64,000 nt of DNA from contig NZ_BOOO01000002.1 of the NCBI RefSeq assembly GCF_016863275.1, positions 1 to 64,000 of the forward strand, read 5' to 3'. Below, in pieces: positions 1 to 64,000 of this stretch (positions are counted from its first letter, which is position 1; each line of letters starts with the position of its first letter). Both the position numbers and the translations under genes were made by a program. The notes under the pieces were generated by a model. That model had not been told where the DNA came from and searched no databases. It worked only from the letters and a program-made list of their open reading frames with translations. The stretch is from Planotetraspora mira. GTDB taxonomy: Bacteria > Actinomycetota > Actinomycetes > Streptosporangiales > Streptosporangiaceae.

Positions 1-12
1 CCCCCGCCGCAC

Positions 13-31
13 TGGCGGGCGGCGCCCGCCA
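13..31 (-). terminator. Hairpin after the TetR gene
   Basis: TGGCGGGC and GCCCGCCA form an 8-bp perfect stem with a GGC loop, about 18 bp past the TetR stop codon. There is no U-tract, which is common for actinomycete terminators. Confidence 0.5.
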
Positions 32-48
32 CGTGGCACCGCGGCGGG

Positions 49-717
49 TCACCCCCCGGCTTCGGCGGCTCGCATGCGGCCGACGGGCGGCGGGTCATCC
101 TGGATGAGCGCGGACTCCGGAGCGGGGAGCCCGTACATGTCATGCACGCGGCGGCGCACGCGTTCCAGGGGGTACTGGTCCTGGTAGACGGCGGCTTTGA
201 AGATCACGCCTTCCAGGACGCTGCGGAACAGCACTTCCTCCAGGGCCGGGTCGTCCGCACCCCGGGCGGCGAAGATTCCGCGCAGGCCGTCCTCCAGGCC
301 GGCGACCTGGTCTTCCTTCCTGGCCTCCGCGCGGGCGAAGAGCGGATGCGTGGAAGGGTGGATCACCAGACTGAGTGTCATCCGCTGTATGGGGAGGGTC
401 TGGGCGACGGTGAGCAGGACACCGTCGATGATCGCCGCCAGACGCTCGTCGGGCGTGCCCGTCACATCCAGGATGGCGGTCACACTGTCGATGTAACGGT
501 CGAGGAGATTGTCCACGAGATTCTGCTTGCCTGGGAAGTAGTAGGTGATCAGGCCACGTGAGACCCCGGCACGGGCGGTGATGTCCGAGATCGTGGCGTT
601 GTGGTAGCCCTTCTCGGTGAAGACCTCCAGTGCGGCGGCGAGGATCCTTTCCCGCGATTGCTCGCGCATCTCTTCGTTGGCCTGTGCCGATCGTGGCGAC
701 ACCCTTGTCCACCTCAC
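49..717 (-). CDS. TetR/AcrR family transcriptional regulator
   Basis: A DNA-binding repressor-type regulator of 222 residues. The N-terminal TetR helix-turn-helix is clear at about residues 24-70 (ILAAALEVFTEKG, then DITARAGVSRGLITYYF, with the usual YYF-x-x-K-x-x-L ending). The C-terminal part is the variable ligand domain and gives no clue to the effector. The start is uncertain: GTG at 717 gives the longest form, while GTG at 702, preceded by GAGGTGGACAAGG, is equally plausible. The 275 bp upstream hold no other gene. A TGTACATACA stretch near 870-880 could be part of an operator (inference). No neighbouring target is evident. Confidence 0.9.
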   Translation of the reverse strand: MRWTRVSPRSAQANEEMREQSRERILAAALEVFTEKGYHNATISDITARAGVSRGLITYYFPGKQNLVDNLLDRYIDSVTAILDVTGTPDERLAAIIDGVLLTVAQTLPIQRMTLSLVIHPSTHPLFARAEARKEDQVAGLEDGLRGIFAARGADDPALEEVLFRSVLEGVIFKAAVYQDQYPLERVRRRVHDMYGLPAPESALIQDDPPPVGRMRAAEAGG

Positions 718-943
718 TGGCTCGCGTCATGGCTCATCTGAGGCGGTGGCCGCCCCGAAGCCATTCTCGCGCGAGCCGCCCTGTCGGCGGCTCGGTGGCT
801 TGTGATCGCGCATGTACCTTCGTTCGCCGCGCTGACGGAAAGTCAGAGGGTGTCTCGTTACGACGTTGACTGTACATACATCCAATGAAAAATGATCAAC
901 CGCGGGGTGAACATCACAGCGGGGTCCCGTACGGCACGGCGAA

Positions 944-979
944 ACGGCCGCCCTCCCCCTCTCGAGGGAAGACGGCCGT
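944..979 (-). terminator. Imperfect hairpin after the membrane-protein gene
   Basis: ACGGCCG (944-950) pairs with CGGCCGT (973-979), with an inner CCCTC/GAGGG pairing. It lies about 14 bp beyond the stop codon of the minus-strand gene that ends at 993. Confidence 0.45.
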
Positions 980-992
980 CAGGCGGCATGAC

Positions 993-2462
993 CTACTGCT
1001 TGGTGGAGCCGGTGACGCGGGACTTGAGGCCGGTGACGCGCCGGAACATGTCCCACCAGAAGGGGGCTCCGAACAACACGGCCACCAGGGTGAGGAGGAA
1101 CCCGGGCCAGTGACCCGGCGACGAGAGACGGTCCCACCAGCCGCCGCCGTGCCACTCCCACTGCGGGCCGGCGTCGCCGCTGCTCATGGTCACGCTCACC
1201 GGAGCGTTCGTGAAGATCTTGACGAAGGCCGGGGTGCTCAGCACATCGGTCACGCACGTGTAGGTGTCCTGGCCCGGCGCGCACTGGTCCTGGAAGGGCT
1301 TGAGGGCATCCTCACCCGACTGGCCGAAGGCCGTCACCGCGCTCCGGTAGGCGTTGTCGTTGAGCAGCGTCTTGCCGTACTCGAGGGCGTCCATGCTGAA
1401 CACGAGCGTCACGATCAGCGAGAGCAGCGCGACGACCCAGCGGACGTAACGCTTGTAGAGCATGGAGAGCCGCTGCATCTCGCCGTCGAACCACTCCTCG
1501 ACGCCGCGGCGGAAGGCCTCCATGTCCTCGTTCGCCTTGTCCCACACGGCCTTGAGCGGCCGGTAGAGGGGGCTCTTGAGCTGGTCGAGGTCGCGCATCA
1601 GCGGCTCGACGCCGCCGTGCTCTGTGGCGATCTCCATGAGCGCCACGGCGAAGCGCGCCGGCGGGATGTCGGCGATGCTGGTCTTGCCACGCCTGGAGTG
1701 GTCGATCTCCTGGAGCCGCTCGTGGAGCAACTCGGCCATCGACTTGCCCTCGCCGGGTGGCGCCACCTCGGAGATCGCCTCGGCGGTCGCGGCGACGTCC
1801 TCCTGCCCCGGCTCCGTCACCGACGCCCGCTCCTCGTCGTCGGCCTGGTCGGCCCCGTGCGCAGGATCCGCCGGGTCGATCTCGGCGGTGACGCCGCCGT
1901 CGCCCACACCGTCCGCCGGCACGGCCTGCGCGGGGCCGGCCGCGGGCGGGGCCGCACCCGCCGGTGCGCCCGCGGGAGCGGGATCCGGCTGGACGGCCTG
2001 ACCGGCGTCCGCGGCGGGAGCGGCCTGCTCGGCGGCGACCGAGTCAGGGGCGGCGGCGAGCGGCGGACTCACGGAAGGGGCGGGCAACGGGCTGAAGGCG
2101 GGCCTCGGGTCCGCGCCGAAGGGCAGCTTGGCGAACACGCCGAGCACCGTCGCGGGCAGCCGGGAACGTCCCTCGCTCGACGGCGGCAGCAGGTCGATCA
2201 GCGGGGCCCGCAGCCTGCGCCCGAGGCCCTTCAGCATGTCGAGCAGCCGCTCCAGCATCCGGATGAAGAGCGAGGCCTTCTCCCCGGTCTCGGCACCGTC
2301 GAGCGTGTCGCGAAGGTAGGCCCATAAGAACTTGCTGCGAATTCCGAGCAGCCTGACGATGCCCTCGTTGAGTCCGCTGACCAGTAGCGACAACAACAGG
2401 AAGGCGAGAATGAGACCGATTGCCAGGTCTACGTAATACGAGATCAATGAGATCACCCGCAC
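993..2462 (-). CDS. Membrane protein of unknown function with a disordered Pro/Ala-rich insert
   Basis: A 489-residue protein not assigned to a named family. There is an N-terminal membrane segment at about 11-30 followed by a conserved-looking SGLNEGIVRLLG stretch. About 100 residues rich in Pro and Ala follow (around 125-225), presumably disordered. A helical charged part comes next, then a membrane segment at about 342-355, a region with two cysteines (QCAPGQDTYTCV) that is probably extracytoplasmic, and a last membrane segment at about 453-470. The start is GTG at 2462; GTG at 2456 is an alternative. It lies downstream of glnE on the same strand, 186 bp away, so co-transcription is possible. 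The insert and shuffled topology resemble no enzyme I recognise. Confidence 0.75.
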   Translation of the reverse strand: MRVISLISYYVDLAIGLILAFLLLSLLVSGLNEGIVRLLGIRSKFLWAYLRDTLDGAETGEKASLFIRMLERLLDMLKGLGRRLRAPLIDLLPPSSEGRSRLPATVLGVFAKLPFGADPRPAFSPLPAPSVSPPLAAAPDSVAAEQAAPAADAGQAVQPDPAPAGAPAGAAPPAAGPAQAVPADGVGDGGVTAEIDPADPAHGADQADDEERASVTEPGQEDVAATAEAISEVAPPGEGKSMAELLHERLQEIDHSRRGKTSIADIPPARFAVALMEIATEHGGVEPLMRDLDQLKSPLYRPLKAVWDKANEDMEAFRRGVEEWFDGEMQRLSMLYKRYVRWVVALLSLIVTLVFSMDALEYGKTLLNDNAYRSAVTAFGQSGEDALKPFQDQCAPGQDTYTCVTDVLSTPAFVKIFTNAPVSVTMSSGDAGPQWEWHGGGWWDRLSSPGHWPGFLLTLVAVLFGAPFWWDMFRRVTGLKSRVTGSTKQ

Positions 2463-2648
2463 CGTTGATACACCGTGGCAACCGCTGGGCGCAACGCTTC
2501 AGATAATCACGATCTGGCCCATGAAGCCCTACGGCCACAGGGGTTCGCCGCACATATGACGATTCGTCCGGCGGGCGCGCGAACGCCTCGTGACAATTTC
2601 CCGAAAAATGCGTATTGAAGAAAGACTTATGTGGCGGATCGCGGCTAA

Positions 2649-5600
2649 TCAGTCCTCGTACAGCAGGCGTTCGGCGACGGCCCTCGCCCTGCGGGTGACG
2701 CGGCGATAGTCGTCGATGAAGTCCTCGGATCCGTCCGGCGGGTATCCGAGCGCCCGGGAGATCAGGGCACGCTCCTTGACCAGCCCGGGGATGCTGTCGG
2801 CCGCCCGCCCGCGCACCAGCATGATGGCGTCGCGGACGCGCGAGGCGAAGCGCCACGCCTCGCCGAGCACGGCCTCGTCCGCCTGCTCCAGCAGGCCCTC
2901 CGCGACCGCCGCCCGCAGCGCGCCGACGGTCCGTGTCGTCCGCAGGGCCGGTACGGCTCCCGCGTGCCTGAGCTGGATGAGCTGGGCCACCCACTCGACA
3001 TCGGTGAGCCCGCCCCTGCCGAGCTTGGTGTGGAGGGTCGGGTCGGCGCCCCTGGGCAGCCGCTCGGCCTCCATCCGGGCCTTGAGCTTGCGCATCTCCC
3101 TGACCGCCTCCGGGGAGATGCCCTCCGGCGAGTACCGCAGCGGGTCGATGAGATCCATGAACTCGGCTCCGAGGTCGGCGTCCCCGGCGCAGAACCTGGC
3201 CCGCATGAGGGCCTGCGCCTCCCAATGGGACGACCAGCGCTCGTAGTAGGCCCGGTAGGAGGCGATCGTGCGGACCAGCGGCCCCTGCCGTCCCTCCGGC
3301 CGGAGGCCCGCGTCGATCTGGAGCGGCGGATCGGGGGCGGGCTGGGCGAGCAGCCTGCGCATCTCCTCGGCCACCGTCTGGGCCGCGATCGTGGCGTCGC
3401 GTTCCGAGACCCCCGGTCGCGGCGCGTGGACGAACATCACGTCGGCGTCGCTGGCGTACGAGCTCTCCATCCCGCCCAGCCGGCCCATCGCGATCACCGA
3501 GAGCCGGGTGGGGAAGTCTTCCCGCCTCCCCCGGCAGATCTTGTTGATGGTCGCGTCCAGGGCGGCCTGCACGGTCACGTCGTTCAGGGACGACAGCGCC
3601 CGGCCGACCTCCTCGATGTCGATCAGCCCGAACAGGTCGGCGCACGCCGTACGCAACAGTTCCTTGCGGCGCAGCGCGCGGATGGCGGTGACGGCGGTCT
3701 CGGCCTCGGCGCCGTGGCGGTTGACCGCGGCCGCCGCCTCCCCCGCCAGCGTCGACGCGGGCCGTACGGCGAGCTCGCTCGTCTCGCCGAGCATCCCGAC
3801 CGCTTCGGGGGCGTGGAGCAGCAGCCCGGTGACGTAGCGGCTGGTCCCGAGGACCCGGGCGAGCCGCTCCGCCACGGCGGTCTCGTCCCGGAGCAGCCGC
3901 AGGTACCAGGGCGTGCTCCCGAGCTTGTCGCTGACCTGACGGAAGCCGAGGAGGCCGGCGTCCGGGTCGGGGGCGTCGGCGAACCAGCCGAGCATGACCG
4001 GCAACAACGTGCGCTGGATTGCCGCTCGCCGTGAGACGCCGCTGGTCAGGCCGGCGATGTGGCGCAGCGCGCCGTCCGGATCGGCGTAGCCGAGGGCTTC
4101 GAGCCGGGCCTTCGCCGCCGTGGTCGACAGGCGGGCCTCGGATTCGGGCAGGCGGGCGACGGCCTGAAGCAGCGGCCGGTAGAACAGCTTCTCGTGCAGC
4201 CGCCGCACCTCGAGCGCGTGCCGCTTCCAGGTCGTGGTGAACTCCCCGACCGGGTCGGTGGTCATGCCGAGGCCCCGGCCGATTCTGCGGAGGTCGGCGG
4301 TGTCGGAGGGCACCACGTGTGTACGGCGCAGCCGATAGAGCTGGATCATGTGCTCGACCTGGCGGAGGAAGGTGTACGCCTCGGCCAGGGCCTTGGCGTC
4401 GTCGCGTCCGACGAATCCGCCTCTGGACAGGGCGGCCAGGGCGGAGAGCGTCGCACGGCGCCGGAGCAGGGGCTCGGAACGGCCGTGCACGAGCTGGAGC
4501 AGCTGCACGGCGAACTCGATGTCCCGCAGGCCTCCCGGCCCGAGCTTGATCTGCCGCTCCGCCTCGCTCGCCCGGACGTGGGCCTCGACACGTCGGCGCA
4601 TCGCCTGGACGTCCTCGACGAAGTGGGGACGGGCTGCGGCCTGCCACACCATCTCGTTGACGGCCGCGACGTACTCCTGTCCGAGCTCCAGATCACCCGC
4701 GATCGGCCTGGCCTTCAGCAGAGCCTGGAACTCCCAGGTCTTGGCCCATCGGCGGTAGTACACGAGGTGGCTGTCGAGGGTGCGCACGAGGGGACCCAGC
4801 TTCCCCTCGGGGCGCAGACCCGCGTCCACCTCCCAGAGGGATCCCTCCGGCGTGCTGGTCGAACAGGCCTTCATCATCGCCTGAGCCAGCCGGGTGGCGG
4901 TCTGCAGCGCCTTGGTCTCGTCGACGCCCTCCCTGGGCTCCGCCACGAAGACGACGTCCACGTCGGAGATGTAGTTCAGCTCACGCGCGCCGCACTTGCC
5001 CATCCCGACCACGGCCAGCCGTACGTCGCCGGACTCCGGCGTCTCCGCCCTCGCGATGGCGAGGGCCGCGTCGAGGGCCGCACCCGCCAGGTCGGCCAGC
5101 GCGGCGGCGGTCTCCGCGAGCGTCGCGTCCCCCGCCACGTCCCGTCCGGCGATGTGCAGAAGCCTGCTCCGATAGGCCACGCGCAGCGCGTCCAGGGCCG
5201 CTCCCCTGTCACCGGGGCCGGCCCCGGAGGCCCAGGGAACCGGGCCGTCGGCGATCGGTTCCGCGGCATCCGGGTCGGCGCCGACGGCGAGCAGCAGTTC
5301 CTCCCTGAGCTCCTGGTCGGTCGGCCGTCCCTGCGCCTGGATGAACGGCAGGCAGCCGGGATGCCGGACGACATGGTCGCCGAGGGCGGCGCTCAGCCCG
5401 AACACGCCGAACAGTCTGCGGCGCAGCACAGGGTCGTCCCTGAACGCGCCGAGCACACTGGGGTCGCGCTCGACGAGACGGGACAGCGAACTCAGCGCGA
5501 GATCGGGGTCGGCCGCGGCGGCGAGGTCGTCGAGCAGGTCGAAGTCGCCGACGACCTCGGGACCGAGCGCGTCGAGCAGCCGCTCGGCGCGCGCACCGTC

Positions 5601-5660
5601 GGCGAAGCCGAGGGCGGCCAGGCGGCCGGCTGTGGTCTGGATCCGGGGCGCCGTGTTCAC
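2649..5660 (-). CDS. glnE: Bifunctional glutamine synthetase adenylyltransferase/deadenylase GlnE
   Basis: Adenylylates and deadenylylates glutamine synthetase, setting its activity according to nitrogen supply. From GTG at 5660 the protein has 1003 residues, the usual family size, and is preceded by GGAAGG at good spacing; longer upstream in-frame starts add an unlikely 39 residues. Two nucleotidyltransferase domains are visible, each with a metal-binding Asp pair: SDVDVVF at about 232-238 (deadenylylation half) and SDADVMF at about 738-744 (adenylylation half). Each is followed by a DAGLRPEG motif and a helical C-terminal part. The GlnA partner that carries the target tyrosine is not in this window. 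The nearby glnA2 lies about 4 kb away on the same strand. Confidence 0.96.
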   Translation of the reverse strand: MNTAPRIQTTAGRLAALGFADGARAERLLDALGPEVVGDFDLLDDLAAAADPDLALSSLSRLVERDPSVLGAFRDDPVLRRRLFGVFGLSAALGDHVVRHPGCLPFIQAQGRPTDQELREELLLAVGADPDAAEPIADGPVPWASGAGPGDRGAALDALRVAYRSRLLHIAGRDVAGDATLAETAAALADLAGAALDAALAIARAETPESGDVRLAVVGMGKCGARELNYISDVDVVFVAEPREGVDETKALQTATRLAQAMMKACSTSTPEGSLWEVDAGLRPEGKLGPLVRTLDSHLVYYRRWAKTWEFQALLKARPIAGDLELGQEYVAAVNEMVWQAAARPHFVEDVQAMRRRVEAHVRASEAERQIKLGPGGLRDIEFAVQLLQLVHGRSEPLLRRRATLSALAALSRGGFVGRDDAKALAEAYTFLRQVEHMIQLYRLRRTHVVPSDTADLRRIGRGLGMTTDPVGEFTTTWKRHALEVRRLHEKLFYRPLLQAVARLPESEARLSTTAAKARLEALGYADPDGALRHIAGLTSGVSRRAAIQRTLLPVMLGWFADAPDPDAGLLGFRQVSDKLGSTPWYLRLLRDETAVAERLARVLGTSRYVTGLLLHAPEAVGMLGETSELAVRPASTLAGEAAAAVNRHGAEAETAVTAIRALRRKELLRTACADLFGLIDIEEVGRALSSLNDVTVQAALDATINKICRGRREDFPTRLSVIAMGRLGGMESSYASDADVMFVHAPRPGVSERDATIAAQTVAEEMRRLLAQPAPDPPLQIDAGLRPEGRQGPLVRTIASYRAYYERWSSHWEAQALMRARFCAGDADLGAEFMDLIDPLRYSPEGISPEAVREMRKLKARMEAERLPRGADPTLHTKLGRGGLTDVEWVAQLIQLRHAGAVPALRTTRTVGALRAAVAEGLLEQADEAVLGEAWRFASRVRDAIMLVRGRAADSIPGLVKERALISRALGYPPDGSEDFIDDYRRVTRRARAVAERLLYED

Positions 5661-5885
5661 CGTTCCTTCCTCGACACCGACGTCGATCACGTCGGCCTCC
5701 CGCGGTGGGCCTTTCCCGTAACGGTACACATGGGACGAAGGCCTCCCGCCTGGATCAGCCGCACTGGCACCGCGCACACGGTAACCCGTGAGCTTGTGCG
5801 TCGTCCTTAGCGGTTTCTCAGCGTAATCAGCCCATCACGCGGATTGCACGCGCACTCGGAGCGTGTCCGCGTCGACGCACTGAGC

Positions 5886-6629
5886 TCATGGCGAGGAGAT
5901 GGCGGCGGCGGCGCGCTCCCCCGCGGCTGAGCGCCGGAGCACCCGCGCGGCGAACGCTTCGGCGAGTGGGCGCCAGGTCGCGCGCAACTCCTCCTCGCCC
6001 TCTCCCACCTGGTCGTTCAGCTCGGCAACCTGGGACGGCGGCAGGCCGCCGCCGTTGGTCCAGGATTCGAATATGGCGGCCGTGGCCTCGGGGTGGAACT
6101 GCACTGCCCACGCGCTCGCCCCCAGCCGGTAGGCCTGGTTGGCGTACCGTCCGCCGGTCGCCAGCCGTACGGCGCCGGGGGGCAGGGCGGTCATCGCGTC
6201 GTAGTGGTACTGCACCGCGCGCAGGGGCCGGGCGGGCAGCGCGGAGAACAGGGGATCGTCCGCGGCCTCGGGAAGCGGCACCACGTCGCACAGGCCGATC
6301 TCGAGGCCGGCGCCGCCGCGCTCGACCGTGCCGCCGCAGGCGATGGTCATGAGCTGGGCGCCCAGGCAGATGCCGAGCGTCGGCACGCCGTCCGCGACCG
6401 ACCGGGCGAGCAGAGCCCTCGTCGCCGGCAGCCAGCCGTACCCCTCGTCGTCCCACGCTGACGCCTCGCCGCCGAGGACCACCAGCCCGCGCTCGGCGGT
6501 CTCCGGAACGGGGTCCCCCTTGTACGGCCGGACCACCGCGCAGTCGACTCCCGCGTCCCGCAACCACCCGGCGAAGAAACCGAGGCCGGCCTCGGCCTCG
6601 TGTTCGATGACAGTGACTCGTTCCCGCAT
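5886..6629 (-). CDS. Type 1 glutamine amidotransferase domain protein
   Basis: A stand-alone class I glutamine amidotransferase of 247 residues, like those annotated as GMP-synthase-type amidotransferases. The nucleophile sits in GICLGAQL (Cys88) and the His-Glu pair in VQFHPEA (His179, Glu181), so the triad is intact. The real acceptor reaction is unknown. The ATG at 6629 has no Shine-Dalgarno at normal distance; TAAGCT ends six bases upstream, suggesting a leaderless transcript. It is divergent from the alpha/beta hydrolase at 6697. Confidence 0.9.
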   Translation of the reverse strand: MRERVTVIEHEAEAGLGFFAGWLRDAGVDCAVVRPYKGDPVPETAERGLVVLGGEASAWDDEGYGWLPATRALLARSVADGVPTLGICLGAQLMTIACGGTVERGGAGLEIGLCDVVPLPEAADDPLFSALPARPLRAVQYHYDAMTALPPGAVRLATGGRYANQAYRLGASAWAVQFHPEATAAIFESWTNGGGLPPSQVAELNDQVGEGEEELRATWRPLAEAFAARVLRRSAAGERAAAAISSP

Positions 6630-6635
6630 GAGGAG

Positions 6636-6641
6636 AGCTTA
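6636..6641 (-). promoter_or_regulatory. Putative -10 of a leaderless promoter (amidotransferase)
   Basis: TAAGCT on the minus strand ends six bases before the ATG at 6629. This is the distance expected when transcription begins at or next to the start codon. No good -35 was seen. Confidence 0.45.
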
Positions 6642-6683
6642 GAGACACGGCTCACGGCACGACACTCCGGGAACGGCGTACCG

Positions 6684-6689
6684 TAAAGT
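6684..6689 (+). promoter_or_regulatory. Putative -10 of a leaderless promoter (alpha/beta hydrolase)
   Basis: TAAAGT is followed by seven bases and then ATG at 6697. With the opposing TAAGCT element, the 67-bp gap between the two start codons would hold two back-to-back leaderless promoters. Confidence 0.45.
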
Positions 6690-6696
6690 CCGAATC

Positions 6697-7563
6697 ATGG
6701 AATTTGATGATGTAGCCGTTCCGGGGGGTCACCTGCGGATCGCCAGGTTCGGCGCGGGACCGCGCCTGATCATCGCCGCGCACGGCATCACCGCATCCCT
6801 CATGGCCTGGCGCACGGTGGCCGACGCGCTCCCCCCCGGCTGGTCCCTCATCGCTCCCGACCTGCGCGGGCGTGGTCACAGCGCGGACGTCTCCGGCCCG
6901 TACGGCCTGCCCAGGCACGCCGAGGACCTCGAACTGATCGCCCGGCACGTGGGGGCGGACGAGACGAGCGTGCTCACCGGCCACTCGATGGGGGCGTACA
7001 TCGCGGCTCTGCATGGCGCGAAGCGCCGCTACGCCCGGGTCGTGCTGGTCGACGGAGGGCTGCCGCTGCCCTTTCCCCCGGGTGCGGATCCTGACGCGGT
7101 GCTGGAGGCCACCCTTGGCCCGGCGCTCGCGCGGCTCAGCCAGACCTACCCGAGTGTCGACGCCTATCTGGACTTCTTCCGCGCCCATCCCGCCTTTGTC
7201 GGCCACTGGACGCCTGACGTGGAGGAGTACGTCCGCTATGACGCCGACGGCGAAGGACTCGGCGGCGCCGTCCGATCGCGGGCGCGTGAGGAGGCGGTGC
7301 GGCAGGACGGGCGCTGGCTCCGGGTCGAGACCGAGGCGATCGGGGCTGCCCTGGAGGAGATCAAGTCGCCGCTGTCCCTCCTGCGCGCACCCCGCGGCCT
7401 GCTGAACGAGGAGGTCGGACTGCTTCCCGGCGACGTCACCGCCACGTGGCTCGCCCGGCTGCCCGAGATGCGGCATGAGCTGATCGAGGACTGCAACCAC
7501 TACACGATCGTCTTCGAGCAGCGGTGCGCGGCGGTGGTGGCCGGCCACCTCACCGCCGGCTGA
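6697..7563 (+). CDS. Alpha/beta-fold hydrolase
   Basis: A 288-residue soluble hydrolase. The nucleophile elbow is TGHSMGA (Ser97), the oxyanion-region motif is IIAAHGIT near residue 27, and a DLRGRGHS motif follows strand 4. The catalytic His is probably the one in DCNHYTIVF near the C-terminus. The substrate cannot be inferred. The gene ends 12 bp before the first core of repeat array A and is convergent with the thioesterase-like gene on the other side of the array. Confidence 0.9.
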   Translation: MEFDDVAVPGGHLRIARFGAGPRLIIAAHGITASLMAWRTVADALPPGWSLIAPDLRGRGHSADVSGPYGLPRHAEDLELIARHVGADETSVLTGHSMGAYIAALHGAKRRYARVVLVDGGLPLPFPPGADPDAVLEATLGPALARLSQTYPSVDAYLDFFRAHPAFVGHWTPDVEEYVRYDADGEGLGGAVRSRAREEAVRQDGRWLRVETEAIGAALEEIKSPLSLLRAPRGLLNEEVGLLPGDVTATWLARLPEMRHELIEDCNHYTIVFEQRCAAVVAGHLTAG

Positions 7564-7575
7564 GCCGCACCCTCC

Positions 7576-7809
7576 TGCATGATCACGCACAGCGAAGGCG
7601 CAGGTCGGACGGCCTGTGCCTGAATCCGTGCATGATCACGCACAGCTAAGGCGCAGGTCGCACACCCCGTGACCGAACCCGTGCATGATCACGGTGAGCG
7701 GAGGCGCAGGTCACACCACGTGCGGCCGAACCTGTGCATGATCACGAACCAGAAGGGCGCAGGCCGGATGGCCTGCGCCCGAAGGTGTGCATGATCACGC
7801 GGGGGTTTT
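7576..7809. repeat. Array A: five cores with an exact 53-bp period
   Basis: TGCATGATCACG occurs at 7576, 7629, 7682, 7735 and 7788, every start exactly 53 bp from the last and all in one orientation. Within each unit a GCGCAGG(T/C)C block follows the core by about ten bases. A CCGAA-C-(T/C)G-like block precedes the next core. The remaining bases vary. The array fills the space between two convergent genes. The same unit builds arrays B (43.0-43.5 kb) and C (62.8-63.2 kb). Confidence 0.9.
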
Positions 7810-8604
7810 TCAGGCGGGGCGGGGGGTGATCCAGGTGGCCTTGGCGGCGGCGACCAAGGTGCCGTCGACCTCGTACACCGCGCTCACCCCGTGGAGCTTG
7901 CGGCCCTCGCGGCCGATCGCCCGCGCCACGACGGAGTAGCTGCCGAGGGGATACACCCGGCGGAACACCTGCCCGGTCAACCTGCCGAGCAGCGCCGAAC
8001 CCACCGGCTGCACGGAACCGGCCCCGGGCTCCTCGGAGGATCCGTACTGGACCCAGCCCGTGGCGCAGTCGAGAGCCGCCCAGATGATCGAGTCGGGAAC
8101 GATCCCGTGCTCGTCGGTCACCCCCACGGGGACACGCCATCCGGCCGCCACGAGATCCGTGCCCTCCACCGGGCCCGGGAAGATCCGCAGCCCGTCACCT
8201 GGCTCGCGCAGGCCGCACGCGAAGCACCCCGCGATGGGGTGCCGGTGCCGTCCGAGGAACCCGTCCTCCGCCCTCGCGGCGTCGTTGAAGGGCACGAACG
8301 GCGGCGGCGTCAGCGCCTCGGCCGAGCCGTCCCCCACCTGCCGATGCAGCGCGACCGGTATGGCCTCCGCCAGATGCTGGTCACCGAGGTTCAGCGTGAC
8401 GGCGTTGCCGACATGCTCGATCGTGACGTCGGTCCCCAGGGGGACCGGTTTGTGCAGGGTGACCTCCACCGCCGAGTCATGCCCACCACCCGTGAGCGAA
8501 CTCGCCAGCGTCCCCGCGATCCATCCGCCGTTGGCGGTGCCCTCGGGTCCTCGGAAGCGCTCCGGCACGGACAACACTGTCCGCAGCCCCGCAGCTGCCG
8601 TCAT
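7810..8604 (-). CDS. Hot-dog-fold thioesterase-like protein
   Basis: A 264-residue protein that looks like a tandem hot-dog arrangement. The N-terminal part has the GPEGTANGGWIAGTLA pattern typical of the hot-dog central helix. A GCFACGLREPGDGLRIFPG motif stands at about residue 125, as in PaaI-like thioesterases. A second half contains AALDCATGW. Acyl-CoA thioesterase or dehydratase-like activity is an inference. The start is ATG at 8604. It is convergent with the alpha/beta hydrolase across array A, its stop codon only 10 bp from the last core. The 248 bp upstream of its start contain no recognisable gene. Confidence 0.75.
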   Translation of the reverse strand: MTAAAGLRTVLSVPERFRGPEGTANGGWIAGTLASSLTGGGHDSAVEVTLHKPVPLGTDVTIEHVGNAVTLNLGDQHLAEAIPVALHRQVGDGSAEALTPPPFVPFNDAARAEDGFLGRHRHPIAGCFACGLREPGDGLRIFPGPVEGTDLVAAGWRVPVGVTDEHGIVPDSIIWAALDCATGWVQYGSSEEPGAGSVQPVGSALLGRLTGQVFRRVYPLGSYSVVARAIGREGRKLHGVSAVYEVDGTLVAAAKATWITPRPA

Positions 8605-8852
8605 TTAGCCGCACTCTCCCCACGTAAGTCTCATTACGGTCCATCCGTATCACGCATAACAAACGACCACGTTTTACTCTTCCACCCGAAGACATCGAAA
8701 CAGCCACGAATGTCACAGCCGTTAGCGGGCTGTGACGCCCCGATGACAGTTCGGCACCACGGGCCGGCCGCGGCGCGGAACGACAGCGCGGCGGAACGCC
8801 CGGAGAACGGCCGTGCGTGCCCTGCGATCTCCCGGCACGACCCTCGCCACGG

Positions 8853-9299
8853 TTAGTTGGTCAGGCTGGGGGCCACCCCGAACGCCTTGATCAGCAACTC
8901 GGCACCTTCCTTGTCGAACGTCGGATACTTGAGCAGCAGCCCCTTGTCCTCACCACTGATGGACAGCGTCACCGACGTCGTGACGGCACGCTTGACGTCC
9001 TCGATCGACAAGAGCGGCCGGGGGATGTCGCCGAGGACCTTTGCGGTGGGGCGGGAGGTCAGCCAGTGCGGCTCGAGCAGCAACAGCCGCTCGCTGGTCA
9101 ACAGGACGTAGTAAGCCTTATTCACGGCATACATGCCGATCGTGCCGCCGGAGAGCACCATCGAGGCGGCGGCCAGGGCGGCGTTGCGGGCAATCGAGAC
9201 CTTGCCCACCCGGGCCCTACCGGTCGCGGCCGGCGTCTCACCGAGGGTGAGCAATGGGGTGGCGACAGTGATCAGGGCATCGTGCAGCTTCTGCTTCAT
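8853..9299 (-). CDS. PH-like domain protein of unknown function
   Basis: A 148-residue protein. I chose ATG at 9299 because GGAAGA lies just upstream; longer in-frame starts add a poorly coding stretch. Residues from about 75 onward (YYVLLTSERLLLLEPHW, later LLLKYPTFDKEGAELLI) look like the seven-strand plus helix pattern of bacterial PH-like domains. The preceding hydrophobic stretch (AALAAASMVLSGGTIGMYAVNKAYYVLL) could be a membrane anchor. No catalytic motif is visible. Confidence 0.65.
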   Translation of the reverse strand: MKQKLHDALITVATPLLTLGETPAATGRARVGKVSIARNAALAAASMVLSGGTIGMYAVNKAYYVLLTSERLLLLEPHWLTSRPTAKVLGDIPRPLLSIEDVKRAVTTSVTLSISGEDKGLLLKYPTFDKEGAELLIKAFGVAPSLTN

Positions 9300-9604
9300 A
9301 TGTTCTTCCGTGGCGGCCGAGTCCGCCGGATCGGCGGTGGCAGTGAAATTTCGCATCGGCATGCTACGGGCAACGATCACAGCCAACCACTGACGATTGG
9401 GATGACCGGGATGAAGTATTTGGATCGATACATAAGGGGCGCCTTGGCTGTGCGTGATCATGCAGGAGGGCGTATGCACGCCTGCTTCAACGACGGCGCG
9501 TGTGCCCTGGATGTGCCTTGATCTTCGACACCTGGGGGATCGCCCCTTCCGGCGAGCCTTCCCCGGTCACCGGGGAACGCTCGCCGACAACGCGTTTCGG
9601 CGGC
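9300..9604. other. Intergenic region with one isolated repeat core and a terminator
   Basis: This 305-bp gap contains no convincing gene. A single copy of the array core in the inverse orientation, CGTGATCATGCA, lies at 9453-9464. A strong hairpin lies at 9550-9586, listed separately. The remainder near 9300-9450 is of lower GC and probably holds the promoter of the gene starting at 9299. Confidence 0.6.
9550..9586 (-). terminator. Hairpin downstream of glnA2
   Basis: CGGCGAGC (9550-9557) pairs with GCTCGCCG (9579-9586), and an inner CCCCGG-TCA-CCGGGG forms a second stem. It starts 19 bp after the glnA2 stop codon. Confidence 0.65.
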
Positions 9605-10966
9605 TCAGAGCACCGGCAGGTAGCGGCCGAGCTCGAACTCGGTCACCTGACGGCGGTACTCCGACCACTCGGCCCGCTTGTTGCGGAGGAAGAAGTCGAA
9701 GACGTGCTCCCCCAGCGTCTCGGCGACCAGTTCGCTGTGCTCCATCACCGAGATCGCCTCGTCGAGCGACTGCGGCAGCGGCTGGATGCCCAGGGCGCGC
9801 CGCTCTCCGCTGGTCAGCGCCCAGACGTCGTCCTCGGCTCCGGGAGGCATCTCATAGCCCTCCTCGATGCCCTTCAGCCCGGCCGCCAGGATCACGGCGA
9901 ACGCCAGGTAGGGGTTGCACGAGGAGTCGAGCGAGCGGAACTCGATCCGGGTCGAGCCCCCCTTGTGGGGCTTGTACATCGGCACCCGGACCAGCGCCGA
10001 GCGGTTGTTGTGTCCCCAGCAGACGTATGAGGGGGCCTCGCCGCCCGCTCCCGCGATGGCCTCCGCGCCGCCCCAGAGCCTCTTGTAGGAGTTGACCCAC
10101 TGGTTGCAGACGGCCGTGACCTCGGGGGCGTGCCTCAGCAGCCCTCCGATGAAGGAGCGGCCGATCTTGGAGAGCTGGTAGTCGGCACCCGGCTCGTAGA
10201 AGGCGTTGCGGTCGCCTTCGAACAGCGACATGTGCGTGTGCATGCCGGAGCCGGGGAACTCCGTGAACGGCTTGGGCATGAACGAGGCCCACACGCCCTG
10301 CTCCAGCGCGACCTCCTTCATGACCAGACGGAAGGTCATGATGTTGTCGGCGGTCGTCAGCGCGTCGGCATAGCGGAGGTCGATCTCCTGCTGGCCGGGG
10401 GCGCCCTCGTGGTGGCTGAACTCCACCGAGATCCCCATCGACTCCAGCATCATGATCGCGTGGCGGCGGAAGTCGTGCCCGGCGCTGTGCGGTGTGTGGT
10501 CGAAGTAGCCGCCCTCGTCGATCGGCTGCGGCTTGTCGCCCTTCTCCGGCCGCTGACGGAGGAGGAAGAACTCCACCTCGGGGTGCGTGTAGAAGGTGAA
10601 GCCCATGTCCGCCGCCTTGGCCAGCGTGCGCTTGAGCACCCAGCGGGGGTCGGCGTGCGACGGCGAGCCGTCCGGCATGAGGATGTCGCAGAACATCCGC
10701 GCCGTGCCCGGCGACTCGCTCCGCCACGGCAGGACCTGGAACGTCGACGGATCGGGCTTGGCCAGCATGTCCGACTCGTAGACCCGGGAGAAGCCCTCGA
10801 TCGACGAGCCGTCGAACCCGATGCCCTCGGCGAAGGCGCCCTCGAGTTCGGCCGGAGCGATCGCGACCGATTTCAGGAAGCCGAGCACATCCGAGAACCA
10901 CAGCCGAATGAATCGGATATCGCGCTCTTCGAGCGTGCGGAGGACGAACTCCTGCTGGCGGTCCAA
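9605..10966 (-). CDS. glnA2: Type I glutamine synthetase family protein, GlnA2-type
   Basis: A 453-residue GS-fold ligase. The beta-grasp N-terminus is FIRLWFSDVLGFLKSV, and the catalytic part has FTFYTHPEVEFFLL, GQQEIDLRYADAL, the ATP loop SGMHTHMSLF and the GHNNRSALVRVPMY region. It is close to the actinobacterial GlnA2 proteins encoded near glnE and panB in Streptomyces and Mycobacterium. The Streptomyces homologue is reported to glutamylate polyamines rather than make bulk glutamine, so classical GS activity is not certain. I chose TTG at 10966 because GAGAGG lies 5-6 bases upstream and the family begins MDxQQEFVLRTLEER. A GlnR-like box lies upstream. Confidence 0.93.
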   Translation of the reverse strand: MDRQQEFVLRTLEERDIRFIRLWFSDVLGFLKSVAIAPAELEGAFAEGIGFDGSSIEGFSRVYESDMLAKPDPSTFQVLPWRSESPGTARMFCDILMPDGSPSHADPRWVLKRTLAKAADMGFTFYTHPEVEFFLLRQRPEKGDKPQPIDEGGYFDHTPHSAGHDFRRHAIMMLESMGISVEFSHHEGAPGQQEIDLRYADALTTADNIMTFRLVMKEVALEQGVWASFMPKPFTEFPGSGMHTHMSLFEGDRNAFYEPGADYQLSKIGRSFIGGLLRHAPEVTAVCNQWVNSYKRLWGGAEAIAGAGGEAPSYVCWGHNNRSALVRVPMYKPHKGGSTRIEFRSLDSSCNPYLAFAVILAAGLKGIEEGYEMPPGAEDDVWALTSGERRALGIQPLPQSLDEAISVMEHSELVAETLGEHVFDFFLRNKRAEWSEYRRQVTEFELGRYLPVL

Positions 10967-11018
10967 GGCATACCTCTCGAAACACAGGTCGGGTCGACTA
11001 CCAGTGTGCCTCTTGTGT

Positions 11019-11034
11019 GTTTCACAGGCGTTAC
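11019..11034 (-). promoter_or_regulatory. GlnR-like box upstream of glnA2
   Basis: On the minus strand the sequence reads GTAAC-gcctgt-GAAAC, an exact match to one gTnAc-n6-GaAAc unit of the actinobacterial GlnR consensus. It ends 53 bp before the TTG start of glnA2. A second unit is not obvious on either side. Nitrogen regulation through GlnR is therefore plausible but inferred. Confidence 0.5.
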
Positions 11035-11131
11035 GCGGGATTGTGAGCGGGCCTTCCGTCCAAGTGCGCCGGGCACGGCAGGCCGTCCTCATTCGGGGCG
11101 GGCGGACCGGGCCCCCGAGTACGGCGAGGAG

Positions 11132-12115
11132 CTACGGGCCGTACGCGAGGGTGTCGCCCACGGGCGTGCGGCGGTAGAGCACCTCGCGCCCCAGCCGCTG
11201 CCGGGTCACCAGGCCGCCGTCGGACAGGACGGTCAGGTGCTGGCTCACGGCGCCGGGGGTGAGGTCGAGCCGCCGGGCGAGGGCGGTGGTGGAGGCCGGA
11301 TCCTCCAGCGCCACCAGCACCCGGGCCCGGGACCGGCCGATGAGGGCGGACAACGCGTTCGGCGTGCAGGGGGCGCCGGCCGACCAGAGCGTGCCGACCC
11401 CCCGCGCCGGATAGCTCAGCATCGGCTGGTACGGCTCGTACATGATCGAGACGGCCCGCCAGTTGAACGCGCTGGGGACGAGCACCAGGCCGTCTCCGGT
11501 GATGTCTTCCGAGTAGTCGTGGTTGCGGTTGTCGGTGACCAGCCGATCACCGTGCCAGACGACCGACGGGTGGAGGTCCTCGAACAGCTCGCGCACTCCC
11601 CCTACGGCAAGCCTGCGCGACCGCCACATCACGTCGCCCTCCAGCACGCCGTGGATCGCCGGCCAGAACTCTTCGAACGCGACCTTCCAGTACTCGTGCA
11701 GCCGGTCCGCCACCCGCTGGACGCCTGCGGCGGGATCCTCCCGGAACCGGGCGGCAGCCTCCGGATCGGGGCTCTGCACCCAGGCCACCTCGTCGGCCGC
11801 CATGTCCGGAGGGGTGGCCCTGACGCGGCCGAGTTCGGCCATGAAGTCCGGCAGCGGCGTGTCCGGCGGCGGCGTGAGGAAATCGGGCATGTAGCCGGTG
11901 AGCGGCACCAGCGCGAACAGCTCCGACAGGTCCACTCGGCGCAGGCGGGGCAGGACGGCCCGCAGCCACGGCAGGTGCAGCGAGTGGCGCGCGGGGGCCC
12001 GCAGCACGCGCAGGCTCGTGACCAGCTCCCACATCGGGGAGAACGCGAACCGCAGCCGGGCCACGTCATCCGGCGCGAACCGCCACTCGATCACCACGAC
12101 CGACCCCCACCCCAT
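11132..12115 (-). CDS. ArsR-family regulator with a large N-terminal domain
   Basis: A 327-residue regulator. The winged helix-turn-helix is at the C-terminus (about 250-322: SRARVLVALEDPASTTALARRL, then TPGAVSQHLTVLSDGGLVTRQR). The first 230 residues form a domain of the DUF5937 kind that accompanies such HTHs in Streptomyces-type genomes. No metal-binding cysteines are seen in the HTH, so metal sensing is unlikely. It is divergent from the MFS gene at 12179 with a perfect palindrome between them, so it probably represses that pump and itself (inference). Confidence 0.85.
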   Translation of the reverse strand: MGWGSVVVIEWRFAPDDVARLRFAFSPMWELVTSLRVLRAPARHSLHLPWLRAVLPRLRRVDLSELFALVPLTGYMPDFLTPPPDTPLPDFMAELGRVRATPPDMAADEVAWVQSPDPEAAARFREDPAAGVQRVADRLHEYWKVAFEEFWPAIHGVLEGDVMWRSRRLAVGGVRELFEDLHPSVVWHGDRLVTDNRNHDYSEDITGDGLVLVPSAFNWRAVSIMYEPYQPMLSYPARGVGTLWSAGAPCTPNALSALIGRSRARVLVALEDPASTTALARRLDLTPGAVSQHLTVLSDGGLVTRQRLGREVLYRRTPVGDTLAYGP

Positions 12116-12120
12116 CGGAC

Positions 12121-12140
12121 CTTTTAGCCAGCGCTAAAAG
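12121..12140. promoter_or_regulatory. Palindrome between ArsR and MFS genes, probable operator
   Basis: CTTTTAGC-cagc-GCTAAAAG is a perfect 8-bp inverted repeat in the 63-bp gap between the divergent ArsR and MFS start codons. It is AT-rich against its surroundings and well placed to block both promoters. Confidence 0.65.
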
Positions 12141-12178
12141 ATTGGCATGTCCCCGGGCCGATGGCAAAGGCTTGACCT

Positions 12179-13399
12179 GTGACTACTGTTACCGGAAGAC
12201 CCGGGTTCCTCCAGTCCGCGACGGGCGGACTGCCGCGGCCGTTCTGGGTGCTCTTCGCCGGGACGCTCGTGAACCGTCTCGGCACGATGGTGGAGCCGTT
12301 CATCGGCATCTACCTGACGCAGGCCCGCGGCATGTCGCTCGCCGCCGCCGGCCTGGTGATGACGGTGTTCGGCGTCGGGTCGCTGCTGTCGCAGCCCTTC
12401 GCGGGCTGGCTGGCCGACCACTTCGGCCGGCGGGTGACGCTGAGCGGCTCCATGATCGCCACTGCCGTCACGTTCATCGCCCTCGGGTACACCACCAGCC
12501 TCCAGGGCATCACGGCGGCGATGCTGGTGCTCGGCCTCGTCGTCGACGCCTACCGGCCCGCGTCGCAGGCCCTGGTCGCCGACCTCGTCTCCCCGGAGGA
12601 CCGGCCGCGCGCGTTCGGGCTGCTGTTCTGGGCCGTCAACCTCGGCTTCTCGATCGCGATGATCGCGGGTGGCTGGCTCGCCCAGACGGGGTTCACCACG
12701 CTCTTCTGGATCGACGCCGTCACCTGCCTGATCTTCGGGGTGCTGGTGTGGCGCGCGATCCCCGAGACGCGGCCCGACCGGTCGGAGGACACGCCCGGCC
12801 GGTTCGCCGACGTGCTGCGCGACCGCGTGATGGTGACCTACGTCGTCATCTCGCTGACCTTCACGTTCGTCTACCTGCAGGCCTACACGACCCTGCCGCT
12901 CGCCATGACCGGCGTGGGCCTGCCCACCAGCGCGTACGGCATGGCGATGGCGGTCAACGGGGCGCTGATCGTCGTCGTCCAGCCGCTGACGAACCGATGG
13001 ATGTCGCGGCGGGACCCCAGCGCCGTGCTGGCCTCCGGGTTCGCCGTCGTCGGGGTCGGCCTCGCGCTCACCGCGGTCGTCTCCTCCACGCTCGGCTATG
13101 CCGTGACCGTCGCGGTCTGGACGCTGGGCGAGGTCATCACCGCGGGCGTGGCCGGCTCGATCGTCGCCTCGCTCGCCCCCGCTCACCTGCGCGGCCGCTA
13201 CTCGGGCCTGTACGGCCTGGCCTGGTCGGCCGGGGGCATGCTGGCGCCGCTCGCCGGAACCCGTCTGCTCGCGGTGAGTCCGACGCTCCTCTGGCTGGTC
13301 ATCGGGGGGCTGGGGCTGCTCGCCGCGGTGGGTCAGCTCGCGCTCGGCCCGGCCATCCGGCGCCGGTCCCGCACCCAGGAGACCGCCCCGGCGGGGTGA
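12179..13399 (+). CDS. MFS transporter
   Basis: A 406-residue proton-linked transporter with about 12 membrane segments. The loop 2-3 signature appears as GWLADHFGRRVTLSG, and there is a typical PEDRPRAFGLLFWAVN stretch in the motif-C area. Length and pattern fit drug:H+ antiporters of the DHA1 class; the substrate is unknown. The start is GTG at 12179, with no clear Shine-Dalgarno. It is divergent from the ArsR-type regulator and followed 73 bp later by nadE, which has its own promoter. Confidence 0.88.
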   Translation: MTTVTGRPGFLQSATGGLPRPFWVLFAGTLVNRLGTMVEPFIGIYLTQARGMSLAAAGLVMTVFGVGSLLSQPFAGWLADHFGRRVTLSGSMIATAVTFIALGYTTSLQGITAAMLVLGLVVDAYRPASQALVADLVSPEDRPRAFGLLFWAVNLGFSIAMIAGGWLAQTGFTTLFWIDAVTCLIFGVLVWRAIPETRPDRSEDTPGRFADVLRDRVMVTYVVISLTFTFVYLQAYTTLPLAMTGVGLPTSAYGMAMAVNGALIVVVQPLTNRWMSRRDPSAVLASGFAVVGVGLALTAVVSSTLGYAVTVAVWTLGEVITAGVAGSIVASLAPAHLRGRYSGLYGLAWSAGGMLAPLAGTRLLAVSPTLLWLVIGGLGLLAAVGQLALGPAIRRRSRTQETAPAG

Positions 13400-13435
13400 C
13401 CCTCGCATCGGCGGATAAATCCACTTATCGTCGCT

Positions 13436-13465
13436 TTGACGACAATAAACGGGACGTTCTAGGCT
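13436..13465 (+). promoter_or_regulatory. nadE promoter, apparently leaderless
   Basis: TTGACG (13436-13441), an 18-bp spacer and TAGGCT (13460-13465) end seven bases before the GTG of nadE, so the transcript should begin at or next to the start codon. Overlapping the -35 is TCGTC-gcttt-GACGA, and just upstream GATAA-atccac-TTATC. Either inverted repeat could be a repressor site. Confidence 0.65.
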
Positions 13466-13472
13466 GGTCACC

Positions 13473-15224
13473 GTGGCTCAACTCCGTATCGCCCTCGCCC
13501 AGACCAACCCCGTTGTCGGCGATCTCTCCGGCAACGCGGACAAGCTCCTCGAGTGGACCCGGCGGGCCTCCGATCGGGGCGCCCATCTCGTGGTCTTCAC
13601 GGAGCTGTTCGTGACCGGGTATCCGGCGGAGGACCTGACGTTGCGCTCGTCGTTCGTCGAGGCGTCGGTCGCGACGTTGTCCTCGGTGGCGGAGCGGCTC
13701 GCCGGCGAGGGCCTCGGCGAGCTTCCCGTGGTGGTGGGCTACCTCGACCGGGCCGGCGTCGCCCCCCGGGCGGGCCAGCCCAAGGGCGCGCCGCTCGACG
13801 CCGCGGCCGTGCTGTACCAGGGCAGGGTCGTCATCAAGTCCGCCAAGCACCACCTGCCCAACTACGGCGTCTTCGACGAGTACCGCTACTTCGTGCGCGG
13901 CGACCGCATGCCCGTCATCCGGCTGCACGGAGTCGACGTCGCCATCGCCATCTGCGAGGACCTCTGGCAGGAGGGCGGCCCGGTGTCGGTCGTGGCCGAG
14001 ACGGGCGCGGGGCTGCTCGTGGTCCCCAACGGCTCGCCGTACGAGATGGACAAGGACGACGTGCGGCTGGAACTGTGCGCGCGCCGCGCCCGCGAGGCCG
14101 GTTGCGCCCTCGCCTACGTCAACATGGTCGGCGGGCAGGACGAGCTGGTCTTCGACGGCGACTCCCTCATCGTGGACGCCTCGGGCGAGCTCGTCGCCCG
14201 CGCCGCGCAGTTCACCGAGGAACTCCTGGTGACCGACCTCGAGCTCCCCGCCGCCACCGCCGAGCTCGGCGAGCTGCGGGTCGACGCCCACGACGGCACG
14301 ATCATCACCGTGGACCGCCTGCTGCTGTCGGACACGCCCGTCGAGCCGTACGAGCCGGAGCCGCCGATGATCGCGGAGCGGCTGGACGACCTGGCCGAGG
14401 TCTACAACGCACTCGTCCTCGGCGTGCGCGACTACGTCACGAAGAACGGGTTCCGGTCGGTCATCCTCGGCCTGTCCGGCGGCATCGACTCCGCGCTGAC
14501 GGCGACGATCGCCGCCGACGCCATCGGCGCCTCGCGCGTGCACGTGGTGCTGATGCCCTCGCGCTACTCCTCGGACCACTCGATCACCGACGCCGAGGAA
14601 CTGGTGCGCCGCCAGGGACTGAACGCGCAGGTCGTGCCCATCGCCGACGTCGTCACCGCCTTCGAGAAGGAGGTCGAGCTCCATGGCCTCGCGGCGGAGA
14701 ACCTGCAGGCGCGCGTGCGCGGCATGTTGCTGATGAGCCTGTCGAACGAGCACGGCCATCTGGTGCTGACGACCGGCAACAAGAGCGAACTGGCCACCGG
14801 CTACTCCACGCTCTACGGCGACTCCGCCGGCGGGTACGCGCCGATCAAGGACCTGCTCAAGACGATGGTGTGGAGGCTGTCGGAGTGGCGCAACGCCCAG
14901 CCGGGGCCGCCGCCGATCCCGGAGAACTCCATCACCAAGGAACCCAGCGCCGAGCTGCGCCCGGACCAGCGGGACACCGACTCGCTTCCGGAGTACGACG
15001 TGCTCGACCGGCTGCTGAGCGACTACGTGGAGAAGGACATGGGCCGGGACGAGCTGATCGCCGCCGGACACGACCCCGAACTGGTCACGCGGATCATCCG
15101 GCTGGTCGACCTGGCCGAGTACAAGCGCAGGCAGTATCCGCCGGGCCCGAAGATCACGCCCAAGAACTTCGGGCGCGACCGCCGTCTCCCGATCACCAAC
15201 CGCTGGCGCGAGACCCTGGGCTGA
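13473..15224 (+). CDS. nadE: Glutamine-dependent NAD+ synthetase
   Basis: Makes NAD+ from deamido-NAD+, ATP and glutamine-derived ammonia. The 583-residue protein has the two expected domains. The N-terminal nitrilase-type glutaminase carries Glu44 in FTELF, Lys125 in KHHLPNYGVFDE and Cys161 in ICEDLW. The C-terminal synthetase has the ATP-pyrophosphatase loop SGGIDS at 335-340. The C-terminal KRRQYPPGPKITPKNFGRDRRLPITN stretch is typical. The start is GTG at 13473, with a sigma70-like promoter ending seven bases upstream and no Shine-Dalgarno. Terminator-like hairpins follow. Confidence 0.96.
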   Translation: MAQLRIALAQTNPVVGDLSGNADKLLEWTRRASDRGAHLVVFTELFVTGYPAEDLTLRSSFVEASVATLSSVAERLAGEGLGELPVVVGYLDRAGVAPRAGQPKGAPLDAAAVLYQGRVVIKSAKHHLPNYGVFDEYRYFVRGDRMPVIRLHGVDVAIAICEDLWQEGGPVSVVAETGAGLLVVPNGSPYEMDKDDVRLELCARRAREAGCALAYVNMVGGQDELVFDGDSLIVDASGELVARAAQFTEELLVTDLELPAATAELGELRVDAHDGTIITVDRLLLSDTPVEPYEPEPPMIAERLDDLAEVYNALVLGVRDYVTKNGFRSVILGLSGGIDSALTATIAADAIGASRVHVVLMPSRYSSDHSITDAEELVRRQGLNAQVVPIADVVTAFEKEVELHGLAAENLQARVRGMLLMSLSNEHGHLVLTTGNKSELATGYSTLYGDSAGGYAPIKDLLKTMVWRLSEWRNAQPGPPPIPENSITKEPSAELRPDQRDTDSLPEYDVLDRLLSDYVEKDMGRDELIAAGHDPELVTRIIRLVDLAEYKRRQYPPGPKITPKNFGRDRRLPITNRWRETLG

Positions 15225-15228
15225 ACCC

Positions 15229-15296
15229 GGGCCAGAAGCCTCCGGCCCGGCGTACGCCGCGGGCCCGGCCGCGTGGAGCGGACCGGGCCCGGAGAG
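15229..15296. terminator. Paired hairpins between nadE and the TetR gene
   Basis: CCGGGCC-n9-GGCCCGG at about 15229-15251 forms the first stem. A second GC-rich inverted repeat (GGGCCCGG repeated around 15262-15295) follows. They sit between the convergent nadE and TetR genes and could serve both. Confidence 0.5.
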
Positions 15297-15347
15297 TCGT
15301 GTCAGGCGTCGAGCCTCACATCAGGTGGCGCTCACATCAGCCGGGCC

Positions 15348-15956
15348 TCAGCCAGGGCGGAAGCCGCGGAGGGCCTCGTCGACGATCCGCTCGGCGAGGT
15401 CCGCCGGCAGGTCGTCGTCCGACGACCACTTCGTCCGCCACATCATCGTGCCGGACAGGATGGCCATCGCCATCTCGACGTCGAGATCGGCGCGCAGTTC
15501 GCCGTTCGCCATGCCCCGCTCCAGGACGGCGCGCACGGCGGCCTGGCGTGGCTTGATGGCGATCTCGTGGAACCTCTCGGCCACACGGGGGTGCCGGTCC
15601 GACTGGCTCATCGCGATGTTCATGATGCAGCGGGTGCGTACGTGGATGGACTCCGACCGGACCACCTGCAGATAGGCGACCAGGTCGTCGCGCACGGACG
15701 CGCCCTTGAGCGGAGGGATCGGCGGCTTGAGCGACGCCAGCGCGTCGACCACCAGATCCTCCTTGTTGGTCCAGCGCCGGTAGATCGTCGTCTTGCCGAC
15801 GCCCGCCCTGGCGGCGATCGCCTCGATGGAGAGCTCGGACACGCCGCTGCCCTCACCGAGGATGTCGAGGGCGGCCTCGATGATCGCCTTCTCCGCCTTC
15901 TCGCTGCGGGGGCGGCCTGCCGGACGGGCCGCCCCTTCCATCTGCTGCATCGTCAT
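15348..15956 (-). CDS. TetR/AcrR family regulator linked to the MFS pump
   Basis: A 202-residue regulator. After a GRPRSEKAEKAIIEAALDIL leader, the helix-turn-helix runs LSIEAIAARAGVGKTTIYRRW at about 42-62, a textbook TetR motif. It begins 7 bp after the stop codon of the MFS gene on the same strand, so the pair should be one transcript with the repressor second. A repeated TTTCGATACGC element upstream of the MFS gene is a likely binding site. ATG at 15956 or 15950 could be the start. Confidence 0.9.
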   Translation of the reverse strand: MTMQQMEGAARPAGRPRSEKAEKAIIEAALDILGEGSGVSELSIEAIAARAGVGKTTIYRRWTNKEDLVVDALASLKPPIPPLKGASVRDDLVAYLQVVRSESIHVRTRCIMNIAMSQSDRHPRVAERFHEIAIKPRQAAVRAVLERGMANGELRADLDVEMAMAILSGTMMWRTKWSSDDDLPADLAERIVDEALRGFRPG

Positions 15957-15963
15957 CGCCCGC

Positions 15964-17529
15964 TCACACTACTGCCGCTTCCTTCTTCTCCGGCTCGCCC
16001 GCCGTAACCGGAGCGGCCTCAGCGGAGCGGCCTGGCATCCACAGTCCTACAACGATCACCCCCACGAGCGCCACCACTGCCGACCCGAGAGCCGCCCAGT
16101 GCATGCCGGTGACGAAGGCGGCGTCGGCCGCCTTCATGAGGCCCGCGCCCTGCGCGCCCAGGTGCTCGGCCACACCGGCCGCGCCGGAGATCGACTCGCT
16201 GACCGGGCCGCGGAGCTGCTCGGGCAGGGCCGAGACCTTGTCCTCCATGTCGCCGCGGTAGCTGGCCGACAGGGCCGCGCCGAGGACGGCGATGCCCAGC
16301 GTGCCGCCGACCTGCCGCACGACGTTGCTCATCGAGGAGCCGACGCCGGCCTTCTCCCTGGGGAGGGAGTTCATGATCGCGGTGGTCGCCGGAGGAAGGA
16401 TGTTCGCCATCGCGGCGCCCTGGACGAAGCCGAGGATGAGGATGAGCCAGACCGGGGTGTCCACGTCGACCAGCGCGTAGCAGGCGAGCGCGGCGGCGAT
16501 GACGAGCATCGCCGTGGTCCCGACCGCCTTGGAGCCGTACTTCTGCACCATCTTCGCGCTCTGCGGGGCGAAGATCAGCTGCGCGGCCGCGAACGGCAGC
16601 ACCAGCGCGCCGGACTGCAGCGGGGTGTATCCCCGGACGATCTGCCAGTAGAAGGCGAGGAAGAACATCACGCCCATGGCGGCGAAGAAGACCAGGCCGA
16701 CACTGGCGATCGCGGTGGAGAAGCCCGCGTTCCGGAAGTTCCGCACGTCGAAGGCGGGGTGGGTGATCTTCTTCTCGTACCAGACGAAGCCGGCGAGGAT
16801 CGCGACGCCCACCAGGGTCGGCACGATGACCGAGACGTCGGCGACGGTGCCGAGGTCGCTGATCCTGACGATGCCGTAGACGAGGGCGATGAGGCCCACG
16901 ATCGACAGCAGGACGCCGACGGGGTCGAGGCCGCTCCTGTTCGGGTCCTTGGAGTCCGGGACGAGCATGGTGTTGAGCACCAGGGCGATCAACACGATCG
17001 GGACGTTGACCAGGAAGACCGAGCCCCACCAGAAGTGCGCGAGGAGGATGCCGCCGGTGATCGGGCCGATCGCGACGGCGATGCCGACGCCGCCCGCCCA
17101 GATGCCGATCGCCTTGCCGCGCTCATGGATGGGGAAGACGTTCGAGATGATCGCCAAGGTCGCCGGCATGATCGCGGCGCCGCCGAGACCCATCAGCGCC
17201 CTCGCGGCGATCAGCTGCGTCGGGTCCTGCGAGTACGCGCTGGCGAGCGACGCCAGGCCGAACAGCACCATGCCGATCAGCAACATCTTCTTGCGGCCGA
17301 ACCGGTCACCGAGCACCCCGAAGGTGAACAGCAGCCCGGCGAAGACCAGGGTGTAGGAGTTCATCGCCCATTCCAGCTGGCTCTGGGTCGCGCCCAGGCC
17401 CTGGACCGGGTCGGCGATCGTCTTGATCGCCACGTTGAGAATGGTGTTGTCCAGAACCACGGCCAGAAGGCTGAAGACCATCACGCCGAGGATCTGCCAG
17501 CGGCGTGGATGGCCCGCGTGTGCGTCCAC
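15964..17529 (-). CDS. DHA2-family MFS drug transporter (EmrB/QacA type)
   Basis: A 521-residue exporter with about 14 membrane segments. Markers are the N-terminal VVLDNTILNVAIKTI (motif D1 region), GDRFGRKKMLLIGM (motif A) and GLGGAAIMPATLAII (motif C neighbourhood). The start is GTG at 17529 behind GGGGATCA. Multidrug efflux is the usual role and no specific substrate can be named. It is followed in the same transcript by a TetR regulator, and its upstream region carries repeated elements. Confidence 0.92.
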   Translation of the reverse strand: MDAHAGHPRRWQILGVMVFSLLAVVLDNTILNVAIKTIADPVQGLGATQSQLEWAMNSYTLVFAGLLFTFGVLGDRFGRKKMLLIGMVLFGLASLASAYSQDPTQLIAARALMGLGGAAIMPATLAIISNVFPIHERGKAIGIWAGGVGIAVAIGPITGGILLAHFWWGSVFLVNVPIVLIALVLNTMLVPDSKDPNRSGLDPVGVLLSIVGLIALVYGIVRISDLGTVADVSVIVPTLVGVAILAGFVWYEKKITHPAFDVRNFRNAGFSTAIASVGLVFFAAMGVMFFLAFYWQIVRGYTPLQSGALVLPFAAAQLIFAPQSAKMVQKYGSKAVGTTAMLVIAAALACYALVDVDTPVWLILILGFVQGAAMANILPPATTAIMNSLPREKAGVGSSMSNVVRQVGGTLGIAVLGAALSASYRGDMEDKVSALPEQLRGPVSESISGAAGVAEHLGAQGAGLMKAADAAFVTGMHWAALGSAVVALVGVIVVGLWMPGRSAEAAPVTAGEPEKKEAAVV

Positions 17530-17545
17530 TGATCCCCCAATTAGG

Positions 17546-17600
17546 TTTCGATACGCTAGTGTTTCGCAACGGCAGCGTAGCGTTGTTTATTTCGATACGC
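17546..17600. promoter_or_regulatory. Direct repeat upstream of the MFS-TetR operon
   Basis: TTTCGATACGC occurs at 17546-17556 and again at 17590-17600, 44 bp apart or about four helical turns. Between them lies CAACG-n9-CGTTG. The region is unusually AT-rich. It is probably the operator for the downstream TetR protein. Confidence 0.5.
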
Positions 17601-17657
17601 AACGGTCGCGTTTCATAATATGACCCCAGAAGGGCCGGCCCTCTCGGGATCCCCTGA

Positions 17658-18851
17658 TCAGGCGGGCATCGGCTCCGTGGCGGTGTGGCCGGAATCACGC
17701 CAGAACGGCAGAGCGGCCAGGACCAGCACGACTCCCACCACGCCGGAGGCGGCGAAGGCCCAGCCCGGGCCGTAGGAGTCGACGATGGCTCCCGCGATCG
17801 GCCCCGCGCAGGCGACGCCGATGGTCAGCGCGGTGCTGTGGAGGCCCATCGCCTCGCCTCGGGCCGCGGCGGGCACGCGCTGGTTGACCGCGTCGACGCT
17901 GGCGGACAGGGCCGGCGCGCACAGGAACCCGGCCGGGACCAGCGCGAGGCACAACCACCACCAACCGCCGCCCACGAGCCCGAGGGGCGCGGTCAGCGCG
18001 CACAGGCCGCCGATCAGCCCCAGTGGCGAGAACCCCCGTGAGAGCCCGCCGTAGACGAAGCCGCCGACCAGGGAGTAGGCGCACCACAGGGCGATCACGA
18101 GCCCGGTCCACGACGTGGCGTCGCTTTCCTGCATCGTCGCGACCAGCGACAACTCGGTCGAGGTGAGGACGAAGGTCAGCGCGGACACCATGACCAGCAG
18201 CGTGATCAGGCCGGGTCCGACCCACTGCCGGTAGGGGACCGACTCCCTCGTCTCCCGGTCCGCTTCCTCGGGCGACCGCGTCGGCGGATCGAGCAGGAAC
18301 AGCGCGACCCCGGAGCCGACCAGCCCGACGCCCACCGCGTACATCGTGGCGGTGCTGGAGAAGGCCGTCACCGCGGCCGCCGCGACGGCGGGGCCCACCA
18401 TGAAGGACAACTCCACGGCCATCGAGTCCAGGGCGAAACCGGTCCTGTGGTCCTCCGCCGGGACCATCGCCGCCACGCACTGCCGGATCGCCCCGAAGAC
18501 CGGCTGGCTGAACACCCCCGCGATCGCCGCTCCCGCGAGCAGCGCGTGATAGGGCAACGAGGGGGCGACGCACCAAAAGCACAACTGGATGACGGTGGTG
18601 ACGGCGATGACCGGCCGCAGCCCCCGCCTGTCGACGATCCGCCCCGCGAGCGGGGAGCCGAGCGCGGCCCCGACCATGCTGGCCGCGCCAACGAGTCCCG
18701 CCTCGAGGAAACCGAGCTTCAGGCTGTTGACCACGTGCAGCGTCAGCGTGATTCCCGTGCCGGTCAACGGGATCCTGGCCACCAGGCCCACCAGCATCAA
18801 CGCGCGCACGCCCGGCAGTGCGAGCACCCGCCGGTAAGGTTCAATGGCCAT
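17658..18851 (-). CDS. MFS transporter
   Basis: A 397-residue protein with about 12 membrane segments, of the MFS drug or unknown-substrate type. GSPLAGRIVDRRGLRPVIAV serves as motif A and a PAAARGEAMGLHSTALTIG stretch lies in the second half. A GGAGGT sequence lies about 11 bases upstream of ATG at 18851. The gene stands alone between the MFS-TetR operon (same strand) and divergent panB. Nothing nearby names a substrate. Confidence 0.85.
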   Translation of the reverse strand: MAIEPYRRVLALPGVRALMLVGLVARIPLTGTGITLTLHVVNSLKLGFLEAGLVGAASMVGAALGSPLAGRIVDRRGLRPVIAVTTVIQLCFWCVAPSLPYHALLAGAAIAGVFSQPVFGAIRQCVAAMVPAEDHRTGFALDSMAVELSFMVGPAVAAAAVTAFSSTATMYAVGVGLVGSGVALFLLDPPTRSPEEADRETRESVPYRQWVGPGLITLLVMVSALTFVLTSTELSLVATMQESDATSWTGLVIALWCAYSLVGGFVYGGLSRGFSPLGLIGGLCALTAPLGLVGGGWWWLCLALVPAGFLCAPALSASVDAVNQRVPAAARGEAMGLHSTALTIGVACAGPIAGAIVDSYGPGWAFAASGVVGVVLVLAALPFWRDSGHTATEPMPA

Positions 18852-19090
18852 CTTGGTTACTTACCTCCGGATGGCATTGTGCACTGCGCCTCCGACATTT
18901 CCGACACCGGATCCCTGACCGGACACCCGGGCGGCCACCGGACTCGCAGGCGGCCCCCCACCCGTCCCGGACCGAACCGGAACGGCCGGGATTACAGGGC
19001 ACTGCCGGGGGTGTTCCAGGCAATGGCGACATGCGATGATCTGACTGTCCGGGGACGCCATAGGGGCGCCACGAGGCCTTGGAGGTAGCC

Positions 19091-19957
19091 ATGTCCTCTG
19101 TTTCCGCTGTACCCAACCCATCCACGTCCGGCTCGGCCGCCATGCTCTACGGCGGCGCGTCCGGCAGAAGAGTCACCGTCCGCGACATCGCGGCCGCCAA
19201 GGAGCGGCACGAGAAGTGGCCGATGGTCACCGCGTACGACGCGATGACCGCCCGGGTCTTCGACGAGGCGGGCATCCCGGTGATGCTCGTCGGCGACTCG
19301 GCCGCCATGGTCGTGTACGGCTACGACTCGACGTTGCCCGTCACGGTCGACGACCTGCTCCCGCTCACCGCCGCCGTGGTCCGCGGGTCGTCGCGGGCGA
19401 TGGTGGTCGCCGATCTCCCGTTCGGCTCCTATCAGGCCTCGCCGCAGCAGGCCCTGGAGACGGCCGCCCGCTTCATGAAGGAGGCGGGGGCGCACGCCGT
19501 GAAGCTCGAGGGCGGCCACCGGGTGCTCCCCCAGGTGGAGATGCTCGTGTCGGCCGGGATCCCGGTCATGGCCCACCTCGGCCTGACGCCGCAGTCGGTC
19601 AACGTGCTCGGCGGCTACCGCGTCCAGGGCCGCGGCCAGTCGGGCGACGAACTGATGGCCGACGCCAAGGCGCTGGAGCACGCGGGAGCGTTCTCTGTGG
19701 TGCTGGAGTGCGTGCCGAGCGAGCTGGCCCAGCGGGTCACCGCCTCACTGAGCGTTCCGACGATCGGCATCGGGGCCGGCCCCGACACCGACGCGCAGGT
19801 CCTCGTCTGGCAGGACCTCATGGGCCTCACGCCCCACCCGGCCAAGTTCGTCAAGAAGTACTTCGACCTGGCCGGTGAGATGGACCGCGCGGTGCGCAGC
19901 TTCGCCGACGAGGTGGCCGCAGGAGTCTTCCCCGCGCCCGAGCACAGCTACCGCTGA
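19091..19957 (+). CDS. panB: 3-methyl-2-oxobutanoate hydroxymethyltransferase
   Basis: First committed step of pantothenate synthesis: ketoisovalerate plus methylene-THF gives ketopantoate. The start is ATG at 19091, placed by GGAGGT 5 bases upstream, giving 288 residues. Family marks are [18 protein letters not shown], the metal-binding [32 protein letters not shown] and the acidic ECVPSELA followed by [22 protein letters not shown]. The N-terminal extension of about 20 residues rich in Ser, Ala and Pro is common in actinomycetes. Convergent with the dehydratase-like gene, with strong hairpins between. Confidence 0.97.
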
Positions 19958-19964
19958 ACCACAT

Positions 19965-20033
19965 CCGTGCCGCGGTCGCACGTCTGACCCGCGGCACGGG
20001 CCGCTCCCCCGCCCCCGGGCATCCCGCCCGGGG
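19965..20033. terminator. Two hairpins between panB and the dehydratase gene
   Basis: CCGTGCCGCGG (19965-19975) pairs perfectly with CCGCGGCACGG (19989-19999). A second stem, CCCCGGGC (20013-20020) with GCCCGGGG (20026-20033), follows. The position between convergent genes fits a bidirectional terminator. Confidence 0.7.
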
Positions 20034-20038
20034 CGCGG

Positions 20039-20956
20039 TCAGCCGGCCAGCGTCGCCGGATCGGTGTTGGCTCCGCACACGATGACCGCGACCCTCTCGT
20101 CCGCCGCCGGCACGTACACACCGGACCTCAGCGCGGCGAGCGCCGCTGCTCCGGCGTGTTCTGCGGCGACCCGGAACTCCCGCCACAGCGCGTGGCGCGC
20201 CTCGACGATGGCGTCGTCGGACACCAGCACGCTGGAGACCCGCCCGGCCACGGTGTCGAAGGCCACCTGCCCGATCCGGCTCGCCCCGAGGGCGTCGGCG
20301 CCCACACCGCTCACGCCCACGCGGACCGGCTCACCCGCCTCCAGTGCGGCGTGCAGCGTGGGGATGCGCTCGGGCTCGACCGCCACGACCCCGGCCCGGC
20401 CGTCCAGCGCCGCCACGACTCCCGCGACCAGGCCTCCCCCGCCGACCGCCACGAGGACGGTGTCGACGTCGGCCTGCTCGAGCAGTTCCACGGCGACGGT
20501 GCCCTGCCCGGCCACCACCTCAGGCTGGTCGTACGCGTGGATCTCCAGCGCGCCGGTCTCGGCCGCACGCTCCCGCGACGCCTCGTACGCCTCGGAGTAG
20601 ATCTCCCCCACCTGGGTGACGTGGGCGCCCAGCAGGCGCAGACCCTCCACCTTCACCGGGGCGCACACCTCCGGCACGAAGATGTCCGCCCGCACACCGA
20701 GCGCGCGGGCGGCGTACGCCACGGCCAGGCCGTGGTTGCCTCCGCTCGCCGCGATGACGCCGGCGGCGGGAAGGGGACCGGCCTCCCTGGCCGTGAGGAT
20801 GCGGTTGAAGCCGCCACGCGCCTTGAAGGAGCCCGAGTGCTGCAGCGCCTCGAGCTTCAGGACGAGGCGGGGCTGCGCCGGGAGGAGGGGCGTCCTGCGG
20901 ATGTACGGAGCGATCCGCACGGCGGCCTTCTCGACGTCCTCTCGCGCGACGACCAT
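20039..20956 (-). CDS. PLP-dependent threonine/serine dehydratase-like enzyme
   Basis: A fold-type II PLP enzyme of 305 residues. The PLP lysine is Lys45 in HSGSFKARGG, the substrate loop is ASGGNHGLA, and the phosphate-binding loop is VAVGGGGLVAG. It lacks an ACT regulatory domain, so it resembles catabolic threonine dehydratase or serine racemase-type proteins; exact substrate preference is not readable. I used ATG at 20956 because GGTGAGGAGA precedes it; a longer start would add 15 residues. A strong hairpin separates it from the trans-sulfuration gene upstream. Confidence 0.88.
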   Translation of the reverse strand: MVVAREDVEKAAVRIAPYIRRTPLLPAQPRLVLKLEALQHSGSFKARGGFNRILTAREAGPLPAAGVIAASGGNHGLAVAYAARALGVRADIFVPEVCAPVKVEGLRLLGAHVTQVGEIYSEAYEASRERAAETGALEIHAYDQPEVVAGQGTVAVELLEQADVDTVLVAVGGGGLVAGVVAALDGRAGVVAVEPERIPTLHAALEAGEPVRVGVSGVGADALGASRIGQVAFDTVAGRVSSVLVSDDAIVEARHALWREFRVAAEHAGAAALAALRSGVYVPAADERVAVIVCGANTDPATLAG

Positions 20957-21047
20957 CGGTGTCTCCTCACCTCTCACGATCCCCCGGCGGAGTGCGGGCA
21001 CCGCGGTGCGCTCCCCGGTAGGCCTGTCAGTGAAGCATCAGGCCGAC

Positions 21048-21085
21048 GGGCACCGCCACCCGGCCCCGGCCGGGTGGCGGTGCCC
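21048..21085 (-). terminator. Long perfect hairpin after the trans-sulfuration gene
   Basis: Two 18-base arms (21048-21065 and 21068-21085) are fully complementary, with the centre opening as a small loop. It lies about 15 bp beyond the stop codon of the gene ending at 21100. Confidence 0.75.
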
Positions 21086-21099
21086 GACGTCCCCTCAGG

Positions 21100-22284
21100 T
21101 CACTGCGGCAGGCCGTCGAGAGCCTGCTCGAAGTCGGCCCACAGGTCCTCGTGGTGCTCGATGCCGACCGCCACCCGGACGGTGCCCTCGCCGATGCCGG
21201 CCGCGGCCAGCCCCGCCGCGTCGAGGCCCCGGTGCGAGGTGGTGGCCGGGTGCAGGATCAGCGTCTCCACGCCCCCGAGCGACGGCGCGAGCAGCGCCAG
21301 CTTCACGGCCTTCATGAAGGTCTCTCCGGCGGGGCGGCCCCCCTTCAGGTCGAAGGAGAAGACGCCGCCGAACTCGGGCATCAGCTTGGCCGCGACGTCG
21401 TAGGAGGGGTGCGACGGCAGCCCCGGCCAGTGCACGGCGGCTACGGCGGGGTGCTCGGCGAGCCTGGTCGCGAGCAGCCGGGTGTTGGAGCAGTGGCGCT
21501 CCATCCGCAGCGGCAGCGTCTGGATGCCGCGCAGCGTCAGCCACGCGGCGAACGGGTCGGCGGTCGCGCCCAGTTCGATCGCGTACGTCCAGATCCTGCG
21601 GTGCAGTTCGTCGGTGGCGGAGACGGCGATCCCGCCCAGCACGTCGGTGTGGCCGGACAGGTACTTGGTGGTGGAGTGCACGACGACGTCCGCGCCGAGC
21701 TCGATCGGGCGGCACAACACGGGCGAGGCGAAGGTGTTGTCCACGACGGTGACCAGCCCGGCCTCGCGCGCGGCCGCGCTCATCCCCGGAAGGTCGGCGA
21801 CCTGCGTCATCGGGTTGGCGATCGTCTCCAGATAGAGCAGCTTCGTCTCGGGCCGCACCGCCGCGCGCACCGCGGCGGGGTCGGCTTCGGGCACATAGGT
21901 GACCGCGATGCCGTACCTCTCCTCCAGGTCCTTGAACACGGTGGCGGTGCCGCCGTACAGAGCCGTCTGGGCGATCACGTGGTCACCCGACCGGAGCAGC
22001 CCCAGCAGCACCGTGTTGATGGCGCCCATCCCGGAGCCGGTCGCCACCGCGCCCACACCGCCCTCGAGCCCGGCGACGGCCTCCTCGAGCGAGCGGACGG
22101 TCGGGTTCGACAGCCGCCCGTACACGAAGGCACCGTCGGGGCGGCCCATCCCATCGGCGAAGACGGCAGGGTCGTCGAAGACGAACCCGGAGGTCTGGTA
22201 GATCGGCACAGCGATCGGCCTGCTGCCGTTCAGTTCCGGCTGGGGAAGGTGGACCACTCGCGTTTCCGGGTGAAGTGAGCTCAT
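21100..22284 (-). CDS. Trans-sulfuration PLP enzyme (cystathionine gamma-lyase/synthase family)
   Basis: A 394-residue Cys/Met-metabolism PLP enzyme. The PLP-binding Lys207 lies in HSTTKYLSGHTDVLGG. YGRLSNPT at about 55-62 and SGMGAINTVLLGLL around 84-97 supply the usual phosphate contacts. These enzymes act on cystathionine, O-acyl-homoserine or methionine, and the sequence alone does not decide which. The start is ATG at 22284. Its neighbour on the same strand is a threonine dehydratase-like gene, hinting at amino-acid degradation to 2-ketobutyrate (inference). Confidence 0.92.
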   Translation of the reverse strand: MSSLHPETRVVHLPQPELNGSRPIAVPIYQTSGFVFDDPAVFADGMGRPDGAFVYGRLSNPTVRSLEEAVAGLEGGVGAVATGSGMGAINTVLLGLLRSGDHVIAQTALYGGTATVFKDLEERYGIAVTYVPEADPAAVRAAVRPETKLLYLETIANPMTQVADLPGMSAAAREAGLVTVVDNTFASPVLCRPIELGADVVVHSTTKYLSGHTDVLGGIAVSATDELHRRIWTYAIELGATADPFAAWLTLRGIQTLPLRMERHCSNTRLLATRLAEHPAVAAVHWPGLPSHPSYDVAAKLMPEFGGVFSFDLKGGRPAGETFMKAVKLALLAPSLGGVETLILHPATTSHRGLDAAGLAAAGIGEGTVRVAVGIEHHEDLWADFEQALDGLPQ

Positions 22285-22501
22285 AGCGACCAGAATGACC
22301 CAGGAGGGAGGAAATTGTCAGATCCAACCCGGTGGGATCGGCCACGTGGAGACGCCCGCCGGCATGGCCGGGCCGCGCGCCCCTCAGCCCTCCCGAGGGC
22401 GCCCGGACCGCGGGCCGCGGGCTGATCACGGCTCTGGATCAAGGATTACGCCCGCAGCACAGCGGGGGCCGCGCACCGGCGACGGTGGCGAGGATGAGGT
22501 G

Positions 22502-23185
22502 ATGGACATCACCTTCCTGCTCGTGCACAGCCCCTCCGTCGGCCCTTCGACATGGATGCCCGTGGCCGGGGTGCTGCGCTCGCGGGGCCACAGGGCCGTC
22601 GTGCCCTCACTCGTCGACGTCACCGCCGGGCCGGGGCCGTACTGGCCGCGCGTGGTGGACCGGGTGACCGCCGCGGCGCCGCCCGACGGGCCCGTCGCGG
22701 TCGTCGCGCACAGCAACGCGGGGCTGTTCGTGCCGCTCATCGCGCAGGCGCTGGGCGTGCGGGTCTCCCGCTGCCTGTTCGTCGACGCCGCCCTGCCGCC
22801 ACGGCGGGGATCGACCACGGCGGCCGAGCCGGAGTTCCTCCCGTTCCTGCGGTCGATCGCCGACGAATCGGGCGTCCTCCCCCGCTGGACGGACTGGTGG
22901 GACGAGGACGACGTGGCCGCGCTCTTCCCCGACGACGCCACCCGGCGGGTCGTCGTGGCCGAACAGGCCCGGCTGCCGCTCGCCTACTACCAGGAGGAGA
23001 TCCCGGTGCCCGAGGGCTGGGACCACGCCGGAGGCGCCTACCTGTGGTTCGCGGAGGCCTACGCCGCCACGTCGGACGAGGCCGGAGAACGCGGCTGGCA
23101 GGTCGCCCGCATCCCCGGCGAGCACCTGCACCAGGTGTGCGCCCCCGACGCCGTGGCGGACTGGCTGGTGGCCTCCGCCGGATGA
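22502..23185 (+). CDS. Alpha/beta hydrolase
   Basis: A 227-residue hydrolase beginning at ATG 22502 (GATGAGGTG just upstream); longer upstream frames are poorly coding. Marks are FLLVHSPSVGPSTWMPVAGVL (oxyanion region), the nucleophile elbow VVAHSNAGLFV (the Ser of HSNAG) and a C-terminal His in GEHLHQVCAPDAVADWL. It resembles small methylesterase/salicylate-esterase-like hydrolases. Substrate unknown. Convergent with the secreted phytase/esterase-like gene. Confidence 0.85.
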   Translation: MDITFLLVHSPSVGPSTWMPVAGVLRSRGHRAVVPSLVDVTAGPGPYWPRVVDRVTAAAPPDGPVAVVAHSNAGLFVPLIAQALGVRVSRCLFVDAALPPRRGSTTAAEPEFLPFLRSIADESGVLPRWTDWWDEDDVAALFPDDATRRVVVAEQARLPLAYYQEEIPVPEGWDHAGGAYLWFAEAYAATSDEAGERGWQVARIPGEHLHQVCAPDAVADWLVASAG

Positions 23186-23196
23186 GGAACGCGGGC

Positions 23197-23227
23197 GGCC
23201 GCCGGGCCCGTCCGGTACCCGGCGGCC
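23197..23227. terminator. Hairpin between convergent hydrolase and phytase-like genes
   Basis: GGCCGCCGGG (23197-23206) pairs with CCCGGCGGCC (23218-23227), with an 11-base loop, in the 51-bp gap between two convergent genes. Confidence 0.65.
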
Positions 23228-23236
23228 GACCGCGGA

Positions 23237-24547
23237 TCAGTGCAGGTCGAGCGGCTTGGCGAGCTTGACGGTGACGAGCCTGCTGGGCACGCCCGTGTCG
23301 ATCAGCTTGCCGTCGGGGCCGAAGTCGCCCAGGCCGAAGTCGTTGTCGTTGGCCAGCGCGACGGTCCACCGGTCGAGCACCGCGAGGCCCTCGAGCTTGC
23401 CGGGGAGCGACGGGATCAGCGCGTTCGGCTCCAGGACGAGCGACTTGGCCGGGAGCCTGACGGCGGACAGGTCGGTCAGCGCCTCGAGCGAGGGCGTGGT
23501 CTTCGGGTCGTCGAACCGGCCCTTGAGCAGGTTGCTCGCCCGGGACAGGTCGATCTGGTAGATCCGCGTGACGTTGTCCGTACGCTCGTCGACCAGCAGG
23601 CGGTCACGTCCCGCGTAGGCCAGACCGGAGATCTTCATCTGGCTCTGGTCGCCGTTCACCTTCGGGTCGAAGGTGGTGACGTCCTCGAACTTGTAGGCGT
23701 ACTCGCCCGTCACCGTGCGGGAGCGCAGGTCGAAGGTGAGGATGCGGGAGATCCGCGAGGTCTTGGCCACCGCCTGCGGGTTGGCGAGCGGGCTCTGCAC
23801 GGCGAGGTACAGCGTGCGCTCGTCGGAGGACATGGCGAGGCCCTCGAAGCCGCGGTTCTGCTGGCGCGAGGCCAGGATCGCGGGCAGCGTGTCCTTGACG
23901 GGGTAGTCCGCCCCCTTGAGGCCGAGGCCCTTGGGGACGTAACGCTCCAGGACCCGGCCGGTCCGCGACACCCGCAGCAGCGAGGGGCTGTACTCGTCGA
24001 CGAGCCAGAAGTCGCCGCCACGAGTGCGGACCAGGTCCTCGGTGTCGAGCCCGCTGGGGTTGAACGGCAGTTGCGTCAGGCCGTCCCAGGTGAACGGGGT
24101 CTCGTCGTGGACGTTCTGGTTGGACATCCCCGTCACGGGCTTGCCGTGCGTGCCCACGATCGGGATGTAGCTCTTGATCGAGGCCTTGCCGTGCTTGACG
24201 GTGACGTTCAGGATCGCCGGGTCGAACTCGGGCGCCGGGAACGTGCGGACCTTCACTCCGTTGACGGTCGGCTGGCCGTTCGGGCCGCGGTCGGTGACCA
24301 TCCAGAACTCGCCGGGCCGGTCACCGGGGAACAGCCCGCTGCCGACGCCGCCGAGCCTGATGCCGTGGTCGTCGGCGATGGAGCGCTGGACCTGCTTGAG
24401 AGCGGGAGCGGGGATCGTCACGTCGGAGACGACGACCGGACCCTTGGGGCCCTTCGGGGGGTGGTGATACGCCGAGGCGGCCGCCCCGGTGGCGGGGATG
24501 ACGAGTGCCGCGGCGAGGGCCAGACCGGCAGATACGTGACGTAGCAC
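23237..24547 (-). CDS. Secreted esterase-like / phytase-fold protein
   Basis: A 436-residue exported protein with a Sec signal peptide (LALAAALVIPATGAAASA). The body matches the esterase-like activity of phytase family (PF13449-type beta-propeller), with WMVTDRGPNG, FNPSGLDTEDLVR, GDFWLVDEYSPSLLRVSRTG and GFEGLAMSSDERTLYLAVQSPL as hallmarks. Phosphoesterase or phytase activity is suggested by the family, not proven here. The start is ATG at 24547. A convergent hydrolase lies downstream and npdG is upstream on the same strand. Confidence 0.88.
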   Translation of the reverse strand: MLRHVSAGLALAAALVIPATGAAASAYHHPPKGPKGPVVVSDVTIPAPALKQVQRSIADDHGIRLGGVGSGLFPGDRPGEFWMVTDRGPNGQPTVNGVKVRTFPAPEFDPAILNVTVKHGKASIKSYIPIVGTHGKPVTGMSNQNVHDETPFTWDGLTQLPFNPSGLDTEDLVRTRGGDFWLVDEYSPSLLRVSRTGRVLERYVPKGLGLKGADYPVKDTLPAILASRQQNRGFEGLAMSSDERTLYLAVQSPLANPQAVAKTSRISRILTFDLRSRTVTGEYAYKFEDVTTFDPKVNGDQSQMKISGLAYAGRDRLLVDERTDNVTRIYQIDLSRASNLLKGRFDDPKTTPSLEALTDLSAVRLPAKSLVLEPNALIPSLPGKLEGLAVLDRWTVALANDNDFGLGDFGPDGKLIDTGVPSRLVTVKLAKPLDLH

Positions 24548-24627
24548 TGGATGCCTTTCAGACTGGGCAACAGGGCCTGAAAGTAATGAACGCCGACGTC
24601 TCCCCGGTGAAGATCGGGTGAATGCCG

Positions 24628-24648
24628 GATGCCCCGCCGGGGGGCATC
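24628..24648 (-). terminator. Hairpin after npdG
   Basis: GATGCCCC (24628-24635) pairs with GGGGCATC (24641-24648) around a five-base loop, 10 bp after the npdG stop codon. Confidence 0.6.
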
Positions 24649-24657
24649 TCGCGCGGG

Positions 24658-25332
24658 CTACACGTCCGTGACCCGCAGCCCGGCGTGGGACTTGTAACGG
24701 CGGTTGATCGAGATCAGGTTGGCCGTCAGCGACTCGACCTGGCCCGCGTTGCGGAGCCGGCCCGCGTAGACGCCCCGTGCGCCGGAGATGCGGGAGGCCA
24801 GCGCCTGGACGACGTCGGTGGCCTCGCGGTCGTCACCGAGCACGAACACGTCGAGGTCGATCGACTCCACCGAAGGGTCGAGCAGGAGCACAGCCGACAC
24901 GTGGTGGAAGGCGGCGACGACGCGGCTCCCCGTGAGGACGGCCGCCGCCTGCTGGGCGGCGCTCCCCTCCTCCACCGGCAGGGCGTAGGCGCCCTGCTTG
25001 TCGAAGCCGAGCGGGTTCACGCAGTCCACGACGATCTTGCCGTCGAGGTGCTCCTTGAGCGACTCGAGCAGATCCTTGTGACCCTCCCACGGCACCGCGA
25101 CGATCACGATGTCGGCCTCCGCGGCGACCACGGCGTTCTCCGCGCCCCGCACGCCGATGTCCTCGGCGGCCTCCTGCGCGCGCTGGGCGCTGCGGGAGCC
25201 GATCAGCACGGTGTGCCCGGCGAGGGCGAACCGGCGGGCCAGGCCTCTGCCCTGGTCTCCCGTGCCGCCCAGGATGCCGATGGACAGCGCGGAGACCTCG
25301 AGAACCTGCGGAGAATCGGTGTGCTCAGCCAT
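24658..25332 (-). CDS. npdG: NADPH-dependent F420 reductase
   Basis: Moves hydride between NADP(H) and coenzyme F420. From ATG at 25332 it has 224 residues. It shows the Rossmann start IGILGGTGDQGRGLARRFALAG, GSRSAQRAQEAA for NADP binding, and IVVDCVNPLGFD, VVAAFHHVSAVLLLDP and LRNAGQVESLTANLISINRRYK, all characteristic of the NpdG/Fno family. Presence of F420 chemistry fits an actinomycete. Hairpins flank it on both sides, so it is probably monocistronic. Confidence 0.94.
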   Translation of the reverse strand: MAEHTDSPQVLEVSALSIGILGGTGDQGRGLARRFALAGHTVLIGSRSAQRAQEAAEDIGVRGAENAVVAAEADIVIVAVPWEGHKDLLESLKEHLDGKIVVDCVNPLGFDKQGAYALPVEEGSAAQQAAAVLTGSRVVAAFHHVSAVLLLDPSVESIDLDVFVLGDDREATDVVQALASRISGARGVYAGRLRNAGQVESLTANLISINRRYKSHAGLRVTDV

Positions 25333-25390
25333 GAGACAGATCATGCCAGCCCGCCGATCCCGCCGGATCCCCCGGGTCCGTGTCCCCGGG

Positions 25391-25421
25391 CCGGTGCCGT
25401 ACGGGACGCGCACGGCACCGG
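25391..25421 (-). terminator. Hairpin after the secreted lipase gene
   Basis: CCGGTGCCGT (25391-25400) is complementary to ACGGCACCGG (25412-25421). It lies immediately beyond the lipase stop at 25429. Confidence 0.65.
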
Positions 25422-25428
25422 ACGCGGC

Positions 25429-26577
25429 TCAGCAGTTGGTCACGACGGGGAGTCCGACGACGCGGCCGGCCAGCCACGCGACGGCGAGTGGGCCGCCCTC
25501 GACCGCGCCGACGACGTGGCTGCCCGCGGGAAGCCCGGTCCAGAGCACCCGGACGCCTCGTGCGCAGTACTCCTTCCTGAGCGTGCCGCCGACGCCGTAC
25601 GGGATGATCTCGTCGCCCTTCGCGTGATACAGGAACATCGGCACCCGGGGCGCGGTCCCGCCGAGGCGGTTCTCCTGGAGCCGGGCCTGCCAGTCCGGCC
25701 GGTGCATCACGTCGGTCGTGGTGAGCTCGCTCAGGCGTCTTCCGGCGAGCGCGGACCGCAACTCCGCGACGCAGTCGTCACGGGCGCCGGCGAACAGCGC
25801 CGCGCCCTCGGGCGTCAGATAGCTCGCCAGCGACAACTCCGGGTAGGCCGCGTCCAGGCCCAGCCCCGCGGCCGCCGCCAGACCGAAGTCGGGGGTCCCG
25901 TCGAGGTTGTCGGCGACCGCCTGCAGGTCGGCGGGCACGCCGCCGGCCGCGACCCCCTTGAGCCGGAGTTCGGGCGCGTACGACGGCTGGAGTTGCGCCG
26001 CCCAGGCGGCCGACGAGCCGCCCTGTGAGTAACCCATCACCACGACGGGCGCGTCGCCGGACAGTCCCGCCTCGCCCACGCGCGTGGCGGCCCTGATCGA
26101 GTCCAGTACGGCATGGCCCTGCGAGATGCCGGCCATGTACGTGTGGTCGCCCGGCGTGCCGAGGCCCTCGTAGTCCGTCACGGCGACGGCCCAGCCCTTG
26201 AGCAACATCAGGCTCATGATCGCCAACTCGGCCTCGGTGCCCTTGGCCATCGCGTTCGAGGGGGCGCACTGGTCGCCCATGCCATGGGAGCCCACGGCGT
26301 ATCCGGCGATGGGCCGCCTGCCGAGCAGATAGGGGGTCCTGGGGACGAGCAACGTCCCCGACACCACGTTGGCCGCGCCCGTGGCCGACGTCGACCGGTA
26401 GCGGAGGTGCCACGCCTTGACCGGCACTTTCAGGAGCTTGCCCGGTGCGAGGTAGACCGTCGTCGGACTCGCCTCGACGACCTCACCGGCCGCGGTCGAC
26501 CGGGCGGTCCCGCCCAGCACGGGCAGCAGGAGAAGAGCCCCGATCACGGACATGGTGGCACGAACACGCAAGTTCAT
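25429..26577 (-). CDS. Secretory lipase-family protein
   Basis: A 382-residue exported hydrolase with an N-terminal signal (MSVIGALLLLPVLGGTARSTAAG). The secretory lipase (LIP, PF03583-type) signature is clear: the nucleophile elbow VVMGYSQGGSSAAWAA, AVTDYEGLGTPGDHTYM before it, an Asp in YHAKGDEIIPYG and a His in PAGSHVVGAVEGG as the likely remaining triad. A C-terminal Cys may pair with one of the other cysteines. The start is ATG at 26577 (ATGAACTTGCG). Confidence 0.9.
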   Translation of the reverse strand: MNLRVRATMSVIGALLLLPVLGGTARSTAAGEVVEASPTTVYLAPGKLLKVPVKAWHLRYRSTSATGAANVVSGTLLVPRTPYLLGRRPIAGYAVGSHGMGDQCAPSNAMAKGTEAELAIMSLMLLKGWAVAVTDYEGLGTPGDHTYMAGISQGHAVLDSIRAATRVGEAGLSGDAPVVVMGYSQGGSSAAWAAQLQPSYAPELRLKGVAAGGVPADLQAVADNLDGTPDFGLAAAAGLGLDAAYPELSLASYLTPEGAALFAGARDDCVAELRSALAGRRLSELTTTDVMHRPDWQARLQENRLGGTAPRVPMFLYHAKGDEIIPYGVGGTLRKEYCARGVRVLWTGLPAGSHVVGAVEGGPLAVAWLAGRVVGLPVVTNC

Positions 26578-26707
26578 TGAGCCGCCCTTCGCCTATTGGA
26601 TCAGTTTCCAAGAACGGCGCCGTGGGCAGATCGTTACCCGCGAGTAACGGACTGTCAAGGACCTGAATCACGGGACTTCACCGGCGGGTGTCAGGCACCA
26701 TTGCGGA

Positions 26708-27286
26708 ATGGACAGCGCGTCGGTGGGCCTGCTCCGCGAGATGCTCGCCTCGACGGGGTGGCTCGAGCAGACCCGGCAGCTCGGCATGGCCCTCAGGACC
26801 ACCCGCTCCCCCGGCGGGCTGCTCGTCGTCGGCACCCCCGACGACGAGCCGTGGCACGTGACGGCCCATCTGTCCGATGAGGCGCGGCAGTCGGGGCTCG
26901 CCCAGCTGGCCCCCACCCTGCTCCGCTGGGCTCCTCCGGAGACCGCGCCCGCCCATCTGCGGGTGGGGATGGACCGGCTCCTCGAGGCGGGCCGCGGCGA
27001 GACCCTGTTCGTCGTCGCGGAGCAGCGGGCGCCCGACACGTTGCTGGAACGCGTCGACGACGCCCGGCGCACCGGTGTCACCATCCTCGCCGTCGACGGC
27101 GGCGACCCCGAACTCGAGTCGCTGGCCCACGACGCGATAGCCGTACGGCCCGATGACGCGCTCGTCAGCTTCGACGCGGCGCAACATCTGGTGAGCGCGG
27201 CGGCCGGCGACATCCGGCGCCCCGGGCTGCGGGAGCGGCTCGCCCGCTTCGCCGAGCGGGTGACCGGCCCCCGGGTGAGCGACTGA
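26708..27286 (+). CDS. Conserved hypothetical protein
   Basis: A 192-residue soluble protein with no motif I can name. It has a regular alpha/beta pattern: GGLLVVGTPDDEPWHVTAHLSDEA, then GRGETLFVVAEQ, VTILAVDGGDPELESLAHDAIAV and LVSFDAAQHLVSAAAGD, as in actinobacterial hypotheticals found near glnA2/panB. It could be a Rossmann- or SIS-like fold (inference). The start is ATG at 26708 with no evident Shine-Dalgarno. Convergent with the LysR gene. Confidence 0.75.
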   Translation: MDSASVGLLREMLASTGWLEQTRQLGMALRTTRSPGGLLVVGTPDDEPWHVTAHLSDEARQSGLAQLAPTLLRWAPPETAPAHLRVGMDRLLEAGRGETLFVVAEQRAPDTLLERVDDARRTGVTILAVDGGDPELESLAHDAIAVRPDDALVSFDAAQHLVSAAAGDIRRPGLRERLARFAERVTGPRVSD

Positions 27287-27333
27287 CTGTGCGACCGTCC
27301 GCCTCCGGGTGAGCGACCGGCCCGGGTCGGCGA

Positions 27334-28302
27334 CTAGCTGAGCGCCTGACCCGCGTGCGGCTCCTGGCTCCGGCTGAGCTCTCCGACGCGCTGGGCCACC
27401 TCGCCTGCGGCCTCGCGCAGGACCTCGATGACGGCGCCCTGCACCGGGTCGGGCTCTCCCGACGTCGTACGGCTCACGCGGGTGAGCGCCTCGATCCGGC
27501 GTGACCCCACCCCGTGGATCTCGGTGACCACGACCTCGCCGGGAGGCACGTCGAGCAGGGCGAGGGACGGCACAATCGCCACCCCGTGCCCGGCCGACAC
27601 GAGCCCGAGGGTCGGGGGGAACTCGGCGATGACGTGGACCCGGCGGGGCTCGAACCCGTGCAGCTGGGCCAGCCGCTCCAGCGCCTGCCCGCAGGCCTGG
27701 TCCGGCACGCCCGCGACCCAGGGCAGGCCGGCCAGGTCGTCGACGGTCTCCGGTATCGCGGACCAGCCGGGCGGGGCGACGATCCGGTACTCGTCGTCGT
27801 ACAGCCGGTGCCGTGACATCGAGGGCAGCGACGCGGCCGGCTGGCTCATGTCCCGCTCGGTGACGACGAGGTCGACGCCGCCCAGGCGGAGCTCCTGCAC
27901 GGCGACCGGCCCGAACAGCTCATGGATGATCGGGGTGATGCGCGGATGCCGTACGGCCAGCGTGCGCAGGGCGGAGATGAGCAGGTGGCGGATCACCGTG
28001 GGGAAGGCGGCGATCGTCACGGGACCCGACAGGCGTTCGGTGAAGCGGTTGAGCTCCTGCCTGGCCTCGACGAGCTGCTCCTCGATCCGCTCGGCGTAGG
28101 CCGCGAGCACCCGGCCCGCCGGGGTCAGCGTCACCCGGCGCTGTGACCGGTCGACGAGCGCGAGGCCGACCTCCCGCTCGAGCTGGGCGAGTTGCTGGGA
28201 GACCGCGGAAGGCGTGAGGTGGAGCGCCTCCGCCGCCTTCATGACACCCCCTCTGCGGGACACCTCATGCAGGATCCGCAGACGCCGGGGGTCGATTTCC
28301 AT
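27334..28302 (-). CDS. LysR-family transcriptional regulator
   Basis: A 322-residue regulator. The N-terminal winged helix reads RRLRILHEVSRRGGVMKAAEALHLTPSAVSQQLAQLEREVGLALVDRSQR, a perfect LysR HTH; the periplasmic-binding-like effector domain follows from about residue 90. I used ATG at 28302 because this aligns with family N-termini; GTG at 28323 is possible. It is divergent from the small membrane protein at 28408, which is a plausible target. The effector is unknown. Confidence 0.92.
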   Translation of the reverse strand: MEIDPRRLRILHEVSRRGGVMKAAEALHLTPSAVSQQLAQLEREVGLALVDRSQRRVTLTPAGRVLAAYAERIEEQLVEARQELNRFTERLSGPVTIAAFPTVIRHLLISALRTLAVRHPRITPIIHELFGPVAVQELRLGGVDLVVTERDMSQPAASLPSMSRHRLYDDEYRIVAPPGWSAIPETVDDLAGLPWVAGVPDQACGQALERLAQLHGFEPRRVHVIAEFPPTLGLVSAGHGVAIVPSLALLDVPPGEVVVTEIHGVGSRRIEALTRVSRTTSGEPDPVQGAVIEVLREAAGEVAQRVGELSRSQEPHAGQALS

Positions 28303-28407
28303 ACAGCAGAGCTTACGCCCCACTTAAGATTTCTTCACTTGAACTTCATTGCCCACAAACGGGATTATTGACGCATGAACCACCTTGCTGATGGCGAGTA
28401 GCACGAT

Positions 28408-28728
28408 ATGTCCACCTTCATCACCATCATCGGCACCATCGGTGCCGTCGCCCTGTTGTACGGCTATGCCATGGTGTCGGCCGGGAAGATGTCCGGCGAC
28501 GGCCTGCCGTACCAGGCCCTGAACTTCGGCGGCGCCGCGACCTTGATGATCAACAGCGGCTTCCACTCGGCGTGGCCGTCCGCCATTCTCAACATGGTCT
28601 GGAGCGGCATCGGCGTCGTGACACTCGGCCGGCTCGTCGCCGCCCGGGCGGTGGCCCGCCGGAAGGGGTCCGCCGAAGCTGAGCCGGCCGCGGAGCCCGG
28701 GCGCCCGCTGCTGGAGCCGGCGCCCTGA
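28408..28728 (+). CDS. CBU_0592-like small membrane protein
   Basis: A 106-residue protein with three predicted membrane segments: TIIGTIGAVALLYGYAMVS, then YQALNFGGAATLMINSGF and SAILNMVWSGIGVVTLG. These match the small CBU_0592-domain proteins. A charged Ala/Glu/Pro tail follows. The role is unknown; some relatives are fused to ligand sensors. It is divergent from a LysR regulator across a lower-GC gap, so it may be under LysR control (inference). Confidence 0.75.
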   Translation: MSTFITIIGTIGAVALLYGYAMVSAGKMSGDGLPYQALNFGGAATLMINSGFHSAWPSAILNMVWSGIGVVTLGRLVAARAVARRKGSAEAEPAAEPGRPLLEPAP

Positions 28729-28747
28729 CCGCGGTCGGCCCGGCGGG

Positions 28748-28927
28748 TCAGTCGTCCTCCCACTCCTTGTCCTGCTTCCTCCAGGCCTCGTTCCGGTCGG
28801 ACGCGGTCTGGAGGGCGTGCTCAGCGGCCTCCTTGGACTCGTAGGGGCCGAGCCGGTCCTTGTTCGGACAGCCCTTCTCCCCCTCGACGCGCATGTGCTT
28901 GAGACAGAACCACCATTGATCGCTCAC
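28748..28927 (-). CDS. Small SPOR-like cytoplasmic protein
   Basis: A 59-residue protein from GTG at 28927, reading [20 protein letters not shown], then [20 protein letters not shown] and a charged tail. The [13 protein letters not shown] part resembles the end of a SPOR-type fold, as in short actinobacterial SPOR-like proteins. Two cysteines (KHM flanking) could bind metal. Function unknown. It is divergent from map, with 43 bp between the start codons. Confidence 0.7.
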
Positions 28928-28957
28928 GCCGCTAATGGTGCCCCGTCGAAGCGCAAC

Positions 28958-28963
28958 TAGACT
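28958..28963 (+). promoter_or_regulatory. Putative -10 of a leaderless map promoter
   Basis: TAGACT followed by seven bases and ATG at 28971, with no Shine-Dalgarno, fits a leaderless transcript. No confident -35 was found. Confidence 0.45.
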
Positions 28964-28970
28964 TGCCGCC

Positions 28971-29819
28971 ATGACGACGCTGCTCCGGCCCGGGCGTATC
29001 TCGCCCACGCGCAAGGTTCCCGCCCACATCAAGCGCCCGGAGTACGTGGGAAGATCCGAGCCCAAGAAGGGCGGCTCCGACGTCCAGACCCCCGAGACCA
29101 TCGAGAAGATGCGGATCGCGGGGCGGATCGCCGCCCAGGCCCTGGAAGAGGTCGGCAAGCACGTCGCGCCCGGCGTGACCACCGACGAACTGGACCGCAT
29201 CGGCCACGAGTTCCTCTGCGACCACGACGCCTACCCGTCCACCCTCGGCTACCGGGGTTACCCCAAGTCGTTGTGCACCTCGATCAACGAGGTCATCTGC
29301 CACGGCATCCCCGACGACACGCTCCTGCGGGACGGCGACATCGTCAACGTCGACATCACCGCCTTCATCGGCGGGGTGCACGGGGACACCGACGCGACGT
29401 ACCTGGTGGGCGACGTCGACGAGGAGTCCCGTCTGCTGGTCGAGCGCACCCACGAGGCCACCATGCGGGCCATCAAGGCGGTCGCCCCCGGCAGGCAGCT
29501 CAACATCGTCGGCCGCGTGATCGAGGCCTACGCCCGTCGATTCGGCTACGGCGTGGTCCGCGACTTCACAGGCCACGGCATCTCGACGTCGTTCCACTCG
29601 GGCCTGATCGTCCCCCACTACGACGACCCGTCGCTGTCGGTCACCCTGGTGCCCGGCATGACGTTCACGATCGAGCCGATGCTCACCCTCGGCACGATCG
29701 ACTACGACATCTGGCCCGACGGCTGGACCGCGGTGACCAAGGACCGCAAGCGGACCGCTCAGTTCGAGCACACGATCGTGGTCACCGACTCGGGCCACGA
29801 GATCCTCACGCTCCCCTGA
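28971..29819 (+). CDS. map: Type I methionine aminopeptidase
   Basis: Removes the initiator methionine from nascent proteins. From ATG at 28971 it has 282 residues. The first 40 residues ([21 protein letters not shown]) are the actinobacterial N-terminal extension. The metal ligands are in place: Asp in NVDITAF and in HGDTDATY, His in [10 protein letters not shown], Glu in TIEPML and Glu in QFEHTIVV. Family membership is certain. Actinomycetes often have more than one Map, and this is the long form. Convergent with the copD-ctaG gene. Confidence 0.96.
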
Positions 29820-29835
29820 CCCGTCCCCGGAACGG

Positions 29836-31830
29836 CTACTCGGCGGCCGCGTCCCGCTTGTTCAGCTTGGCGAGGTAGTCGTTGTAGGCGTCCAGTTCGG
29901 CGTTGCCGGTGCCGCCGGTCTTCGCCGCGGCGACATCGGCCCGCCTGTCGTCGCGGCGGGCCTTGCGGTCGTCGTCCCGCCACCACTGGATCGCAAGCGC
30001 GAGCAGCACGATGAGCGTCGGGACCTCGCCGAAGGACCAGGCGATCCCTCCGCCGGTCACCTGGTCGGCGAGCGACGACGCCCCCCACGTACGGCCCAGC
30101 TGGTCGTACCACTCGGAGGCGAGCACCGTGCCCATGCTCATCAGCGCGACCCCGAAGAAGGCGTGGAACGGCATGGTCACCAGGAGCAGCACCAGGCGCG
30201 CGACATAGGGCAGCCGGTGCGGCCCGGGATCGACCCCGATGATCACGTAGAAGAACAGGCAGCCGCTGAGCAGGAAGTGCAGCGTCATCGCGATGTGCCC
30301 GATGTGCTCCTCCATCGCGGAGGCGAACAGGGGCGTGAAGTACAGGGCGTACGTCGACGCGATGAAGATCGCCGTGGCGATCGCCGGGTGGGCGACGACC
30401 TTCATGACCCGGCTGTGCAGGATCACCGTGATCCACTCACGCGGCCCGCGGTCACCTCGCCGTACGGCCGGCTTGAGCGCGCGCAGCGCGAGCGTGACCG
30501 GGGCGCCCAGCACCAGGAAGATCGGCACCAGCATGGAGAGGATCATGTGCTCGGTCATGTGGACGCTGAACAGGACCGGCGCGTACCGCGCGACCCCGCT
30601 CTGCGTCGCCAGGACCAGGATCACGATGCCCGTGAACCACAGGACCGTGCGCCCCCACGGCCACGAGTCGCCGCGGCGGCGCAGACGGACCACGCCGACG
30701 GCGTAGAGCCCGGCCAGCGTGACGGCGATCGCGGCGAAGAACAGGTCGAACCACCACAGCGTGAGCAGATTCGCCAGCGAGACCGGGGGCGGCATCAGAT
30801 AGCCGAGCAGGTCGAAGGCCCGGTCGACCGGGACGTTCGCCGGCGGCGGCGCCGTGCGGGACAGCGCGACGGCGATCCCGACGGTCGCCGACATGAGGAC
30901 GATCTCGCCGAGGGCCAGGCGCAGGAACGAGCGCGACTCCCCCGAGGCGAGCCTGGGCAGCGTGCGCTCGCGGTGGCGCCAGCCGATCACGCCGAGAACG
31001 ACGAAGGCGGCGGTCTTGGCGAGCAGCATGAGCCCGTAGGCCGAGGTGTACAGCTCGTCGACGGACGACAGGCGGGCCAGCACGCTCGCGACGCCCGAGA
31101 TCCCCACTCCGACGAAGCACCACACCGCCATACGGGAGAACCGTGCGGCGGCGACGTCGAGCTGGCGCTCGCCGCGCACGGCGTGGACGCAGAGCATGCC
31201 GAGCCCGCCGACCCACAAGGCCAGGAAGAGCAGGTGGAAGGCCACCGAGGTCGTCGCCAGGCCGTGGTTGGGCGAGGAGGAGGAGTGGCCGGTCAGAGCG
31301 GGCGGCAGCAGCGTCGCCAGGGAGAAGACCAGGAGCCCCGCCGCGGTTCCCGAGGTGATCGCGCCACGGGCGAAAAGGGCGATCGCGACGGCGAAGAGCA
31401 CCACCAGCGTCAGCGCGATGCCCTGGGGCACCTGGCTCGCGTAACTGGTCAGCTCGTTGCCGCCGAGGATCTCGCTCACCGGCGCGCCCAGCGTCTCCGA
31501 CAGGCTGAAGATCAGCGCGGAGGCCGCGGCGACGGCCCAGGCGAGGGCGGACCAGGAGGCGGCCTTCACATATCCCTGCGCGGACTTGCCGAGCAGCCCC
31601 TTGTCACTGGGCAGGAGGGCCGCGCCGATGGCCAGCAGGCCCACGGTCAGCACGCCGGCGACGTCCATCCCCAGCTTCGAGAAGGGGAGCATCCAGCGCG
31701 TCAGCGTGCCCTGGTCGGGCAGGCCCGGGATGAGACGGGGGGTGGCCGCGCCTCCGGCGACCATCCCGATGACGAGGGCTCCGGCCGCCGCGCAGAGGGC
31801 GGCGACGGTCAGGCGCAGTGTCCTGTTCAC
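29836..31830 (-). CDS. CopD / CtaG fusion membrane protein
   Basis: A 664-residue polytopic membrane protein made of two domains. The first ~340 residues are CopD-like copper uptake (ALWVGGLGMLCVHAVR and FSRMAVWCFVGVGISGVAS). Residues from about 370 are CtaG, the cytochrome c oxidase assembly factor (VHMTEHMILSMLVPIFLVLGAPVTLALRAL, GHIAMTLHFLLSGCLFFYVIIGVDPGPHRLPYVARL). The C-terminal tail is charged. Fusions of this type are usual in actinomycetes and supply copper to oxidase or move it across the membrane. The start is at 31830; it overlaps the copC stop by 4 bp, so the two are coupled. Confidence 0.92.
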   Translation of the reverse strand: MNRTLRLTVAALCAAAGALVIGMVAGGAATPRLIPGLPDQGTLTRWMLPFSKLGMDVAGVLTVGLLAIGAALLPSDKGLLGKSAQGYVKAASWSALAWAVAAASALIFSLSETLGAPVSEILGGNELTSYASQVPQGIALTLVVLFAVAIALFARGAITSGTAAGLLVFSLATLLPPALTGHSSSSPNHGLATTSVAFHLLFLALWVGGLGMLCVHAVRGERQLDVAAARFSRMAVWCFVGVGISGVASVLARLSSVDELYTSAYGLMLLAKTAAFVVLGVIGWRHRERTLPRLASGESRSFLRLALGEIVLMSATVGIAVALSRTAPPPANVPVDRAFDLLGYLMPPPVSLANLLTLWWFDLFFAAIAVTLAGLYAVGVVRLRRRGDSWPWGRTVLWFTGIVILVLATQSGVARYAPVLFSVHMTEHMILSMLVPIFLVLGAPVTLALRALKPAVRRGDRGPREWITVILHSRVMKVVAHPAIATAIFIASTYALYFTPLFASAMEEHIGHIAMTLHFLLSGCLFFYVIIGVDPGPHRLPYVARLVLLLVTMPFHAFFGVALMSMGTVLASEWYDQLGRTWGASSLADQVTGGGIAWSFGEVPTLIVLLALAIQWWRDDDRKARRDDRRADVAAAKTGGTGNAELDAYNDYLAKLNKRDAAAE

Positions 31831-32420
31831 GGCTTCTTCCGCATGCTGATGACCATGCCGATGCCGATCCCTCCGACGCCGAAGACCACGACCCAGAGCC
31901 AGCCGGGGATCTTCGGCTCGTCCTGCTGGGTGTCTGCGGCGGGGGTGGCGGCGACGGCCGTGGGGGTGGCGGACGGGGTCGCGGTGGCGGGCGCGGCGGC
32001 GGTCGGCGTCGCGGCCTGTGTGGTGGGCGCGTCGCCCGTGGGGGTCGGGGACGGCTTGTCGATCACGGTGAAGGGGATCTCCCCGGTCAGCGGGTGGCCG
32101 TCCTCGGAGACGACCCGCCAGGCGACGGTGTAGCCGCCGGTGGGGATCGCCGCGTCGACGGCCACGCTCACCTTCAGCCCGTTGACCACGGGCTGACCGT
32201 TCTCATAGCGCTTGCCGTCCGCGCCGCGCACCAGCAAGGTCGGGAACCGCACCGACTCGGAGAACTCGAGGGTCACCTTACGGAGGCTCTCGACCTTGGC
32301 GTTCTTCTCCGGTGTGCTGCTCTTCAGTGTGGTGTGCGCCTGAGCGGGAGCGGCGAGGCCCAGACCCAGCACGAAGGTCACGAGCAGCGCGGCCATTCCG
32401 GCGATCGGGGATTTTTTCAT
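31827..32420 (-). CDS. copC: CopC-domain copper-binding exported protein
   Basis: A 197-residue protein with a signal peptide ending near AQA, so the mature N-terminus is His, the usual Cu(II) ligand of CopC. The CopC fold follows: HTTLKSSTPEKNAKV, VTLEFSESVRF, GGYTVAWRVVSEDGHPLTG (second His) and IPFTV. A Thr/Ala/Pro-rich linker leads to a C-terminal membrane anchor (GWLWVVVFGVGGIGIGMVISM) ending in RKKP. First gene of the copC/copD-ctaG unit. Periplasm-side copper carrier is the expected role. Confidence 0.93.
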   Translation of the reverse strand: MKKSPIAGMAALLVTFVLGLGLAAPAQAHTTLKSSTPEKNAKVESLRKVTLEFSESVRFPTLLVRGADGKRYENGQPVVNGLKVSVAVDAAIPTGGYTVAWRVVSEDGHPLTGEIPFTVIDKPSPTPTGDAPTTQAATPTAAAPATATPSATPTAVAATPAADTQQDEPKIPGWLWVVVFGVGGIGIGMVISMRKKP

Positions 32421-32509
32421 GGCAACACCAAGGCTACCGACGCGGGGTGCCGGTCCACACCCCGCTCCACCAAGGCGGCCGCCGGGCCGGAGCCCGGCGC
32501 CCCGTCGTG

Positions 32510-33796
32510 TCAGAGGCCGGCGCAGGCGAGCGCCCGCTTGTAGGCGTCCACGCTCAGATCCTGATCGCCCGCGCGGTCACGGAGTTCGGCGACGGCCATC
32601 CACTTGTCCGCCAGCTTCCTCGTCTGCGGAGCGCTCTCAAGCCAGGAGCTCACCTTGCTCAGCTCCGCGCCCGACTCCTCGTCCCGGTGGAGGAGGTGGT
32701 GGGCCTGGCTGAGCAGCAGGTAGGCGTCCATGTGCAGGCCGCCGCTGCTCTCGCCGATCAGGTCCCGCGCCGCGCCCGCGTGCTCGGCCGCGTCCTCCGG
32801 GTGATCCATGGTCAGCTCCGCATAGGCGAGCGCCAGGGAGCAGCGGGCCCTGTCCGACGTGCTGGTGGCGGTCTCGTCGGAGTCACGCGCGGCACGGAGC
32901 AGGAGGTCCCGGGCCTTCTCCACATCGCTCGGGCGCACCCGGAGCATCGTGAAGGCGTAGGCCTGGTGCAAGCGGGCCAGGTTGCGCTGGTCGCCGGTCT
33001 CGGAATGAATGGCCAGCGCCCGCTCGATCAGCGACATGGCCTCTTCTCCGCGGCCCGCCTTCTCCGCCACGAGCGCGGCGTTCCAGCACGAGGCGACGGT
33101 CGCCCGCGGGCTGCCCAGCCCCTCGGCGGCGACGAGCAGCTCGTTCGCGAAGTGCCCGGCCCGCAGCAGGTCGCCGCGTACCAGGTAGGCCAGCAGAAGA
33201 GTGGCGCCGAGTTCGACCAGGCCGTCGGTCCAGGCACCGGTGCCGACGTTGGCGAGCACGGCCTCACCGACCTCCACCGCGGCGGAGAAGTCGCCCCGCT
33301 CTCGGTGACACCGGCACATCGCGAGCGCCACGGCGATCTTCCGCTCGGCCGTCACGGCCTCGGACTCGCTGAGCTCGGACAGCACGGCGATCGCCTCACC
33401 CAGCTCGCCACAGGCCTCGAGGGCCAGGGCGTAGCCGTACTGGGCGTCCTGGCGGAGCGACGCGAGTCCGGCGAGGCTGTTGTCGGCCAGGAGCTCCGCG
33501 TAACGCCGTCTGGCCTCGGCGACCTCGCCGTTCTCGAGAGCCATGCGTGCGAAGCTCAGGCCGACCTCGAGCTCCTGCATCTGCTCGGCGGTCACGCCGT
33601 TGACGAGATAGGTCAGCGAGCAGTCCAGCTTCTGCGCGAGCAGCTCCAGGACGGCCGGGGTCGGCGTCCGCTTGCCGCTCTCGATCAGGGACACGTAGCT
33701 ATCCGAAAGTTCCGGGTGTGCTAGTTGTGCCTGGGAAAGACCACGCTGACGGCGTATCGCCTTGATTCGCTGACCAACGAGATCTTGCGCAACCAT
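32510..33796 (-). CDS. XRE-family regulator with TPR domain (RRNPP-like)
   Basis: A 428-residue regulator. The HTH_3 domain covers about 1-62 (QRIKAIRRQRGLSQAQLAHPEL, SDSYVSLIESGKRTPTPAVL). The rest is repeated helix pairs of TPR type (for example ARRRYAELLADNSLAGLASLRQDAQYGYALALEACGELGEA), a length close to NprR/PlcR-type peptide receptors. ATG at 33796 is placed by AGAGGTGCCC upstream. It is divergent from a 45-codon exported-peptide gene 53 bp away, so it may sense the processed peptide (inference). No known signalling protein of this species can be named. The gap between the two start codons probably holds both promoters. Confidence 0.9.
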   Translation of the reverse strand: MVAQDLVGQRIKAIRRQRGLSQAQLAHPELSDSYVSLIESGKRTPTPAVLELLAQKLDCSLTYLVNGVTAEQMQELEVGLSFARMALENGEVAEARRRYAELLADNSLAGLASLRQDAQYGYALALEACGELGEAIAVLSELSESEAVTAERKIAVALAMCRCHRERGDFSAAVEVGEAVLANVGTGAWTDGLVELGATLLLAYLVRGDLLRAGHFANELLVAAEGLGSPRATVASCWNAALVAEKAGRGEEAMSLIERALAIHSETGDQRNLARLHQAYAFTMLRVRPSDVEKARDLLLRAARDSDETATSTSDRARCSLALAYAELTMDHPEDAAEHAGAARDLIGESSGGLHMDAYLLLSQAHHLLHRDEESGAELSKVSSWLESAPQTRKLADKWMAVAELRDRAGDQDLSVDAYKRALACAGL

Positions 33797-33849
33797 GGGC
33801 ACCTCTTGAGACAATGTGGGCCTACAGCCGAACCGAACGGAGAACCCCC

Positions 33850-33987
33850 GTGCGACGCCGCCGCCTTGCCCTATCCGTACTTGCCGTAATCATTTCGACC
33901 ACAGTGGTCGTAGTCGGCAATGGTACGACGACCACTGCTAGTTCGTCTCCTATGCGCTCTTACGAGTTTGCGTCCGGATGCTGCTGA
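33850..33987 (+). CDS. Small exported peptide, putative pheromone precursor
   Basis: A short gene of 45 codons, starting GTG at 33850, with GGAG at 33839-33842 as a good Shine-Dalgarno. The product is an arginine-rich start (RRRR), a hydrophobic run (LALSVLAVIISTTVVVVGNG), a Thr/Ser stretch and a C-terminal MRSYEFASGCC. This is the layout of a secreted precursor whose C-terminus is released. It is divergent from the XRE-TPR regulator. Codon use is visibly lower in GC than the neighbours. I did not find a database match by eye; the peptide-receptor relation is inference. Confidence 0.75.
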   Translation: MRRRRLALSVLAVIISTTVVVVGNGTTTTASSSPMRSYEFASGCC

Positions 33988-34068
33988 TCTCCGACCGCCG
34001 CCCGTGCCCGTCCGCGTCCGCGTCCGGGCCCAGGGGGCTCGGGCTCGGCCGCCGGTCTGAGATCTGAA

Positions 34069-35589
34069 TCAGCCGGCGCGCAGCGCAAGGAAGAGGTCGA
34101 CTCGGTCGGCCATGGATGACAGGTCCTTACCGGTCAGCTCTTCGATCCGGCGGATCCGGTAACGGACAGTGTTCACGTGGACGTGCAGGCGCTCGGCGCA
34201 GCCGTTCCACGAACCCGCGCAATCCAGGAAGGTCCCCAGCGTCCGCACCAGTTCGGCCTGGTGCTCACGGTCGTAGTCGGACAGCGGCCCGAGCAGCCGG
34301 TCGGCGAAGGACCTGCGGACATCTCCTGGCACCGTCGCCAGCACGAGCGCGTGAGTGTAGATCTCGTCGCTGGTGACCACCCCCCCACCACGAGCGTCGG
34401 CCATCCGCCGCGCATGTCCCGCCTCCTCCACGCCGCCGCGTATGGCCGTGGCGCCGGTGAGCGCCCCGCTCACGCCGATGGAGACCCGGGTGCCCGGCAG
34501 GCCCGCCGCGAGCAGTTCCGTCCGAGCCCTCAGCCGCGCGGCGACGGCATCGGCCGTCTCCTCACGGAGCGGGACCAGGGACACCGCCCCGTCCGCGCCC
34601 GCGGCGGCGACCACGCGGCGGTCGAGCAGCTCCTCCAGCACCTGGCCGCCGAGTGCGGCAAGGTCCGGGCCGTCGGCGGCCCCCCGTCTCGCCGCCGTCG
34701 CCGTCACCACGGTGTACGGCTCGGCGGTGTCGATCCCGCAGGTCCGCAGGCGTGCCGACAGCTCGGACGGGTCCGCTCCCCCCGAGCAGGCGAGGGCGAC
34801 GAGCTGCTCGGCCAGTCGCCGCTCGACCCGGCGTCCCCCCTCCGCCCGGGTTCGCTCCATGGCGACGCACGAGGCCAGCTCGAAGCCGGTCTCGGCCTCG
34901 ATCTCCCCACGGCACACCAGGGCCCAGCCGGACGCGCGGTGGGAGCGGTCCACCGTGAAGATCGTGAAGACCTCCTCCCCCGGTTCCGTGACCAGCGTGG
35001 GCAGCCGGACGGCGCCGAGATACTCGCGCGCGAGCCGTACGGCATGGGCCTCGGCGAGGTCGCCGGCGACGACGGACCCGGCGGCGTTGATCACGGCGGC
35101 CGAGATGCCCAGCTCTGCCGAGGTGAGGGCGAGCAACTCGTCCAGGCCCGCCCCCTCGGCGACGGCGGCCACGATGCGGCGGCGGCGGCCGAGCGCTCCG
35201 CGCAGGTCCCGCGCCTGGGCGGCGGCCAGGCCCCTGCCCACGATCTCCATCACCGCTCCGAAGGACACCTCCACCGGCACCTTGAACAGGGGAAGTCCCC
35301 TGTCACGGCAGGCGGTCACGAGATCATCCGGAATGTGGCCGAGACGGGCGTCACCCGCGCCCAGGGCGGAGACCTCCGCTCTCACCAGGGCGTCGACGAA
35401 CCCCTGGGAGTCCGCGGGGTCCTGGCGCCACATCAGGCCGGTGAGCACGAGTTCGCCGCCGTCCAGATACCGGCCCGGATCGGGCAGGTCGGTGACGAGG
35501 GCGCCCGAGATCTCCCTGTCGAGACTCGACTCGCCCGCAAGGAGGCCGAGCCGGAGCTCTGGCATGGCGAGCAGATCCCTCAGCAGCAT
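34069..35589 (-). CDS. pucR: PucR-family transcriptional regulator
   Basis: A 506-residue regulator. The N-terminal purine-catabolism domain spans about 1-125 (MLLRDLLAMPELRLGLLAG, DPGRYLDGGELVLTGL), a middle CdaR/GGDEF-like region follows, and the C-terminal PucR HTH ends with LHVHVNTVRYRIRRIEELTGKDL. PucR proteins control purine degradation in Bacillus and relatives. The divergent gene is a molybdenum hydroxylase subunit, supporting that assignment. A CTACA-n12-TGTAG inverted repeat lies in the shared upstream region. The start is ATG at 35589. Confidence 0.92.
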   Translation of the reverse strand: MLLRDLLAMPELRLGLLAGESSLDREISGALVTDLPDPGRYLDGGELVLTGLMWRQDPADSQGFVDALVRAEVSALGAGDARLGHIPDDLVTACRDRGLPLFKVPVEVSFGAVMEIVGRGLAAAQARDLRGALGRRRRIVAAVAEGAGLDELLALTSAELGISAAVINAAGSVVAGDLAEAHAVRLAREYLGAVRLPTLVTEPGEEVFTIFTVDRSHRASGWALVCRGEIEAETGFELASCVAMERTRAEGGRRVERRLAEQLVALACSGGADPSELSARLRTCGIDTAEPYTVVTATAARRGAADGPDLAALGGQVLEELLDRRVVAAAGADGAVSLVPLREETADAVAARLRARTELLAAGLPGTRVSIGVSGALTGATAIRGGVEEAGHARRMADARGGGVVTSDEIYTHALVLATVPGDVRRSFADRLLGPLSDYDREHQAELVRTLGTFLDCAGSWNGCAERLHVHVNTVRYRIRRIEELTGKDLSSMADRVDLFLALRAG

Positions 35590-35613
35590 GCGAAACAGCG
35601 TATTTGGAGAAAC

Positions 35614-35635
35614 CTACAATCATCGTCACCTGTAG
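35614..35635. promoter_or_regulatory. Inverted repeat between pucR and the hydroxylase gene
   Basis: CTACA (35614-35618) and TGTAG (35631-35635) are separated by 12 bp, in the shared upstream region of the divergent pucR and hydroxylase genes. A possible PucR binding site. Confidence 0.4.
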
Positions 35636-35696
35636 CCCTCCGGTTTCATCTCACCGCCCCTTGGATGCGTTGACCTGGGTTGATGTACTTCCTTTT

Positions 35697-37928
35697 GTGA
35701 CCGGCATCAGGACAGGATCTCGCTCGGGAGTCGGCGAGAGCGTGCTGCGGCCCGATGGGACGCTCAAGGTGACCGGGGAGTTCGCGTACTCCTCGGACCT
35801 CTGGCTGGACGGCATGCTCTGGGGAGCGACCCTCCGCAGCCCGCATCCGTCGGCGTGGATCCGCTCCGTCGACGTGGGCCCCGCCCTGGCCATGCCGGGG
35901 GTGTTCGCGGTGCTGACCCATGAGGACGTGCCGGGCGAGAAGTTCTACGGCCTGGAGCACAAGGACCAGCCCGTGCTGGCGATCGACCAGGTCCGCTACC
36001 AGGGCGAGGCGGTGGCACTCGTCGCGGCCGACCATCCGGAGACCGCCCGCCGCGCGGCCGCGGCCATCGTCGTCGACTACGAGGTCCGGGAGGCGGTCGT
36101 CGACGCCCGCAGGGCCGCCTTCGACCCCTCCTGCCCGCCCGTCCACGCCCACGGCAATCTCGTCCGGCACCAGCCCGTCAGAGTCGGGTCGACCTTCGAC
36201 GCTCCGGTCGTCGTGACGGGCGAGTACGAGGTGGGCATGCAGGACCAGGCCTTCCTGGGCCCCGAGTCCGGTCTGGCCGTGCCCGCCGAGGACGGCGGTG
36301 TGGACCTCTACGTCGCCACCCAGTGGCTGCACGTCGACCAGGGCCAGGTCGCCCCCTGCCTCGCGCTGCCCAAGGAGAAGGTGCGCCTCTCGCTCGCCGG
36401 GGTCGGCGGCGCGTTCGGCGCCCGCGAGGACCTGTCGATGCAGATCCACGCGTCGATGCTGGCGCTCAGGACCGGAAAGCCCGTCAAGATCGTTTATGGC
36501 CGCGAGGAGTCGTTCTTCGGGCACGTGCACCGCCATCCCGCGCGGATGCGGTACGAGCACGGCGCGACGGCCGACGGCCGGCTCGTCTACGTCAGGGCCG
36601 AGATCGTCCTCGACGGCGGCGCGTACTGCTCGTCGTCTCCCGCCGTCGTCGGCAACGCCGCCTCCTTGGGGGTGGGACCGTACGAGGTCGGCAACGTCTG
36701 GATCGACGCGTACGGCGTGTACACGAACAACCCGCCCTGCGGCGCGATGCGCGGGTTCGGCGCCGTGCAGGCCTGCTACGCCTACGAATCCCAGATGGAC
36801 CGGCTGGCCGAGGCCTGCGGCCTGTCCCCCGTCGAGGTCAGGATCCGCAACGCCGTGTCGCAGGGATCGACGCTGGCCACCGGCCAGATCGTCGACACCC
36901 CCGCGCCCCTGGCCGACATGCTGAAGGAACTCGAGGCCATGCCGGTCCCTGGGGAGCCCTCGGCGGCCAGGGACCTGCGGTCGCTCCCCGGCGGCGTCGC
37001 CCAGACCACGCACGGCGAGGGCGTGCGCCGCGGCGTGGGCTACGGCGTCGGAATCAAGAACATCTGCTTCTCCGAGGGCTTCGACGACTACTCCACGGCC
37101 CGGGTGCGCGTGGAACTCCTCGGCGGTGAGCCCCACGTGCTCGTGCACACCGCGGCCGCCGAGGTGGGCCAGGGCCTCATCACGATCAAGGCGCAGATCG
37201 CCAGGACCGAGCTCGGCATCGACAAGGTCACCATCGCCCCTGCCGACACCTCCGTGGGATCGGCGGGCTCCTCGTCGGCGTCCCGGCAGTCCTACGTCAC
37301 GGGCGGCGCGGTCAAGGTCACCTGCGAAGCCGTACGGGAGCGGCTCGACCGGATGCGGGCGGGCGACCCCGGCCTGTCCCTCGAGGAGCTCCTGGAGCTG
37401 TACGGCCCGGTCGAGGAGACACGGGAGTACCGCCACCGGCCCACCACCCCGATGGACCCGCTCACCGGGCAGGGGAACTCACACGTGCAGCTCGCGCTGT
37501 GCGTCCACCGCGCCGTCGTCGACGTGGACGTGGAGCTGGGCCTGGTCAAGGTCGTCGAGCTCGCGGCCGTCCAGGACGTCGGGAGGATCCTCAACCCCCT
37601 GGCCCTCGAGGGCCAGATCCACGGCGGCACCGCACAGGGCCTCGGCCTGGCGCTCATGGAGGAGATCCAGGTCAGGGATGGCAAGGTGCTCAACCCCTCG
37701 TTCACCGACTACCTGATCCCGACCATTCTTGACATGCCCCCGATGCGCTTGTCGATCCTGGAGAACGCCGACCCGCACGCTCCCTACGGTCTGCGCGGGG
37801 CCGGCGAGCCGCCGACGTTGTCCTCGACGCCGGCGGTGGCGGCGGCCGTACGGGCGGCGACAGGGCTGGACCTCCCCCGCGTCCCGATCCGGCCGGAGGA
37901 CATCGCGCTCGTTCCCACGGCCGGCTGA
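35697..37928 (+). CDS. pucD: Xanthine dehydrogenase molybdenum-binding subunit (PucD/XdhD type)
   Basis: The large Mo-cofactor subunit of a xanthine dehydrogenase-type enzyme, 743 residues from GTG at 35697. Longer in-frame starts run through the inverted repeat at 35614 and are less likely. The first 110 residues form the aldehyde oxidase/xanthine dehydrogenase hammerhead domain (KVTGEFAYSSDLWLDGMLWG). Cofactor loops include GVGGAFGAREDL, CGAMRGFGAVQ, GSAGSSSASRQSYVTGGAV and the final LRGAGEPPTLSSTPAV, which carries the catalytic Glu. No FAD or 2Fe-2S subunit gene follows in the window, so those must be encoded elsewhere. Divergent from pucR. Confidence 0.9.
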   Translation: MTGIRTGSRSGVGESVLRPDGTLKVTGEFAYSSDLWLDGMLWGATLRSPHPSAWIRSVDVGPALAMPGVFAVLTHEDVPGEKFYGLEHKDQPVLAIDQVRYQGEAVALVAADHPETARRAAAAIVVDYEVREAVVDARRAAFDPSCPPVHAHGNLVRHQPVRVGSTFDAPVVVTGEYEVGMQDQAFLGPESGLAVPAEDGGVDLYVATQWLHVDQGQVAPCLALPKEKVRLSLAGVGGAFGAREDLSMQIHASMLALRTGKPVKIVYGREESFFGHVHRHPARMRYEHGATADGRLVYVRAEIVLDGGAYCSSSPAVVGNAASLGVGPYEVGNVWIDAYGVYTNNPPCGAMRGFGAVQACYAYESQMDRLAEACGLSPVEVRIRNAVSQGSTLATGQIVDTPAPLADMLKELEAMPVPGEPSAARDLRSLPGGVAQTTHGEGVRRGVGYGVGIKNICFSEGFDDYSTARVRVELLGGEPHVLVHTAAAEVGQGLITIKAQIARTELGIDKVTIAPADTSVGSAGSSSASRQSYVTGGAVKVTCEAVRERLDRMRAGDPGLSLEELLELYGPVEETREYRHRPTTPMDPLTGQGNSHVQLALCVHRAVVDVDVELGLVKVVELAAVQDVGRILNPLALEGQIHGGTAQGLGLALMEEIQVRDGKVLNPSFTDYLIPTILDMPPMRLSILENADPHAPYGLRGAGEPPTLSSTPAVAAAVRAATGLDLPRVPIRPEDIALVPTAG

Positions 37929-37961
37929 GGATCCGCCGGCCAGGGGTCCGGCCCGGTCCGG

Positions 37962-38015
37962 CCTCGGTTCAGCCGGGTCCGGCCGGGATCAGCCTCGGTT
38001 CAGCCGGGTCCGGCC
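37962..38015. repeat. Tandem near-duplicate with 31-bp period downstream of the hydroxylase gene
   Basis: A 23-base sequence beginning CCTCGGTTCAGCCGGG occurs at 37962-37984 and again at 37993-38015, with degenerate copies on both sides. It fills the gap between two convergent genes and can fold into GC-rich stems, so a bidirectional terminator role is possible. Confidence 0.6.
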
Positions 38016-38020
38016 TCGAT

Positions 38021-39760
38021 TCAGCCGAGGTCGCCCGGGTCGCAGGCGACGCCGTCGTTGTCGGCGTCGACGTACCAGTAGTACTCCGGGTGGACGCCCT
38101 TGGTGTACGGGCCGTAGCCGTTGTCGTTGGCCTGCTTGCAGTCCGCGAAGCGCGGGGCCCCCGCCGTGGGCGTGCCGCCGCCCGACGTCCCGAACGCCGG
38201 CTGCGTGGTGAAGCTCTGCGGGGTCCCCGGCGGCGTGGCGAAGCTGGTCGGGGTCGCGGGCGGGAAGGTGCCCGTCTGGCCGGGGAACGGCGCTCCGGGG
38301 GTCGCCAGGCCCGGCTGAACCGGCTGACCTGGTTGGCCCGTCTGACCCGGCTGGCCCGGCGGCGGGGACGGAGATGGGGCGCCGGATCCCTGGCCGGACG
38401 CGGGTCCCGACAACAGCGCCATGATCGCGTCGGCCTGCGCCTTGTCGAAGCCGGCGATGCTGAGGCTGTCCTGGGTGATCGCCTGCGCGACGCGGGGAGC
38501 CGCGATCACCTGATCCCCCACGACGATCGCCAGTTGCTGCCTCACGGTCTCGCGGGTGAGCTCGGCGATCTGCTGACGGCTGGCCGGGGACAGCACCAGG
38601 CGGATCGAGTAGGTGCCGTCCTTCTCCGTCACGGACTCGATCTTCTGCACCGTCGTGACGGTCACGCCGGGGTCGAGTTGGTAACACGTAGTGCCGCTGT
38701 TGTCGGGCACGGCCTCCAGGCCCTCGCAGGGCGCCGCGTGCACTCCGGTGACCGGGGCGAAGTGCATCGGGGACCGCAGGCTCTTCACGGGCGTGTCGGA
38801 CAACGGCGGGGCGTCGGGGTTCTGCGTGCTCAGGACCGCGATCGCACCCAGAACGGTGCTCAGCGCGAGGACCACGATGAGGGCGGCGACGAGGATGACC
38901 GTCGTCCGGCGGGTCGCGTGGGGGGGCGGCTGCGGCGGCTGGACGGGCACCGGATGCATGAGGCCCGGCGGCATGGGCACCGGCGCCATCGGACTGGTCG
39001 GCGCGGGAGAGGCGGTGGCCGCCTCGCCCGTCGCGATCTCACCGGGCACGGCTGCGGGGGTCACGGCACCCGATACCGCAGCTCCGGCACCTGAGGTCGC
39101 AGCTCCGGCGGCCGCGGCTGCGGGTGTCCCGGGTTCGGCACCAGACGAAGAGTCCTTTGACCTGCGCCGCTTCGATTTCTTCTTATCTAATTTGTCCGGA
39201 ATTGAGCCGTTATCGCCGGATTTATCGAGACCGGATCCGCGGCGGCCACGCCACCTGCCGCGCCTCCTGCCACCGCTCTCTCCCCCGGCCGGTTCACCAT
39301 TCCCGCCGGCGCCATCACCCGCGCCGAGTTCGCGACTGGCGCCGGATTCACCGCTCACGCCGGGCTCACCGCTTACCCGGGGTTCACCATTTGCGCCGGG
39401 CTCACCGCTTGCGCGGGGCTCACCATTTGCGCCGGGGCGACCGTCATCGGGGGTGGTGTCGTCCTTCACCCCTTCGCGAGCCGTCTCGCGGGAATTCGCG
39501 CCCTCAGGGCGTCCGGCATCAGGCCCGTCCGAAGCGGAGGCCGCCGCCGTCTTTCCTTGCGCCACGCCGTTCCGGCCGTGGCGCACCGACTCCTCGGCCC
39601 CGCCTCCTCGACCGCCGGACCCGGCGGGCGATGTGGACCCGGAGGGCGGGGATCCGGATCCGCCCGGCGCCTCGAACGATCCGGCGCCGCCTGCCGGCGG
39701 ACCGGCCCGCCCGTCATCCGGTACGGCCGCGTTCTGCATCCCTACCTCGATCCCAGCCAT
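38021..39760 (-). CDS. Membrane-anchored SecDF-P1-like / Excalibur fusion protein
   Basis: A 579-residue protein of unusual layout. The first ~270 residues are low-complexity with GEPG-type hexapeptide repeats (18-bp period at DNA level). Then comes one membrane segment (TTVILVAALIVVLALSTVLGAIAVL). An extracytoplasmic domain follows with LVLSPASRQQIAELTRETVRQ and IVVGDQVIAAPRVAQAI, which resembles the P1 head of SecDF. A Pro/Gly-rich linker leads to a C-terminal Excalibur-type calcium motif (FADCKQANDNGYGPYTKG, DADNDGVACD). The protein is probably single-pass, with the domain outside. The start is ATG at 39760; an inner ATG is also possible. Confidence 0.78.
   Translation of the reverse strand: MAGIEVGMQNAAVPDDGRAGPPAGGAGSFEAPGGSGSPPSGSTSPAGSGGRGGGAEESVRHGRNGVAQGKTAAASASDGPDAGRPEGANSRETAREGVKDDTTPDDGRPGANGEPRASGEPGANGEPRVSGEPGVSGESGASRELGAGDGAGGNGEPAGGESGGRRRGRWRGRRGSGLDKSGDNGSIPDKLDKKKSKRRRSKDSSSGAEPGTPAAAAAGAATSGAGAAVSGAVTPAAVPGEIATGEAATASPAPTSPMAPVPMPPGLMHPVPVQPPQPPPHATRRTTVILVAALIVVLALSTVLGAIAVLSTQNPDAPPLSDTPVKSLRSPMHFAPVTGVHAAPCEGLEAVPDNSGTTCYQLDPGVTVTTVQKIESVTEKDGTYSIRLVLSPASRQQIAELTRETVRQQLAIVVGDQVIAAPRVAQAITQDSLSIAGFDKAQADAIMALLSGPASGQGSGAPSPSPPPGQPGQTGQPGQPVQPGLATPGAPFPGQTGTFPPATPTSFATPPGTPQSFTTQPAFGTSGGGTPTAGAPRFADCKQANDNGYGPYTKGVHPEYYWYVDADNDGVACDPGDLG
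39341..39435. repeat. 18-bp tandem repeats coding GEPG-type hexapeptides
   Basis: Five or more 18-bp units, alternating GCTCACCGC- and GTTCACCA/GCTCACCA-like forms, encode repeated GEPGxx/GEPRxx hexapeptides in the N-terminal part of the gene at 38021-39760. A replication-slippage tract is expected to vary in length between strains. Confidence 0.7.
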
Positions 39761-39778
39761 CGATCGCAGAGCCTACCC

Positions 39779-39807
39779 ACCTATGCCAATGCCAGGTAAT
39801 CGGACAA
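39779..39807 (-). promoter_or_regulatory. Putative promoter of the SecDF-P1/Excalibur gene
   Basis: On the minus strand TTGTCC (39802-39807), a 17-bp spacer and ATAGGT (39779-39784) resemble a vegetative promoter 19 bp upstream of the ATG. On the plus strand, TTGACA lies at 39835-39840 in the ald upstream region, but no matching -10 was found. Confidence 0.35.
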
Positions 39808-39916
39808 CCATGCGCAGGCAAGCTGGAGACCCGATTGACAATTTGTCGTGAATGTCCGCCAAATGCTTGCGCGTTGCCGCCTGACGTAGACGTTTGCGGA
39901 CAACCAGAGTGAAGGA

Positions 39917-41035
39917 ATGAAGGTCGGAGTTCCCCGCGAGATCAAGACCCACGAGTACCGGGTCGCGCTCACACCGGCGGGGGTTCACGAGTTCGCGCGT
40001 AAAGGCCACCAGGTCCTCGTCGAGCACGACGCCGGCAAGGGGTCTTCCGTACCCGACGACGACTTCGCCGCCGCGGGCGCCACGATCATCGACTCGGCCG
40101 ACGACGTATGGGCGGAAGGCGACCTGATCCTGAAGGTCAAGGAGCCCGTGCCCGCCGAGTATCACCGCATGCGCAAGGGCCAGGTGCTGTTCACCTACCT
40201 ACACCTGGCGGCGTCGGAGGCGTGCACGAGGGCGTTGCTGGACTCAGGGGTCACCGGAATCGCCTACGAGACCGTGCAGACGGCCGACGGGGCCCTGCCC
40301 CTGCTGGCGCCCATGTCCGAGGTCGCGGGCCGGTTGGCCCCACAGGTCGGGGCGTACCACCTGATGCGACAGGGCGGCGGCCGCGGAGTCCTGATGGGCG
40401 GCGTGCCCGGGGTCTATCCCGCGAAGGTGGTGGTCATCGGCGCGGGCGTGTCCGGGATGAACGCCGCGGCGATCGCCGCCGGCATGCAGGCACAGGTGCT
40501 GCTGCTCGACCTGAACGTCGACCGGCTCCGCCAGGCGGACATGGTCTATCAGGGGAAGGTCGGGACCGTGGCGTCCAACGCGTACGAGATCGAGCGGGCC
40601 GTCACGGACGCCGACCTCGTGGTCGGCGCGGTGCTCGTGCCGGGCGCGAAGGCGCCGACGCTCGTCAGCAACGCGCTCGTCGCGCGGATGAAGACGGGCT
40701 CGGTGCTGGTCGACATCTCGATCGACCAGGGCGGCTGCTTCGAGGACTCACGTCCGACGACCCACGCCGACCCGGTCTACCGCGTGCACGACTCGGTGTT
40801 CTACTGCGTCGCCAACATGCCGGGGGCCGTGCCGCACACCTCGACGTACGCGTTGACGAACGTGACCCTGCCGTACGCCCTGGCCATCGCCGATCGTGGC
40901 TGGCGGGAGGCCCTCACGGCCGATCCCGCGCTCGCGCTCGGGCTCAACACCCATGAGGGCCATCTGACCAGCCGGCCCGTCGCCGAGGCCCACGGGCTGG
41001 AGGCGGTGCCGGTCACGCGGGTGCTCGTCCCCTGA
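39917..41035 (+). CDS. ald: Alanine dehydrogenase
   Basis: Reversible NAD-dependent deamination of L-alanine to pyruvate. The 372-residue protein starts at ATG 39917. Residue numbers agree with the Mycobacterium enzyme: Lys75 in ILKVKEP, His96 in LFTYLHLAA and Asp270 in VLVDISID. The nucleotide loop is VVVIGAGVSGMNAA at about 171-184. The enzyme is usually induced by alanine or low oxygen, but no matching regulator gene is nearby. It is convergent with the DUF3105 gene over a strong hairpin. Confidence 0.97.
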   Translation: MKVGVPREIKTHEYRVALTPAGVHEFARKGHQVLVEHDAGKGSSVPDDDFAAAGATIIDSADDVWAEGDLILKVKEPVPAEYHRMRKGQVLFTYLHLAASEACTRALLDSGVTGIAYETVQTADGALPLLAPMSEVAGRLAPQVGAYHLMRQGGGRGVLMGGVPGVYPAKVVVIGAGVSGMNAAAIAAGMQAQVLLLDLNVDRLRQADMVYQGKVGTVASNAYEIERAVTDADLVVGAVLVPGAKAPTLVSNALVARMKTGSVLVDISIDQGGCFEDSRPTTHADPVYRVHDSVFYCVANMPGAVPHTSTYALTNVTLPYALAIADRGWREALTADPALALGLNTHEGHLTSRPVAEAHGLEAVPVTRVLVP

Positions 41036-41060
41036 GGTCCTCGAGAACCCGCAGGAGACG

Positions 41061-41099
41061 GTACGGCCCGGCGGGCGCTGTCGCACCGCCGGGCCGTAC
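41061..41099. terminator. Strong hairpin between ald and the DUF3105 gene
   Basis: GTACGGCCCGGCGG (41061-41074) is perfectly complementary to CCGCCGGGCCGTAC (41086-41099), loop 11 bases, between two convergent genes. It should terminate both. Confidence 0.8.
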
Positions 41100-41122
41100 G
41101 CCGTCCTAGGTCGGTCGCCGGG

Positions 41123-41818
41123 TCAGGAGGCCGCCGGAGTCGGGGTCGGCTCCGTGGAGGCGCCGGCGCTGGGGCTGGCCGTGGGGGTCGGCTCGGACGG
41201 CAGCGGCTGGTCGGCCGTCGTGCTGACGCCCTGGTCGCAGGCCGCGCCGAACTCCGGGGTGTAGGTGGGGTTCTGCTTGTACTTCTTGATGAACTCGGGA
41301 AGCCGGGGGTCGGACGCCCCGTCGAGGACGATCTGGTGGTTCCAGGAACTGGCGACCACCTTGCCCGGGAGCCCCGGGTAGGGGCTGAGCAGCATGTAGT
41401 CGGAGGAGGCCAGCGTCTTCAGCTTGTCGACGTCGGCGGCGGGCAGATCGGGGCTGTAGGTGATCCAAACGGCGCCGTGCTCCAGCGAGTGGACGCCGTG
41501 TTCGTTGTGGATCGGCTTGTCGTAGATCCCGCAGTTCTGCCAGTAGTAGTTGTGCTGGCCGCCCACCGGGGGGTTCTCCTTGTAGGAGATCTTGGTCCAG
41601 GCGTGGTCGGAACCCTTGTAGTCGTAGGTCTTCACCGCGGACAGCGACTTCTCAGACCGGTCGTTGACGACGTAGAAGCCCACCAGGCCCACCACCGCGA
41701 GGACGACCAGGCCGCCGACCCCCCACATGAGCAGGGCAGTACGCCGCTCCTTGCGCCTCTGCTCGGCACGCATGCGCTCGAGATGCTCACGTCTCGACTG
41801 CGTCTTGCCCTTCGCCAT
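41123..41818 (-). CDS. DUF3105 family membrane-anchored protein
   Basis: 231 residues from ATG at 41818 (GGAGGG upstream). After a basic N-terminus comes a membrane segment (TALLMWGVGGLVVLAVVGLVGFYVV), then the DUF3105 domain: NPPVGGQHNYYWQNCGIYD, HNEHGVHSLEHGAVWITYSPDL and LSPYPGLPGKVVASSWNHQIVLD, rich in His, Tyr and Trp. A Ser/Pro/Ala tail ends it. Function unknown. It is divergent from a DUF305 gene, as is often the case in actinomycetes, suggesting a joint metal-related or redox job (inference). Confidence 0.9.
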   Translation of the reverse strand: MAKGKTQSRREHLERMRAEQRRKERRTALLMWGVGGLVVLAVVGLVGFYVVNDRSEKSLSAVKTYDYKGSDHAWTKISYKENPPVGGQHNYYWQNCGIYDKPIHNEHGVHSLEHGAVWITYSPDLPAADVDKLKTLASSDYMLLSPYPGLPGKVVASSWNHQIVLDGASDPRLPEFIKKYKQNPTYTPEFGAACDQGVSTTADQPLPSEPTPTASPSAGASTEPTPTPAAS

Positions 41819-41928
41819 CAAGCCCTCCACCAACCGGTCGCTGACATCCCCGCTGCGGTATGGAGGATAGTGGGTGAGATGCGCCTTTGGCTCGGCCCGG
41901 TCGGACAGCAGAGGTAGCCTGTGGGGCG

Positions 41929-42609
41929 ATGACCACCGAGACGAGCGTCATGCTCGACACCACGCCGCAGCCCAAGAGGCGGTTTCCCCTCGTGGGGCTG
42001 GTCGCCCTCATCGTCGCGGCAGCCGTACTGGTGCTGTTCGCGACCAGATCAGGAGCTCCGGGAGACACCTCGCCCGAGGCGGGCTTCGCCAGGGACATGG
42101 CGGTCCACCACTCTCAGGCGGTCGAGATGGCCTTCGTCGTGCGGGACAAGACGACCGACGGACCGCTGCGGACGTTGTCGTACGACATCATCACCACCCA
42201 GACGGCCCAGCGTGGAATGTTCATGGGGTGGCTCCAGCAGTGGGACCTCGACCAGTCCTCGTCCCAGCCGCCGATGGCGTGGATGTCCGGCCACAGCCAC
42301 GGTGGCGCGACCCCCGGACTGACCCCCGGCGTCATGCCGGGCATGGCCTCGACAGAGGAGCTGAACCGGCTGCGGGCGGCGCAGGGCAGGGACGCCGAGA
42401 TCCTCTTCCTCCAGCTCATGATCCGCCATCACGAGGGCGGCGTGGAGATGGCGCAGGGCTTGCTCAAGGTGTCGGACCGCCCCGAGGTGCGATCGCTGGC
42501 CCAGCACATCGTCGACGGGCAGACGGCGGAGATCAGGCTGATGAAGGGCCTGCTGGCGGAGCGCGGGGCCCAGCCGTTGCCGACCATCCTCCAGAGTCCG
42601 GCGGGATAG
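41929..42609 (+). CDS. DUF305 family exported protein
   Basis: 226 residues from ATG at 41929. The N-terminal region holds a membrane or signal segment (FPLVGLVALIVAAAVLVLFA). Two His-rich DUF305 motifs, DMAVHHSQAVEMA and LMIRHHEGGVEMA, are spaced about 120 residues, with a His/Met/Gly-rich loop (MSGHSHGG) between. DUF305 proteins such as CopM bind metal, and copper or silver is the usual guess. Divergent from a DUF3105 gene. TAGCCT eight bases before the ATG may be a -10 for a leaderless message. Confidence 0.9.
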   Translation: MTTETSVMLDTTPQPKRRFPLVGLVALIVAAAVLVLFATRSGAPGDTSPEAGFARDMAVHHSQAVEMAFVVRDKTTDGPLRTLSYDIITTQTAQRGMFMGWLQQWDLDQSSSQPPMAWMSGHSHGGATPGLTPGVMPGMASTEELNRLRAAQGRDAEILFLQLMIRHHEGGVEMAQGLLKVSDRPEVRSLAQHIVDGQTAEIRLMKGLLAERGAQPLPTILQSPAG

Positions 42610-42649
42610 GCGCGCACAAGGTCCCCGGCCGGGGCACGATGGAGGTGCC

Positions 42650-42967
42650 GTGGCCAGAGGAGAGAAGAGATTGAACGACGAGCCGGAAAGCCGCCTCGAG
42701 GTGAGCATCACACCGGAGGTCGAGGCGGGGCAGTACGCCGACTTCACCTCGGTCTGGCACACCCAAGATGGATTCGTCCTGGACTTCGCCGTGATCACGC
42801 GGCCGCCGGCGCTCGCCGACGATCCTCTTTCAGGGGACAGTTACGTCAGCGTGCCGACCCGGATCGTCAGCCGAGTGCGGCTCCCTCCGGCCCAGGTCTT
42901 CGAGCTGATGAAGGCCCTGGAACAGCAGCTCACCGCCTACGAGAAAGAAACCGGCCAAAAAGTCTGA
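42650..42967 (+). CDS. DUF3467 family protein
   Basis: 105 residues, GTG at 42650 preceded by GGAGGT. The sequence matches the DUF3467 family: GQYADFTSVWHTQDGFVLDFAVI, then VSVPTRIVSRVRLPPAQVFELMKALEQQLTAYEKETG. Such proteins are short, cytosolic and of unknown function. It follows the DUF305 gene by 40 bp, so it may be co-transcribed. It ends just before repeat array B. Confidence 0.87.
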   Translation: MARGEKRLNDEPESRLEVSITPEVEAGQYADFTSVWHTQDGFVLDFAVITRPPALADDPLSGDSYVSVPTRIVSRVRLPPAQVFELMKALEQQLTAYEKETGQKV

Positions 42968-43014
42968 CCCCCTCGTGCACGCGCCCCCTCTTATGCGCGT
43001 GATCCCCCCTTGTG

Positions 43015-43475
43015 CGTGATCATGCACAAGTTCGGCGACGTGCCGTGTGACCTGCCACGACACCGATCGTGATCATGCACAGGTTCGGCGATGTGCCGCG
43101 TGACCAGCACCAATACCCGGCGTGATCATGCACGGATTCGGTGAATGCCTAGCTGATCAGGCCTTTCACGATCGGTGATCATGCACACTTTCCGTCACAC
43201 GCTCCGCGACCTCGGGGTACACGCCTAGCGATCATGCACGTCTGCCACAACTGCATGATCACGCAGCGGGTCGCACCTGCTCAGGCCGTACACCCCCGAA
43301 CCCACGCATGATCACGAAGCGTGTTCGAGCACGTCAGAGGATGCACGGGCGAACCTGTGCATGATCACGCCAGGGATCGGCGCTGGTCACGGGCCATTTC
43401 ACCGAACCCGTGCATGATCACGCCGAGCATTGGTGCTGGTCACGTGGCACATCGCCGAACCTGTGCATGATCACG
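43015..43475. repeat. Array B: two opposing half-arrays with a 53-bp period
   Basis: Cores in one orientation (CGTGATCATGCA or close variants) start at 43015, 43068, 43121, 43174 and 43227. Cores in the reverse orientation (TGCATGATCACG or one change) start at 43252, 43305, 43358, 43411 and 43464. Each half has an exact 53-bp period. The two central cores, 43227-43238 and 43252-43263, are only 13 bp apart. Neighbouring conserved blocks are GAACC(T/C)G before the reverse-type core and GCG/GTGCTGGTC after it. The array lies between convergent genes and carries no coding frame. Confidence 0.9.
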
Positions 43476-43501
43476 CGGGATGGTCACGCGGGGGAAAGGG
43501 G

Positions 43502-44575
43502 TCAGGCTTGGAGTTCTTGGGTTAGGGCGGTGACGAAGGCGTCGACGTCGGCTTCTGTGGTGTCGAAGGCGCACATCCAGCGGACCTCGACCTCGCCGCC
43601 GCCGATCCGGTCGTTCCAGTTGTAGAACCGGAACCGCTTGCGCAGCCGGTCGGCCACGTCTCCCGGCAGGATCGCGAAGACCGCGTTGGCCTCCACTTCG
43701 CGCGCCACCCTGACCCCGGGGATGTCCCGTACGGCTGCCGCCAGCCGCCTGGCCATGCCGTTCGCCTGACGGGCGTTGCGCAGCCACAGGTCGCCGCCGA
43801 GCAGCGCCTCGAACTGCACGGACACGAACCGCATCTTCGAGGCGAGCTGCATGCCGGTCTTTCGCAGGTACGGCAGGCCCTTCGCGGCCGCGGGGTTGAG
43901 GACCACCACGACCTCGCCCAGCATGAGCCCGATCTTGGTGCCGCCGAAGGACAGCACGTCGACGCCCGCGTCCGTGGTCATCGCGCGGAGGGGCACGTCG
44001 AGGGCCGCCGCCGCGTTGGTGATCCGCGAGCCGTCCAGGTGGACGAACATGCCCAGCTCGTGGGCGTGGTCGCAGACGGCCTTGATCTCGGCCGGGGTGT
44101 ACAGCGTGCCGAGCTCTGTGGCGTTGGAGATCGAGACCACCCGGGGCTGGGCACGGTGCACGTCCCCGAAACCCCATGCCTGCTGGTCGATCAGGTCGGG
44201 CGTGAGCTTGCCGTCCGGGGTCGCCACCGGAAGCAGCTTCAGGCTTCCGGTGATCTCCGGGGCGCCGCCCTCGTCGGTGTTGATGTGCGCGGTGTCGGGG
44301 CAGACCACCGCCTCCCACGGGGCGCACATCGAACGCAACGAGAGCACGTTCGCGGCGGTGCCGTTGAACACCGGCAGGGCTTCGGCCTGGTCGCCGAAGT
44401 GCCGCCGGAAGATGCCCTGCAGGGCTCCGGTGTAGGCGTCGTCTCCGTAGCTGACCTGGTGCCCGCCGTTCGCCAGGGCGATGGCCTCGAGCACCTCCGG
44501 GTGCACTCCGGCGTAGTTGTCGCTGGCGAAGGTCTTGATCTCCGGCTCGTGCCGCCGCACGGCATCCGTTGTCAC
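43502..44575 (-). CDS. ltaE: Low-specificity L-threonine aldolase-type lyase
   Basis: A fold-type I PLP enzyme of 357 residues. Lys214 in LSFGGTKIGLM is the PLP lysine and Asp181 in HLDGSRI binds the ring nitrogen. It has YGDDAYTG at about 43-50 and HINTDEGGAPE at 97-107, as in threonine aldolases, which cleave threonine to glycine and acetaldehyde. GTG at 44575 is preceded by GGAGAT. It is the last gene of an operon with SDR and DUF6421 genes, separated by 33 bp. The exact substrate is not certain. Confidence 0.92.
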   Translation of the reverse strand: MTTDAVRRHEPEIKTFASDNYAGVHPEVLEAIALANGGHQVSYGDDAYTGALQGIFRRHFGDQAEALPVFNGTAANVLSLRSMCAPWEAVVCPDTAHINTDEGGAPEITGSLKLLPVATPDGKLTPDLIDQQAWGFGDVHRAQPRVVSISNATELGTLYTPAEIKAVCDHAHELGMFVHLDGSRITNAAAALDVPLRAMTTDAGVDVLSFGGTKIGLMLGEVVVVLNPAAAKGLPYLRKTGMQLASKMRFVSVQFEALLGGDLWLRNARQANGMARRLAAAVRDIPGVRVAREVEANAVFAILPGDVADRLRKRFRFYNWNDRIGGGEVEVRWMCAFDTTEADVDAFVTALTQELQA

Positions 44576-44608
44576 GAAATATCTCCGTCTAATCGTTAAA
44601 GGAAAACT

Positions 44609-45262
44609 TCAGGCGGTGAGGTCGATCCGCTGCCCGTTGACCGCGGCGGGATCCTCGTCCCAGAGCGCGGTGACGGCACGCGCGAGATCGTCCACATCGG
44701 TGAACCCCTTGTACTGCTTGTCGGGGTTCGCCGCCCTCATCCCATCGTGCACCAACGCGGTGATCACCAGGATCGCGGCCGCGGACGACGTGCCCTTCAG
44801 GGCGTCGGCCAGGGACAACGTCCACGCCTCCGCGGCCGCCTTGGCCGCCGCGTAGGCCGCATTCGTCCGGGTGGGCGCCTGGGCCGCCTTCGCGGAGACG
44901 ATGACGAACCGGCCGTTCTCGCTGGCCCGCAGCAGCGGCTCGAACGCCAGCGAGACGTTCTGCAGAGTCCTGACCAGCAGGCCGTGCAGCAGTTCCCAGT
45001 CCTCCAGCGAGGTCTCGGCGAAGGTCTTGGACCCGCGCCACCCGCCGACGAGGTGCACGATCCCGTCGACGCGGCCGTGCTCGGCGCCGACCCGCTCGGC
45101 CAGTTCCCGTACGGCTGTCGCGTCCTGGAGGTCGACGGCCAGGGCCCCGTCGCCTCCCGACCTGCTCACGGCGACGACGGTGTCACCGAGCTCGGTGAAC
45201 CGCCGGACGACGGCCCGCCCCGCCGGGCTGCCCGTGCCCGCGACCAGAATGACCCTGCTCAA
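44609..45262 (-). CDS. SDR family oxidoreductase
   Basis: 217 residues from TTG at 45262 (AAGGTGGGG upstream). The nucleotide-binding glycine motif is VAGTGSPAGRAVVRRF, HLVGGWRGSK lies around residue 70, and the active-site helix reads VSAKAAQAPTRTNAAYAAAKAAAEAW, giving Ser, Tyr and Lys. It is a short-chain dehydrogenase, but the substrate is unknown. Second gene of a three-gene operon between DUF6421 and the threonine aldolase-type gene. Confidence 0.9.
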   Translation of the reverse strand: MSRVILVAGTGSPAGRAVVRRFTELGDTVVAVSRSGGDGALAVDLQDATAVRELAERVGAEHGRVDGIVHLVGGWRGSKTFAETSLEDWELLHGLLVRTLQNVSLAFEPLLRASENGRFVIVSAKAAQAPTRTNAAYAAAKAAAEAWTLSLADALKGTSSAAAILVITALVHDGMRAANPDKQYKGFTDVDDLARAVTALWDEDPAAVNGQRIDLTA

Positions 45263-45293
45263 CGATGCCCCACCTTTCGACCGGGCCAGGGGC

Positions 45294-47381
45294 TCACGCC
45301 CTGATGCCCCGCGTGGACTCGACCACGTCGGTGAGCTTACGGCGCAGCGCCTCGTAGAACATGCTCAGGGGGAACTCATCGGGCAGGACGGCGTTGACCA
45401 TGGCCTTCTGCTCCTCCGGCAGCGCCTGGACGCCCTGGTTCCACACCGAGGCCGGATGCGGCTCGACGTAGGCGGCCACGAGCTGGTGGGCGGCGAGCCA
45501 GTGGGCCAGCTTGGACCTGTCGATGCCGTCCCGGTAGAGCTTCTCGACCTCTCCGCGCAGGTCGGCCACGCCGTCGGCGACACGGGCCCAGTCGACGAAC
45601 AGCCGGTTGTCCGTCCAGCGGACGATGCCGCGCCGGTGCAGGTAGGCGAACAGGAGCTGCCCGCCGAGCCCGTCGTAGTTGCGCACCCGCTCGCCGGTGA
45701 TCGGGAAGCGGAACAGCCGGTCGAACAGGATCGCGAACTGCACGTACCGCGCGTGCGGCACGCCGTCCACCTCGAGCTTCACCGCCTCCCCGAAGGCGGT
45801 CAGGTCGCAGCGCAGCTCTTCGAGCGTGTAGAGCCAGTACGGCATGCGCTGCTTGATCATGAATGGGTCGAACGGCAGGTCGCCGTGGCTGTGGGTGCGG
45901 TCGTGGACCAGGTCCCACAGGACGAAGGTGTCCTGGGCCAGTTCCTGCGACGCGAGCAGGCGGGCAGCGTCCGGCGGCAGGGCCAGCTTGAGCGTGGCGG
46001 CGGCCGCCTCACTGACGGCCCGGAACCTCGCGGCCTCCCGGTCGCAGAAGATGCCGCCCCAGGTGAACCGCGGCGGCGTCTCGCGGACGGCGACGGTCTC
46101 GGGGAACAGCACGGCCGAGTTGGTGTCGTAGCCGGAGGTGAAGTCCTTGAAGGCGATCGGCACGAACATCGGGTTGTCGTAGCCGTTCTGCTCCAGTTCG
46201 GCCAGCCAGGCGGGCCAGACGACGCGGATCCAGACCGCCTCGACGTTCCGGTTCGGGTTCCCGTTCTGCGTGTACATCGGGAAGACGACCAGGTGCTCCA
46301 GCCCGTCCACCCGCTGGGCGTCCGGGTGGAAGGCGTTCAGCGAGTCGAGGAAGTCGGGCACGCCCAGCCCGTCGGCCACCCACTTGCGGAAGTCGGCCAC
46401 GACCGCGTCGAGATAGTCGCGGTCGTGCGGGAAGCGGGGCGCGAGCCGTACGACCTGGTCGCTGATCTCGGCGATCAGCTCCACGGCCCGGTCGCGGTCG
46501 CCGGCGATGGAGCCGTCCTTGGCCTGGAGCGGCCGCAGCGCCTCGACGGCCTCCTTGAGCCCGGCCCAGGCGTCGCCCAGGTCTCCGGCGACCTCCGAGC
46601 CGTCCGCGCCGCCGTCCGGGATCCGGGCGGCCCAGGTGACGAGATTGGTCCAGAGTTGCGCGTGGTCGAAGTCGCTGATCGAGTCGTCGCCGAACAGGTC
46701 CGAGTCGGCGAGCGCCACGACCCGCCCACGCCCATGCCGTACGGCCAGGGCCAGCGGACGGCGGGCGGGGTCGGCGGTCCCCGACGTCTCGAACAGGACG
46801 GTCGCGCCCTTGGGGGCCACGAGCGTGCCGGCCCGGTAGAAGCATGCCTGGCGGACACCGGCGAGCAGGTCCTGCCGCACGCCCGGCGCGTCGGCCGGGC
46901 TCGCACCGCGTACGCCGAGGACCCACGTGGCGACCTTGTTGTGGGATCCGGAGGGGTCCTGGACGGTGGTGTGCTCGATGCCGACGCCGAAGCGGCCGAG
47001 CAGGTCGGCGAGGTTGCTTCCGTACTTGTCCTGCTCACACTCGGCGAGCACGATGAGCCCGCCCCCGGCGGCGACGTAGGCCTCGATGGCGTCGAGTTCG
47101 GCGGCCGTGAAGACGGGGCTGCCCGCGCCGGTCGTCCGCTCCCAGTGATCCCCTGAGGGGTGCGCGATCACGAACACGTCGTGGGGGTCCAGTACGGACG
47201 CGTCCAGCGGGCCCTGGGTGTGCGCGGCGACCGTCTGGCCGAGCCGCCGCAGGATGCCGGCGGCCGTCGAATAGCCGCTGTCGTCGGGATGCGCGGGATT
47301 CATGGCTTCGGCGACCTCCCGCCGGATGCTCCATGCCTCGCTGTGCGCCTCATCGAACAGGACCGACGGGAATGCCCTCAT
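45294..47381 (-). CDS. DUF6421 family protein with a ThuA/GATase-like N-terminus
   Basis: A 695-residue protein from ATG at 47381, placed by AGGAG upstream. Residues 30-250 form a flavodoxin-like domain of the ThuA/type-1 GATase kind (VFVIAHPSG, FTAAELDAIEAYVAAGGGLIVLAECE, LALAVRHGRGRVVALADSDLF). The remainder is the DUF6421 domain, with PLQAKDGSIAGD, LAHWLAAHQLVAAYVEPHP and WDLVHDRTHSHGDLPFDPF. No catalytic role is known to me. First gene of a DUF6421-SDR-aldolase operon; spacing of 31 and 33 bp suggests one message. Confidence 0.82.
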   Translation of the reverse strand: MRAFPSVLFDEAHSEAWSIRREVAEAMNPAHPDDSGYSTAAGILRRLGQTVAAHTQGPLDASVLDPHDVFVIAHPSGDHWERTTGAGSPVFTAAELDAIEAYVAAGGGLIVLAECEQDKYGSNLADLLGRFGVGIEHTTVQDPSGSHNKVATWVLGVRGASPADAPGVRQDLLAGVRQACFYRAGTLVAPKGATVLFETSGTADPARRPLALAVRHGRGRVVALADSDLFGDDSISDFDHAQLWTNLVTWAARIPDGGADGSEVAGDLGDAWAGLKEAVEALRPLQAKDGSIAGDRDRAVELIAEISDQVVRLAPRFPHDRDYLDAVVADFRKWVADGLGVPDFLDSLNAFHPDAQRVDGLEHLVVFPMYTQNGNPNRNVEAVWIRVVWPAWLAELEQNGYDNPMFVPIAFKDFTSGYDTNSAVLFPETVAVRETPPRFTWGGIFCDREAARFRAVSEAAAATLKLALPPDAARLLASQELAQDTFVLWDLVHDRTHSHGDLPFDPFMIKQRMPYWLYTLEELRCDLTAFGEAVKLEVDGVPHARYVQFAILFDRLFRFPITGERVRNYDGLGGQLLFAYLHRRGIVRWTDNRLFVDWARVADGVADLRGEVEKLYRDGIDRSKLAHWLAAHQLVAAYVEPHPASVWNQGVQALPEEQKAMVNAVLPDEFPLSMFYEALRRKLTDVVESTRGIRA

Positions 47382-47410
47382 GTAAGATCTCCTGAACTTT
47401 GCGCCATCTG

Positions 47411-47428
47411 CACAAAAATATACACAAA
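47411..47428 (-). promoter_or_regulatory. AT-rich promoter region with CACAAA direct repeat
   Basis: CACAAA occurs at 47411-47416 and 47423-47428 with AATATA between, so on the minus strand TATATT could be a -10 flanked by repeated TTTGTG. It lies 30-47 bp upstream of the DUF6421 start. No clear -35 was identified. Confidence 0.35.
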
Positions 47429-47550
47429 GACTACGCGTGCACCGATAAGTCACCCGTGAGAGTGAGCCCCGTCACCCCCACGGTGGACGTGCCGCGGCCC
47501 GCCCCTCGCCTACCGTCCTCGGCTGTCAGATCCGACCCGAGGAGACCCCG

Positions 47551-47685
47551 ATGTTGAAACTGTCCGATGCCCGCGCCTTCCGGCGGGCGGCGATCGGCGC
47601 GGCGCTGATCGTCTCGCCGCTCTTCCAGCTCACCGCCACCCTCGTCGACCCCGGCACCTGGGGGGACGACCGCGAGTCCGTCTTG
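47551..47685 (+). pseudogene. N-terminal fragment of a membrane protein gene
   Basis: From ATG at 47551 (GAGGAG upstream) about 45 codons read LSDARAFRRAAIGAALIVSP, then LFQLTATLVDPGTWGDD. This is a start typical of a small family of actinomycete membrane proteins. At about 47685 the frame enters sequence that makes sense only as a minus-strand response regulator, so the gene is truncated. Confidence 0.55.
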
Positions 47686-47883
47686 ATCGCACCGACGAGC
47701 CGCTCAGGCGGCGAGACCTTGAGCAGGAACCCGCTCGTCCCGGCCCGCAGCGCGGCGTAGAGGCTCTCGTCGGCGCCGAACGTGGTCAGCATGATGATCT
47801 TCGGGGGGCCGCGGGGCGTCGAGGAGCCGCAACCCCGCCCGGGCCATCGCCTCGTCGTCCGCGATGACGACGCGGATCACCAT
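47686..47883 (-). pseudogene. Degenerate LuxR-type response regulator remnant
   Basis: The minus strand starts MVIRVVIADDEAMARAGLRL (first strand of a receiver). After an internal loss that removes the phosphoacceptor Asp region, the reading shifts frame to LTTFGADESLYAALRAGTSG and FLLKVSPPERLVGAIK, the last part of a receiver. The DNA-binding HTH is missing. It is clearly non-functional and truncated by the fragment at 47551-47685. Confidence 0.75.
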
Positions 47884-48278
47884 CGAGGCGCCGCATCGGT
47901 CAGCAGGACGCCTCCCGGGAGCAGCTCCCTGGCGATCCGGTTCCGCTCCGCGGCGACGGCCTCGGCAACCTCGGCGGCCCGCCGTTCGCGCTCCAGCTCC
48001 ATGCGCGCGGCCTGTTCGGCCATCCGGCGGACCCGGACCAGGTATCCGTACAGGGCGATCCCGGTCACCTAGGCCAGGCCGAAGGTCACCGTGAGGAAGA
48101 TACCTCGTCGAACGGCAGGAAACGGTGGTCGACGGCTCCGAAGTCGAAGGCCAGGATGCCGGCGAGCGCCCACGCCGCCCCGCGCCTGACCGGCAGGTGG
48201 GCCCCGACCGTGTGGAAGACGATGACCAGCGCGGCGACCTGGCAGGCCTCGTTGCCGTGCCGGTGCCAGCCCAGGCCG
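47884..48278 (-). pseudogene. Degenerate sensor histidine kinase remnant
   Basis: The pieces are a membrane part (QVAALVIVFHTVGAHLPVRR, WALAGILAFDFGAVDHRF), a frame change near 48100 and an in-frame TAG at about 48068-48070 after FLTVTFGLA. A coiled-coil segment follows: RMELERERRAAEVAEAVAAE, then RNRIAREL. The usual His motif after IAREL is lost. The kinase and the following regulator remnant belong to one decayed two-component operon; the 5' end abuts the stop codon of the next gene. Confidence 0.75.
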
Positions 48279-49148
48279 TCAGCCGAGCTGCCCCTCGATG
48301 TCCGTGATGATCTCCTGGATCCTGAGCCCGTGACGGGCGTCGAGCGGATGCCCGCCGCCACGGCGGACGGTCCTGGCGAACTCCCTGGCCACGGCGGGGA
48401 AGACGTCGTCGCCGATCTCGGATCCGAGCAGCGTCGCGCTTCCTTCGGCCCCGTAGACGTCCGCCCGGGCGGGGGGCAGGTCGCCGCCCGCGGCCATGGT
48501 GAGCGAGACCTCGCTCACCGCCCCGCCCGTGTGCTCGAGCAGCAGGCCCACCCAGCCGAGCGGGTCGCCGTGCGCCCTGATGGAGCCGATCGGCCCGAGC
48601 GCGGCGTCCATGAGGTCGATCACGTGCGGCCCGATGTCGAGGACGGCCCCTCGTTCCAGCCGCCACGGCGTGGCGAACGACCCGCCGTGCAGCACTCCCG
48701 AGACGTTGGAGGCGTGGCCGCCGTACGGCCGCAGCGCGCGGGCCCTGTCCAGGAAGGCCGTCGTCGCCGGCGAGTAGCGGAAGGTGAAGACCATCTGGGA
48801 GGCGACCCCGGCCTCGCCGATCGCGTCGGCGAGACGCCTGGCGCCGTCGAGGTCGGCCGCGAGGGGCTTTTCCAGCAGCAGGGCCTTGCCCGCCTTCGCC
48901 GCGAGGACGCCGAGTTCGGCCTGCACCGCCGGCGGCACGCAGAACGCGACCGCCTCACACAGGTCGAACAGGTCCTCCAGCCGCTCGAACGAGGGAACGC
49001 GGTGCCTGCCCGCGAGCTCGTCGGCCGCCTGGGGCCTGCGCGCCCACACACCCGCGAGCCTCGTGTGCGGCCCGGCAGCGAGTGTCGGGGCGTGCACCAT
49101 CTCCGCCCACGGTCCCGCACCGACCAAACCTACTGAAACCGGCTCCAT
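48279..49148 (-). CDS. Gfo/Idh/MocA family oxidoreductase
   Basis: A 289-residue NAD(P)-dependent oxidoreductase of the sugar/inositol dehydrogenase type. The Rossmann loop is VGLVGAGPWAEMVHAPTLAA, the EKP motif is LLLEKPLAADL, and the active-site His is in DIGPHVIDLMDAALG. The start is ATG at 49148. The sugar or other substrate is unknown. It is divergent from a phosphatase gene, and its 3' end borders a decayed two-component system. Confidence 0.9.
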   Translation of the reverse strand: MEPVSVGLVGAGPWAEMVHAPTLAAGPHTRLAGVWARRPQAADELAGRHRVPSFERLEDLFDLCEAVAFCVPPAVQAELGVLAAKAGKALLLEKPLAADLDGARRLADAIGEAGVASQMVFTFRYSPATTAFLDRARALRPYGGHASNVSGVLHGGSFATPWRLERGAVLDIGPHVIDLMDAALGPIGSIRAHGDPLGWVGLLLEHTGGAVSEVSLTMAAGGDLPPARADVYGAEGSATLLGSEIGDDVFPAVAREFARTVRRGGGHPLDARHGLRIQEIITDIEGQLG

Positions 49149-49246
49149 CTCACCCTCCGCGGTGACCCTACTGCAGCGTGCGGGCCCCGGGTCGACGCGG
49201 GACCCGGGCCACCCCGCGAAAGCCTTACCGGCATGATGGTCGTCCT

Positions 49247-49837
49247 ATGGACGTCATTCTGCTGAGGCACGGCGAGACCGAGTGGAGCAGGGCGGGACGG
49301 CACACGGGCCGGACCGACCTGCCGTTGACCGACCGGGGCGAGGAGCAGGCCCGCGCCCTGGCCAGGGTGATCAAGGGCAGGCAGTTCGCGCTGGTCCTCG
49401 TCAGCCCCGCGCAGCGGGCACGCCGTACGGCGGAGCTCGCCGGGGCCGCCTCCTACGACGTGGACCCGGACCTGTGGGAATGGGACTACGGCGGCTACGA
49501 GGGGATCACCACCCCGCAGATCCGCGAGAGCCGTCCCGGCTGGTACCTGTGGCGAGACGGGATCATCCCCGGAGACGCGGACCACCCGGGCGAGGCTGTC
49601 GGCCATGTCGGGGAGCGCGCGGACCGGGTCATCGCCCGCGTCCGGCAGGCTGAGGGCGACGTGCTGATCGTCGCGCACGGACACTTCCTGCGCGTGCTCG
49701 CCGCCCGCTGGCTGGGGCTGCCGGCCGACGAGGGCCGGCATCTGCGGCTCGACACCGGCACGTACTCGGTTCTGGGCTACGAGCACGAGGAGCCCGTCCT
49801 GCTCCACTGGAACGCGCCCGTTCAGGACCCCGCCTGA
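49247..49837 (+). CDS. Histidine phosphatase family protein
   Basis: A 196-residue phosphatase from ATG at 49247. The catalytic motif is ILLRHGETEW, TDLPLTDRGEEQARAL continues the fold, the second His is in LIVAHGHFLRVLAARWL, and PAQRARRTAEL supplies the second Arg. These enzymes cleave phosphomonoesters through phosphohistidine; the precise substrate is not evident. A longer start at 49178 lacks support. Confidence 0.92.
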   Translation: MDVILLRHGETEWSRAGRHTGRTDLPLTDRGEEQARALARVIKGRQFALVLVSPAQRARRTAELAGAASYDVDPDLWEWDYGGYEGITTPQIRESRPGWYLWRDGIIPGDADHPGEAVGHVGERADRVIARVRQAEGDVLIVAHGHFLRVLAARWLGLPADEGRHLRLDTGTYSVLGYEHEEPVLLHWNAPVQDPA

Positions 49838-49886
49838 GACGGGCGCGACGCGGAGTCAGGCCGTCGGACCCTCAGGCCCCCTAGGG

Positions 49887-50159
49887 TCAGACGGCGACGG
49901 GCTGGGGCTGCGGGCCTCGGCCGGTCAGCCACTCCAGGACCCTGTGGTGGCCTCGCCTGGCGTCCTCGAAGTGGCCCCACCGCCAGCACCTAGGCTGGTC
50001 GCGGACTCCGGTGACCCACGTCCGATAGGCCACGCTCCGTGTCTCCCCGTCCTCGGAGCCGGCCGGGGAGGCGACGCCGTACGTGCGGATCACCACGCGG
50101 CCGCCAGGTGCGAACAGCACGTCGTCGGCCACCGGGTAGAGATTCATCTGGTCCAGCAC
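49887..50159 (-). CDS. Small hypothetical protein
   Basis: 90 residues from GTG at 50159, with GAGGGGG upstream. It reads LDQMNLYPVADDVLFAPGGR, VVIRTYGVASPAGSEDGETR and CWRWGHFEDARRGHHRVLEW. No family recognised. It has a basic, Trp-containing C-terminal half and lies near an XRE/DUF397 pair on the same strand, 109 bp away. Confidence 0.5.
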   Translation of the reverse strand: MLDQMNLYPVADDVLFAPGGRVVIRTYGVASPAGSEDGETRSVAYRTWVTGVRDQPRCWRWGHFEDARRGHHRVLEWLTGRGPQPQPVAV

Positions 50160-50268
50160 GGCGGGTCCCCCTCGATACTTCAACTTTCTCAGGGTCCAAA
50201 TCTGCCGCACCGTTGTTACGCCGCCTGCGCGCGACTGTTACGCGCGTGCGCGGCGTGTAAACAAGGGG

Positions 50269-50505
50269 TTAAACCAGCAGGCCGTCGAACTCGCCGTCCT
50301 TGACTCCCAGCACGAGGGCCCGGATCTCATCGCGCGTGTAGATGAGGGCCGGCCCGTCGGGGAAACGCGAGTTGCGGACGGCCACGCCCCCGTCGGGGAG
50401 CTCGGCCAACTCCACGCAGTTGCCGGTCGAGTTGCTGTGGACGCTCTTCCGCCAGGTGACCCCGGTCAGGCTGTTTGCGGGCATCCCGTTATAAGTCTGC
50501 ATCAT
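50269..50505 (-). CDS. DUF397 domain protein
   Basis: 78 residues reading NSLTGVTWRKSVHSNSTGNC, VELAELPDGGVAVRNSRFPD and LIYTRDEIRALVLGVKDGEFD. This is a textbook DUF397 protein, as in BldB-like or AbaA-cluster partners of XRE-DUF5753 regulators. The ATG at 50505 overlaps the stop codon of the regulator by 4 bp (ATGA), so translation is coupled. Some members act as antitoxin-like or regulatory partners; here the target is unknown. Confidence 0.93.
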   Translation of the reverse strand: MMQTYNGMPANSLTGVTWRKSVHSNSTGNCVELAELPDGGVAVRNSRFPDGPALIYTRDEIRALVLGVKDGEFDGLLV

Positions 50506-51368
50506 GTCTCTCTGAGAAATTCGCCGAGAATCTCGGCGGTGCCCCCGGGCGTGGTGCTCTCCACGCACAACTGCTCCATGGCCGTGAGGTAAGGATCGAT
50601 GTCCTCACGCTTGTCCAGGTATAGGGCGCCCCACAACTGTTCGACGTAGACGACGTCGGACAGGTCGGACTCCGGGAAACGAAGGATCGTGAACGCTCCC
50701 CCCTCGGCCGCGTGCATGCCGAACCGGAAGGGCATCACCTGCAGGGTGATGTTGGGCAGCGTGGCGACCTCCAGCAGGTGCTGAAGCTGCTCACGCATGA
50801 TCCCTCCGCCTCCGATGGGACGTTTGAGCGCCGCCTCGTCCACAACGGCCCAGAGCCGAGGACCGTCGGGGCGCGTCAGCCGTTCCTGTCGCTGCATGCG
50901 CAGATGCACGCGCTGTTCGATCTCTCCGTCCGGAGCGTCGGGGTAGCCCAGCTGGATCACCGCCCGCGCGTACGCCGCCGTCTGCAGCAGACCCGGCACG
51001 AACTGCACCTCGTAGGTGCGGATCACGCTGGCCGCCTCTTCGAGACCGACGTAGGTGATGAACCAGTTCGGCAGTACCTCGCCGTACTTGTGCCACCAAC
51101 CCGGCGTGTTCGCCTCGCGGACCATCTCCAGCAGCCCGCGCCGTTCCGCGTCGTCGCTGACGCCGTACAGCGTGAGGAGGTCCTCGACATCACGTGTCTT
51201 GAACCCGACCCGGCCGAGCTCCATCCTGCTGATCTTCGATTCCGAGGCGCGGATGTGGAATCCGGCGACCTCGCGCGTGAGCCCCTGCGCCTCGCGCAAC
51301 CGGCGAAGGCTGGCACCGAGCATGATTCGCCGAACGGTGGATCCTGATCCCGGCGGATCTATCGACAC
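50502..51368 (-). CDS. XRE regulator with DUF5753 domain
   Basis: A 288-residue regulator. The HTH at about 12-70 reads MLGASLRRLREAQGLTREVA, then IRASESKISRMELGRVGFKT. The DUF5753 domain follows with NWFITYVGLEEAASVIRTYE, VQFVPGLLQTAAYARAVI and WAVVDEAALKRPIGG. GTG at 51368 is the start. It pairs with DUF397 downstream and, divergently, with an anti-sigma-like ATPase: the arrangement of WhiJ/AbaA-type developmental loci in Streptomyces (family knowledge). The direct target is unknown. Confidence 0.93.
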   Translation of the reverse strand: MSIDPPGSGSTVRRIMLGASLRRLREAQGLTREVAGFHIRASESKISRMELGRVGFKTRDVEDLLTLYGVSDDAERRGLLEMVREANTPGWWHKYGEVLPNWFITYVGLEEAASVIRTYEVQFVPGLLQTAAYARAVIQLGYPDAPDGEIEQRVHLRMQRQERLTRPDGPRLWAVVDEAALKRPIGGGGIMREQLQHLLEVATLPNITLQVMPFRFGMHAAEGGAFTILRFPESDLSDVVYVEQLWGALYLDKREDIDPYLTAMEQLCVESTTPGGTAEILGEFLRET

Positions 51369-51467
51369 GTGCTATTCCTCCGCTTTGTGGACTGGTTCAC
51401 AGTCTGTCAAAGATCGCCCCCTTCGTCCCGAGATTGTTTCGGGTAACCGTAGCGGGTGCAACAGCCA

Positions 51468-51497
51468 CTTGCACGTGCATTCGCTCTTGCACATGCA
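51468..51497. promoter_or_regulatory. Two tandem TGCAC-palindrome elements between divergent regulator genes
   Basis: CTTGCACGTGCA (51468-51479, containing the perfect palindrome TGCACGTGCA) and CTTGCACATGCA (51486-51497) are spaced 18 bp. They stand in the gap between the XRE-DUF5753 gene and the ATPase gene, overlapping the proposed ATPase start. Probably an operator for one of the adjacent regulators. Confidence 0.55.
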
Positions 51498-52032
51498 CAG
51501 GAGTGTCCACCATCATGATCTCGTGCAGTCCACGAACGTGTCTCGTGGCCGAAATCAGTGGTCGGGCCTCGATTGGTGGCCTCCGATCGGCTGGTGGCCG
51601 GAGCCCGCACGCGATCTCCTCGAACCCGGATCGACCACCACAAGCGCCACCTTCGCCCTTCCCCCGAAGGCGGAGTCGGTCCATTCGGCGCGCAGTTTCG
51701 CCGCGGGGACCCTCTCCGGCTGGAACATGGGCCAGTTGCACGACAGCATGGAACTGGTCGTCTCCGAACTGGCGACGAACGCCCTGCGGCACGGGCTGAT
51801 CCTCAGCGCGGCCCGTGACAGGGAGGTCATCCGGCTGTCGCTGATCCGCAGGGGCGCCCTGGTGACCTGCGCGATCACCGACCCGGGAGCCGAGGCCCCG
51901 GTGATGCGGGACCCGGCCCCCTTCGAACCGGGCGGCCTGGGGTTGCACATCGTCGAATCGCTGAGCGTGCGCTGGGGCTGGTGCCCCCTCGCCCCGCAGG
52001 GCAAGGCGGTCTGGGCCGTCCTGTCCGGCTGA
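51493..52032 (+). CDS. ATP-binding anti-sigma-like protein (HATPase_c)
   Basis: About 179 residues; the start is uncertain (ATG at 51493 or GTG at 51523). The GHKL kinase-like fold of RsbW-type anti-sigma factors is visible: MELVVSELATNALRHGL (N box), IRRGALVTCAITDPGAEAPV (G1) and GGLGLHIVESLSVRWGW (G2). Actinomycetes use such proteins in AbaA/WhiJ-type clusters or to sequester sigma factors. It is divergent from the XRE-DUF5753/DUF397 pair. Confidence 0.83.
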   Translation: MHRSVHHHDLVQSTNVSRGRNQWSGLDWWPPIGWWPEPARDLLEPGSTTTSATFALPPKAESVHSARSFAAGTLSGWNMGQLHDSMELVVSELATNALRHGLILSAARDREVIRLSLIRRGALVTCAITDPGAEAPVMRDPAPFEPGGLGLHIVESLSVRWGWCPLAPQGKAVWAVLSG

Positions 52033-52426
52033 CCCCCGTTCCCGACCCTCTCCGATGATCGTCCGGCTTCGATTCACACTCCGCGGAGCCCTGCGAACTG
52101 TCCCGGCAGCGAACCCGGCGCCTGTCCTGACAGTCACACCTCAGTGGCGCCGGACGCGGTCCGCCGGCCGCGGAGCGCTCCCGTGCAGCCCGGAATGTAC
52201 GGGAGCGCCCCCCGGCCGACGGCCCGATGGCACGAATGCTCGGCACGGCAGCACCAGATGTGCTGAGATCGAACCGTAATAGGCGAACGGCATGGCCGTT
52301 TCGCAGCGATCGATGGAGAAATGTCGTGATCTCGGGGCTCGTGACCGCGCGCTGTATCCTGGCTCGCGACCCCCGTCAAGAGTGTGATCCGCATTACGGT
52401 GGCTTCCTGAGACTTCCGAGAGATCT
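52033..52426. other. Intergenic region with a hairpin
   Basis: 394 bp without a convincing gene. A hairpin GCGCTCCCGT (52175-52184) with ACGGGAGCGC (52199-52208) probably ends the upstream transcript. The remaining 200 bp are lower in GC and should contain the promoter of the next gene; no match to -10/-35 is strong enough to name. Confidence 0.6.
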
Positions 52427-54808
52427 GTGATGGACGATCACCTAGTCGGCTGGCTGACCGCTCTCGATGAAGACCGGCTCGCCCGCGTCCTGGCCAACCG
52501 CCCGGACGCCATCGCCGCGCCGTGGCCCCGCAGGATCGACGCGCTCGCGCACCGGCTGACGAACGGCTTCGCCCTCATGGAGGTCATGCGCGGCCTTCCC
52601 CTGCCGCCCCTGGAGATCCTGCAGGGGTGCCTGGTCATCGGCGGGCGTCCCACGGAGGACGAACTGGCCCGTTTCCTCGGGGTGAGCACCTCCGAGGTCA
52701 TCCCGTGGCTGGACCGCCTCTACGACCACGTCCTCGCCTGGCCGGCCCCCGACGGCAGGATCGACCTCGCGGAGGCCGTCGCACAGTGGTGGACGGCGCC
52801 GTGCGGGCTGGGCGAACCGCTGGCCGCCTACCTGGACTCCTGGATGCTCAACACCGAGGCGCTGCGCCGGCTGTGCCGCATCCTCGACCTGCCGTACCAG
52901 GGCGGCAAGCGGCAGGTGGCCGTGCGGATCATCGGGCTGCTGAGCGACTCGGAACGGCTCGCCGAGCTGGTCCGGCAGGCGCCGGACGGCACGATGGAGA
53001 TGCTCGACGACTTCGCGTGGGACGGGCCGGTCCGGAGCGTCGACGGCAACCGCTTCGTCACTCCGGGGACGCCAGAGAAGTGGGCGGCCGAACACGGCCT
53101 GCTGTTCCGTACCCAGTGGGACGTGGCGGAGATGCCGCGCGAGGTGGCGCTCGCCCTGCGCGGGCCCGACTACCGCGGTCCCTTCACGCCCGACCCGCCC
53201 GATCTGGGCACCACGCGGATCGACCCCGAGGCCGTCGAGCACGCGATGTGCCTCGCCGCTCCGCACATCGTCGATCGCGTCACCGCGTTGCTGGAGAACA
53301 CCGACAAGACCCCGCTGCCGCTGCTGAAGAACGGCGGCGTCGGCGTGCGCGAGGTGAAGCGGGTGGCCCGCGAGACGGGCTGCACCGAGGAGGAGACCCG
53401 GCTGCTGCTGGAGATCTCCGCCGTGGCCCGGCTGATCGCCCTCGACGAAGGCGCCGGCGGTTTGGTGCCCACCGACAGGTTCGACGCATGGCGGCTGGAG
53501 GACGCCCCGGTCCGGTTACGGGTGCTGCTCGCGGCGTGGTGGCGCATGGAGCGCTCGTCACTGCGGCGGACGGAGAACCGCTACCCGACCGTCCTCGGCG
53601 ACGACCCCGCAGGAGAGACGATCGCGCGAATCCGGTGGGCCGTGCTCGGCGCGCTCGCGATGGTCCCCGAGGGCAGGGGGTTCGCCACGCTCCCCGAGCT
53701 CGTGCAGTCGGTCCACTGGCGGGCGCCGCTGCTCGACAGGCAACTCCTCGCCGACTGCGCACCGGCGATCATCGAGGAGTCCCGGCTGCTCGGCCTGTGC
53801 GCGCACGACACGCTCACCGACCTCGGCCGGGCACTGGCCGCCCTCGGCACGATCGCCGGGAACGAGGGCGACGAGACCGCGCCCCAGATCGAGCACGATC
53901 CGGTCCTCGCGAAGTGCTCGGTGACGGCCCTCGCCGGAGCGCAGCGCACCGCGCTCTTCGGCGCCGATCTGACGGCCGTGGTCACCGGGCCGCCGTCGGT
54001 GGAGCTGGCGTCGCTGCTCGACCGGGCCGCCGACCGCGAGTCCCGGGGCGCGGCGTCGGTGTGGCGGTTCAGCCCCGCGAGCGTACGGCGGGCGCTGGAC
54101 TCCGGGGGCACCGCCGACTCCCTGCTGTCCGACCTGTCCATGGCAGGAACGCTTCCCCAGCCGCTCACGTATCTGGTCCACGACGTGGCCAGGCGGCACG
54201 GCGAGGTCACGGTGTCGTCGGTCGGCTGCATCATCCAGGGATCCGATCCGGCGCTGCTGGCGGAGCTCGTCGCGCACCGGAGGCTGGCCAAGCTCGGGCT
54301 GAGGTTGCTCGCGCCGACCGTGCTCGCCGGATCCGCGCCCGCGGCGACGGCGCTGGCGACGCTGCGCGAGGCGGGCTACGCCCCGGTGCCCGTCGACGAC
54401 GGCGCGGAGATCACGATCCGGCGTGCGCCCAACGCGGGCCGGTTGACGCTGCTCCCCGGCGGCCGGGTGGCCGAGCTCGATCCTCCCCCCTCGCTGCTCG
54501 AGCCGCCGCCCGATCCGCGCGAGCATGCCAGGCGCCTGCTCGTGAACGGCGGTTCCGCCGGACCCGGCGGCCAGACCTGGGCCGTCATCGGCCGGATGGC
54601 GACGCGGCTGCCGACCGCGCAGCAGTCGCTGCTCGGTTTCGTGGTGGACCGCGACGTCCGCGCGCTGATCACGTTGTCCGACGGCGTCACCGCGACGATC
54701 AGCCATGGCGAGCTGCGCAGCGGCGTGCTGGACGCGTGGTGTGAGGAGGCGGGCGACTACCTCGAGTTCCCCCTCAACGAGATCGCCTCCGTCACCAGCA
54801 CATACTGA
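52427..54808 (+). CDS. Helicase-associated domain protein (XPB-like, lacking ATPase)
   Basis: A 793-residue protein of the actinobacterial helicase-associated type (Helicase_C_3/XPB DRD-like). It has the long N-terminal region typical of the group, with winged-helix signatures such as PPLEILQGCLVIGGRPTEDE. The C-terminal YLVHDVARRHGEVTVSSVGC and ALLAELVAHRRLAKLGLRLL stretches are also typical. Walker A and B motifs are not seen, so it is no active helicase by itself. The start is GTG at 52427 or ATG at 52430. It may assist the XPB helicase encoded elsewhere (inference). Confidence 0.85.
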   Translation: MMDDHLVGWLTALDEDRLARVLANRPDAIAAPWPRRIDALAHRLTNGFALMEVMRGLPLPPLEILQGCLVIGGRPTEDELARFLGVSTSEVIPWLDRLYDHVLAWPAPDGRIDLAEAVAQWWTAPCGLGEPLAAYLDSWMLNTEALRRLCRILDLPYQGGKRQVAVRIIGLLSDSERLAELVRQAPDGTMEMLDDFAWDGPVRSVDGNRFVTPGTPEKWAAEHGLLFRTQWDVAEMPREVALALRGPDYRGPFTPDPPDLGTTRIDPEAVEHAMCLAAPHIVDRVTALLENTDKTPLPLLKNGGVGVREVKRVARETGCTEEETRLLLEISAVARLIALDEGAGGLVPTDRFDAWRLEDAPVRLRVLLAAWWRMERSSLRRTENRYPTVLGDDPAGETIARIRWAVLGALAMVPEGRGFATLPELVQSVHWRAPLLDRQLLADCAPAIIEESRLLGLCAHDTLTDLGRALAALGTIAGNEGDETAPQIEHDPVLAKCSVTALAGAQRTALFGADLTAVVTGPPSVELASLLDRAADRESRGAASVWRFSPASVRRALDSGGTADSLLSDLSMAGTLPQPLTYLVHDVARRHGEVTVSSVGCIIQGSDPALLAELVAHRRLAKLGLRLLAPTVLAGSAPAATALATLREAGYAPVPVDDGAEITIRRAPNAGRLTLLPGGRVAELDPPPSLLEPPPDPREHARRLLVNGGSAGPGGQTWAVIGRMATRLPTAQQSLLGFVVDRDVRALITLSDGVTATISHGELRSGVLDAWCEEAGDYLEFPLNEIASVTSTY

Positions 54809-54870
54809 CCGTCACGCGCGCGACGCCTCACAGCGTGCCGCGTCGCTCACCGGCACTCCCGTGGACGGCC

Positions 54871-56148
54871 TCACAACGTGCCGCAGCGGCGCAGCACCAG
54901 CAGGGCGAGCGCCCGCGTGACCTCGTGCATCTCGCGCAGGTCGACCTGCTCGCGCGGCGCGTGGGCGAAACGCACGTCGCCCGGGCCGTAGTGAAGCGTG
55001 GGGACGCCGCCCGCCACGTACAGCCGCAGGTCGCTCCCGTACGGCGCGGCCGTGGTCCCCGGCCTGTCCCCCGTCACGTCGGCGACCGCCCGGCCGAGTT
55101 CACCGAGCAGGGGGTGCCCCTCGGGAAGCCGGCCGCTCGCGAACTGCCCGCCCGGCCAGGTGACCGCGACGGGGTTGGCCCGCAACCACGGGTCGTCGAG
55201 GTCGGCCAGCGCGCCCTCCAGCGCGGCTCGGGCGTCGGCGGGGTCCTCGTCGAGCCGGACGCCGAGACGGCCTTCCGCCACCAGCAGGTCGGGCACGCTG
55301 CTCGCCCAGTCACCCGCCCGCATGGTGCCGATCTCGATCGGATAGGGCAGGGGGTTCCCGGCGAACAGCGGATCGACGTCGCGGTTGCGGTCCGCCTCCA
55401 GACGGCGGACCGCCTGGAAGACCGGCCAGAACGCCTCGATCGCGTTGACGCCCTCGTATCGGGTCGCGCCGTGGGCGGCCCGGCCGGCCACTTCGAGGCG
55501 GAAGGTGAGCGCCCCGGCGTTGGCCGTGATGATCTTTCCGCTCGTGGGCTCGGTGATCACGGCCGCCTCGCCGCCGTGCCCGCGGGCGAGTGTGGCGAAC
55601 GCGCCGAGCCCGCCGTCCTCCTCGCTCACCACGCAGTGCAGGGCGAGCGGCCGCGCGAGCCGTACACCGGCCCGGCGGATCGCCCGGACGACGGCGAGGT
55701 TGGCCGCGAGGCCCGCCTTCATGTCGCAGGCGCCCCGGCCGTGCAGGGTGGTGCCCGTGAGGCGGGCGCCGAACGGGTCCTGCCCCTCCCATTTGGCCGG
55801 GTCACCGATCGGCACGACGTCGGCGTGTCCCTGGAGGATCAGGCCGGGCTCGCCCTCGCCCTCGGTGACGCCGACGACGCCGTACCCCTCGGTCCGCTCC
55901 GCCTCGGTGCCGGGGAATCCCTCCCTGGACTTGAGGTCGCCGAGATCGAGCTTCCACATGTCGACGTCGAGGTCGCATTCGGTGAGCATGCGGGCGAACC
56001 GGTCCTGGAGGTCGGACTCGGCGTCGGTGCCGGTCACGCTCGGCACCCGCACCAGATCGGCGAGCAGGCGGACGGTGCCCGCCTCGTCGACGGCGTCCAG
56101 GACCGCCGCCTCGACGCTCGTCGGGCTTCCGGGTGCGTTGTCGTTCAT
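54871..56148 (-). CDS. M20 family peptidase (ArgE/DapE type)
   Basis: A 425-residue metallohydrolase. The metal ligands are complete: His in LQGHADVVP, Asp in GRGACDMKAGL, Glu-Glu in VVSEEDGG (the first Glu is the catalytic base), Glu in ITEPTSGKI and His in FAHAPREQ. A dimerisation domain lies between them. Acetylornithine deacetylase or succinyl-diaminopimelate desuccinylase family; the substrate is not identified. The start is ATG at 56148. Convergent with the helicase-associated gene. Confidence 0.93.
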   Translation of the reverse strand: MNDNAPGSPTSVEAAVLDAVDEAGTVRLLADLVRVPSVTGTDAESDLQDRFARMLTECDLDVDMWKLDLGDLKSREGFPGTEAERTEGYGVVGVTEGEGEPGLILQGHADVVPIGDPAKWEGQDPFGARLTGTTLHGRGACDMKAGLAANLAVVRAIRRAGVRLARPLALHCVVSEEDGGLGAFATLARGHGGEAAVITEPTSGKIITANAGALTFRLEVAGRAAHGATRYEGVNAIEAFWPVFQAVRRLEADRNRDVDPLFAGNPLPYPIEIGTMRAGDWASSVPDLLVAEGRLGVRLDEDPADARAALEGALADLDDPWLRANPVAVTWPGGQFASGRLPEGHPLLGELGRAVADVTGDRPGTTAAPYGSDLRLYVAGGVPTLHYGPGDVRFAHAPREQVDLREMHEVTRALALLVLRRCGTL

Positions 56149-56191
56149 GTCGTGACTGTACGGCTTTCGCCTCAGCGTCGCGGAGCCGCGG

Positions 56192-56737
56192 TCAGACGAC
56201 GGACAGGCGGGTGAACCGGACCTCGAATCCGCCGCCTCTCGGCGCGGCGCACATCGCTCCCGCGAGCGCCCGGACCTCTGGGGGGAAGTAGGCCAGGCGG
56301 AGCATGTGCACCGGCTCGGCCCCGTCGAGGCCGTACCGGACGATGACGGTGTCGCCCTCGCGCGCGATGTCGATGGTCACCGACTCCGGCGTGCCCGGCG
56401 CGGGGACGACCGACCAGTCGGAGTAGCCCCGGGTGACGACCACGCTGAGCTGGTAGGCCCCGTCGACGAACTCGACGCCGGCCTTGACCCAGTTCTCCTC
56501 GTCGATCCGCAGGATGGCGCCGGCCTGGTCGTACTGGTCGGCGTAGTCGGCGGAGAACGTCGCCCTGATGCGCGTGTCCCCCTCGACCTCGCGGACGAAC
56601 ATGGGGGCGTTGTCGAAGGAGTAGCCGTAGTGGGCCTTCTGCCACAGGTCGGTGTCGGGATCCGCGACCACGCGCAACCCGTCCTCCGCGGCCCACTCAC
56701 GAGGTTCGTTGATCCACTTGTAGGCGTCGAATGACAT
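56192..56737 (-). CDS. DUF1349 family protein
   Basis: A 181-residue beta-rich protein of the concanavalin-like DUF1349 family: FDAYKWINEPREWAAEDGLR, RATFSADYADQYDQAGAILR, VKAGVEFVDGAYQLSVVVTR and LRLAYFPPEVRALAGAMCAA are all characteristic. No signal peptide. The role is unknown; carbohydrate-related folds are common. The start is ATG at 56737, and the gene lies directly upstream of the M20 peptidase gene on the same strand. Confidence 0.88.
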   Translation of the reverse strand: MSFDAYKWINEPREWAAEDGLRVVADPDTDLWQKAHYGYSFDNAPMFVREVEGDTRIRATFSADYADQYDQAGAILRIDEENWVKAGVEFVDGAYQLSVVVTRGYSDWSVVPAPGTPESVTIDIAREGDTVIVRYGLDGAEPVHMLRLAYFPPEVRALAGAMCAAPRGGGFEVRFTRLSVV

Positions 56738-56820
56738 TCTGCGATCTTGTCACGGGGCGGCCCGGCAATGCCAGACCGGGGCAAAGGGCCAAATAAGATC
56801 TACCATCCCATTTGAGCATT

Positions 56821-56851
56821 TTGCCCTCTTTACTGTCTCTTTGATTATAGT
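56821..56851 (+). promoter_or_regulatory. Putative promoter with a long leader upstream of the DPBB gene
   Basis: TTGCCC (56821-56826), 19 bp, TATAGT (56846-56851) in an AT-rich stretch. The start codon at 57082 is about 220 bp downstream, so the transcript would have a long leader including the hairpin CCCCGC-ccgc-GCGGGG near 56948. No known riboswitch was recognised in it. Confidence 0.4.
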
Positions 56852-57081
56852 TGAGGCAGAAGTCATGCTTCGGTAACGCAAATCCCCCATATCGCAAAGC
56901 TGTCGTGTTCCTGGCCCCACGGGAACGTGTCCGCCCCCGCAAGAACCCCGCCCGCGCGGGGCCGTTCGCCGACCCAGGCGTACGCAGCGCTCGCCGAACA
57001 CTCGCCGATCCTCCCGGAGGCCTTCCTCGACGGTCGCCCGCTCCCCCGCGGGCTCCTGCGATCGAAGCGAAAGGCCCCCCG

Positions 57082-57579
57082 ATGCAGAAGCGAACCTCTC
57101 AGGCGATCGCCACGATCACGTGCTGCGCGGCCCTCACCGCCGGCACGGCCTCGGCCGCACACGCCGCGACTCCCCAGGCGCCGACGGCGTCCTCGCCCCG
57201 CGCCGCCACCGCGACACCCGCCGCGCTGCCGTCCGGTACGGCGACCGCCACCTCGTTCTGGGACGGCGTGACCGCGTCCGGCAAGCCGATGCGGTACCAG
57301 ACGATCGCGAGCCCGTACTGGCCGCTCGGCACCACCGTCAAGATCACCTACGGAGGCAGGAGCGCGGTCGGGGTCGTCGAGGACTTCGGCCCGGCGGAAT
57401 GGGCCGTCGCGCAGCACGACATCCCGGCCATCGTCGACCTGTCCGAGGAGATGATGGCGGGCCTCACCGGCGTGCGCTCCAACAGCGTGCACATCCGGTT
57501 CCAGGTGCTCAGTTGGGGAACCGGCCGCGTCTTCCGCAGCGCCGGCACCGGCTACGACCTGGCCATGGGGCGCGGCTGA
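57082..57579 (+). CDS. Secreted double-psi beta-barrel (RlpA-like) protein
   Basis: 165 residues from ATG at 57082. A signal peptide (TITCCAALTAGTASAAHAA) is followed by an Ala/Thr/Pro linker. The RlpA-type double-psi barrel has TATSFWDGVTASGKPMRYQT, LGTTVKITYGGRSAVGVVED, and the Asp of VEDFGPAEW near a lytic-transglycosylase-like site. The hydrophobic WAVAQHDIPAIVDLSEE also fits. It probably acts on the cell wall, as resuscitation-factor-like proteins do (inference). It has a long leader. Confidence 0.87.
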   Translation: MQKRTSQAIATITCCAALTAGTASAAHAATPQAPTASSPRAATATPAALPSGTATATSFWDGVTASGKPMRYQTIASPYWPLGTTVKITYGGRSAVGVVEDFGPAEWAVAQHDIPAIVDLSEEMMAGLTGVRSNSVHIRFQVLSWGTGRVFRSAGTGYDLAMGRG

Positions 57580-57642
57580 CACCCTGCCGCGGCGACTCCC
57601 CGGCGGCCGCGCCGCCATGACGGACGGCCTGCCCGTCGCGCG

Positions 57643-57648
57643 TACACT
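57643..57648 (+). promoter_or_regulatory. Putative -10 of a leaderless promoter (GroES-like gene)
   Basis: TACACT ends six bases before the GTG at 57655, the spacing of leaderless actinobacterial promoters. No Shine-Dalgarno is present. Confidence 0.5.
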
Positions 57649-57654
57649 TCCACC

Positions 57655-57975
57655 GTGGCCGACCCGAAGTTCGAAATCCAGATGCTGCACGACCGCGTGA
57701 TGGTCATGGTGGAGCCGGAGACCGAGGAGCGGCGCAGCAGCGCGGGCATCGTCATCCCCGCCACCGTCAAACTGGCCAACCGGCTCGTCTGGGGTGAGGT
57801 CTGCGGCGCCGGTTCGAGCGTCCGGGCCGTCAAGGCCGGCGACAAGGTCCTGTTCAACCCCGAGGAGCAGTTCGAGGTTGAGGTGCAAGGCCGGCTCTAC
57901 CTCGTGATGCGCGAGCGCGACCTGCACGCCGTCGCCACTCAGCAGACCGACCACGGCACCGGTCTCTACCTGTAG
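57655..57975 (+). CDS. GroES-like co-chaperonin protein
   Basis: A 106-residue cpn10-type protein from GTG at 57655. It has IQMLHDRVMVMVEPETEERR, IVIPATVKLANRLVWGEV (the mobile-loop region, altered against canonical GroES) and VKAGDKVLFNPEEQFEVEVQ with VMRERDLHAV at the end. There is no groEL beside it, so it is an orphan GroES-like protein whose partner lies elsewhere. It is preceded by a leaderless promoter and followed by a triplicate repeat. Confidence 0.85.
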   Translation: MADPKFEIQMLHDRVMVMVEPETEERRSSAGIVIPATVKLANRLVWGEVCGAGSSVRAVKAGDKVLFNPEEQFEVEVQGRLYLVMRERDLHAVATQQTDHGTGLYL

Positions 57976-57982
57976 ACGCGTC

Positions 57983-58098
57983 CGCCGGGCCGTACACACC
58001 TGGGGACCCGCACAGCTCAGCCCCGCGTTCGCCGGGCCGTACACACCTGGGGTCCACACAACCCGGCCCCGCGTTCGCCGGGCCGTACACACCTGGGG
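57983..58098. repeat. Three tandem copies of a 46-47 bp unit
   Basis: A block starting CGCCGGGCCGTACACACC occurs at 57983, 58030 and 58076 (spacings 47 and 46 bp), each followed by GGGG and a short variable part. It directly follows the GroES-like stop codon. The unit is unrelated to arrays A-C. Confidence 0.75.
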
Positions 58099-58757
58099 TT
58101 CACTTCACCCACGGTCGCGGCCGTTCGCGGGTCGGGCGCGCGCCGATGTCACCCGCCTGTGCGCTCCTCCGCCTGCCTGCCCACTGTCTGTCCTGGACTG
58201 TTTTCCAAGTGGAATTCGAATCTGTTTCTAGACTGCCGACGCGTGCCGCACCAGGGCTCCGGTATAGCGCTTTCCCGTATTCATAGGCCTTTTCGCACCC
58301 GGACCCGTGGATCACGCGGGTATTGCCGGCGCATATCGGATGTCGGGCTACTCGCCAGTAACACAGCTCGAATGAGCAGGCCCCTCCCTCTTCAATGACG
58401 AGGACCGGCCCGTGCATCACAACCGCGTGGGATATCCGGAGAGTGCCCTCGCGACCTGCGACGACCACGAACCCCTGCTCAGACGGGGGTTTCAGGCCTT
58501 CGGACCCCGGCTCCCGCGAATACCCGGCACGAAATTACCGAGCTTGTTGTGGACACCTTTTGATGCTCGCTTTGTTGCACCGCCGCTAAACCTGCCATCG
58601 GGTACAGGCCCGGCGGTTTCTCCGGCCGACCGGAAGCGCCTTAAGGAATGAACGGATAAAAACAGCCGTCAAGTGGCGTTCATCCGGCGATTTGCGCCGT
58701 TATTGGGGGTATTGTCCGAATCGTCACAGTTAGAGAAACTGCCACAGGGAGGGATCG
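58099..58757. other. Intergenic region upstream of the peptide gene
   Basis: About 660 bp with no convincing gene; the minus-strand frame at 58100-58468 has no motif or good start context. A terminator-like inverted repeat AACCCC-n10-GGGGTT lies near 58470-58491. The stretch from about 58200 to 58400 and from 58620 to 58740 is lower in GC, suggesting promoters, including that of the peptide gene. Confidence 0.5.
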
Positions 58758-58882
58758 ATGAGCATAAGCAACGTCTTCCCGTCGGGGGCTCGCACCCCCA
58801 GTAGTTGGGGCAGCTGGGGCGGCGGCTGGCGACGGTGCGGGTGCCGGCGACGCTGGCGCTGCAGGCGGCGCCGGTGCTGGTG

Positions 58883-58886
<4 letters not shown>
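58758..58886 (+). CDS. Short Trp/Arg/Cys-rich peptide, putative exported cationic peptide
   Basis: A 42-codon gene not listed among longer frames: ATG at 58758 with GGGAGGG four bases upstream, TGA at 58884-58886. The start is MSISNVFPSGARTPSSWGS, then WGGG, then the basic core WRRCGCRRRWRCRRRRCWW. Eleven Arg, six Trp and four Cys make it strongly cationic; the even number of Cys could form two disulfides. A double-Gly (G22-G23) precedes the core. Its stop overlaps a GTG of the ABC gene in the order GTGA, so the two are likely coupled. Antimicrobial or signalling role is inference. Confidence 0.62.
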
Positions 58887-60841
<1,955 letters not shown>

Positions 60842-60865
60842 GCGAGCCGGCGGCCGCGCACGGGA

Positions 60866-60967
60866 GAGCCGGCTACGGGAGGGCGGGCGACACGGTGATG
60901 TCGCCCGCCCTTCGCCGAGCCGGCTACGGGAGGGCGGGCGACACGGTGATGTCGCCCGCCCTTCGCC
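60866..60967. repeat. Direct duplication of a 51-bp hairpin unit
   Basis: Units at 60866-60916 and 60917-60967 are nearly identical. Each carries GGGCGGGCGACA-cggtga-TGTCGCCCGCCC (stems 60881-60910 and 60932-60961), a 12-bp perfect stem. They follow the ABC exporter by 25 bp and likely act as tandem terminators. Confidence 0.8.
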
Positions 60968-61057
60968 GAGCGGCCACGTGCGATTTCTCCGTGGTACACG
61001 GCGCATTAGGGTGACGATGGCGACAAGGTCGTCTCCCGCTCCGGATGAGGATGTGCC

Positions 61058-62236
61058 ATGACTTTTCAGGATGAGTTGGTCGAGCTCCGCCACGCTTTAC
61101 ACCGTGAGCCCGAAGTGGGCCTGGACCTCCCGCGCACCCAGGAGAAGATCCTTTCCGCGCTCGACGGCCTTCCTCTGGAGATCACCACGGGTGAGCGCCT
61201 GTCGTCGGTGACCGCCGTGTTGCGGGGCTCGCGCCCCGGTCCGACCGTGCTGCTCAGGGCCGACATGGACGCGCTTCCCGTGCACGAGAACGCCGATGTG
61301 CCGTACCGGTCGGTGCACGACGGCCGCATGCACGCGTGCGGCCACGACCTGCACATGACGATGCTGACCGGAGCGGCCCGCCTGCTCTCCGGGAGGCGCG
61401 CGGACCTCGCCGGAGACGTGGTCTTCATGTTCCAGCCGGGCGAGGAGGGCCAGGAAGGCGCCAAGCTCATGATCGAGGAGGGCGTGCTCGACGCGTCCGG
61501 GTCACGACCCGTCGCGGCGTACGGCATGCACGTCTTCTCCATGACGATCCCCCGCGGGCTGATCCTCACCAAGGGCGGGCCGATCATGGCGGCTGCCGAC
61601 ACCCTCTTCGTCACCGTGCGGGGGCGGGGCGGCCACGGTTCGAGCCCGCACGCCGCGCTCGACCCCATCCCCGCGGCCTGCGAGATCGTGACGGCCATGC
61701 AGACCCACGTGACGCGGACGTTCGACGTGTACGACCCCGTGGTGGTCACCGTGGGCAGCTTCCACGCCGGGACGGCCGACAACGTCATCCCCGACGAGGC
61801 GACGTTCTCGACGACCATCCGTACCTTCTCCACTGATTCCCGCGACCGGATCAGAGACGGCCTGGTACGGCTCGCGCGAGGCATCGGCGAGGCACACGGG
61901 CTGACCGTCGAGTGCGAGTTCGGCATCGGATACCCCGTGACGGTGAACGACCACACCGAAGCCGACTTCGCGGCGGAGACCGTGCGGGAGACGCTGGGCC
62001 AGGGCAGTTACTTCCCGCTGCCGCACGCGACGCCCGGCTCGGAGGACTTCTCCTTCGTGCTCCAGGAGGTGCCGGGCGCCTTCCTGCTCGTCGGCGCCTG
62101 CCCGCCCGAACGCGACCCGTCGTCGGCGCCCGCCAACCACTCCCCCGACGCGATGTTCGACGACTCCGTCCTGTCGGACGGCGCCACCCTGTTCACCGAA
62201 CTCGCCGTACGGCGCCTGGCTCTCGCCGGTAGCTGA
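61058..62236 (+). CDS. M20 family amidohydrolase
   Basis: A 392-residue metallohydrolase of the hippurate/IAA-amino acid hydrolase kind. Marks are LRADMDALPVHE, MHACGHDLHM (Cys and His metal ligands), FQPGEEGQEGAKLMIEEG with the Glu pair, GMHVFSMTIPRG, PGSEDFSFVLQEVPGAFLLVG and the final His in PANHSPDAMFDD. ATG at 61058 is preceded by GAGG. The substrate is unknown. It follows the ABC exporter but is separated by tandem hairpins. Confidence 0.93.
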   Translation: MTFQDELVELRHALHREPEVGLDLPRTQEKILSALDGLPLEITTGERLSSVTAVLRGSRPGPTVLLRADMDALPVHENADVPYRSVHDGRMHACGHDLHMTMLTGAARLLSGRRADLAGDVVFMFQPGEEGQEGAKLMIEEGVLDASGSRPVAAYGMHVFSMTIPRGLILTKGGPIMAAADTLFVTVRGRGGHGSSPHAALDPIPAACEIVTAMQTHVTRTFDVYDPVVVTVGSFHAGTADNVIPDEATFSTTIRTFSTDSRDRIRDGLVRLARGIGEAHGLTVECEFGIGYPVTVNDHTEADFAAETVRETLGQGSYFPLPHATPGSEDFSFVLQEVPGAFLLVGACPPERDPSSAPANHSPDAMFDDSVLSDGATLFTELAVRRLALAGS

Positions 62237-62247
62237 AGCCAGCCACC

Positions 62248-62300
62248 GCGAGTCGCCCTCACCCTCGCGCTCGCGCTCGCCCTCACCCTCACCCTCGCCC
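62248..62300. repeat. CTCRCC-type simple repeat
   Basis: Successive CTCGCC, CTCACC and CTCGCG hexamers run between two convergent genes, overlapping the stop of the minus-strand gene at 62289. A low-complexity tract without a coding role. Confidence 0.75.
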
Positions 62301-62717
62301 GAGGAGGTCGCGCGCCTTCTCGATCAGGTCGATCCCCAGGGTGAACTTGACCGTCGCCCACACGATGGCGGCCGCCACGATCAGGGTCAGCACCCCTGCC
62401 ACGATGCGGACGACCCAGTTCTGCCGCTTCAGCCAGTCGGTGGCCGCCATCACCTTCTCCTTGGCGATCTGCAGCAGCCTCGACGCCCAGGCGAACTCCG
62501 TGGCGAGCACGGCGAGGCCCGCGAAGACCACGAGCCAGCCCGGTCCGGGGAACGGCACCATGATGAGCCCGGTGACGATGATGGCCGTGCCGAGCACTCC
62601 CACGACGATCTTGAGCGTCAGCCGGCCGGCCGGAGTGGCACGAATGCGATCGAGAAAGCCCATCTCCTCCGCCAGAACGACCTTCCCCGTGTCGCCGTGC
62701 TCCTCGGTCGTCGCCAT
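62289..62717 (-). CDS. PGPGW-family small membrane protein (TIGR02611 type)
   Basis: 142 residues from ATG at 62717, with GGGGGGTGGG upstream. The PGPGW signature reads VPFPGPGWLVVFAGLAVLATEF, framed by two membrane segments (KIVVGVLGTAIIVTGLIMV and VVRIVAGVLTLIVAAAIVWA). These proteins are common in actinomycetes and have no assigned function. It is divergent from the aminotransferase gene, with array C in between. Confidence 0.85.
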   Translation of the reverse strand: MATTEEHGDTGKVVLAEEMGFLDRIRATPAGRLTLKIVVGVLGTAIIVTGLIMVPFPGPGWLVVFAGLAVLATEFAWASRLLQIAKEKVMAATDWLKRQNWVVRIVAGVLTLIVAAAIVWATVKFTLGIDLIEKARDLLGRG

Positions 62718-62766
62718 ACGGCCCACCCCCCACAAATAAGAATAATGACCACCCCCACCCCCTGCG

Positions 62767-63229
62767 CGTGATCATGCACAGGTTCGGAGAAGTAGGCCCT
62801 GACCTGCGCAATCCCCCATCGTGATCATGCACGGATTCGGAGAAACCGGCTCCGACATGCACCGATCCCCGCCGTGATCATGCGCAAGTTCGTGAACCAC
62901 TCACCCGACCTGGGCGTACAACAGTCGTGATCATGCACGAGAAGCACGCCGGGCGTCCACGTCTCACTCGTTCATTCCCCATCAGGTACACCACAACGGC
63001 CCGGCTGCATGATCACGCATATCGAATGCGCAGGTCAGCCGGGCCGTCCACGAAGGTGCGCATGATCACGATGGGGGATCGCGCAGGTCGGGGCTTACTT
63101 GTCCGAACCTGCGCATGATCACGACCGGGGTTTGCGCAGGTCAGGGCCCACTTCTCCGAACCTGCGCATGATCACGACCGGGGTTTGGGCACGTCGGACG
63201 GGCCGGACCCGAACCTGTGCATGATCACG
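62767..63229. repeat. Array C: two opposing half-arrays with a 53-bp period
   Basis: CGTGATCATGCA-type cores start at 62767, 62820, 62873 and 62926; TGCATGATCACG/CGCATGATCACG-type cores start at 63006, 63059, 63112, 63165 and 63218. Each half has an exact 53-bp period. Orientation flips between 62937 and 63006. Conserved blocks GCGCAGGTC and CCGAACCTG recur in the right half (for example 63112 and 63165). It fills the gap between a membrane protein gene (minus) and an aminotransferase gene (plus). Confidence 0.9.
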
Positions 63230-63290
63230 GCGGAGGGGTTGCGCAAAGGTTGGCGGTGGGGGTGGATTTGTCGGATTCGGGTGAGGCAGC

Positions 63291-64000
63291 ATGCCTTACA
63301 TGTTCGACCGGAAACGCCTCCACGCCCTGCTCGAACGCGAGCGCCGGAACTACGAAGCGCGACTGCCGCGCAGCCGCGCGGCCTACGACGGCGCCGGATC
63401 CCTTCTCGGTCGCGTGCCGATGACCTGGATGAACAAGGCCGCCGGGCGGTTCCCCGCCTACCTCGACGAGGCACGTGGCGCGCGCGTCCGCGACATCGAC
63501 GGCTTCGAGTACGTCGACTTCTGCCTCGGCGACACCGGCGCGATGGCCGGCCACTCCCCCGAGCCCGTCATGCGTGCCGTACGGAACCGTCTGGGGTTCA
63601 CCGCCATGCTCCCAAGCGAGGACGCCCAACTCGTCGGCGCCGAGCTGACCCGCCGGTTCAAGGTCGGCCTGTGGAGCTTCAGCCTGACCGCGACCGACGC
63701 CAACCGGTGGGCCCTCCGCCTGGCGCGCCAGATCACCCGCAGGCCGAAGATCCTGGTGTTCAACTACTGCTATCACGGCACCGTCGACGAGACCGTGGTC
63801 ACGCTCGGCCCGGACGGCACCCTGCCCCGCCCCGGCAACGTCGGTCCTCCCGTCGACCCCGCGGAGACCACCCGGGTGGTCGAGTTCAACGACCTGGAGG
63901 CGCTGGAGCGGGAGCTCTCCCACGGCGACGTCGCCTGTGTGCTGATGGAGCCCGCGCTGACCAACATCGGCATCGTGCTGCCGGCCCCCGGGTTCCTGCC
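63291..64000 (+). CDS. Class III aminotransferase (glutamate-1-semialdehyde aminomutase type), truncated by window edge
   Basis: Runs off the right edge after about 236 codons from ATG at 63291 (GAGG upstream; ATG at 63300 also possible). The segment RVRDIDGFEYVDFCLGDTGA, then MAGHSPEPVMRAV, is the typical class III start. SLTATDANRWALRLARQIT and ILVFNYCYHGTVDETVV cover the PLP phosphate and ring contacts (the YCYHG pattern). The PLP lysine would lie beyond the edge. Related to HemL-like aminomutases or aspartate-type aminotransferases; the reaction is not known. Immediately downstream of array C. Confidence 0.87.
   Translation, partial: MPYMFDRKRLHALLERERRNYEARLPRSRAAYDGAGSLLGRVPMTWMNKAAGRFPAYLDEARGARVRDIDGFEYVDFCLGDTGAMAGHSPEPVMRAVRNRLGFTAMLPSEDAQLVGAELTRRFKVGLWSFSLTATDANRWALRLARQITRRPKILVFNYCYHGTVDETVVTLGPDGTLPRPGNVGPPVDPAETTRVVEFNDLEALERELSHGDVACVLMEPALTNIGIVLPAPGFL

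Follow-up and report, generated by a model that had tools for sequence, protein, structure and literature searches.

Phased 53-bp intergenic repeat arrays in the soil actinomycete Planotetraspora mira

Results

The array and its surroundings

The analysed DNA, referred to here as the window, is a 64,000-nucleotide stretch of the Planotetraspora mira genome (contig NZ_BOOO01000002.1, positions 1 to 64,000). At 43015-43475, in the spacer between two convergent genes, it contains ten copies of a 12-bp core, an element which we refer to as array B. Genes were called with our own codon-usage caller, which is not a published tool. Three more places in the window carry cores, and the features are as follows.

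42650-42967 (+): upstream gene (105 aa, not scanned for a family), its stop codon facing the array
42968-43014 (+): C-rich flank between the upstream stop codon and the first core
43015-43238 (+): left arm of array B, five cores reading CGTGATCATGCA at 53-bp steps (starts at 43015, 43068, 43121, 43174 and 43227)
43239-43251 (no strand): 13-bp centre between the two arms
43252-43475 (-): right arm of array B, five cores reading CGTGATCATGCA on the minus strand, TGCATGATCACG on the plus strand, at 53-bp steps (starts at 43252, 43305, 43358, 43411 and 43464)
43502-44575 (-): convergent downstream gene (357 aa, reads like a PLP-dependent aldolase but was not scanned), its stop codon facing the array; its orthologue was used to locate the array in other species
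7576-7799 (-): one-armed array of five cores at 53-bp steps
9453-9464 (+): lone exact core
62767-62937 (+): left arm (four cores) of a third array
63006-63229 (-): right arm (five cores) of the third array

The earlier note had described ten cores at an exact 53-bp period, inverted at the centre over a 13-bp gap, and this description proved correct. The numbers of mismatches to the core were 0, 0, 0, 1 and 2 in the left arm and 0, 1, 0, 0 and 0 in the right arm, so that 7 of the 10 cores are exact, and the steps were four times 53, once 25 and four times 53. In the window 42 matches with at most 2 mismatches were found (some of these are the same palindromic site read on both strands), against a mean of 4.52 and a maximum of 9 in 100 dinucleotide shuffles.

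Number and anatomy of the arrays

In the P. mira assembly (9.03 Mb, 100 contigs; G000 below) the core occurred 539 + 524 times, 1063 in total, with at most one mismatch, whereas the word read backwards occurred 4 + 1 times. The absence of other arrays with 53-bp spacing had been put forward in the earlier note as the outcome that would overturn its reading, and such arrays turned out to be numerous. In 661 kb of G000 we counted 20 arrays, which extrapolates to about 270 per genome; a looser rule gave 26 clusters, but these include pairs of two-mismatch hits and lone cores. A scan of named genomes for exact core pairs gave at least 103 stretches. The 80 that were used (L009-L088) are all Planotetraspora and were chosen by their core pairs, which makes them a biased sample; the stretches of G000 and of G003 (assigned to P. 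kaengkrachanensis) are not biased in this way. The order Streptosporangiales, named in the earlier note, fits the Planotetraspora names.

An arm usually holds 3-6 cores, and arrays have either one arm or two facing arms. Of 132 arrays (G000 and G003 stretches and 78 named loci, leaving out L020 and L033, which come from the contig that is G003 C1), 63 had at least two cores on both sides and 69 did not. Steps within arms were 53 bp in 98 of 100 cases in G000 and 64 of 67 in G003 (162 of 167 together), the rest being 52 bp. In the biased named loci 271 of the 300 listed steps of 50-54 bp were 53. The centre step was most often 25 (15 of 59) and ranged from 16 to 183. In the orthologous arrays of G003 and G001 (assigned to P. 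thailandica) the centre step of array B is also 25, but in G002, another Planotetraspora genome, it is 44.

Interior slots of G000 and G003, selected only by their neighbours at -53 and +53 (n = 109, two related species), gave the unit CGTGATCATGC(A/G)C-N3-TTCG-N13-YGACC(T/A)G(C), with GTGATCATGC at 96-100%, TTCG at 94-100% and GACC-N-G at 79-96%. The last box is weaker and lies about 21 bp before the next core. The box centres are about 32 and 21 bp apart, from which we infer that every box is near one face of the helix. The outer flanks of the arrays are C-rich: CCCC was found within 25 nt in 73% of 195 array flanks against 21% of 719 control 3' flanks. L020 and L033 were not left out of this flank count.

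High copy number, extragenic position, regular spacing and mixed orientation are shared with REP sequences and BIMEs, and intergenic repeats of this kind have been reported to bind protein (PMC2817692). However, the unit profile, CGTGATCATGCRC-N3-TTCG, is near-palindromic only over CRTGATCAYG and is not a 20-40 bp REP palindrome with a GTAG or CGTC tag (PMC3733652). The RAYT-type Y1 transposase (PF01797) was not found in G000, G002, G003 and G004, and G001 gave only partial or broken matches; other core-rich genera and other transposase families were not covered by this search. A CRISPR array, with long conserved repeats and unique spacers, does not match a 12-bp core that occurs about a thousand times, often in two facing arms; cas genes were not searched.

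About a thousand copies of one 12-mer, with inverted pairs at gene ends, could also suggest a DNA-uptake or chromosome-segregation word like Neisseria DUS or KOPS, but we consider this very unlikely. Uptake words need no 53-bp step, both strands are used side by side (orientation relative to origin and terminus was not examined), and 139 of 144 cores were intergenic. In G085 (assigned to Planotetraspora sp. A-T 1434) an apparent restriction of the cores to one strand from 203 to 762 kb was an artefact of listing, as cores on both strands were found there.

Conservation between species

Arrays were present at the same gene junction in G003 in 14 of 15 G000 arrays with both flanks matched, with units gained or lost mostly in 53-bp steps (four arrays were aligned). 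The other five of the 20 G000 arrays had no match in the part of G003 that was examined. In 81 orthologous units the cores were 95.8% identical, positions 12-20 70.9% and the linkers 54.4%. The register of each arm was chosen by best linker identity, which can only raise the linker figure. Linkers of different arrays agreed at 41.8% (L020 and L033 included). The linkers are thus much diverged, yet the steps hardly change, so that both core and spacing are kept. In G002, which has only 242 exact cores, array B is reduced to two cores. The one-armed array at 7576-7799 reads <<<<< in the window and <<<< in G003, but <>>> at the orthologous site in P. silvatica (L082, 2711-3020), where the arm has been inverted or replaced. 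Of the lone exact cores outside arrays (window 9453-9464; position 830 of stretch L117), the G000 one at C1:100830 may have a counterpart at G003 C1:102509, judged by position only.

These data bear on the possibility that the arrays are selfish or semi-selfish intergenic repeats (REP/BIME- or MITE-like), copied by an unidentified transposase or recombinase that reads the 12-mer, spacing and symmetry reflecting how that enzyme works. Gain and loss of 53-bp units, the one array missing at its G003 junction and the flipped array in P. silvatica speak for it, as do the avoidance of divergent spacers and the patchy spread described below. The absence of the Y1 transposase from four of the five Planotetraspora genomes tested, the retention of gene junctions and the resistance of the cores to change while linkers diverge speak against it; a pattern of empty orthologous sites and neutral decay of copies, as for a MITE or insertion element, was not observed (1 of 15 sites empty in G003). 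No exact core pair, direct or inverted, was present in 2.9 million viral contigs, and plasmid and phage records gave only chance-level matches (one plasmid and two phage records, E 0.4-0.5). A selfish origin is considered unlikely but is not excluded.

Genomic placement

Arrays face gene 3' ends at a median of 15.5-17 nt from the stop codon and 5' ends at 81-126 nt. In the unbiased stretches 15 of 37 arrays were in convergent spacers, compared to 112 of 670 spacers over 60 bp, and 3 of 37 were in divergent spacers, compared to 187 of 670 (Fisher p 3e-4 and 4e-3). Since most arrays are shared by the two species, these p-values are too small. One-armed clusters in tandem spacers showed no orientation preference relative to the gene, 24 against 18 (p 0.44). 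L020 and L033 were not left out of the placement and orientation analyses, nor of the counts of steps in the named loci and of centre steps given above. Arrays occur about every 30-38 kb, with a coefficient of variation of 0.57-0.77. The motif GATCWT as a whole is not concentrated in arrays, as 11-12% of such sites in the 661 kb lie in CGTGATCWTGC.

RNA hairpin or cruciform

A further possibility is that the two arms act as nucleic-acid hairpins, either as a long RNA hairpin at convergent 3' ends (a bidirectional terminator or 3'-end stabiliser) or as a DNA cruciform. The spacer of array B folds as RNA to -318 kcal/mol (z -15.9, 0 of 100 shuffles as good), as a long inverted repeat would, and the arms are 80% complementary over 127 nt. 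Hairpin pairs of the same core are present in other genera. Matching of arms by rank did not support pairing (0.444 and 0.457 against 0.437). In the best register cross-arm linkers agreed at 0.554 (62 arrays), linkers of the same arm, which cannot pair, at 0.526 (96 arms) and linkers of arms from different arrays at 0.498. The cross-arm search tries more registers than the same-arm search, so that the small excess, which a hairpin role would predict, is not decisive.

Against a hairpin role, 69 of 132 arrays lack a second arm of at least two cores, there is no sense bias, and RNA pairing is not expected to need an exact 53-bp step (an inference). The only terminator-like match, 42953-42969, lies outside the array, and no match to Rfam 15 was found up to E 1 at 42900-43600. 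A role as structured RNA is neither established nor excluded; a hairpin or cruciform role is considered unlikely but is not excluded.

Occurrence in other lineages

Of 297 genomes of the family, 16 hold at least 17 exact cores: five Planotetraspora genomes, G085 (694 cores), G076, G115, G114, G074, G028, G077, G209, G238, G143 and G216. The variant with T at position 7, CGTGATCTTGCA, is expanded in G109 (248), G209 (143), G077 (100), G060 (86), G238 (49), G143 (45), G216 and G114 (29 each), and weakly in G138 (19) and a few others. Of 396 genomes drawn from the phylum only G000 and G378 (288 cores), a one-contig 3.1-Mb genome of another family, are expanded; the rest have at most 6. We refer to genomes with at least 17 exact copies of CGTGATCATGCA or CGTGATCTTGCA in these scans as core-rich; sequence around cores was read in 12 of the 20 such genomes only.

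The layouts differ between lineages. G085 and G209 share the 53-bp step, although more loosely (43 of 57 steps of 51-54 bp in G085 and 29 of 35 in G209). In the stretches read, G028 has hairpin pairs 39 bp apart, G114 and G074 have pairs 29-30 bp apart, and G115 and G076 have singles and mixed pairs. The hairpin forms of G028 and G114 are palindromic but start with the same core. G378 has a different downstream half (ATCCCGCCACCC), variable spacing (mostly 32-59 bp) and often a second inverted repeat, CAGAATGCTGG ... CCAGCATTCTG, between facing cores (several arrays in L262-L281, for example 35409-35759 of the joined contig).

To see whether single cores form a regulon in genomes without expansion, 20 single-core loci were fetched: 15 cores are inside genes, 3 at gene edges and 2 intergenic, which gave no support for a regulon. 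In six of these loci (L219, L223, L229, L233, L234 and L237) the exact 12-mer encodes the same peptide, RVIMQDFTGVP, which reads like aconitase (not scanned), a coding coincidence to be masked in such scans.

Candidate binding proteins

The conserved core with free linkers points to a protein that reads DNA. Proteins flanking arrays, and small basic proteins in the fetched stretches, were compared across genera; no shared DNA-binding gene emerged, although only a small part of each genome was sampled.

The core contains GATCAT, and some lineages use CGTGATCTTGCA instead or as well (A in Planotetraspora, T or both in lineages g55, g72 and g86). This agrees with GATC(A/T)T, the site bound genome-wide by the actinobacterial nucleoid protein Gbn (SCO1839) in Streptomyces (PMC9239103). 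C and G stand two bases outside GATC, which fits the reported G/C preference as we read the text. Four genomes were searched for dense GATCWT clusters. Conserved between G003 and G209, four GATCWT sites were found within about 140 bp in front of a 71-aa basic HTH gene, which matches Pfam HTH_58 (E 3e-33) and, by sequence, no solved structure. This fits the published description of Gbn (73 aa, pI 10.5, GATC-rich own promoter, where sites are clustered), but the gene was identified by these features and not by comparison with the SCO1839 sequence. Its promoter, with GATC sites 18-26 bp apart, is nearly identical between two genera (L302, 1144-1520, minus strand, and L303, 1450-1804), suggesting conserved autoregulation.

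A Gbn-like gene was present in 20 of 20 core-rich genomes tested, but also in 12 of 13 others; in G000 it lies at C33:105181-105393. Its presence therefore does not explain the patchy spread, and whether it is the gbn orthologue is left undecided by these observations. Moreover, in G000 and G003 position 7 was T in 0 of 79 one-mismatch variants, although their protein is 96% identical to that of G209, where 12 of 18 variants are T. C and G at position 7 were not searched genome-wide; in the fetched stretches we counted 13 T, 3 C and 2 G, and in lineage g69 two C and no T, so that the A/T rule is not clean. Streptomyces Gbn needs only six bases and hardly changes DNA shape, it binds thousands of single GATCWT sites, and no 12-bp word, 53-bp period or array element is reported in the sections consulted. 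The outer core bases and the 53-bp step, which a 71-aa protein alone hardly explains, thus need another reason.

The cores also resemble ARG boxes, the sites of the arginine repressor ArgR, and the arrays could bind or soak up ArgR or a similar metabolic regulator. Several Streptomyces ARG boxes read TGCATG-N-TCATGC, and one box, AB.SCO5864_0 CTCTCCGTGATCATGCACCC, assigned in a fragment shifted by S. coelicolor ArgR in vitro, holds the exact core (PMC5839063). However, ArgR (PF01316) gave no match in two core-rich genomes of one genus, G076 and G115, which carry 213 and 154 cores and are 90% and 93% complete, although a third genome of the genus (G138) has it; 15 of 17 core-rich genomes and 9 of 9 others have one copy. 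The second half-site is not kept, as positions -1 and -2 vary, and the arrays lie behind genes and avoid divergent spacers. The 20 single cores described above do not tell whether cores lie upstream of arginine genes, and the arg promoters of Planotetraspora were not read. ArgR as the sole factor is weakened, and we regard this explanation as very unlikely.

Discussion

The array is best explained as one of about 270 (extrapolated) intergenic DNA arrays that dock a sequence-specific chromosomal protein. In this view each arm usually consists of 3-6 binding units of 53 bp (five helical turns), so that all sites lie near one face of the DNA, and one or two arms fill the spacer just behind stop codons, most often between convergent genes. 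The arrays themselves, their spacing, conservation, placement and spread were demonstrated by the analysis. That the binder is a Gbn-type small HTH nucleoid protein, perhaps with a partner that reads the other boxes and sets the 53-bp step, is inferred, and so is the proposal that the coated arrays act as insulators or roadblocks at gene ends, limiting read-through and collision or fixing local supercoils. Expression, occupancy by Gbn or any other protein, and termination were not examined. We put the probability of this explanation at about 0.42; the recount of position 7 lowered it from 0.45 and slightly raised the two main alternatives, a selfish repeat and a hairpin.

The interpretation given in the earlier note, a binding array for a cooperative protein such as a nucleoid or partition factor, or a structured-RNA source, is supported in part. 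The reading as a DNA-binding array is well supported by the strict spacing, by cores that are kept while linkers diverge, and by the many one-armed arrays. Cooperativity was not shown. A partition factor has no support, in view of the extrapolated number of arrays per genome and the results for viral, plasmid and phage sequences. The note's statement that no element of this shape has been described agrees with our literature searches on the sequence, 53-bp tandem repeats, Planotetraspora repeats, actinobacterial intergenic repeats and Gbn or BIME arrays, which, within open-access papers (PMC11272600 among those consulted), returned no description. We regard the arrays as interspersed protein-binding repeats that differ from REP, CRISPR, MITE and ARG-box families.

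A broader possibility, which we consider unlikely at present, is a bacterial, chromosome-wide insulator system, in which a nucleoid protein family (Gbn-like or an unknown accessory factor) binds helically phased arrays placed behind genes and builds short regular chromatin-like tracts that separate convergent transcription units, using a fixed 12-bp word that several actinobacterial lineages have multiplied in different layouts. Bacterial chromatin is mostly described as irregular. Many arrays with an exact five-turn period, conserved cores and free linkers would be a rare case of genome-encoded regular protein spacing in bacteria, and would make a direct test of insulation between convergent genes possible. 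The patchy reuse of one exact 12-mer across genera and in another family also raises the question of what fixes the word, a conserved binder or a spreading element.

BIMEs and REP sequences differ from these arrays not only in the points given above but also in that the 12-mer is the same across genera and in another family. ParB-type centromere arrays such as F-plasmid sopC have tandem units of about four to five helical turns with a short conserved binding core, but are present at one site per replicon in plasmids, compared to about one array per 30-38 kb of chromosome here. In Cbp1-Cren7 chromatin on Sulfolobales CRISPR arrays a small HTH protein coats the repeats and forms a chromatin-like structure (PMC10883916); here the repeat is 12 bp, linkers evolve freely and arrays are at many loci. 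The Gbn-like HTH protein (L303, 1589-1804, plus strand) has a weak match to the archaeal Cbp1 model (30 bits, below the cut-off of 140), indicating a possible distant relation between two repeat-coating HTH families.
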